From IMG/VR virus record IMGVR_UViG_3300017709_000022, positions 1 to 26,373 of that record: a DNA stretch of 26,373 bases, one strand, 5' to 3'. The DNA comes from a virus. Numbering within the stretch: the first letter of the stretch is position 1; every line of letters begins with the position of its first letter. A program made the position numbers and the translations under genes. Of this stretch, positions 1-26,373 are shown one piece after another. The notes under the pieces are model-generated. The model was not told the origin of the DNA. It searched no databases and saw only the letters and a program-made list of their open reading frames with translations.

Positions 1-247
1 GGGACTTGTTGCAGCCGTAGACTCTGACCGTGGCTATCCTAACAAACAAGGAACAACACTCACCGGACTTCCACCTGTTGCTAACCTGGCAGAAGCTACT
101 GATGGTAGTGGACGACTCATAGCTATCGACTGCTGGAGATTCACCGCTAACGATGACGCGATGCTTGAAGATGCCGAGGGTGTTCAAGAGCTTACTCAGT
201 TAGAGTTCCTGGCGATCAAGCCTAAGCCTCAAAACGAGATGGAGTAA
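1..247 (+). CDS. C-terminal fragment of an unidentified phage protein
   Basis: The reading frame starting at base 2 is open from the window edge to TAA at 245-247, giving the last 81 residues of a protein whose start lies outside. The visible part is soluble and mixed in composition, ends in a charged proline/lysine tail, and contains the segment RLIAIDCWRFTAND. I do not recognise a family. The next gene starts inside its stop codon (TAATG), so it is translationally coupled to the lysis genes. Its position just before a holin suggests the end of a structural or tail-associated operon, but that is inference. Confidence 0.6.
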   Translation, partial: GLVAAVDSDRGYPNKQGTTLTGLPPVANLAEATDGSGRLIAIDCWRFTANDDAMLEDAEGVQELTQLEFLAIKPKPQNEME

Positions 248-426
248 TGAACAACCATCATTTGACGCATCCGATCACAGGAATGATAGCTAGCTCATGG
301 TCAGCGATCTCGGCTTATTTTGACTACTTTGAAATGGCTGTTGGATTTATTTCGGCGGTCATAGCCCTGCTAATCGGAATACTTTCTTTGATAAACCAAT
401 GGCGGAGGTTTAAAAAAGGTGAATGA
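247..426 (+). CDS. Holin-like small membrane protein
   Basis: The product is 59 aa. After about 30 polar or mildly hydrophobic residues comes one clear transmembrane helix (about residues 31-49, core VGFISAVIALLIGILSLI), followed by a short basic tail (QWRRFKKGE). One helix with a positively charged C-terminus directly before spanin-like and amidase genes is the usual layout of a small phage holin, which makes the inner-membrane lesion that triggers lysis. ATG 247 overlaps the stop of the preceding gene, and its own stop overlaps the next gene's ATG (ATGATGA). The holin assignment rests on topology and neighbours, not on a sequence family I recognise. A membrane-anchored accessory lysis protein is the alternative. 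Confidence 0.6.
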   Translation: MNNHHLTHPITGMIASSWSAISAYFDYFEMAVGFISAVIALLIGILSLINQWRRFKKGE

Positions 427-623
427 TGAAGCTTTTGACAGCAGCGCTTCAAGCCTATGTCGCTTATACAAACTTAAAACTGAGGAGATATATTGATGAC
501 CTGGAGGATGAGATTGATAAGCTGGCTAGCGTTGGTGATGCTGCTTCCATCTTGCGGATTGAACGGCTCTCAAAAAGAATTAAACGCGAGCAGCTACGAT
601 CCTCCGGTGATAACTCTGACTGA
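423..623 (+). CDS. Small helical protein, candidate inner-membrane spanin (Rz-like)
   Basis: The product is 66 aa. A short, only moderately hydrophobic N-terminus (LLTAALQAYVAYTNL) is followed by a highly charged segment expected to be helical or coiled-coil (RRYIDDLEDEIDKL, then RIERLSKRIKREQL). In phage lysis cassettes an Rz-type i-spanin has an N-terminal membrane segment plus a periplasmic coiled coil, and the lipoprotein Rz1 gene overlaps it in another frame. The lipoprotein gene at 496 overlaps this one by 128 nt in the +1 frame, which is that arrangement. The hydrophobic segment is weaker than a normal transmembrane helix, so the role is inferred mainly from context. The start overlaps the holin stop, so the genes are coupled. 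Confidence 0.5.
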   Translation: MMKLLTAALQAYVAYTNLKLRRYIDDLEDEIDKLASVGDAASILRIERLSKRIKREQLRSSGDNSD

Positions 624-726
624 TGGCCGGCTTTATACATTTCAAGAGGTTTCGATGATCGGTAGAGGCCAGAAGTATTATAGTCAGTATGTCTGGCAAC
701 GTGCATTAATTACCGGACAGAAATGA
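496..726 (+). CDS. Lipoprotein, candidate outer-membrane spanin (Rz1-like)
   Basis: The product is 76 aa with a classical lipoprotein signal: basic start (MTWRMR), hydrophobic core (LISWLALVML) and lipobox LPSC with Cys at residue 20, leaving a mature peptide of about 57 aa. ATG 496 is preferred over the in-frame TTG at 493 because a GGAG motif at 484-487 sits 8 nt upstream of the ATG. The gene overlaps the coiled-coil gene at 423 in a different frame, and its stop overlaps the amidase start (ATGA). A lipoprotein embedded in or overlapping an Rz-like gene in a lysis cassette is the hallmark of o-spanins, which fuse the inner and outer membranes in Gram-negative hosts. The mature part is not strikingly proline-rich, so the family match is by architecture. 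Confidence 0.6.
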   Translation: MTWRMRLISWLALVMLLPSCGLNGSQKELNASSYDPPVITLTDGRLYTFQEVSMIGRGQKYYSQYVWQRALITGQK

Positions 727-1328
727 AATCAATATTTAAAAAGCTAATAGCTATCTTCTCGCGCAAACCAAAGCCGAGGATCAAGAAGGTATTGATTTGT
801 GTGGGCCACTCTAGAATGGGCGATAAAGGCGCTGTGAGCCGAGGCAACGTCAGTGAGTGGGCTTATAATCAATACGTGGCTGAAAAGCTACGAGAGAAGC
901 TTATAGAGCGTTCTATATCATGCACGGTCATTAGCGAGACTCCATTCAAAGGGTATCACAAATCCTGTTCGTATTTAGCCGAACAGTCTTGGGGTTACGA
1001 TTGCGTAATTGAGCTGCATTTTAATTCTCATACGGCAAGCGCAAATGGCTTTGAGTATCTGTATTGCGCCGGCAGCGAAAAAGGTAAAAAGCTAGCAGAG
1101 TCATTTCGTAAAATCCACTCGGAGGTTGTTCCAGGACAGAAGGATAGAGGCGTCAAGGCGATTAGCCAAGGAGGTAGAGGCTACAGGTTCTTATCCAAAA
1201 CTAAGCCCCCAGCCGCTATATGTGAGCCGTTCTTCGGCAGCAATGCCAAGGAGTGGGTTTTATATGAGGGCATGGAGTCGGAGCTAGCTCAGATCTATTG
1301 CGATGCTCTGGTTGATTACTTGGCGTAA
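723..1328 (+). CDS. N-acetylmuramoyl-L-alanine amidase (endolysin, Amidase_3 type)
   Basis: The product is 201 aa and should cleave the amide bond between N-acetylmuramic acid and L-alanine of the stem peptide. The Amidase_3 zinc and catalytic residues are visible in order: H29 in VGHSRMG, E45 in NVSEWAYN, H99 in ELHFNSH, and the catalytic Glu168 in ICEPFFG. The first 22 residues are basic and mildly hydrophobic (KKLIAIFSRKPKPRIKK), not a clear signal peptide, so release by the upstream holin is expected. The catalytic domain fills the rest of the protein and there is no separate wall-binding domain. It is the last gene of the lysis cassette, and the A-run after its stop is the T-tract of a terminator for the opposite strand. 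Confidence 0.88.
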   Translation: MKSIFKKLIAIFSRKPKPRIKKVLICVGHSRMGDKGAVSRGNVSEWAYNQYVAEKLREKLIERSISCTVISETPFKGYHKSCSYLAEQSWGYDCVIELHFNSHTASANGFEYLYCAGSEKGKKLAESFRKIHSEVVPGQKDRGVKAISQGGRGYRFLSKTKPPAAICEPFFGSNAKEWVLYEGMESELAQIYCDALVDYLA

Positions 1329-1357
1329 AAAAAGAGCGGAGCAATTAAGCCCCGCCC
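1327..1357 (-). terminator. Rho-independent terminator of the leftward gene
   Basis: Read on the minus strand, GGGCGGGGC, loop TTAATT and GCTCCGCTC form a 9-bp stem with two G-U pairs, followed by seven T. It lies just after the stop of the 102-aa minus-strand gene and supports that gene being real. On the plus strand the same hairpin is followed by a T-rich stretch only about 12 nt later, so rightward termination after the amidase would be weaker. Confidence 0.75.
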
Positions 1358-1376
1358 TTGTGATTTGGTTTTTTAT

Positions 1377-1685
1377 TTAGAGATTCTTTTCCTTGATAAA
1401 ATTAACAACTTTAATCAGGAAATAATAAACTCCCCCCCAGTCAGTCTGGAAGTGTTCATCATCGCCCCATTCTGAATGGTTTTCAACTTTGTCAGGTCCA
1501 TAAACCCAATAATTATTTTCAGCTCCATAGCGTTCAATTTCAATTCTCGCTCCAATTTTTTTAGCTAATCTTTTAGATTTTCCGTATTGGCTACGGTTTA
1601 GCTTTTCTGCTTCAGTCTCAGCACTTCCGGCTGACATCAATTTACCCATAAGGGTGTCTAGTTGTGTTAGTCTTTGGTTTTGCAC
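1377..1685 (-). CDS. Unknown leftward protein, 102 aa
   Basis: This is the only convincing minus-strand gene in the window. It has its own promoter (1738-1766) and terminator (1327-1357). The longest form starts at GTG 1685. ATG at residue 13 (about base 1649) is an alternative, and neither has a clear Shine-Dalgarno sequence. The N-terminal half is charged and helical; the C-terminal half is acidic and aromatic (NYWVYGPDK, HFQTDWGGVYYFL) and ends in KVVNFIKEKNL. I do not recognise the family. Transcription opposite to the early operon and next to an RHH gene is what one expects of a control, immunity or host-interaction gene, but no DNA-binding motif is evident. Confidence 0.6.
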   Translation of the reverse strand: MQNQRLTQLDTLMGKLMSAGSAETEAEKLNRSQYGKSKRLAKKIGARIEIERYGAENNYWVYGPDKVENHSEWGDDEHFQTDWGGVYYFLIKVVNFIKEKNL

Positions 1686-1737
1686 TTTTGTGTTTTAGTT
1701 AGTGTTTAGCGCCGGCCTTTTTCCTGCCGACAAAAAG

Positions 1738-1766
1738 ACAATACGATAAAGAAATATAATTGTCAA
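1738..1766 (-). promoter_or_regulatory. Sigma70-type promoter for the leftward gene
   Basis: On the minus strand, TTGACA (1761-1766) and TATTGT (1738-1743) are separated by exactly 17 nt, close to the sigma70 consensus. Predicted transcription starts near 1731, leaving a leader of about 46 nt before GTG 1685. That leader contains a possible 6-bp hairpin (GTCGGC/GCCGGC with one wobble). Confidence 0.75.
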
Positions 1767-1834
1767 CTATTTTATTTTTCCTTTAGGCATAAGGGTTGTG
1801 GCACTTAAATAAAATAATTTAAGAAATATATTTG
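1749..1834 (+). repeat. Direct repeat of 14 nt in the divergent control region (candidate operators)
   Basis: AAGAAATATAATTG at 1749-1762 and AAGAAATATATTTG at 1821-1834 differ at one position and are 72 nt apart. The first lies in the spacer and -35 box of the leftward promoter; the second abuts and enters the -35 box of the rightward promoter. Both are therefore placed where a repressor could block transcription. The neighbouring RHH protein is the obvious candidate ligand, by inference. Confidence 0.45.
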
Positions 1835-1859
1835 ACTGGTTTCTATTTTTTGCTAGGTT
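1832..1859 (+). promoter_or_regulatory. Candidate promoter of the early operon
   Basis: TTGACT (1832-1837), a 16-nt spacer and TAGGTT (1854-1859), preceded by an extended -10 TG (1851-1852). The -10 box is weak. ATG 1869 follows 9 nt after it, so the transcript would start almost at the start codon. The element resembles the one at 8808: both contain TTGACT, then GGTTTCTA, TGC and TTGTC before the ATG. Confidence 0.45.
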
Positions 1860-1868
1860 GTCTCTGCA

Positions 1869-1997
1869 ATGAAATTAGTGCAATTAACTGAAGAGACACA
1901 CAAGGCCGTTAAGGTTCTTGCTGTAAATGAAGGAGTAAGCCTTAAAGACCTAGTCGAGCGGCTTTTGAAGTCAGCAATGAAAGGAGTTTCTAAATGA
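1869..1997 (+). CDS. Ribbon-helix-helix (Arc/MetJ-type) DNA-binding protein, 42 aa
   Basis: This small frame runs ATG 1869 to TGA 1995-1997. Its N-terminus gives the strand MKLVQLTEETHKAV, then helix VKVLAVNEG, turn VS and helix LKDLVERLLKSAM. That is the ribbon-helix-helix pattern: an alternating strand, then two helices joined by a G-x-S turn (NEGVSLKDLV). RHH proteins of this size act as dimeric transcriptional repressors, such as P22 Arc. There is no strong Shine-Dalgarno sequence and the predicted transcription start is about 3 nt upstream, so translation may be leaderless. It is the first gene of the early operon, overlaps the next gene (ATGA), and sits next to a candidate operator repeat, which suggests autoregulation. 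Confidence 0.65.
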   Translation: MKLVQLTEETHKAVKVLAVNEGVSLKDLVERLLKSAMKGVSK

Positions 1998-2251
1998 AAG
2001 AACTAATGCTGGGAGCGGCGATCTTTCTTTGTTTAACAACGCTAGTGATGTGGGTGTTCGCCTCGTCTCGCGCTGTGGAGAAGGCTAGAATTCAAGAGAT
2101 GGCTCACAAGCTGTATCTTCGTCCGAACTTTGAGCTACTTGAACTTAAGGAGCTTTTGATTGGAGGATACTATGAGCTAGACCAATACGAAGTAAACGAG
2201 CGGATTGAGGCTATCAATATTGCTTTAAACGCAAAACAAAGGACATACTAA
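1994..2251 (+). CDS. Small membrane-anchored protein of unknown function
   Basis: The product is 85 aa. An N-terminal transmembrane helix (about residues 5-24, LGAAIFLCLTTLVMWVFASS) is followed by a charged cytoplasmic or periplasmic helical region ending KQRTY. AAAGGAG about 8 nt before ATG 1994 is a good ribosome-binding site. The start overlaps the stop of the RHH gene and the stop overlaps the next start, so it is part of a coupled early operon. I do not recognise the family. Small early membrane proteins of phages often modify host envelope or exclusion functions, but nothing here shows which. Confidence 0.6.
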   Translation: MKELMLGAAIFLCLTTLVMWVFASSRAVEKARIQEMAHKLYLRPNFELLELKELLIGGYYELDQYEVNERIEAINIALNAKQRTY

Positions 2252-2442
2252 TGAACATAGACGAAGAGAGTAAAAAGTTATCTTTAATCAAAGAAGCTGA
2301 GCGAAAAGCCAGATATGCCCCTAGCGCACGCTGGGACGCCATACAAGCTGGAGTGGCCCGAATTAGGGCTAATGAGAGCCAAGAATACAAAGCGGCGCGA
2401 GAAGCCGCCTACGCGCAAGCTAGAAAGAACCTTGGACTATGA
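2251..2442 (+). CDS. Small basic helical protein of unknown function
   Basis: The product is 63 aa, soluble and rich in Ala, Arg, Lys and Glu, and likely almost all helix (EAERKARYAPSARWDAIQAGVARI). AAAGGA lies upstream of ATG 2251, and the start overlaps the stop of the previous gene while the stop overlaps the start of the HTH gene at 2439. No family is recognised. The tight coupling on both sides and the ribosome-binding site support it as a real gene. Confidence 0.55.
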   Translation: MNIDEESKKLSLIKEAERKARYAPSARWDAIQAGVARIRANESQEYKAAREAAYAQARKNLGL

Positions 2443-2636
2443 AAACCAAAACACAAAAGCGCCAGATATTAGCGCATTTAGAAAACGGTGGAAGCCTCAC
2501 TACACTTGGGGCATTTAAAAAATTCGGATGCACTCGTCTTGCTGCAAGGGTCTTAGACCTACGCCGCGATGGTCATCCAGTCAAATCAGAGAGAATCAGC
2601 GTGAACGGAAAACACGTTTCAAAATATTCCATTTAA
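2439..2636 (+). CDS. Small helix-turn-helix protein
   Basis: The product is 65 aa. The pattern TQKRQILAHLENGGSLTTLGAFKKFGCTRLAARVLDLRRDGHPV is a short winged HTH seen in many phages (Pfam HTH_39-like): helix, 'gSLT' turn, recognition helix with the conserved RLAARVLDLR, then the beta wing IKSE/ISVNGKHVSKY. It probably binds DNA as a regulator of early transcription; the target is unknown. ATG 2439 overlaps the upstream stop by 4 nt. The alternative overlapping frame at 2315 lacks these features and is a shadow. Confidence 0.65.
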   Translation: MKTKTQKRQILAHLENGGSLTTLGAFKKFGCTRLAARVLDLRRDGHPVKSERISVNGKHVSKYSI

Positions 2637-2640
2637 CGAC

Positions 2641-3291
2641 ATGAACGAAATAACACAAAATAAGAAGGGCAACGCTTTACAAGAGCTTGCGGAGCGATTG
2701 GGCAGCAACTCAAAAAGGACTGCTGAAATACTAAAAGCTACGGCTTTTAAGAGCTGCAAGAACGATGAGCAGTTCGCATCATTGGTAATCGTGGCTAACA
2801 CCTATGGACTAAACCCCTTACTAAAAGAGCTTTACGCTTTTCCTGGCAAGGGCGGTGAAATTGTTCCAATTGTCTCTATTGACGGCTGGCTTCGGATTAT
2901 TAACGACCATCCCCAAATGAACGGGATGAGCGAGGAGTGGGCCGAGGATGGTTCTTGGTGTGAAATCAAGATACACCGGAAGGATCGTGAGCATCCTACC
3001 ACGCATCGGGAATACCTAGAAGAGGTCAAGAGAAACACTGAGCCTTGGAAACAACATCCTCGCCGGATGCTTAAATGGAAATCGATCATCCAATGCGGGC
3101 GAGTAGCCTTTGGGTTTGGCGGTATCCATGATGAAGATGAAGGACGCGACATCGCCGGTTTCCGTGACGTAACGCCGGCTTCTCCGGTTACAAGAGTTCG
3201 CGAAATCGCGGTTGATCCTTTTGAGGATGTGATTGAGACAGATGTTGAGCCGGACACTGAGGATTTGTTTAGTCAGGAGGTATCGAAATGA
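2641..3291 (+). CDS. bet: RecT/Bet family single-strand annealing protein
   Basis: The product is 216 aa. It should bind ssDNA and anneal complementary strands, working with the adjacent 5'-3' exonuclease in phage recombination. Visible family features are an N-terminal helical segment, then FASLVIVANTYGLNPLLKELYAFPGKGGEIVPIVSIDGWLRIINDHPQMNGM, which is the most conserved RecT/Bet core (NPLLKELYAFP, IDGWLRI), and a later tract of basic and aromatic residues (RMLKWKSIIQCGRVAFGFGGIHDEDEG). The acidic C-terminal tail (DPFEDVIETDVEPDTEDLF) is typical. Its length is somewhat short but within range (lambda Bet is 261 aa). Its stop overlaps the start of the exonuclease gene, giving a coupled exo/bet pair. 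Confidence 0.9.
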   Translation: MNEITQNKKGNALQELAERLGSNSKRTAEILKATAFKSCKNDEQFASLVIVANTYGLNPLLKELYAFPGKGGEIVPIVSIDGWLRIINDHPQMNGMSEEWAEDGSWCEIKIHRKDREHPTTHREYLEEVKRNTEPWKQHPRRMLKWKSIIQCGRVAFGFGGIHDEDEGRDIAGFRDVTPASPVTRVREIAVDPFEDVIETDVEPDTEDLFSQEVSK

Positions 3292-3929
3292 TCGTCCATG
3301 ACGACATCAAGCAAGGCTCGGAAGCGTGGGAGCAGATCAGGCTCGGGAGGGCTACGGCTTCACAGGCTAGCAATATCCTGACTCCTACCGGCAAGCTATC
3401 AACCAGTCGTATTAAATACGCTCGGAAGCTAGCGCGAGAATGCCGTGTGAGCGATCCTATGGTGTTTGCTGGGAACAAGTTCACTGACTGGGGTAACGAC
3501 CATGAGAACGAGGCTAGGGAGCTGTTTGAGTCGATGATGGGCTACCAAGTCACCGAGGTTGGGTTTGTTACTCGCAACGACAAGATTATCGGATGCTCGC
3601 CGGACGGCTTAATCATGGATGAAAATGGGAACTATGACATGGGCTTGGAGATAAAATGTCCACAAGTAGATAAGCATACTGAGTATCTCATGGAAGGAGT
3701 GTTGCCAAAGGAATACAAGCTTCAAGTCCATTGGAGCATGGCCGTCACCGGCATTAAGACATGGTGGTTTATGAGCTATTTCCCTGAGACTAATCCTCTC
3801 ATCATTAAGGTTCAAGCTGACGAGTTCACTGATCTTGTCTCACGCGCACAAGATGATTTTATTCCAGAATACCGAGAGGTAGCTGAGCAGGTTAAGGAAG
3901 CTCTTTTTGGAAAGGTGGTAATTCGATGA
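3288..3929 (+). CDS. exo: YqaJ / lambda Red exonuclease-type 5'-3' nuclease
   Basis: The product is 213 aa, close to lambda exonuclease (226 aa). PD-(D/E)XK nuclease residues are visible: D106 in GCSPDGL, E121 and K123 in LEIKCP, and Q146 in YKLQVHWSM. The N-terminus carries the family's QGSEAWEQIRLGRATAS motif. It should degrade the 5' strand of duplex ends, exposing ssDNA for the upstream annealase. The strong ribosome-binding site CAGGAGGT precedes ATG 3288, which overlaps the annealase stop. The pair supports recombination-dependent replication or repair of the phage genome. Confidence 0.9.
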   Translation: MIVHDDIKQGSEAWEQIRLGRATASQASNILTPTGKLSTSRIKYARKLARECRVSDPMVFAGNKFTDWGNDHENEARELFESMMGYQVTEVGFVTRNDKIIGCSPDGLIMDENGNYDMGLEIKCPQVDKHTEYLMEGVLPKEYKLQVHWSMAVTGIKTWWFMSYFPETNPLIIKVQADEFTDLVSRAQDDFIPEYREVAEQVKEALFGKVVIR

Positions 3930-4228
3930 CTATTGCAATGAAAAACCTAGTTGAATCCGAAAGGTGGAGGCGAGCAGGTGTTTCAACATATTACCGAAAG
4001 TCTTTGGTTTTAGCGACAGTCTGCGAACCTGGTATCTCAACAGAAGATTTAGCTGCGGTAATCGGAACGACCCGTGGATGTATTAACACGGCGGTCAGCC
4101 ATCTTGCTAAAAAGAACCTTCTTCGCAAGGAGCTGATAAAATCGACAAAGTTTGGCGAGCCTAGAAAAATTAGGATCTATCCTACACCCTACGCTAAAGA
4201 TTTAGCAAACACTATAGAAACAGTATGA
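3926..4228 (+). CDS. Winged helix-turn-helix protein
   Basis: The product is 100 aa. After a charged N-terminus, residues about 25-85 read as a winged HTH of MarR/DprA-WH type: helix RKSLVLATVCE, helix STEDLAAVIGT, turn, recognition helix TRGCINTAVSHLAKKNLL and a basic wing (RKELIKSTKFGEPRKIRIYPT). It is probably a small DNA-binding regulator or replication accessory protein. AAGGTGG precedes ATG 3926 and the start overlaps the exonuclease stop. It lies between recombination nucleases, so it may act with them; nothing shows a specific target. Confidence 0.6.
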   Translation: MTIAMKNLVESERWRRAGVSTYYRKSLVLATVCEPGISTEDLAAVIGTTRGCINTAVSHLAKKNLLRKELIKSTKFGEPRKIRIYPTPYAKDLANTIETV

Positions 4229-4527
4229 CGCGATACGCTAAAAGGGTAGACGCCAATCACTCAGAGGTGGTTGCGGAGTTCAAGGAGCTTCTGCCCGAAG
4301 CTAGCGTATTTGATTTATCGGGCGCTGGCAGGGGCATTCCTGACATCCTTGTGGGCTTAAATGGGTTTAACTACCTGTTTGAGATCAAGGACGGCTCCAA
4401 GCCTCCCTGCGCCCGTAAATTAACTAAAGCTCAACAGGAGCTTCACTCGACCTGGCAAGGTCAAATATGCGTAATCCACAACGCCGGCCAGATGCTGGCG
4501 GAGATCGCGAAAACACAAAACACATAA
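4225..4527 (+). CDS. VRR-NUC domain nuclease (possible Holliday junction resolvase)
   Basis: The product is 100 aa and is the whole of a VRR-NUC fold of the PD-(D/E)XK superfamily: GAGRGIPDILVGL supplies the Asp, FEIKDG supplies the E-x-K, and KLTKAQQELHSTW is the conserved following helix. Stand-alone VRR-NUC proteins in phages are structure-specific endonucleases, including Holliday-junction cleaving enzymes that take the place of RusA. The position next to exo/bet fits resolution of recombination intermediates. ATG 4225 overlaps the stop of the HTH gene. Confidence in the nuclease family is high; the exact substrate is inferred. Confidence 0.8.
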   Translation: MTRYAKRVDANHSEVVAEFKELLPEASVFDLSGAGRGIPDILVGLNGFNYLFEIKDGSKPPCARKLTKAQQELHSTWQGQICVIHNAGQMLAEIAKTQNT

Positions 4528-4531
4528 AAAC

Positions 4532-5251
4532 ATGGCAGGAGATTGGATAAAATTTGAAAAGGCTACACTAGATAAGCCGGAGGTATTTGAAATGGCAGGA
4601 GAGCTGGGCATTGACCCAGATGCAGTCATTGGAAAACTTTTAAGAGTCTGGAACTGGTTTGATGATCAGTCAGAAAAAGGTAACGCTCCGCTAACGGTGC
4701 GAGCGTTACTAGATCGTTACTCGGGCGTTACCGGCTTCAGTGAGGCTATGGTAAAGGTGGGCTGGTTGGTTATTGATGGTAATGATATGTTTCTACCTAA
4801 TTTTGAGCGACACAACGGGCAAACGTCGAAAACACGGGCTTTAACAGCTAAACGAGTAGCTAAAAAGAAGAGTAAAGATAACGCAGAAGGTAACGGTGAC
4901 AGCGTTAGTCAAACGTTAGCAGAGAAGAGAAGAAAAGAGAAGAGTAAGAGTACTACTAAAGAGGAGTTTGTTGAACCCGATTTAAATGAGTTTACCGATT
5001 ACCTTGTTAATTCACTTCCTAAAATTAATCCAGAATGGACTGAAAATAGATCGAAGCGAGCAGCATCACTTCAATACGAGACATATGTCCTTTCAAATTG
5101 GCATGACGGGAATGGTAAAAAAATCAAGAACTGGAAAAACAAAGCTCGCAACGCTTTTGCTTACAAAAAACCAAGCAGCTTTGGAAAAGCTGATAAAGCG
5201 CAACAGCTATCAACAACGGAAGGAAATGGAATCTATGTCGCTGAACTATAA
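4532..5251 (+). CDS. Replication initiator-like protein with intragenic iterons
   Basis: The product is 239 aa. The N-terminal domain (about residues 1-110: WIKFEKATLDKPEVFEMA, VIGKLLRVWNWFDD, PLTVRALLDRY) is the pattern of phage primosomal or replisome-organiser proteins that bind the origin. A low-complexity, lysine/serine-rich linker follows (about 111-150), then a C-terminal domain with NEFTDYLVNSLPKINPEW and an NWKNKARNAF segment similar to DnaT/DnaD-type partners. The gene carries nine TAACG/CGTTA copies between 4681 and 4918, as lambda O carries its origin iterons. It precedes a DnaC-like loader, as O precedes P in lambda. The start has no clear ribosome-binding site. Confidence is moderate because the sequence family is diverse. 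Confidence 0.65.
   Translation: MAGDWIKFEKATLDKPEVFEMAGELGIDPDAVIGKLLRVWNWFDDQSEKGNAPLTVRALLDRYSGVTGFSEAMVKVGWLVIDGNDMFLPNFERHNGQTSKTRALTAKRVAKKKSKDNAEGNGDSVSQTLAEKRRKEKSKSTTKEEFVEPDLNEFTDYLVNSLPKINPEWTENRSKRAASLQYETYVLSNWHDGNGKKIKNWKNKARNAFAYKKPSSFGKADKAQQLSTTEGNGIYVAEL
4679..4920 (+). repeat. Iteron array inside the initiator gene (candidate replication origin)
   Basis: The core TAACG, on either strand, occurs nine times: at 4681, 4692, 4704, 4715 and 4726 (first cluster; the last three reversed) and at 4879, 4891, 4903 and 4914 (second cluster; the last two reversed). Copies are 10-12 nt apart, about one helical turn. The first and third copies form a perfect inverted repeat (GTAACGCTC / GAGCGTTAC). 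By chance about 0.5 copies would be expected in this length. A purine tract (about 4918-4965) follows the second cluster. Confidence 0.65.
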
Positions 5252-5804
5252 TGAGATAAAAATTTGGCTAGCAAAGTGGGGTTTTCCTGCTCGCCACATT
5301 GCAAATCTAATGCAGATGCACGGCGATGGGCTAGGGAAAGCGCTGGAGCTTGAGGAGCGAGTAATAGGCGGTGATTGCCTGCTCATTCTTTGCGGTGACC
5401 GAGGTCCAGGTAAAACTCAAATCGCTACAAAGTGGGCTGAAATGGCAGCTAAAAAAGATAAAGGTAGTCGATATTTCAAGACGCATGATCTTTTAGAGAC
5501 AATCAGGCAGCAATTTGGAGATGATCGTCAGCAGAAAGGAACAGCCCGTGACACACTTCAGCAGGCCAAGAAGGTCTCACTGCTCATTTTAGACGAATGG
5601 AGCGAGCTAGCAGGAACTGACTGGGAACAAAGGACGCTCACTAACCTAATCGACCATCGTTACGACAACCTTTTAGCGACCGTGATCATAACGAATCACA
5701 AGCCAACTGAGGCAGCGGCAGCGGTCGGAAGATCGATCTGGTCGAGAGCCGAGGAGACCGGTGGAGTGGTCAATTGTAACTGGAAAAGCTACCGAAACAA
5801 ATGA
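5235..5804 (+). CDS. DnaC-like AAA+ ATPase (replicative helicase loader)
   Basis: From ATG 5235 the product is 189 aa. ATG 5226 is also in frame, but GGAAGGA (5218-5224) is well spaced only for 5235. Walker A is GDRGPGKT (residues 54-61), Walker B is LLILDEW (D120-E121), sensor 1 is TVIITNH, and an arginine-bearing helix RSIWSRAEE follows. This is the DnaC/IstB-like pattern, in which the protein loads the host DnaB helicase at the phage origin. It follows the initiator gene directly and overlaps its 3' end; the next gene, a DnaA domain IV protein, overlaps its stop. At about 190 aa it is shorter than E. coli DnaC (245 aa), missing most of the N-terminal helicase-binding part. Confidence 0.8.
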   Translation: MSLNYNEIKIWLAKWGFPARHIANLMQMHGDGLGKALELEERVIGGDCLLILCGDRGPGKTQIATKWAEMAAKKDKGSRYFKTHDLLETIRQQFGDDRQQKGTARDTLQQAKKVSLLILDEWSELAGTDWEQRTLTNLIDHRYDNLLATVIITNHKPTEAAAAVGRSIWSRAEETGGVVNCNWKSYRNK

Positions 5805-6070
5805 GCGAGAAAGAGAACATCGATACCGCGACAGCCATCATTCATTGTATCTGCGATAAATACAGCTTGACTAGTAAAGAAATATTAAGCAATACGCGAA
5901 CTAACAGGATCGCCCATCCGCGAATGATGGCGATGGCGCTGATCAGGAGACACACAACATTTTCAACAACAAAGATAGCAGAAATCTTTAGGAAGAGAGA
6001 CCACGGGACTGTCCTCCATGCCACCAAAAGGTTTGGACATATTAAAATTAACGAACTGACTCATGCCTAG
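5801..6070 (+). CDS. Stand-alone DnaA domain IV-like DNA-binding protein
   Basis: The product is 89 aa, nearly all matching the C-terminal DNA-binding domain of DnaA: a helix with SLTSKEILSNTRTN, then HPRMMAMALIRRHT, then TTKIAEIFRKRDHGTVLHATKRF. In DnaA the sequence GxRDHTTVxHA contacts the DnaA box; here RDHGTVLHA keeps the Arg, Asp, His and Val-x-His-Ala and has Gly for the first Thr. There is no AAA+ domain, so it cannot form a DnaA filament by itself. It may bind DnaA boxes to recruit or displace host DnaA, or bind phage sites. It overlaps the DnaC-like gene (ATGA) and the phosphoesterase gene, so it belongs to the replication operon. Confidence 0.82.
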   Translation: MSEKENIDTATAIIHCICDKYSLTSKEILSNTRTNRIAHPRMMAMALIRRHTTFSTTKIAEIFRKRDHGTVLHATKRFGHIKINELTHA

Positions 6071-7130
6071 ACCACGATTAACCGAAGATGAGATGCAGGT
6101 GTTAAAACGCCTAAGATCGGGCGGCGCAATGACAGCGCTAATGGAGGAGTGCGATGAGGCCGGTATATCGCCAAGCTCGGTCAAACATTTTTGGTATAAA
6201 TCCAAGCGGATCAGCCTTTTTTCCAAAGCCGAGAACCTTAGCCTAGACGAGCTGTTTGAGCCGGTGCTGGCCGATCTCAGAAAATACTCGCCAAAGTTTA
6301 AGGCGTTCAAACGCAAGAAAATCAAAGATCCACACTGCCTTATACTTGATCCATCGGACATCCACGTTGGAAAGCTGGCGGTTGAGGAGGAGACGGGCAG
6401 CAACTATAACGTAAGAGAGGCTGTAGCCTGCGTGGATCGCGGGATTGATGACTTGCTGCGGATGTCGCAAGGCTGGGAGATCGACCAGGTTTATATGGTG
6501 ATCGGTAACGATTGCCTGCACATCGACAGCCAGCGCCCAGTCACGACCGCCGGAACGCCTCAAGACATGGATGGTTTATGGTGGCAGTCGTTTATTCAAT
6601 GCAAAGATCTCATGGTCAGGGCGATTGAGAGACTTCTTCCGTACGCGAACGTCACGGTTATCCATTGTCCGAGCAACCATGATTATGTTGCGGGTTGGAT
6701 GTTGGCGCAAACACTCAAAGCATACTTCCGAAAAAGCAAAAACGTCACATTTGATATTTCGGTAAATCATCGTAAATACGTCCAATTCGGATCAAATATG
6801 CTCGGATTTAGCCACGGGGATGGAGCGAAACTGGCAGATACGCCATTGCTCATGGCTCAAGAAGAGCCAGAAATGTGGGCAGCGACTAAGCACAGGACGA
6901 TTTATTTGCATCACCTTCACCATCGATCTGTAACAAAATGGCCTGGACCATGGCAGAGTGCCAAAGATTACATAGGAGTGACTGCTGAACATATAAGATC
7001 GCCATCCGGCACTGATAGCTGGCATCACAAAAAGGGATATGTGGGAGTTCCTCGTTGTGTGGAAGCGTTCATTCATCACAATAATGATGGACAAGTTGCG
7101 CGATTGACTCATCATATTAAACATGGATAG
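6063..7130 (+). CDS. Calcineurin-like metallophosphoesterase with an N-terminal HTH-like region
   Basis: The product is 355 aa. All five metallophosphoesterase motifs are visible: D99-x-H101 in SDIHVGK, N149-D150 in IGNDCLHID, N205-H206-D207 in PSNHDY, H251 in SHGDG, and H283/H284/H286 in YLHHLHHR. The first 70 residues (RLTEDEMQVLKRLRSG through SSVKHFWYKSKR) look like an HTH-type DNA-contacting region. Phage proteins of this family resemble the nuclease subunit SbcD/Mre11 but lack a partner ATPase, and are probably DNA or nucleotide phosphoesterases. ATG 6063 overlaps the previous gene by 8 nt. The enzymatic fold is clear; the substrate is not. Confidence 0.85.
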   Translation: MPRPRLTEDEMQVLKRLRSGGAMTALMEECDEAGISPSSVKHFWYKSKRISLFSKAENLSLDELFEPVLADLRKYSPKFKAFKRKKIKDPHCLILDPSDIHVGKLAVEEETGSNYNVREAVACVDRGIDDLLRMSQGWEIDQVYMVIGNDCLHIDSQRPVTTAGTPQDMDGLWWQSFIQCKDLMVRAIERLLPYANVTVIHCPSNHDYVAGWMLAQTLKAYFRKSKNVTFDISVNHRKYVQFGSNMLGFSHGDGAKLADTPLLMAQEEPEMWAATKHRTIYLHHLHHRSVTKWPGPWQSAKDYIGVTAEHIRSPSGTDSWHHKKGYVGVPRCVEAFIHHNNDGQVARLTHHIKHG

Positions 7131-7323
7131 AGAGATCAGGGAGGCTTACGCCTCGTTAAAACCCTGCGTTAAATGCGATGGATACCCACGATTTCGATAT
7201 GACCCAGGCGCGACCTTTTCTTATTGCGTCAGAAATACTTCAGACTGCCCATGCTTAGCGGCAGCGCCGGACTACGATCCAGCAGAATTGGCTAGGCGAA
7301 TCAATAAACAAAATAAAAAATGA
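7123..7323 (+). CDS. Small zinc-ribbon protein, Lar-like
   Basis: The product is 66 aa. The pattern LKPCVKCDGYPRF, then YCVRNTSDCPC, has four main cysteines (CxxC ... C ... CxC), as in the short zinc proteins annotated as Lar-like restriction alleviation proteins. Those have an LKPCPFCG start, an aromatic middle and a second cysteine pair. The Pro-x-Phe positions differ here. A C-terminal helix follows (DPAELARRINKQNKK). The start overlaps the stop of the phosphoesterase gene and the stop overlaps the SSB-like gene. The zinc-ribbon call is solid; an anti-restriction role is only a family-based guess. Confidence 0.55.
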   Translation: MDREIREAYASLKPCVKCDGYPRFRYDPGATFSYCVRNTSDCPCLAAAPDYDPAELARRINKQNKK

Positions 7324-7682
7324 GCGAGAGCATGAAACTAACAGGAAGCCTCCATTTGCTGGGGGATACGCAGACATTTAACTCTGGATTTACTAAGAGA
7401 GAGTTTGTCGTGAAAGTCGATGATGGCAAATTTGACCAATTCATTAAGTTGGAGCTGGTCAAGGATCGCATCAAAGAGATTGACGAGGCCAAGGTCGGCG
7501 ACGAGATCACGGTGCATTTTAACATCCGTGGCCGAGAGCATGACGGTAGGTTTTTCAATAACCTTGTCGCATGGCGTATCGAAAGCGCCTCACCTGCCAC
7601 AAGCGATCCTGGCGAAGCTTACAAGGCCAAGGCAGCGGCACTAGACGCCAGCACTGCTGATGCTGACGAGATTCCGTTTTAA
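7320..7682 (+). CDS. DUF3127-type OB-fold protein, candidate phage single-strand DNA-binding protein
   Basis: The product is 120 aa. Residues about 4-88 (TGSLHLLGDTQTFNSGFTKREFVVKVDD ... FIKLELVKDR ... VGDEITVHFNIRGREHDGRFFNNLVAWRI) match the DUF3127 pattern of a small OB fold. The tail becomes low-complexity and ends DADEIPF, the same kind of acidic tip with a terminal Phe that bacterial SSB proteins use to recruit partners. This supports an SSB role alongside exo, bet and the helicase loader. The start overlaps the stop of the previous gene. Family recognition is by pattern; ssDNA binding itself is inferred. Confidence 0.7.
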   Translation: MSESMKLTGSLHLLGDTQTFNSGFTKREFVVKVDDGKFDQFIKLELVKDRIKEIDEAKVGDEITVHFNIRGREHDGRFFNNLVAWRIESASPATSDPGEAYKAKAAALDASTADADEIPF

Positions 7683-7701
7683 ACCTAATCAGAAGAGAGA
7701 C

Positions 7702-7932
7702 ATGAGAACTTACATAATTGATTGGGGAAAAGATGCAATTGGAGCTAGGTATGCTTTAGTTCAAGCTAAATCACTAAGGCAAGCCTGGTTAGATATTGAT
7801 TGCGCGATTGGAGAGCCTGAAAATATTAAGCCTCTTCGTATCCCGAAGTCTTTGATGGATATTCGATATTTAGAAATCGAAAGCCCCAAAGACCCTATTG
7901 AGGGATGTCTTATAAAAGAACTTAACTTTTAA
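7702..7932 (+). CDS. Unknown small protein, 76 aa
   Basis: The open frame extends back to 7660, but ATG 7702 (MRTYIIDWGKDAIGARYALVQAKSLRQAW) is the natural start because it lies just after the SSB-like gene's stop (7682). The upstream AGAAGAGAGA is a weak ribosome-binding site. The protein is soluble with alternating strands and helices and a conserved-looking DWGKDAIGARYALV opening. I do not recognise the family. Its end (7932) runs directly into the next gene's possible noncanonical start region. Confidence 0.5.
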   Translation: MRTYIIDWGKDAIGARYALVQAKSLRQAWLDIDCAIGEPENIKPLRIPKSLMDIRYLEIESPKDPIEGCLIKELNF

Positions 7933-7991
7933 GCGTTATAAAAGTTGAACTTAACCCTGACGAGATCGCAATCTGTCAAATTTTAGGCAGA

Positions 7992-8396
7992 ATGCGGTCT
8001 CTGATTGCTAGAAACTCAGGCGTTAAAGATGCCAAGGTTGGGACACAGGACGGCGCTACTGCAGACGTTTTGGGCGTGATGGCAGAATACGCATTTGCTA
8101 AACGATACAACACTTTCCCAGACCTTGGTTTAACACCTAGAAGCGGTAGCGCTGACGGCATCCTCAATGGTAAGCGGTATGATATTAAATCAACTACCTA
8201 CAAAACTGGCAGGCTACTATCTACGCTGAAAGTTAATCCTGATGTTGATATTTATATTTTAGGAATAGTTGGGGACTTAGATGTTGACTTCATCGGGTGG
8301 GCATCAAAGGAGCAGCTAGTGCGTGAAGAAAACATTATTGATCTAGGCCACGGCCAAGGATACGCGCTTACTCAAGACAAGTTAACCTGGTTTTAA
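7992..8396 (+). CDS. PD-(D/E)XK-like endonuclease, start uncertain
   Basis: From the first ATG the product is 134 aa. GSADGILNGKRYDIKST has the D ... D-x-K spacing of a PD-(D/E)XK nuclease core, followed by TYKTGRLLSTLK and a beta-rich C-terminus (DVDIYILGIVGDLDVDFIGW). The reading frame stays open upstream to 7926 and reads IKVELNPDEIAICQILGR before the ATG, which looks like genuine coding sequence, yet contains no ATG, GTG or TTG. The true start could be the ATA at 7938, or could arise by frameshifting from the previous gene. It is followed with no gap by the HNH-like gene. Nuclease assignment is moderate. Confidence 0.6.
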   Translation: MRSLIARNSGVKDAKVGTQDGATADVLGVMAEYAFAKRYNTFPDLGLTPRSGSADGILNGKRYDIKSTTYKTGRLLSTLKVNPDVDIYILGIVGDLDVDFIGWASKEQLVREENIIDLGHGQGYALTQDKLTWF

Positions 8397-8789
8397 ATGG
8401 AAGCAAAAAAGTGTAATAAATGTTCCAGGTTCTTACCTATTGCTAGCTTTAGTAAAGACAGGACTAAAACAACTGGGGTTCAGTCTCAATGCGTTAAATG
8501 CAAAAGAAAGACCAATAGGCAGCATTACAAAGACAATAAGGATCAATATTTAAAAAACCAGCAAGCCAGAAGGCAGCGTAACCGGCTTCAGCAATCAGCA
8601 CATAATGCGGTAGCAAGAGCGGTAAAAACGGGCAGACTTGTAAGGCCTAGCAAATGCACAAAATGCGGATGCGATAAAAGTAGAATTGAGGCACATCATC
8701 ACAATGGATACGAGAAAGATCATTGGATAGATGTTGTGTTTATATGCACTTCTTGCCACCGACACATTGACAGGCTAATAAAAAACTAA
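8397..8789 (+). CDS. HNH-like zinc-binding endonuclease
   Basis: The product is 130 aa. The N-terminus has a zinc-finger-like module (CNKCSRFLPIASFSKD ... CVKCKRK) and a basic helix, as in the recombination endonuclease VII / HNH-associated family. The C-terminus has CTKCGCDKSRIEAHHHNGYEKDHWIDVVFICTSCHRHID: two CxxC zinc pairs bracketing a His-rich stretch (EAHHH) and a final His. This is the shape of a small HNH nuclease. In phages such proteins are often free-standing mobile-type or packaging-linked nucleases. ATG 8397 directly abuts the stop of the endonuclease-like gene. The family call is fairly firm; the function in the phage is not shown. Confidence 0.7.
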   Translation: MEAKKCNKCSRFLPIASFSKDRTKTTGVQSQCVKCKRKTNRQHYKDNKDQYLKNQQARRQRNRLQQSAHNAVARAVKTGRLVRPSKCTKCGCDKSRIEAHHHNGYEKDHWIDVVFICTSCHRHIDRLIKN

Positions 8790-8807
8790 AAAAGTTTAAA
8801 ATACTTG

Positions 8808-8836
8808 TTGACTTTGGTTTCTAGGGGTGCGATTGT
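8808..8836 (+). promoter_or_regulatory. Candidate promoter with leaderless architecture
   Basis: TTGACT (8808-8813), a 17-nt spacer and GATTGT (8831-8836), with ATG 8846 nine nt after the -10 box. The -10 box is weak. A GGGG/CCCC inverted repeat (8823-8840) spans the -10 region. The element resembles the one at 1832 over TTGACT, GGTTTCTA, TGC and TTGTC. Confidence 0.4.
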
Positions 8837-8845
8837 CCCCCCGAC

Positions 8846-9046
8846 ATGACTAAGAAATTACAACGTATTGCCTCGCCCGTTCACACTGTTAAGCTTAACG
8901 GGTTCCACCTTATTTTTGACCCTACCCAGCCTCCTGCATCATTGCATGATCGTCGGGTATACTTTGCTAAGCATGGCTCTAGGGGGCTACAGTTATTTGG
9001 TTTGGCGTCAAAGCAAGACATTATGGACGCTAAAGTTAGCAGCTAA
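8846..9046 (+). CDS. Unknown small protein, 66 aa
   Basis: The product is 66 aa, basic and soluble, with YFAKHGSRGLQLFGLASKQDIMDAK. No family is recognised and there is no Shine-Dalgarno sequence; the first ATG comes 9 nt after a candidate -10 element. The overlapping frame at 8868-9068 has a less protein-like composition and is probably a shadow. Confidence 0.5.
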   Translation: MTKKLQRIASPVHTVKLNGFHLIFDPTQPPASLHDRRVYFAKHGSRGLQLFGLASKQDIMDAKVSS

Positions 9047-9080
9047 TTTCCAAAACACCAAACCATAGAGATCATTTTTA

Positions 9081-9356
9081 ATGAAAGTTTTAAGCAATAA
9101 AAAGATGGAGATCACCATTGAGGTGACTCCACACCCACCATTTGAAGGTACGATCACCTACCGTGCGCTCGCATGGGTAGGGGATCAATATTCAACCACC
9201 CTCTACTCTCAGTGTGAGGGATTCTGCCAAGAATGGTGTGCTAACGAAGCGTCTGAGAAACTATCGAAGATGATGCGTTGCCAATACCCGAAAGCTGTTT
9301 TCAAGACTAAGCTTACCAAGAAGGTCGAGACTAAGTTCTCGTCAATGATCAAATAA
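9081..9356 (+). CDS. Unknown protein, 91 aa
   Basis: The product is 91 aa and probably a small beta-rich protein: EITIEVTPHPPFEGTITYRALAWVG, then a region with several cysteines (QCEGFCQEWCANEASEKLSKMMRCQY), and a lysine-rich end (KTKLTKKVETKFSSMIK). The cysteine spacing (CxxxCxxxC) could bind a metal, but no known fold is recognised. It sits in the accessory end of the early operon. The start has no strong ribosome-binding site. Confidence 0.5.
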   Translation: MKVLSNKKMEITIEVTPHPPFEGTITYRALAWVGDQYSTTLYSQCEGFCQEWCANEASEKLSKMMRCQYPKAVFKTKLTKKVETKFSSMIK

Positions 9357-9361
9357 TAAAT

Positions 9362-9442
9362 ATGAACATCCAAGAGATCATCCAGTCAGCTATATTTGTA
9401 GCCATTTTAATCCTCATGGCGTGGGCCGGAGGACAGCCGTAA
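9362..9442 (+). CDS. Tiny one-helix membrane peptide
   Basis: A 26-aa open frame from ATG 9362 to TAA 9440: the polar start MNIQEIIQS, then a hydrophobic helix AIFVAILILMAWA, then GGQP. A composition this hydrophobic in a gap between two genes suggests a small membrane peptide. There is no clear ribosome-binding site and no family, so it could be chance. Confidence 0.3.
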   Translation: MNIQEIIQSAIFVAILILMAWAGGQP

Positions 9443-9456
9443 CAGTAATACAGATT

Positions 9457-9759
9457 ATGAATAAATACTTATACAAAGTCATTGCCACCTCAGATGAGAC
9501 CCCTTGGGCTAAGGTTGAGCTTACTTATTGCAAAGTAAACAAATGGTTTGAGCATCATCGCCTAGTAGAGGATTATGAGTTTGAGTCAGAATCAGAGGCT
9601 ATAGAGATTTTAAACAAATCTTTAGATAAGTTTGATTCTGATATGATGCTTCGTGTAGAGCTTTGGGATCATCCTGATTATCACGACATCTTTGGATACG
9701 ACTCAATCACGGTGTACGAGAAACCAGGAGAAAAAGATTTGACGATGTGTGAGAATTAG
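9457..9759 (+). CDS. Unknown acidic protein, 100 aa
   Basis: The frame opens at GTG 9421, but ATG 9457 gives a natural start (MNKYLYKVIATSDETPWAKVELTY) that does not overlap the 26-aa peptide frame. The protein is acidic and soluble with DYEFESESEAIEILNKSLDKFDSDMM and DHPDYHDIFGYDSITV. No family is recognised. It is the last gene before the strong terminator, so it ends the early operon. Confidence 0.5.
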   Translation: MNKYLYKVIATSDETPWAKVELTYCKVNKWFEHHRLVEDYEFESESEAIEILNKSLDKFDSDMMLRVELWDHPDYHDIFGYDSITVYEKPGEKDLTMCEN

Positions 9760-9770
9760 ATACAACCTTT

Positions 9771-9785
9771 GCAGCAGCTTGCTGC
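9771..9785 (+). other. Short perfect hairpin upstream of the terminator
   Basis: GCAGCA, loop GCT and TGCTGC form a 6-bp hairpin with a short TTT after it. It sits just after the stop of the preceding gene and may protect the transcript 3' end or act as a weak first terminator. Confidence 0.35.
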
Positions 9786-9820
9786 TTTGTGTTTAATTCA
9801 TATTATTAGTGTGTAACAAG

Positions 9821-9857
9821 CCGGTCCGAGTATTAAGTTGCTCGGGCCGGTTTTTTT
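9821..9857 (+). terminator. Strong rho-independent terminator between early and late modules
   Basis: CCGGTCCGAG (9821-9830), loop TATTAAGTTG, CTCGGGCCGG (9841-9850), then seven T (9851-9857). The 10-bp stem has one G-U pair. It separates the replication/early operon from the terminase genes. Confidence 0.9.
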
Positions 9858-9866
9858 GTTTATATT
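9838..9866 (+). promoter_or_regulatory. Candidate late promoter overlapping the terminator
   Basis: TATATT (9861-9866) is a good -10 box, 17 nt downstream of TTGCTC (9838-9843), which matches only the TTG of the -35 consensus. It would start transcription about 1 nt before ATG 9874 of the small terminase. It shares the ATG spacing (36 nt) of the other candidate promoters here. The weak -35 may need an activator. Confidence 0.4.
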
Positions 9867-9873
9867 TAAAAGC

Positions 9874-10239
9874 ATGGCAGGAGGACGACCGACAAAATAC
9901 AAACCAGAGTTCTGCGAGATCGCTATTGAGTGCGGTAAGCAAGGCATGGGCAAAGCAGAGATCGCGTCTAAGCTTGACGTCTGTCGCGATACATTGCTTG
10001 AATGGAGCAAAAGTAAGCCTGAGTTTTCCGGCGCCATAAAAAGGGCTGAAGAAGAATCCTTAGCTTGGTGGGAAAAACAGGGTAGAACGGCAACCTTCGG
10101 TCAAATCGATGGCTTTAATCCAACTAGCTACATATTCCAGATGAAGAACCGGTTCAGAAACGATTGGAGAGACAAGCACGATCACTCCGTAGAGGTCTCC
10201 GGCGAGATTGAGATCGTGATCGGAGGAGAGGATGAGTGA
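9874..10239 (+). CDS. terS: Terminase small subunit
   Basis: From ATG 9874 the product is 121 aa (MAGGRPTKYKPEFCEIAIECGKQG). The start RPTKYKPEFC and helix-turn-helix (KAEIASKLDVCRDTLLEWSKSKPEFSGAIKRAEEE) are the usual N-terminal DNA-binding region of small terminases that recognise the packaging site. Later, GFNPTSYIFQMKNRFRNDWRDKHDHSVEV is a common motif of this family before the C-terminal part that contacts the large subunit. It is the first gene of the late module, directly after the terminator, with TerL 228 nt downstream. The open frame upstream of 9874 lies in the terminator and is not coding. Confidence 0.85.
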   Translation: MAGGRPTKYKPEFCEIAIECGKQGMGKAEIASKLDVCRDTLLEWSKSKPEFSGAIKRAEEESLAWWEKQGRTATFGQIDGFNPTSYIFQMKNRFRNDWRDKHDHSVEVSGEIEIVIGGEDE

Positions 10240-10486
10240 GGTGACATTTGAAGAGGTTGAGAAGCTTGGCCAGGTTGAGAGCTACCTAGAGGCTGAAGGC
10301 TTCCACAACATCACCTCGTTTGCCGAGATCACTGAGGGCGACAGGGTGATAGTAATGATCGCTTCAGATACCCCTAAAGAAATCAACGTCTTCGGCATTT
10401 GCTGGAGCGCTGATCATTTTCAGAAACTAAGTGTTAGCGATATTCGCAACGATTTTATGACGGCATATGGCGACGAACAAGACTAG
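10232..10486 (+). CDS. Unknown small acidic protein between the terminase subunits
   Basis: The product is 84 aa with a strong ribosome-binding site (GGAGGAGAGG) before ATG 10232, overlapping the small terminase stop. It is acidic, with AEITEGDRVIVMIASDTPKEINVFGICWSADHF. No family is recognised. Its position between small and large terminase genes is consistent with a packaging accessory role, but position alone is not evidence. Confidence 0.55.
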   Translation: MSEVTFEEVEKLGQVESYLEAEGFHNITSFAEITEGDRVIVMIASDTPKEINVFGICWSADHFQKLSVSDIRNDFMTAYGDEQD

Positions 10487-11771
10487 ACTAACGCTGAAGC
10501 CTCGGAACTGGGTCAGGCCATACTTGCAACGGACAGAGGATAGGGCCTGCTTAGTGGTGCATCGAAGGGGCGGTAAGAGCTTTGGATGTTTGCAGGATCT
10601 CATTCTTAAATGCCACACCCATACGCGCAAAGGGTTGAAGTCATCGCCTCTACGTTACGGATACTTCGCTCCTACTCAAGCTCAGGCCAAAAAGATCGCT
10701 TGGAGTTACCTCAAGACCTTTACTCATCAGATACCTGGTGTGATCAAGAACGAGTCGGAGCTATGGATTCGCTTCCAGAACGGGGCAGAGATCGGGCTTT
10801 ATTCCGGTGAGAACTATGAGCGAGCAAGGGGACTCTACTTTGATGGTGTAGTATTGGACGAATACGCCGACATTCCACCAGACGCGTGGGAGTCAGTCAT
10901 AGAACCGTGTCTTTTAGACTACAAAGGTTGGGCCACGTTTGTTGGGACGCCCAAGGGTAAAAATGCTTTCTGGAGAGTCTACCAGCACTCGCTCAAAGAC
11001 CCTGAGTGGTTTTCCCTCTGTCTAAAAGCATCTGAGAGCGGTCTGATCCCGCCTGATCAGCTAGCTAGGATGAAAGCTACAAGAGACGCTAGTGTGTTTG
11101 AGCGAGAGTTTGAATGCTCTTTCTCATCTGACATACCTGGAACAATCTACGCCAAAGAGGTGGAAGACGCGCTGAGGCTAGGTCATGTTTGCGATTTTGA
11201 GCCTAACAGAGTTCCGGTATGGACGACCTGGGATATTGGGTCTCCAGTGAACACTGCAGTGATTTACTTCCAGCTAGAAGGCCTGAGAAGAACGGTAATT
11301 GACTGCGACATATCAGCCAGCATGACGTTAGAGGAGCGTGTTGGACATATGCAGGCTAAAGGATATGACTATGGCGGTCACCTACTGCCACATGACTCAG
11401 CAGCTAGACAGCCTAATGGACTCACGTTCGCAGAGGAGCTACGGAAGGCTGGCCTGTCAAACGTCCAGACAATCCCAAGGACACACGACAAGGAGCTACG
11501 CATTAACGCGACAAAGAAGGCGTTTCCGAATATTTGGTTCAGAGATAAACAAACCACTCATCTCAGAGACGCTCTGAGTCAATACCATTACAAGGAAGCT
11601 ACCGATGGAACTGGATGGATCACAAACAAGATCTCTCACGGCTGGGAGTCTCATCCATCTGACGCATTCTCAATGTTGGCAGAGGCAGAGCTGCACGATA
11701 TGCTGACCGATCAGCAGTCACACACTAAGCGCCGGCGTAGGCCACGCATCAATGCTGGGTCTGGATACTAA
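10467..11771 (+). CDS. terL: Terminase large subunit
   Basis: The product is 434 aa and packages DNA using ATPase and nuclease domains. The Walker A-like motif is RRGGKS (residues 33-38), a deviant form usual in terminases; Walker B is VVLDEYAD (D131-E132), with the downstream coupling segment FVGTPKGKNAFW. The C-terminal nuclease domain shows D256 in TWDIGSP, D310 in LPHDSAA and D399 in HPSDAFSML. The length is normal for this type. It overlaps the previous gene by 20 nt, and has no clear ribosome-binding site of its own. The tail is basic (RRRRPR). Confidence 0.95.
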   Translation: MATNKTRLTLKPRNWVRPYLQRTEDRACLVVHRRGGKSFGCLQDLILKCHTHTRKGLKSSPLRYGYFAPTQAQAKKIAWSYLKTFTHQIPGVIKNESELWIRFQNGAEIGLYSGENYERARGLYFDGVVLDEYADIPPDAWESVIEPCLLDYKGWATFVGTPKGKNAFWRVYQHSLKDPEWFSLCLKASESGLIPPDQLARMKATRDASVFEREFECSFSSDIPGTIYAKEVEDALRLGHVCDFEPNRVPVWTTWDIGSPVNTAVIYFQLEGLRRTVIDCDISASMTLEERVGHMQAKGYDYGGHLLPHDSAARQPNGLTFAEELRKAGLSNVQTIPRTHDKELRINATKKAFPNIWFRDKQTTHLRDALSQYHYKEATDGTGWITNKISHGWESHPSDAFSMLAEAELHDMLTDQQSHTKRRRRPRINAGSGY

Positions 11772-11800
11772 AGTGTCGATTTCTTGATATTTAAAGATAG

Positions 11801-11829
11801 TTGACATATTTACGCAAAAAGCGTAATAA
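11801..11829 (+). promoter_or_regulatory. Near-consensus sigma70-type promoter with an internal palindrome
   Basis: TTGACA (11801-11806), a 17-nt spacer and TAATAA (11824-11829). The spacer and -10 carry the inverted repeat TTACGC/GCGTAA with a 5-nt A loop (about 11810-11826), a likely operator. ATG 11836 follows after 6 nt, so the transcript would start at or next to it. It would drive the portal operon. Confidence 0.75.
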
Positions 11830-11835
11830 GCGCGT

Positions 11836-12033
11836 ATGGGATTCCTTAGTCCAAAGCCTCCACCGCCCCCGCCGCCTCCTGCCATGCCAGACGTAGGCCG
11901 CACTGAAGCCAAGAAGATTGCCAAGCGTAAGCGGAAACGCAGCATGAGTGAGTCTAGCTATGCTCAGTCAACTAGAGGTGGAGCCGTTAATCCAAATTAC
12001 TCGACGGGTAGTAAGACAGCACAGGGTCAATGA
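11836..12033 (+). CDS. Small proline-rich protein before the portal
   Basis: The product is 65 aa: MGFLSPK followed by eight prolines, then a basic region (KKIAKRKRKR) and a Ser/Gly-rich tail. Small proteins of this shape often precede the portal gene in podoviruses. Eight consecutive prolines would normally require elongation factor EF-P, and their role is unclear. ATG 11836 lies 6 nt after a good -10 box, so translation may be leaderless. The stop overlaps the portal start. Confidence 0.55.
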   Translation: MGFLSPKPPPPPPPPAMPDVGRTEAKKIAKRKRKRSMSESSYAQSTRGGAVNPNYSTGSKTAQGQ

Positions 12034-13676
12034 TCGACGAGAACGTAGATACCATTCTCAGAAAGGCTGATTCGCTTGAGAGTGAACTTAATGCTTTCAA
12101 GTCTCACTGGGATCTGACCGCTAAGTATTTTAAGCCTCAGCTTGATATATTTACGCAAACTCCCCAGTCGCCTGACGTTACCGGATTCTCTGGCCTGTAT
12201 GACACTACCGGCATTGAGAGTCTGGATACCTACTCCAACGGCATGATTGCCGAGGTGTTTTCGTCAAATGAGAAATGGATGATCTACACGCCCCAGGATG
12301 ACCACGAGGTCGATGATGCGGGCCGTAAGTGGTATAACAAATGTTCTGAGCTAGCCTTAACTGCTCTCGGTCGCAGTAACTTCTACCAGTCAATCAAGCC
12401 GGTCGTCACCGATATGGGATGTGGCGGCACTGGATCACTGTATGTTGAGCGAGGAAACAAGAAGCTGCTCAAGTTTTGTTATGACCGTTTAGGCACATTT
12501 GCTATTGAGAAGGATGGCGAGGGAGATATTCGCACTGAATACCGGTGGCTGACTATGACTGCTTCTGAGATGGCAGATAAGTTTGGCGAGGACAATCTAG
12601 GCAAGAAGGCCAAGGCATCATTAAATGACATGAAGAAGGGTGGTGAGAAGACTCACTTCACTGTGATCCATGCTTGCTTCCCTCGCAACAAGAACGGGAT
12701 CGAAGCCAAGAACAAGCCATTCGCCAGTATTTACGTCTGCAAAGAAGACAGAATGATTTTAGAAGAAGGTGGATATGATTACTATCCATTCGCTTCACCA
12801 AGAGCTGAAATCTGGAATGATTACAACTACGGTCTAGCTCCAGCTTCAAAGGCGCTACCTGCAATGAGAGAGCTAAACAAGCTCCGTAGAGATGTGCATG
12901 AAGGCGTAGCTCTACAGGTCAAACCACCTTGGCTAGTGCCATCAGACTCAGTAGATGAGATCTCAACACGACCTAATGGCGTGACAGTCTTTGATGAGCG
13001 TAACGGGATGAAGCCCGAGCAGATGAGACTCTACAACGACATTAACGCCGGCATGGTATTGATGGAAAACGTCACAGAGCAGGTCCGTGGATTCTTCCAT
13101 GCTCAGCTATTTGAGGCCGTAGCTCAGAAGGATAAGCAGATGACGGCCAGAGAGGTTGCCAGTATTGAGAACGCTGCTCTTCGTCGCTTCCTACCTAATT
13201 TCAACCAGATCACTACAGAGCTAACACCAATCTTCCAGAACGTGTTCCTGCTACTGTTTAATGAAGGAGCATTCCCAGACCCACCTGAGTCTGTAAAGCT
13301 TTACCCTGATGGCCCAATGAATGCCGGTATCGTGCCGCTTCCAAAGGTTGAGTTCACCTCGCGCATTGCTCTAGCGATTCGGATGATCGAAAACAACGCT
13401 ATTGACCGCACTATTGAGCGGATTATGCCAATGATTCAGATCGCTCCAGAGCTTGCCGACAACTTTGACCTTGACCAGATGCTTAGAGATAGCGCCCGCA
13501 ATGACGGTATTTCAGAGGATGTCATCAAGAATCTTCAACAGGTAATCGAACAGCGCGAGGCCCGCGCAGCAGAGATGGCTCAACAGCAGCAGATGATGAT
13601 GGCTCAACAAGCTGCCAGCGCTGCCAAGGACGCTAGCCAGGTCGATCCTGAGAAGCTTCAAGGCATGATGCAATAA
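12030..13676 (+). CDS. Portal / head-to-tail connector protein
   Basis: The product is 548 aa, the size of T7-type connectors (T7 gp8 536 aa) and of the Pfam head-tail connector family. The region around residues 335-450 shows the family's characteristic pattern: MLMENVTEQVRGFFHAQLFEA ... MTAREVASIENAALRRFLPNFNQITTELTPIFQNVFLLLF, followed by the FPDPPE loop and the C-terminal helices EIQIAP/ELADNFDLDQMLRDSARNDG. The end is Gln- and Ala-rich (MAQQQQMMMAQQAA). It forms the dodecameric ring through which DNA enters and leaves the head, and binds terminase. Its start overlaps the proline-rich gene and its stop overlaps the next gene. Confidence 0.92.
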   Translation: MIDENVDTILRKADSLESELNAFKSHWDLTAKYFKPQLDIFTQTPQSPDVTGFSGLYDTTGIESLDTYSNGMIAEVFSSNEKWMIYTPQDDHEVDDAGRKWYNKCSELALTALGRSNFYQSIKPVVTDMGCGGTGSLYVERGNKKLLKFCYDRLGTFAIEKDGEGDIRTEYRWLTMTASEMADKFGEDNLGKKAKASLNDMKKGGEKTHFTVIHACFPRNKNGIEAKNKPFASIYVCKEDRMILEEGGYDYYPFASPRAEIWNDYNYGLAPASKALPAMRELNKLRRDVHEGVALQVKPPWLVPSDSVDEISTRPNGVTVFDERNGMKPEQMRLYNDINAGMVLMENVTEQVRGFFHAQLFEAVAQKDKQMTAREVASIENAALRRFLPNFNQITTELTPIFQNVFLLLFNEGAFPDPPESVKLYPDGPMNAGIVPLPKVEFTSRIALAIRMIENNAIDRTIERIMPMIQIAPELADNFDLDQMLRDSARNDGISEDVIKNLQQVIEQREARAAEMAQQQQMMMAQQAASAAKDASQVDPEKLQGMMQ

Positions 13677-13894
13677 TGGACAGACATACACATAACGGGA
13701 AGGTTGTTAAGACTCTCCTGTCTACCACAGAAGGGGACGCGCTGTTGGAATGGATGAAAGTAAAATTTCAGTTCGACCAGCCGGTGTTCAAAGCAGAAGA
13801 CGACTACAACGAGACATCCGCAAAATTACGAGAAGGTGGCCGTCACGTAATCATAGAACTAGAGAACCTAAAACCAAGAAACCCAGATGATTGA
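13676..13894 (+). CDS. Bbp19-like small virion-module protein
   Basis: The product is 72 aa. LLSTTEGDALLEWMKVKFQFDQPVF, then YNETSAKLREGGRHVIIELENL, resembles the small family around Bordetella phage BPP-1 Bbp19 found next to portal genes of BPP-1-like phages: an 'f.te.G..vL.wl' start and a 'REG.r.v...i' helix. The function is unknown. The start overlaps the portal stop (TAATGG) and the stop overlaps the next gene, so it is translationally coupled. This family call is by pattern only. Confidence 0.55.
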   Translation: MDRHTHNGKVVKTLLSTTEGDALLEWMKVKFQFDQPVFKAEDDYNETSAKLREGGRHVIIELENLKPRNPDD

Positions 13895-14234
13895 TCCAAG
13901 ACTATTTAAACTAGTTGGCGACAAGTTCATTCGACAGACCGACATGAAAGAGATCGCCACGCTTGTAGCCGGCGAGGTTACAGGTCTTCACCACAAGCAG
14001 GAGAAGTTCCGAGAGACTCTAGAAAATCTAATAGGTGACGCATCACCAGTAGAGGTTGAGGTTTCTATTAAGCAACCTAAGACAAAACGGTCTAAAAAGG
14101 ATGCTCCGGCAGAATATTTCACTAAACGCATGGGCGGGAAGTCAGCTCAGGTAGTTGAGTGGAGACGCGAGAACTGGAGCGCGAAGCAGTTCAAGGACGA
14201 ATATGGCGATCTATTTACAGAAGAGAATCTATGA
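13887..14234 (+). CDS. Unknown structural-module protein, 115 aa
   Basis: The product is 115 aa. The N-terminal half is helical (IDPRLFKLVGDKFIRQTDMKEIATLVAGE, with TGLHHKQEKF), the middle is a basic linker (KQPKTKRSKKDAPAEYFTKR), and the C-terminal part (VVEWRRENWSAKQFKDEYGDLF) could be a capsid-assembly or DNA contact. It overlaps both neighbours. No family is recognised. Its place between portal and scaffold suggests a head-assembly role. Confidence 0.5.
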   Translation: MIDPRLFKLVGDKFIRQTDMKEIATLVAGEVTGLHHKQEKFRETLENLIGDASPVEVEVSIKQPKTKRSKKDAPAEYFTKRMGGKSAQVVEWRRENWSAKQFKDEYGDLFTEENL

Positions 14235-15169
14235 GACAATACGAATTGATTAGAAACGAAGAAGGAGGAGATGCTGGCGGCGGTGCTGCCGTAGCTGACC
14301 CTACAGAAGAATACGGCTCAGACCCATCAACCCCGCCAACCTTTGACGCATCAGGAATGTTTGATGCAGATGGTAGGTTTCAAGAGATTGGAGACCGGTT
14401 TAAGAACGACAGCGTCGATGCTGACTACATTAACCGCAACTTCAAAGGCAAGAGTCCTTCCGATCTGGCCAAGATGCTAAAGGATAACCAGACGGCAGCG
14501 CGAGCAAAGTCAGTCAGTTACCCAGGAGCAGACGCCAGCGATGAGGATTGGAGTCGATTCCGTGAAGCTGCCGGTGTGCCAGAGAGCGCAGATCAAGTCA
14601 TGCCGGAAGACTTTGAAAGCTTCCAGAACGCTACTGGATGGACTGAAGAGGTGGCAACTCCAGTAGTTGATGCCCTGATCCAATCAGGAGCGCCAGGACC
14701 AGCAATCACTGCCGGACTAGCGGCTGTTCAAAAAGCAGCAGCAGCACAAGCCGAACAATGGCAGGCAGAGGCCCAAGAGCGACGAGAAGCCGGTAAACAG
14801 CAGCTTCTAGAGGCATTTGGAACAGAAACCGATGCTCGCATTAATGGAGCGACTGTTGCAGCCGAAAAGCTCGGCATCCAAGCTGGACTTAGTCAAGAGC
14901 AGATTGAAGGCGTCAAGCAGGTAGTGTCTCAGATTGATAGCCCAGAGCTTACTAGGATGTTTGCGCATCTAAGTGATGCAATCTCAGAGGCTTCCTACCG
15001 AGGGCCAGGTCAGACAGCTAAGGTCGATGACTTCCGAGGACCAGCCGAAACAGCTCAGGCAATCATGGAAGATAGTCAGCACCCAATGCACGCCAAGTTT
15101 ATGGCCGGCGACGATGCTGTTCACAAACACGTTGACACTTTGCTAGCAAAAGCGAGAGATATTGCTTAA
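14231..15169 (+). CDS. Scaffolding protein
   Basis: From ATG 14231, just overlapping the upstream stop, the product is 312 aa; the longer frame from 14159 would overlap the neighbour by 76 nt. The protein is acidic, has low-complexity N-terminal segments (EEGGDAGGGAAVADPTEEYG), a Pro/Asp-rich motif (GVPESADQVMPEDFE) and a long predicted helix rich in Ala, Gln and Glu (AAVQKAAAAQAEQWQAEAQERREAGKQQLLEAF). Acidic, helical, Ala/Gln-rich proteins between portal and capsid genes are internal scaffolds of procapsids. A terminator follows directly, separating it from the capsid gene. Confidence 0.8.
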   Translation: MRQYELIRNEEGGDAGGGAAVADPTEEYGSDPSTPPTFDASGMFDADGRFQEIGDRFKNDSVDADYINRNFKGKSPSDLAKMLKDNQTAARAKSVSYPGADASDEDWSRFREAAGVPESADQVMPEDFESFQNATGWTEEVATPVVDALIQSGAPGPAITAGLAAVQKAAAAQAEQWQAEAQERREAGKQQLLEAFGTETDARINGATVAAEKLGIQAGLSQEQIEGVKQVVSQIDSPELTRMFAHLSDAISEASYRGPGQTAKVDDFRGPAETAQAIMEDSQHPMHAKFMAGDDAVHKHVDTLLAKARDIA

Positions 15170-15208
15170 CAAATTTCTAGGTGGTCTCTCTCTTCCCATC
15201 TAGCACCG

Positions 15209-15248
15209 AGCCTCCTCCTCTTAGTCATGTCAGAGGGGGAGGCTTTTT
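15209..15248 (+). terminator. Terminator between scaffold and capsid
   Basis: A 13-bp stem (AGCCTCCTCCTCT / AGAGGGGGAGGCT, one G-U pair) with a 10-nt loop, then a T5 run ending at 15248. It would reduce read-through from the scaffold into the capsid gene. Confidence 0.85.
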
Positions 15249-15250
15249 GT

Positions 15251-15279
15251 TTGACTAAATTGATATTTTAGCTTAGAAG
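15251..15279 (+). promoter_or_regulatory. Candidate promoter for the major capsid gene
   Basis: TTGACT (15251-15256), a 17-nt spacer and TAGAAG (15274-15279; 4 of 6 matches). It starts right after the terminator's T-run. Predicted start is near 15286, giving a capsid leader of about 168 nt. A 7-codon frame (ATG 15287-TAG) begins at the predicted start. Confidence 0.5.
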
Positions 15280-15453
15280 GCTATCCATGACAGCTTACCT
15301 AGCTTGCTAGACCTGTCTATACAGCCCCAATTTGGCCGCCCTACATACGCCCCTCGCATGGCCTACCAGCATTAGCTGCCCCAATTTTAGAGGTTTCCGT
15401 TCACAGACAGCGGCTTTCGTGAACCAAAACAAAAACCTAAACCTTAAAATATT
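15280..15453 (+). promoter_or_regulatory. Structured 5' leader of the capsid gene
   Basis: This stretch of about 174 nt has no gene. It contains a direct repeat GCCCCAATTT (15333-15342 and 15378-15387), a small hairpin CTAGC/GCTAG, and GTTCAC (15399-15404) pairing with GTGAAC (15419-15424) just before an A-rich run that leads to ATG 15454. No Shine-Dalgarno sequence precedes the ATG; the A-rich leader may serve ribosome binding through S1. Confidence 0.45.
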
Positions 15454-16374
15454 ATGCCAGTTAGTCCAACACTCGCGCTGATCGATCAGTATCAGCCTAA
15501 ATTTGAAAGTCAGTGGCGTCGTCTTGCCCAGCAGGTCGATAGCCGTCTTAGCGGCGCTGTTAGCGTCAACTCCAACTGCACCGGTGAGGTAAACTACCGA
15601 GACCAGATTAAGCCTATTGACGTTTCGTCACTTGGCACTCCTAGTCAAAACCGCATTGCTGCAACCGCAATTTCTCAAATTGAAACCCAGAAGCGCGCAA
15701 ACTACCCTGAGAAGTTCCAGGCAGTTAAGCACTTTGACGAGTTTGACGAGGTGTGGCTTGCAGAGCAGTCGAAGCCCACATCACAGACCTTCCTTGAGTT
15801 TAAGGCAGGATTTAACCGCAAGATGGATGATCTTATCATTGCCGCTGCTACCGGAACTGCAAAGACCGGTAACAATGGCGCTGTAAGCACAACTCTTCCA
15901 ACCGGCCAAGTTATCTCTGTCGATACTGGAGGATCTGGATCTGGAATGAACCTCGCAAAAATCCTTGATGCTAAGCAGCTCATGGAAGAAAACGAGGTAT
16001 TTGGCCAAGACATTGACGGTGATGACGCTTACCTTGTCCTTAACGCCAAAGCCCTTCGCGGTCTTTATGATGAAGCTAAGATTACTTCTAGTGATTACGC
16101 CGGCGAACTCCAAGCTCTCTATAACGGAGAGATTGATCAGTTCCTTGGTTTCAACTTTGTCCGCACCGAGCGCCTTGCAGTCGCATCCAATGTTCGCACT
16201 TGCTTTGCTTTTGTGAAGTCAGGTATCGCACTTGATATTTGGCAGAATCCTAAGTTCAAGCTTAGCGAGCGTAACGACTTCAATGACGCCGCCCAGCTTC
16301 GCGGAACTGCCGCAGCAGGAGCCACTCGCCTTGAGGAAGTCAAGGTTGTAGAGATTCCTTGCGACGAGTCCTAG
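15454..16374 (+). CDS. Major capsid protein
   Basis: The product is 306 aa. It follows the scaffold, has its own terminator-promoter unit upstream and a terminator downstream, and reads as a capsid of HK97-fold type: N-terminal ALIDQYQPKFESQWRRLAQQVDSRL, a central FLEFKAGFNRKMDDLIIAAATGTAKTG, an acidic ridge segment DAKQLMEENEVFG, and a C-terminal RTERLAVASNVRTCFAFVKSGIALDIWQNPKFKLSERNDFNDAAQLRGTAAAGATRLEEVKVVEI, typical of the shell's P-domain end. Codon use is regular and rich in GCT/CTT. Its expression level should exceed all neighbours, which would explain the isolated transcription unit. ATG 15454 has an A/T-rich leader with no clear ribosome-binding site. Confidence 0.88.
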   Translation: MPVSPTLALIDQYQPKFESQWRRLAQQVDSRLSGAVSVNSNCTGEVNYRDQIKPIDVSSLGTPSQNRIAATAISQIETQKRANYPEKFQAVKHFDEFDEVWLAEQSKPTSQTFLEFKAGFNRKMDDLIIAAATGTAKTGNNGAVSTTLPTGQVISVDTGGSGSGMNLAKILDAKQLMEENEVFGQDIDGDDAYLVLNAKALRGLYDEAKITSSDYAGELQALYNGEIDQFLGFNFVRTERLAVASNVRTCFAFVKSGIALDIWQNPKFKLSERNDFNDAAQLRGTAAAGATRLEEVKVVEIPCDES

Positions 16375-16395
16375 TCCATAGCAACAACCAACAAG

Positions 16396-16435
16396 GGTCC
16401 GTCTGTCTTTCGGGGCGGGCGGGCCTTTCCTTTTT
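16396..16435 (+). terminator. Terminator after the capsid gene, abutting the tail gene start
   Basis: GGTCCGTCTG (16396-16405) pairs with CGGGCGGGCC (16416-16425), including three G-U pairs, across a 10-nt loop; TTTCCTTTTT follows and ends exactly at ATG 16436. It could reduce transcription of tail genes relative to capsid. Confidence 0.65.
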
Positions 16436-17056
16436 ATGAGCAAGATCATTACTGACATCGACATCGCCAACCAAGCGCTTGGCTATTTGGGAGAGCAGAC
16501 AATTGCAACAATGTCTGAAAACACCAAGGAGGCACGGCAGGTCTCGCTCCACTTTGACCAGACGCTCCGTGAGATCATGGAGAAACACAGGTGGTCAGTA
16601 GGCCGAAAAAGAACTAGAATGACGCTATTCGGCGCAACACCAGATTTCGGGTGGTCTTACGCTCACATTATCCCAGAAGACTGCCTTAGGGTCTTAGATT
16701 TGTTTGAGCTTTCAGAAGAGACGCCCACACCAAACCCAGTTCCTATTCGCAAGTTTGAAAAGGAGCCTGGGCTTATCCTTAGCAACATTAAGCATTGCGG
16801 CCTAGTCTACATCAAAGAGGTAATCTCATCAGATCTATCACCACTTCTTGTTAAAGCTCTAGCAATCAAGCTGGCATCAAAGCTAGCAATTCCCCTCGGT
16901 GAGTCCAGACTGGCCGGCGATCTATCTAATATGGCCGACAATGCCATCAAAGACGCATGGCTGAGCGACGCAAGACAGTCACGATCAGGAGAAAACTCTG
17001 ATTTCCTCCAAAGATCTGAAGAAAACCACGCCGAAAGCGGAAGATACAATGCCTGA
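16436..17056 (+). CDS. Tail tubular protein A (T7 gp11-like)
   Basis: The product is 206 aa, the normal size of this family (T7 gp11 196 aa). IDIANQALGYLGEQTIATMSENTKEARQVSLHFDQTLREIMEKHRWSVGRKR is the conserved opening ('iNqaL..lGe.. i .l.e.s..a..c...y....re.lL..hpW..a'). A later YIKEVISSDLSPLLVKALAIKLASKLAIPL is also typical. It makes the ring under the portal that connects the tail. The start abuts the T-tract of a terminator and has no ribosome-binding site. Confidence 0.85.
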   Translation: MSKIITDIDIANQALGYLGEQTIATMSENTKEARQVSLHFDQTLREIMEKHRWSVGRKRTRMTLFGATPDFGWSYAHIIPEDCLRVLDLFELSEETPTPNPVPIRKFEKEPGLILSNIKHCGLVYIKEVISSDLSPLLVKALAIKLASKLAIPLGESRLAGDLSNMADNAIKDAWLSDARQSRSGENSDFLQRSEENHAESGRYNA

Positions 17057-19742
17057 GTTTTTGCAGTCTAACTTTAATGGTGAGTGGTCTCCGCTCATGC
17101 TTGGCCGTGTAGAGCTGTCACGATACGCTACATCGCTAAGAACGATGGAGAACTTTGCCCCGACCATACCTGGCGGCGCGAGAAAGCGACCTGGCACTGA
17201 ATACATTGGCGAAGTCAGAGACTCATCAAAGAAAACACGGCTTGAAAGCTTCACGTTTTCTAATGAGCAATCTTATTTGCTAGAATTTAGCGATATAAAG
17301 TTACGGTTCTGGAGAAACGGGGTGTTATTAGGCGATATTAAAACAACTCCCTACACTGAGAATGAGGTGTTTAGCCTAAGAATGACATCAACAAACGACA
17401 TTGTCTATATTGCCTCGCCTAATCATGCTCCCTACAAGCTAACCAGAACATCTGACACTACGTTTGATTTTGCAGCGCTTGAGTTTGAGAACCAGCCGTT
17501 TGAAGACGAAAACCTTACAGATGTCACTATAAGCGCGTCTGCGGCAACAGGCACAGGTATAACCTTAACGTCTTCCAGTAATTTGTTTACTGACGACATG
17601 GATGATGGCGATGGAAGCACGTTTAAAATTTCTCACTATGTGCCAAGAACTGTATTAGAAAGCTCTATTAATGAATCTAAAGTAGAAAAAATAAGCGCAA
17701 ACGAATTTGATAATCAAACTAGCTATCAACCAAATGATGAAGTTTGGTTTGAAGTTAATTCAACAGTTTTTTATTACACCTGTCATACAGCATACACTGG
17801 AGGAGCTTCTACAGAAACAAATCCTATTAATTTAAATGGTTATTTTTCTACTGGTGTAGTTGCAGAAATTTTAGGGACAACTTCCGATGTAATGAAATTT
17901 TACATTGAAGGAGAGTGGTCGTTCAGGACAGAAGGTAACTGGGATGGAGAATGGGGTATTCAAGAGTCTGATGATGGGCTTCTTAACAATTGGATAACTA
18001 GATTCTCAATGGCGTCTTACAATGGTTCTGATAACTACGTCCGAGAGGGTGATGAGTCGGCCAATCCAGTTTGGCTTCGTGTTGTATTATTTAATACTGC
18101 TAGCGGAACAAACCATAGAGTTACGTGGACAACTGCGGATGTTGAAAAATCAGGAGAAGTTACAGTTACTGGTTACACTTCTCCGACACAAGTCACTGCT
18201 AATGTAAGCACAACTAGGCCACTTTATTCTACGGCAGCAACTAAACACTGGTCAGAAAATGAGTGGAATTATAGAAAAGGGTTTCCAAGTCAGGTGTTCT
18301 TTAAAAACAACCGGCTTTGTTTTGCTTCTACTAAGGCAGACAACCAAGCTATTTGGGGAAGCGAGGTAGATAAATGGGATAACTTTAAGCGTGGCATACA
18401 AGAAGACTCGCAGCCATTTAAAGACGTTCTAAGGACCGGCAACCAAGATCCGATACAATGGGTATCTGAGCAGTCAAAGACGCTTCTGGGGCTATCCTCG
18501 CAGATAAGAAACCTAACCGGTGAAGACGGGTCATCTATTCTAGCGCCAGGCAAAAACAGCTCGGCAAGACAAGCCGGTCGCGGCGCTGCTGACCTTGAGC
18601 CTGTAGAGGTTGATGACTTTACATTCTACGTCCAGCTAGGAGGCAGGATTATCAGAGGTCTCACAAACGATTATGAGCGTGGCGTTTACGCTGCTGCTGA
18701 TATGACTAGAGAGGCTGAACACGTAACTAGAGGTGGCGTCAAGCAAATGGCGTTTCAGCTAAACCGTGTTTCTACGCTCTACGCCGTCACAGGAGAGGGT
18801 ATCGCTGCTTGCCTAGTGTTTGATCCAGAAGTGGAGAAAATGGGATGGTATCGCCTTAAAACGCAAGGAGGGACAATTGAGTCAGTTGCTATCCTTCCGG
18901 CTACCGGAGAAGAAGACGAAGTCTACTTTGTAGTCAAGAGAACCATCAACGGAAGCACCAAGCGCTACATTGAGAGGCTAAAAAACGATCAGATCAGAAT
19001 TCAAGATGACGGCCTACAGGACGATATGTTCTATGTCGATTGCGGCACTACGATTACCGGAGCTAATATTTCTACAAATTCCACAACTAATGTTACTACA
19101 ATTGCTGGATCGACTCACCTAGAAGGTAAAGAAATACAGATTCTTTTAGACGGGGACTATTTTGGCAAGAAAACAGTAAGCAGCGGGTCTGTTACGATAC
19201 CTACTATTACTAATGATGATTTCAATAACGCATCTTCATACAAAGTAGGGGATCGCGTAAGGTTTTTGTCTAGCGGAACCTTTACTTACTTTGTTTGTGT
19301 TCTTGCATACACTGGAGGTGATTCTACGCAAACTAATCCGGCATTAGCGGTGGATTCAAATTCAAATCCATACTTTGCTGCTAGCAAGGCAACTTGTGGC
19401 TTACCTATTGAAGCTAAGCTGTGGCCAATGCCGTTAGAGGGCATTACAGCGTCAGGAACGACCTCTGGAGACAAGAAGCGAGTCAAAGAGATTACGATTG
19501 ACGTTATGAACTCACTAGGAATCCAGACAAAAGACTCACCGGATGACACTAAGGAGCCTACAGATCTTACTCCAAGACAGTCTGATGCAGACCTTGGATC
19601 ATCGCCGGCACTCTATAGCGGCAAGCTTGAAGTCAGAAATACTTTGCCAAGATCGTTTGATGGTAATGTTTTTTATCAATCAGATATTCCTTTTGGCGTA
19701 TTTATCCGTAACATCATTACTAAATGGGAGAAGACCAGCTAA
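17049..19742 (+). CDS. Tail tubular protein B (T7 gp12-like) with CBM-like repeats
   Basis: The product is 897 aa, longer than T7 gp12 (794 aa). The N-terminus (QSNFNGEWSPLMLGRVELSRYATSLRTMENFAPTIPGGARKRPGTEYIGEV) and SFTFSNEQSYLLEFSDIKLRFWRNG are characteristic of this beta-propeller nozzle protein, as is QVFFKNNRLCFASTKADNQAIWGSEVDKWDNF. Two related insertions (about residues 220-262 and 725-767) carry SY..ND.V ... YY..CH.AYTGG.ST.TNP, like CBM5/12 sugar-binding repeats, and their DNA is richer in A/T than flanks. It forms the tail nozzle and may touch host polysaccharide. It overlaps both neighbouring genes. Confidence 0.85.
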   Translation: MPEFLQSNFNGEWSPLMLGRVELSRYATSLRTMENFAPTIPGGARKRPGTEYIGEVRDSSKKTRLESFTFSNEQSYLLEFSDIKLRFWRNGVLLGDIKTTPYTENEVFSLRMTSTNDIVYIASPNHAPYKLTRTSDTTFDFAALEFENQPFEDENLTDVTISASAATGTGITLTSSSNLFTDDMDDGDGSTFKISHYVPRTVLESSINESKVEKISANEFDNQTSYQPNDEVWFEVNSTVFYYTCHTAYTGGASTETNPINLNGYFSTGVVAEILGTTSDVMKFYIEGEWSFRTEGNWDGEWGIQESDDGLLNNWITRFSMASYNGSDNYVREGDESANPVWLRVVLFNTASGTNHRVTWTTADVEKSGEVTVTGYTSPTQVTANVSTTRPLYSTAATKHWSENEWNYRKGFPSQVFFKNNRLCFASTKADNQAIWGSEVDKWDNFKRGIQEDSQPFKDVLRTGNQDPIQWVSEQSKTLLGLSSQIRNLTGEDGSSILAPGKNSSARQAGRGAADLEPVEVDDFTFYVQLGGRIIRGLTNDYERGVYAAADMTREAEHVTRGGVKQMAFQLNRVSTLYAVTGEGIAACLVFDPEVEKMGWYRLKTQGGTIESVAILPATGEEDEVYFVVKRTINGSTKRYIERLKNDQIRIQDDGLQDDMFYVDCGTTITGANISTNSTTNVTTIAGSTHLEGKEIQILLDGDYFGKKTVSSGSVTIPTITNDDFNNASSYKVGDRVRFLSSGTFTYFVCVLAYTGGDSTQTNPALAVDSNSNPYFAASKATCGLPIEAKLWPMPLEGITASGTTSGDKKRVKEITIDVMNSLGIQTKDSPDDTKEPTDLTPRQSDADLGSSPALYSGKLEVRNTLPRSFDGNVFYQSDIPFGVFIRNIITKWEKTS

Positions 19743-20128
19743 CCTTGAAACCTTATTTTCCAGAACATTATCCATTGCTTTGCCAATGGTGGGACTCACA
19801 CGGCTCTCTGAGGGCTAGTAGGTCTGATTTGGAGTCTGGTATAGGATTGTTGGCAGAAAGCGATTCTAGGCCCGTTGGAGCGTGTTTCTTGTATGTTACA
19901 GGAGCGCTTGGGTTTATTGAGGCTATGGTTATTAGCCCTGACTCAACTGTGTCCAAGTCTAGAAAGATTGCTGACACTTTATTTAAGGAGTTACAAAAGA
20001 TAGCCAAGGCAGAAGGCGTCAACAAGCTAATCGCTTTTGTTCAGTCTAAAGGCATGGTCAGGGAGTGTTCTCGCTCAGGTTTTACACAAGTCGGGCCACC
20101 TATGGCGCAAATGGTTCAAACAATATAA
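19724..20128 (+). CDS. GNAT-like N-acetyltransferase in the tail module
   Basis: The product is 134 aa. Features of a GNAT domain are visible: strand PVGACFLYVTGALGFIEAMVISPDSTVSKSRKIADTLFKELQKIAKAEGVNKLIAFVQSKGMVRECSRSGFTQVG, that is, the beta4 strand IEAMVISPD, the helix of the acetyl-CoA site with a nonstandard S-x-S-R-K-I, then the FvqskgmvRec.rsGF end. The usual Q/RxxGxG/A motif is not clear. Such proteins are common between the tail tubular B and internal virion protein genes of podoviruses, with an unknown substrate. Its start lies 19 nt inside the preceding gene. Confidence 0.7.
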   Translation: MGEDQLTLKPYFPEHYPLLCQWWDSHGSLRASRSDLESGIGLLAESDSRPVGACFLYVTGALGFIEAMVISPDSTVSKSRKIADTLFKELQKIAKAEGVNKLIAFVQSKGMVRECSRSGFTQVGPPMAQMVQTI

Positions 20129-20132
20129 AGAA

Positions 20133-20615
20133 ATGGCAATTCCTTTAGCTTTACAAGTAGCAAGCACCGCAATGAAAGTGGGTGCATCAATTCAACAAGG
20201 GCAGATGGCAATGCAGTCTGCTAGGTATAATGCAAAAGTCATTGGGCGACAGGCTGAGCAAGAGGCAGAGGCTTCGTTGGAAAGCATGGCTCGCAAAAGA
20301 ACTGAAAACGAAAGAGCATTATCATCGATCAGGCTACGTATGCAGGAGTCTGGACTTGATACGACTCAGGGATCTAGCGCGGATTACTTTGACGAGGCCA
20401 CTTCAAGACTTGAGTTACAGATTCTAGACGAAGCTAGGCAGTCAAATTTTAGAGATAGGGCAAGGCGAAACGAAGCTCAGATGCAGATTTATCAAGGCAA
20501 AGTAGCAAGAGCTAACGCACAAGCTACAGCAATGGGTCAACTCATAGGAGGAGCAGCCAAAATCTCCGGCAAAATGGAAGATGTGGCTAACGCATCAAAA
20601 ACATCAAATACTTAA
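20133..20615 (+). CDS. Internal virion protein, T7 gp14-like position
   Basis: From ATG 20133 the product is 160 aa; the extension back to 20037 would lie inside the GNAT gene. It begins with a weakly hydrophobic segment (AIPLALQVASTAMKVGASIQQG), then a long helical region (ARYNAKVIGRQAEQEAEASLESMARKRTENERALSSIRLRMQESGLDTTQGSSADYFDEATSRLELQILDEARQSNFRDRAR). The 'R.A...G.d...GS...' motif is typical of T7 gp14-like proteins that line the head interior and are ejected to form part of the DNA channel. The end is Gly/Ala-rich. The assignment rests on both pattern and position. Confidence 0.75.
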   Translation: MAIPLALQVASTAMKVGASIQQGQMAMQSARYNAKVIGRQAEQEAEASLESMARKRTENERALSSIRLRMQESGLDTTQGSSADYFDEATSRLELQILDEARQSNFRDRARRNEAQMQIYQGKVARANAQATAMGQLIGGAAKISGKMEDVANASKTSNT

Positions 20616-20618
20616 GTT

Positions 20619-22271
20619 ATGCCACAATTACCAAATTTAACAGGGCCAGCAGTCCCTCCAGAGCAGGCAGCAGGAATCAGAGTTGGAGTGCCTTCTACTT
20701 CTGGTTTGCAAGCAATAGCGCAAGCTGTTGGATCGGTAGGCGAGGAAATGCACGCTGCTAAGATGGAAATCTTGCAAGAGCAAAACAAAATTGACGTTTT
20801 GCGAACTGAAAGCGAATACGGCGCTTTTATGGAGGCTGAGCAGCAAAAACTTAACTTCAATAATCCTTCTAGCTGGGACGATCAGTTAACAAAAGCATCA
20901 AAAGCATTTAAGGACTCCCTAGCCTCCAAGAATCTATCTGCTGACGCAATGAGTTCTCTTAATACGAGGCTTATGGCGTACGAACAGAAGATTATGAGAA
21001 GCGCACAAAGAGACGCTCGCCTTGCTCAAGTTCAAATTATATCTGGAGAGTTTCAGAACCGGCAAGATTCTTATCTAAAAAACAGGGATTATGAAGGAGC
21101 TATAGAGAACCTTAAAGAGTCAGCGTATAGCCTAAAGATGCAAGATCACGAAGTGGAGAGTCGTGTATCAAGAATTAGAGAACAACAAACCTTAGATGCA
21201 TTGCAAGATGCTGCATACGATGGGAATGTTGCTGTTTTTGAAAAAGACATACCTGGTATTTCAAAGGCTCAACAAAGAGCATTAAAGTCATCGGCAGAAA
21301 GCGCTTTAGCTAAAAAGAAAAGAAACCAATCTATTGCTGCAATGGATGGTATTTATGCGAATTCTATTAACACAAAAGAAGATATTCTTCGCGTAGCTCC
21401 AGACCTAGGCGCGGCGCAAACAGCAAAGCTTCTTGGTGTTATTGAGGGTAGAGACAGCGATGAAAGAAACAGAATTATCGCTACTCCAGAATACCAAAAA
21501 CAATTAATTGGAAATGTTTCTGCACTTATACGAGACTATGATCCAAACGGAGAAGATGCGGATGCTAATTTTATCAACATACTAGATCTGTCAGAACAGA
21601 TTGAAAGCAGTAACTACAAAGACCATTTGCAAAATCAAATTGAGGATATTCGCAACGAAGTCAAAGATAAGATTAAGACAAAAAAAGATTATATGTTTAA
21701 CGAAGTCGATGAACTGTTTAAACAAGATTTACCTTTTTTGGAAATTCCAAAAGAACCAATAGGCAAAGCGCTTGGAACTTATTTAGAAGAGGGAATACTT
21801 GAAGATCCAGTAAGACTTAATTCTTTTGGTTTTAAAAATGAACACGCGCAAGCAATAGCTAAAGCAGCAAAAGAAGAGCAAAAAGCCAAAATGGAACCAA
21901 AGGGTAAAAATCCTTATAAAGGCCCATCTTCTATTGATTTGTTTCGTAGGTATTACAGTAGTGGCGAAAAAGCTGTTGAGGATTTCAGTCTTAAAGAGAG
22001 AGAAGTTCTTGAAGCTATTTTCCAATACAAAGGCCCAACTACTATGATTGTAGATCCTCCAGAAAAACAAAAATACGAAAGAGAGCTTAACGAATATGAA
22101 AAACAAAAATCAATTGCTTATGGATCTTATAAAGCAAGGGTTTCTCAGTGGATTAGGCTTAATCCTGATTTCACAATCGAAAAAGCTGATGAATACCTTA
22201 AAAGCTTAAATATTGATATTGAAGGACTCTCTGAATCAAAAAGCAATTTAGTAGCGCCTCGTCCAAAATAA
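20619..22271 (+). CDS. Internal virion protein, T7 gp15-like position
   Basis: The product is 550 aa. The opening (PQLPNLTGPAVPPEQAAGIRVGVPSTSGLQAIAQAVGSVGEEMHAAKMEILQ) with a proline/glycine start and then a helix is common in phage core proteins of this position. Most of the rest is predicted helix or coiled coil (AEQQKLNFNN ... KASKAFKDSLASKNLSADAMSSLNTRLMAYEQKIMRSAQRDARLAQ), with a KAKMEPKGKNPYKGPSSIDLF hinge. No enzyme motifs are seen. It probably belongs to the ejected core that helps DNA cross the envelope. The DNA of this gene is visibly richer in A/T than the structural genes before it. Confidence 0.7.
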   Translation: MPQLPNLTGPAVPPEQAAGIRVGVPSTSGLQAIAQAVGSVGEEMHAAKMEILQEQNKIDVLRTESEYGAFMEAEQQKLNFNNPSSWDDQLTKASKAFKDSLASKNLSADAMSSLNTRLMAYEQKIMRSAQRDARLAQVQIISGEFQNRQDSYLKNRDYEGAIENLKESAYSLKMQDHEVESRVSRIREQQTLDALQDAAYDGNVAVFEKDIPGISKAQQRALKSSAESALAKKKRNQSIAAMDGIYANSINTKEDILRVAPDLGAAQTAKLLGVIEGRDSDERNRIIATPEYQKQLIGNVSALIRDYDPNGEDADANFINILDLSEQIESSNYKDHLQNQIEDIRNEVKDKIKTKKDYMFNEVDELFKQDLPFLEIPKEPIGKALGTYLEEGILEDPVRLNSFGFKNEHAQAIAKAAKEEQKAKMEPKGKNPYKGPSSIDLFRRYYSSGEKAVEDFSLKEREVLEAIFQYKGPTTMIVDPPEKQKYERELNEYEKQKSIAYGSYKARVSQWIRLNPDFTIEKADEYLKSLNIDIEGLSESKSNLVAPRPK

Positions 22272-22306
22272 AAAAGCTTAACAGGCAATACGAATAATCT
22301 AAAAAC

Positions 22307-25300
22307 ATGGAACCTGAATATCAAGGACAGCCAATAACAACTCCTGACGCGCCTCCATATGTGCCAGGTGTAACAGATCAAAGGTATGCTCCAGAAAGAG
22401 AGGAGCCTATTGAGCCTATTACAGTTCCTGATGATCCTCCGTATGTTGAAGGAGTTACAGATAAAAGATATGCTCCAGAATTTAAAGGAATTACAGATCA
22501 AGGGCTTGCTCCAAAAGTTCAAGAAGTTTCGGAATTTGTAGAAAAAGCCAGCGCCCCTGCTGGAATATCTACTCCTGATCTTTATTATTTAGGTGCAGAC
22601 GCTATTGCCAATAGTGGATTATCTCAGATTGAAAGTGAAAAGCTTGTTGCTCAAAACAACTGGGTAAGAGAGTCCTTGGGTAATATCGAAAGTGCTGTTT
22701 TAGATTACGAAAACTTTTTGCCAGAGTCAACTGAGCCAGTTAAAAACCGAGCATTAATTAGAGCTACTATGGAGGTAGAGCTTGGTTATGATCCTCCAAC
22801 AATTTTTGAATACGAAACAAGTAGAAATCAAGCTTACAAGAAATTGTTTGGTAAAGATCTTTCTGAAGATTTAGGAGATCCTGAGCAAGCTTTTGTTAGC
22901 GCTTTAACTAATAGAGCTGTAATTAAAAAAGAGGATTTTGAATTTTATAAAAAAGTAGATCGTCAGGCAACTCTTTCAGCAATACTTGGAGATGGGTTAA
23001 TAGAGCTACAGTTTGGAGAATCCGTAAAAGATGACCCTGCTTTTATTCGTCAAAAAGACAAAGCAATTAAGCGTTGGGCGGAAACACAAGAAGCAATTAG
23101 CGACCAATATGGGGACATGATCCCAAAGCTTCGCAAAACATTTCGCCAAATGCAATCTGGGGATGAATGGATTACTCAGGCTGGTTCTGTAGCTAGAACT
23201 TTAAATGAAGAAGATAAAACAAAATTTCTTCAAGTTCTTAGAGATTTAGCAGTAACATACCCAACTGAAGAGCTAGAGAGCGGCTTTAAAAAACTTGGTT
23301 TAAACCTAAAGAAATCGGGAAGAGGTGTGTCTGGCGCTATTGATGCCGCTATTGTAGGAACAGGAGATATAGTAAGAGAAGGCGGGACTGTTTCTTTGGC
23401 GGATTTGTTTGGGGGCGGCGAGTGGTATGCTAAAGAACAAGAAAGAAAAGCCGCTGATGCAAAATGGGCTGCTGCTTATCGCAAAGAACAAGACTTTGTA
23501 GCAGATGTTCGCAGAATATTTGAAGAAGATTATGATCCTATCAGACCTTTGGCAGAAAAAGGATCTACGTTAAGAGCTGTTGAAGAAGGTGTTTATGCAA
23601 TACCTGGAGCTGTTACTACTACAGCAATGGCGTTTGTGCCGATAGCGGGAATGACTGCCACATATGGAACAATTAGAGAATTTGAAAGGCAGAAGTATCG
23701 TGGCCGATTAATTGCAAATGGCGTTCCTAGAGAAAAAGCCGCTGAAATAGCAGGAGTTCTATCTACCGTTTCTGCCGCCCCTCAAGTTTTACTTGAGAAG
23801 CTGCAAGCAAATATAGTTGGAGGAAAATCTCCAATATTTTCAAAAGTATTAGGAAAAGTTGACGGCTTACTAAAAACTAAAGCTACAAGGTTTACCGGTA
23901 GATTTTTAGCAGCAAGTTTAGGCGAGACTACTATTGAGTTAATGCAGGAGCTTACTTCTGAAACTGTTCAAGATCTTGCAAGCGAACTGCAAAAAGAAAT
24001 TCCTGACATTGAATGGAAAAACGGAAAAGATGGATACTTTGATGGTTATTTTAACAAAACCATTACAACATTTGTAGCCGTTGCCCCATTGTCATTTATA
24101 CCGGCAGCAAGAGGGCTGTCTGCTGATAATAGAGCCGCAGCGATTAAGACGACCTCGCCTCTTGTTAGAAAGGCTTGGGGCTTTAAACCAGAAGACAATG
24201 CCGCTATTGATGATGCTAAAACTCCAAGCGAAACAACAAGTGCTGTAGAAAACGCTTTAACAAATCGTGATCCACAATCAGAAAGCGCAAAGGAGGCAAC
24301 TGAAGAGTTAGAACAAAAACTTAAAAAAGAACAAGAAGCTTTAAAGCAATTAGAAGATTCTGGAGTTATTCCTAGCGTTAGAGCTTCTAAAGATAATAAA
24401 GGTTTTGAGGTTTATGACGCACAAACTGATGCGGTTATTTCTTATGCTGATACAGCCACTGAAGCAACCGAGGCTGTTCTTAATACAATAGGAATGCGAG
24501 AAAACGCAACTCAGGACGTTATTGACGAAATGAGTTCTCTTATTGAAGCCGCAAAACAAGTTTCAAAAGAGACTGGAGTTACTCAGGAGATTTCTCCTAC
24601 ACAAATTGTAACTCCCGAAATGGCAAATAAAATCTTTCCTGAGTCAGCTAGGAGGATAGCAGAAGAATCTAAGTTAATTGAGGTTGCGGAAGGAGGCACT
24701 GGTGCTGTAACTGAGGCTGTTTTTAACCCACAGCAAATTGTTACAGGTGTAGCAATACCCAAAGGCATACAGGGAAGAATTGAAGATGTGACAAAACTTT
24801 ATGGTGGATCTAATATTTTCACACTTGTTCACGAAAGATCTCACCATGTAAGGAGAGAGTTAATTGCGCGAGGAGAGCTTAGTGAAGAAAGGCAAATTTC
24901 ATTTTTCAGAAAGCTTAATGCTGAATTAAAGGGTCGAAAAACTAAAACAGGGCAAGCTGTAGAGTTTAAAGGTCTTAGTGGAGATACTGTTACAGAGACA
25001 GCCTTAGATGAAGCGTGGGCGCATTTTGCAGAAATTGCAATTTTGCGAACAAGAAACGGTAAAAAATCAAAGCTTAGAAGCTTGTTAAACAAAAACCTTT
25101 CCGCAATGGTTAGGGCTAATGTTCCAGGCGCTCGTCAGTTCAAAGCGTTCATTAGAGCGATGAAGGACTTTTTTGCTTTAGACCTTACTAGAGCAGTAAT
25201 TTTACAAAAAGCTGTAAGAGACGGCAAGCTTGACGCAGCAGAAATGCAAGAGTTTGAAGCAATGGTTTTAGGAGAAACCCTGCAAGAGCAACACGAAGAA

Positions 25301-26373
25301 CAAGTCTTACAGTCTAGGGAAGAATTAATTCAGCAAGAAGGCCCATCGTTTTCAGTGACTGAAGATTTTACTGGAGTTATTGAAGCGAATAAAGCTATTA
25401 GCAAAACTGTTTATCTAAAAAACAAAACAAAGTTTCAAGAAGCAATAAAGAATGGAACAATTGAAACAGGTGTTGATGTTTTTTCATTTAGTGGAATGGA
25501 TATGTTTTTACACGCCCCTGATTTTGCTTTTGCTGGCGAAGTCAAGGTAGGTGATGAAACTGTATTCAAAGGCAAAGGCGGCGTTTATTACCCAGTGTTA
25601 TTTTCTGACGGAAACTATTTTTGGGCTTCTACTGAAAGCGCTGTTAAGAAAATGGTTAAAGATCTTAATGAAATTGGAAGAAGAAACGGGGGAAAGGTTT
25701 TAATGGGGCTAGTTTCCTCTCCTGCTGACAAGATGTTTAGCTCAACATTAATTGCTAGGGGAATGATTGATTTCTTTGTTGAATTGAGTAGTCAAAAACA
25801 ATTTGGTCTTTCTGATTCTGTTTTAAACAAAGCTATCAAAACAGCTTCTCAAGTTTCTGATAAAGGAAAAACTTTTGACAAGAAAATATTTTTAAAGTCA
25901 GGTTTAGAGCAAAATGTTGAAACAATTAAAGAACTTTTGGACGCTCAAAAATCTTCATTTGGTTTACGTAAAAACTTTAGTCTAAAATTTGCGGAAGAAA
26001 TATCAAACCATTACGGAAAGCTTGCCACAAAAGAATCAGCAGCTCTTGCAGGAGCTTTGCTAGGAGAAAGCAATATTAACGCAAACGCTGACATTAAAAA
26101 AGGTAAGCTTTCTAAAGCATCAATTATTCAAGCTCTTGGAGAAAGGTTTTCAGAAGATTTTACTAAAGAACAATTATCTCTCAACACCGGAGAAGTGTAT
26201 GCAGTAATTGAATTTGACGGTAAAGTTGGGTATGAAAAATCAGCAAAACACGAATCATATCCTTTTACTGTTGTTGGCAAAGGTAAAAACAAAGTCAAAG
26301 TAAATGTTTTGTCTGAGGCTCATCAGTGGACTGATCTTGTTACTTACTCAGAAAATGTTGAGTTTATAAAAGA
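22307..26373 (+). CDS. Giant polyvalent internal virion protein with HExxH metallopeptidase motif (partial)
   Basis: The frame is open from ATG 22307 to the window edge, at least 1355 aa. Residues about 10-69 hold a Pro-rich repeat (PDAPPYVPGVTDQRYAPE / PDDPPYVEGVTDKRYAPE). A long helical region follows with hydrophobic stretches near residues 425-458 and 585-605. Near 838-850, FTLVHERSHHVRREL gives H842-E843-x-x-H846, and E902 or E909 in LDEAWAHFAEI may be the third zinc ligand, so a zincin peptidase domain is likely. Residues about 1015-1170 (FTGVIEANKAISKTVY ... VYYPVLFSDGNYFWAST ... GLVSSPADKMFSS) resemble a polyvalent-protein-associated domain. It is probably ejected into the host. The 3' end is missing. 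Confidence 0.7.
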   Translation, partial: MEPEYQGQPITTPDAPPYVPGVTDQRYAPEREEPIEPITVPDDPPYVEGVTDKRYAPEFKGITDQGLAPKVQEVSEFVEKASAPAGISTPDLYYLGADAIANSGLSQIESEKLVAQNNWVRESLGNIESAVLDYENFLPESTEPVKNRALIRATMEVELGYDPPTIFEYETSRNQAYKKLFGKDLSEDLGDPEQAFVSALTNRAVIKKEDFEFYKKVDRQATLSAILGDGLIELQFGESVKDDPAFIRQKDKAIKRWAETQEAISDQYGDMIPKLRKTFRQMQSGDEWITQAGSVARTLNEEDKTKFLQVLRDLAVTYPTEELESGFKKLGLNLKKSGRGVSGAIDAAIVGTGDIVREGGTVSLADLFGGGEWYAKEQERKAADAKWAAAYRKEQDFVADVRRIFEEDYDPIRPLAEKGSTLRAVEEGVYAIPGAVTTTAMAFVPIAGMTATYGTIREFERQKYRGRLIANGVPREKAAEIAGVLSTVSAAPQVLLEKLQANIVGGKSPIFSKVLGKVDGLLKTKATRFTGRFLAASLGETTIELMQELTSETVQDLASELQKEIPDIEWKNGKDGYFDGYFNKTITTFVAVAPLSFIPAARGLSADNRAAAIKTTSPLVRKAWGFKPEDNAAIDDAKTPSETTSAVENALTNRDPQSESAKEATEELEQKLKKEQEALKQLEDSGVIPSVRASKDNKGFEVYDAQTDAVISYADTATEATEAVLNTIGMRENATQDVIDEMSSLIEAAKQVSKETGVTQEISPTQIVTPEMANKIFPESARRIAEESKLIEVAEGGTGAVTEAVFNPQQIVTGVAIPKGIQGRIEDVTKLYGGSNIFTLVHERSHHVRRELIARGELSEERQISFFRKLNAELKGRKTKTGQAVEFKGLSGDTVTETALDEAWAHFAEIAILRTRNGKKSKLRSLLNKNLSAMVRANVPGARQFKAFIRAMKDFFALDLTRAVILQKAVRDGKLDAAEMQEFEAMVLGETLQEQHEEQVLQSREELIQQEGPSFSVTEDFTGVIEANKAISKTVYLKNKTKFQEAIKNGTIETGVDVFSFSGMDMFLHAPDFAFAGEVKVGDETVFKGKGGVYYPVLFSDGNYFWASTESAVKKMVKDLNEIGRRNGGKVLMGLVSSPADKMFSSTLIARGMIDFFVELSSQKQFGLSDSVLNKAIKTASQVSDKGKTFDKKIFLKSGLEQNVETIKELLDAQKSSFGLRKNFSLKFAEEISNHYGKLATKESAALAGALLGESNINANADIKKGKLSKASIIQALGERFSEDFTKEQLSLNTGEVYAVIEFDGKVGYEKSAKHESYPFTVVGKGKNKVKVNVLSEAHQWTDLVTYSENVEFIK

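What the first reader, a model, noticed from the sequence alone, without database searches (positions are those of the whole stretch)
22307..26373. Polyvalent internal virion protein with a putative zinc metallopeptidase
H842-E-x-x-H846 with E902 or E909 downstream is a zincin pattern, in a protein of over 1355 aa at the end of the structural operon. Polyvalent proteins are thought to enter the host with the DNA and carry several enzymes. A peptidase could cut host wall or defence proteins at once on entry. The domain near residues 1015-1170 is also of unknown activity, and the missing C-terminal end may carry more domains.
Basis: partly seen in the sequence, partly recalled or inferred. Interest (0 to 1): 0.8.

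Follow-up and report, generated by a model that had tools for sequence, protein, structure and literature searches.

The report
Phage cargo protein with punctuated modules
The window ends inside a giant protein that a phage probably injects with its DNA: its zinc-protease site is real and conserved, and it is followed by swappable effector modules, each starting at a short conserved sequence mark that may be where the protein is cut apart inside the host.

Summary
ORF 22307-26373 (1355 aa, open at the 3' end) has H842-E-x-x-H846. In the window plus 20 relatives (23-95% identical in this domain), H842, E843, H846 and E902 are among only eight invariant residues; E909 is not. Relatives show the whole protein has about 2,100-3,300 aa: conserved N-block, zincin-like domain, exchangeable cargo (ART, kinase, GNAT in relatives; an unknown fold here, residues 1018-~1345), conserved C-block.

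New: cargo modules and the C-block begin at a short seam, [SPA]FS[ILVP] (SFSV at 1014-1017 here). 22 relatives hold 62 copies (6 expected), nearly all between N- and C-block. A related set of 19 uses NYS[IV] instead (61 copies, 0.5 expected), like another dialect. A near-identical phage carries different cargo from this seam on; the DNA match stops inside the motif.

Most likely a self-cutting cargo polyprotein: the zincin frees effectors at the seams after injection. The cutting is inferred. Against it: the other dialects occur in proteins whose zincin-like domain has lost its histidines.

Polyvalent proteins with zincins are known (Iyer 2017); I found no report of the seams or dialects.

The parts
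22307..26373 (+). Giant ORF, first 1355 residues of a polyvalent internal virion protein; runs off the contig end
   Evidence: complete relatives L003 (2819 aa), L005 (2600 aa, 5' cut)
22307..24643 (+). N-block, residues 1-779, shared by nearly all relatives; moderately hydrophobic stretches near residues 429 and 586 in the near-identical L003
   Evidence: BLAST coverage; hydropathy of L003
24644..25321 (+). Zincin-like domain, about residues 780-1005
   Evidence: alignment of 30 rows, invariant residues, AlphaFold mean pLDDT 77.5
24830..24844 (+). H842-E-R-S-H846 active-site motif
25010..25012 (+). E902, probable third zinc ligand (in L-D-E-A)
   Evidence: invariant in all 30 aligned sequences; lies in helix 897-912 of the model
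25346..25357 (+). Seam motif SFSV, residues 1014-1017, the joint between N-block/zincin and cargo
   Evidence: pLDDT below 50 here; DNA identity with L003 ends inside it
25358..26341 (+). Cargo module, about residues 1018-1345, confident fold with no solved relative; conserved H1069-x-P-D, GKGGVYYP 1089-1096, FWA 1105-1107
19724..20128 (+). GNAT-domain ORF, in the position of T7 gp13
   Evidence: Pfam Acetyltransf_1; position only for gp13
20037..20615 (+). Internal virion protein (phrog_418), in the position of T7 gp14
20619..22271 (+). 550-aa ORF directly upstream, in the position of T7 gp15; no family match

Best explanation
The protein is a cargo polyprotein built into the phage's ejection apparatus, in the gene position of T7 gp16. 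SHOWN: a conserved N-block with a conserved zincin-type active site is followed by exchangeable cargo modules and (in relatives) a conserved C-block; modules and C-block begin at a short seam motif of core [FY]S[ILVP]; cassettes are exchanged at the seams; the seam's wording is uniform within a protein, differs between lineages, and follows the N-block rather than the C-block. INFERRED: the chain is packed in the capsid and injected with the DNA; its two ends stay with the membrane-spanning ejection channel; the zincin beside the first seam cuts the chain at the seams (a bulky hydrophobic residue at P1', S|FS[IL] or SFS|[IL], would suit a zincin), which sets each effector free in the host. In lineages whose zincin-like domain lacks the histidines, something else must read the seam.
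For: Active site: H842, E843, H846 and E902 are four of only eight invariant columns of 251 in 21 sequences. Seams: 52 in 12.7k aa of variable middle against 2.9 expected, 1 in 17.0k aa of N-block, 2 in 16.5k aa of C-block; L044, which has no cargo, has one seam exactly between N- and C-block. The first seam follows the zincin domain directly, in a stretch the model leaves disordered. Dialects are mutually exclusive: 62 SF and 0 NYSI in 22 proteins; 61 NYSI and background SF in 19 others. NYSI is one clade on the N-block tree but split on the C-block tree. Nearly all proteins with intact HExxH share the SF dialect; dialects diversify only where the histidines are lost. L280, found by motif, has an upstream zincin (HEYTH), six [RK][FY]SLK seams and ART modules between them. 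Cargo domains are known effector enzymes: ART-PolyVal, Kinase-PolyVal, GNAT. Self-processing by such zincins was proposed in general by Iyer et al. (PMC5512222).
Against: Seams stay sharp and uniform in NYSI-dialect proteins whose zincin-like domain reads RDxxQ, EExxH or similar, so an intact zincin in cis is not needed for the seam to be kept. Several other large ART proteins with HExxH have no repeated seam. No cleavage was observed anywhere; no solved zincin matched the model. Proline at the fourth seam position in L005, L038 and L039 does not fit SFS|x cutting. N4 virion RNA polymerase, a polyvalent protein with a zincin, is packaged uncut (PMC5512222).
Confidence: 0.4

Rival explanations
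1. The seams are cleavage sites, but of a protease acting in trans (a host protease or an unrecognised phage protease); the zincin has another job or only helps.
For: Seams persist where the zincin has lost its histidines. Precedent: P1 DarA is cut by the separate prohead protease Pro (PMC12810830).
Against: No S78 prohead protease or ClpP in 22 related phage records, though other families were not searched and records may be incomplete. Seam wording follows the N-block.
Confidence: 0.2
2. The seams are not cut. They are docking tags that hold each module on the N-block or the core stack in the capsid, or help threading through the tail; the zincin-like domain may be what binds them, active or not.
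For: Seams and the zincin-like domain persist together after loss of the histidines, with E902 kept in 9 of 9 and E843 in 8 of 9 such sequences.
Against: Does not explain why HExxH is kept invariant over 23-95% identity in the other half.
Confidence: 0.22
3. The zincin is itself an effector that cuts host defence or wall proteins at entry; the seams are only flexible joints.
For: Iyer et al. list host targeting as a possible role of such zincins (PMC5512222).
Against: The domain lies in the conserved N-block, not among the exchangeable cargo, unlike the host-directed modules ART, kinase and GNAT.
Confidence: 0.1
4. The seams are DNA-level recombination sites that ease cassette exchange and have no role in the protein.
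For: Exchange does happen at seams: window and L003 DNA match up to TCGTTTTC of the motif and then diverge; L003 and L012 are mostly 20-40% identical before the first seam and 94-100% after it.
Against: Codons vary, including TCN and AGY serine. All seams of one protein share the lineage's dialect even before cargo that is homologous across dialects, such as GPASFSI against GPANYSI before ART.
Confidence: 0.06

Closest known systems
Polyvalent proteins with zincin-like MPTase domains (Iyer et al. 2017, PMC5512222)
   Same: Multi-domain phage protein with HExxH zincin pattern, ART, kinase and GNAT modules in relatives, encoded beside virion genes; self-processing proposed there
   Different: The repeated seam motif with lineage dialects, the fixed order N-block/zincin-cargo-C-block and the exchange at seams were not found in the passages read
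T7 gp16 ejection protein (PMC8954989)
   Same: Gene position at the end of the head and core genes; large, last of the core proteins
   Different: Twice as long, no detectable sequence match, no transglycosylase match, carries exchangeable cargo
Phage P1 DdrB and DarA
   Same: Injected internal proteins; DdrB has a zincin and is processed (PMC5512222); DarA is cut by protease Pro (PMC12810830)
   Different: No repeated seams described; DdrB zincin is C-terminal
Flavobacterium phage elemo 'structural protein' (MT497072, 3694 aa; L006)
   Same: Has the 1018-1345 module behind an HExxH domain (HEIFH)
   Different: No seam motifs; zincin of another type; only the module aligns well; the basis of the label 'structural' was not verified
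Viral polyproteins of eukaryotic viruses
   Same: Works like one, if the seams are cut: one chain, built-in protease, repeated short sites (analogy only)
   Different: Virion-borne effectors of a DNA phage, no homology claimed

Membership tests
Polyvalent protein (Iyer 2017) | Several domains of unlike enzymatic activity in one polypeptide | tested here: met
   Met in relatives of the same architecture: ART, kinase and GNAT plus zincin pattern. In the window itself only the zincin-like domain and one unknown module are seen before the contig ends.
Polyvalent protein (Iyer 2017) | Encoded with virion genes of a phage | tested here: met
Polyvalent protein (Iyer 2017) | Injected into the host with the DNA | not testable with these tools
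   Inferred from gene position only
Zincin-like metallopeptidase (polyvalent MPTase) | HExxH in one helix and a Glu ligand in a following helix, both conserved | tested here: met
Zincin-like metallopeptidase (polyvalent MPTase) | Zincin fold recognisable by profile or structure search | tested here: inconclusive
   No Pfam or PDB match; best viral structure match is an ART-PolyVal protein, E 1.4e-3, probability 1.00. The model shows only a two-strand hairpin where zincins have a three-stranded sheet.
Zincin-like metallopeptidase (polyvalent MPTase) | Zinc-dependent proteolysis | not testable with these tools
   needs an assay
T7 gp16-like ejection protein | Position after gp13-, gp14- and gp15-like genes, before tail fibre | tested here: met
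   following genes in L003 and L005 look like tail-fibre genes by reading
T7 gp16-like ejection protein | Sequence similarity to gp16 families or an N-terminal transglycosylase | tested here: not met
   No PHROG or Pfam hit. The transglycosylase is also absent in P22-type homologues (PMC8954989). Hence it is described as gp16-positioned, not as a gp16 member.
T7 gp16-like ejection protein | Two membrane-crossing regions | tested here: inconclusive
   Only moderate hydrophobic stretches in N- and C-blocks of relatives

The most novel reading that the evidence does not exclude
A phage effector polyprotein with a reader-specific cut code: the seam is a cleavage signal whose wording co-evolves with a reader in the N-block, and cargo cassettes move between phages but are rewritten into the receiving protein's dialect. 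It would be a plug-in slot for injected effectors that is cut open after entry.
Probability: 0.33. Interest if true: 0.85.

Novelty: new variant of a known kind. Interest (0 to 1): 0.62.

Why it matters
Why polyvalent proteins carry zincins, and how one injected chain can act as many enzymes, has been open since 2017. The seams give a concrete, testable place for cleavage, mark where one effector ends and the next begins, and let unknown cargo be cut out of metagenomes automatically. If the seam is a cleavage or docking tag it also shows how phages swap the enzymes they inject.

Tried and rejected
E909 as zinc ligand: rejected by conservation. Pfam and PDB-sequence searches for the zincin and the 1018-1345 module: only weak matches judged to be chance. 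Foldseek of both models against the PDB: nothing. Relatives in GTDB genomes: none by that scan. Trans proteases S78 and ClpP in 22 phage records: none. RYSLKD, recalled from memory as a Firmicutes seam, was searched as DNA: most hits are chance, but one giant protein (L187/L280) has six copies; it was found by the motif, so it is an illustration and not an independent test, and two relatives of it (L281, L282) lack the repeated form. The idea that every zincin-bearing polyvalent protein has seams: rejected. L052 was left out of the trees because only its ART module matches the family. Chance as explanation of the seams: rejected. The seam was first seen by eye in P0002 and P0003; later sets were retrieved by zincin, ART module or 1018-module and not by the motif, but the proteins are related, so counts are not independent events.

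Full report
OBSERVATION. The ORF at 22307-26373 runs off the contig end with 1355 residues. HExxH is at 842-846; shuffling the protein gives an HExxH in 0.5% of trials. The record is a 26,373-base virus fragment. Upstream lie terminase, portal, major head protein, tail-tube genes, a GNAT gene, an internal-virion-protein gene (phrog_418) and a 550-aa gene without family match. By order these correspond to T7 gp13, gp14 and gp15, so the giant gene has the position of gp16.

WHOLE PROTEIN, FROM RELATIVES. One contig has the same protein to residue 1107 (L002); two have it at 96% identity to residue ~1021 and are complete (L003, L004; 2819 aa); more distant ones came from scans with the zincin region, the C-block, the ART module and the 1018-module. 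BLAST coverage shows an N-block shared by nearly all, a patchy middle and a C-block shared by most. Complete members have about 2,056-3,344 aa. No relative was confirmed in bacterial and archaeal genomes by that scan, which would fit lytic phages.

PEPTIDASE. Over 21 sequences with HExxH, eight of 251 columns are invariant: G814, H842, E843, H846, G856, E902, R962, G973. E902 is therefore the probable third ligand. AlphaFold (30-row alignment, mean pLDDT 77.5) puts HExxH in helix 837-854 and E902 in helix 897-912 and leaves residues 1012-1022 disordered. Foldseek finds no solved zincin; the best viral match is an ART-PolyVal protein. The active-site pattern is thus strong and the fold unproven. 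In a distant half of the family the histidines are gone (RDxxQ, EExxH, HExxE, EEHAE, HETVE) while E902 stays in 9 of 9 and E843 in 8 of 9; one member there, L069, keeps HERTH.

SEAMS. In P0002 the string xSFS[IL] stood at the module joints. Tested on 19 proteins, [ASP][FY]S[ILVP] occurs 52 times in 12.7k aa of variable middle (2.9 expected, maximum 10 in 500 shuffles), once in 17.0k aa of N-block and twice in 16.5k aa of C-block. L044 has no cargo and a single seam, GNPFSLGP, between N- and C-block. The scan with the ART module alone returned giant relatives with a seam directly before ART, and stand-alone ART proteins of about 300-590 aa without one there. The scan with the 1018-module returned phages in which the seam reads NYSI at nearly every joint. 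Tally: 22 SF proteins hold 62 SF-type seams (6.2 expected) and no NYSI; 19 NY proteins hold 61 NYS[IV] (0.46 expected) and SF-type only at background (4 against 5.4 expected); smaller sets use TFS[IL] or SFSM. L051 mixes [FY]SI forms. Serine is coded by both TCN and AGY, so the constraint is on the protein.

READER. On the N-block tree NYSI is one clade (support 94); on the C-block tree the same proteins fall in two places, because L056 and L058 share an N-block but not a C-block. Seam wording thus follows the N-block, which contains the zincin-like domain. Nearly all proteins with intact HExxH use the SF dialect; dialects diversify where the histidines are lost. This is expected if the zincin reads the seam, but it rests on few independent events, and seams stay sharp in proteins with a decayed zincin, so an intact zincin in cis is not needed in those lineages. 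Pfam shows no other peptidase in L053, L056, L058, L066 or L100, and S78 and ClpP are absent from 22 phage records.

CASSETTE EXCHANGE. Window and L003 DNA differ at one base in the 84 before the motif, and the match ends inside it (TCGTTTTC, then divergence). L003 and L012 are mostly 20-40% identical from residue 200 to 900 and 94-100% identical in residues 1050-1400, after the first seam; L012 and L014 show the reverse, with near-identical N-blocks and different cargo after the first seam. So cargo moves between phages at seams.

CARGO. Pfam finds ART-PolyVal in many relatives, Kinase-PolyVal in L058, GNAT in L100 and DUF7178 in L056. The window's own module, residues 1018-~1345, is a confident fold (mean pLDDT 87.6) without a solved relative, with conserved H1069-x-P-D, GKGGVYYP and FWA, shared with Flavobacterium phage elemo proteins annotated as structural. 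Its activity is unknown; a host-directed enzyme is the likeliest guess from its position (inference).

MECHANISM. Best account (0.4): the chain is injected, its ends stay in the ejection channel and membrane, and the zincin releases cargo at the seams. Iyer et al. proposed zincin self-processing for the class; no site was named in the passages I read. In T7, gp16 spans the inner membrane with a cytoplasmic middle (PMC8954989), so cargo inserted in the middle would need cutting to leave; this is an analogy. The main alternatives are a protease in trans and a docking role.

NOVELTY. Zincin-bearing polyvalent proteins are known. The seam punctuation with lineage dialects was not found in the papers searched; that library lacks most subscription journals.

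Noticed in passing
L053, L055-L058, L060, L064, L066-L068, L100, L120, L138-L146, L148, L153: Zincin-like domain without the HExxH histidines but with E902 (and mostly E843) kept: apparent pseudo-peptidases in otherwise intact giant proteins.
   Followed up: partly
L280 (whole form of L187), residues 566 and 883-1731: A giant ART protein not retrieved by the family scans has an upstream zincin pattern (HEYTH) and six [RK][FY]SLK seams, several directly before ART modules: perhaps a further dialect.
   Followed up: partly
L144, residues 1018-2053: Single giant protein with a mixed SFSM/SFSI dialect and the zincin-like domain reading EEKVE.
   Followed up: no
L035 and L037, ORF 9518-11236: The giant ORF appears broken: only 573 aa are open around the HExxH and the first two seams; frameshift, assembly error or real split not resolved.
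   Followed up: no
L051, residues 826 and 1293: Two HExxH motifs in one giant protein (HEEAH and HEVMH), with mixed [FY]SI seams.
   Followed up: no
window 25358-26341: Cargo module of unknown activity, found in at least 25 further phage contigs, with a confident predicted fold and no solved relative.
   Followed up: partly
window 19724-20128 and 20037-20615: The GNAT ORF and the internal-virion-protein ORF overlap by about 90 bases as called; the TTG start of the second is probably too early.
   Followed up: no
window 723-1328; 2641-3929: N-acetylmuramoyl-L-alanine amidase (endolysin-like) and a RecT/YqaJ recombination pair upstream.
   Followed up: no
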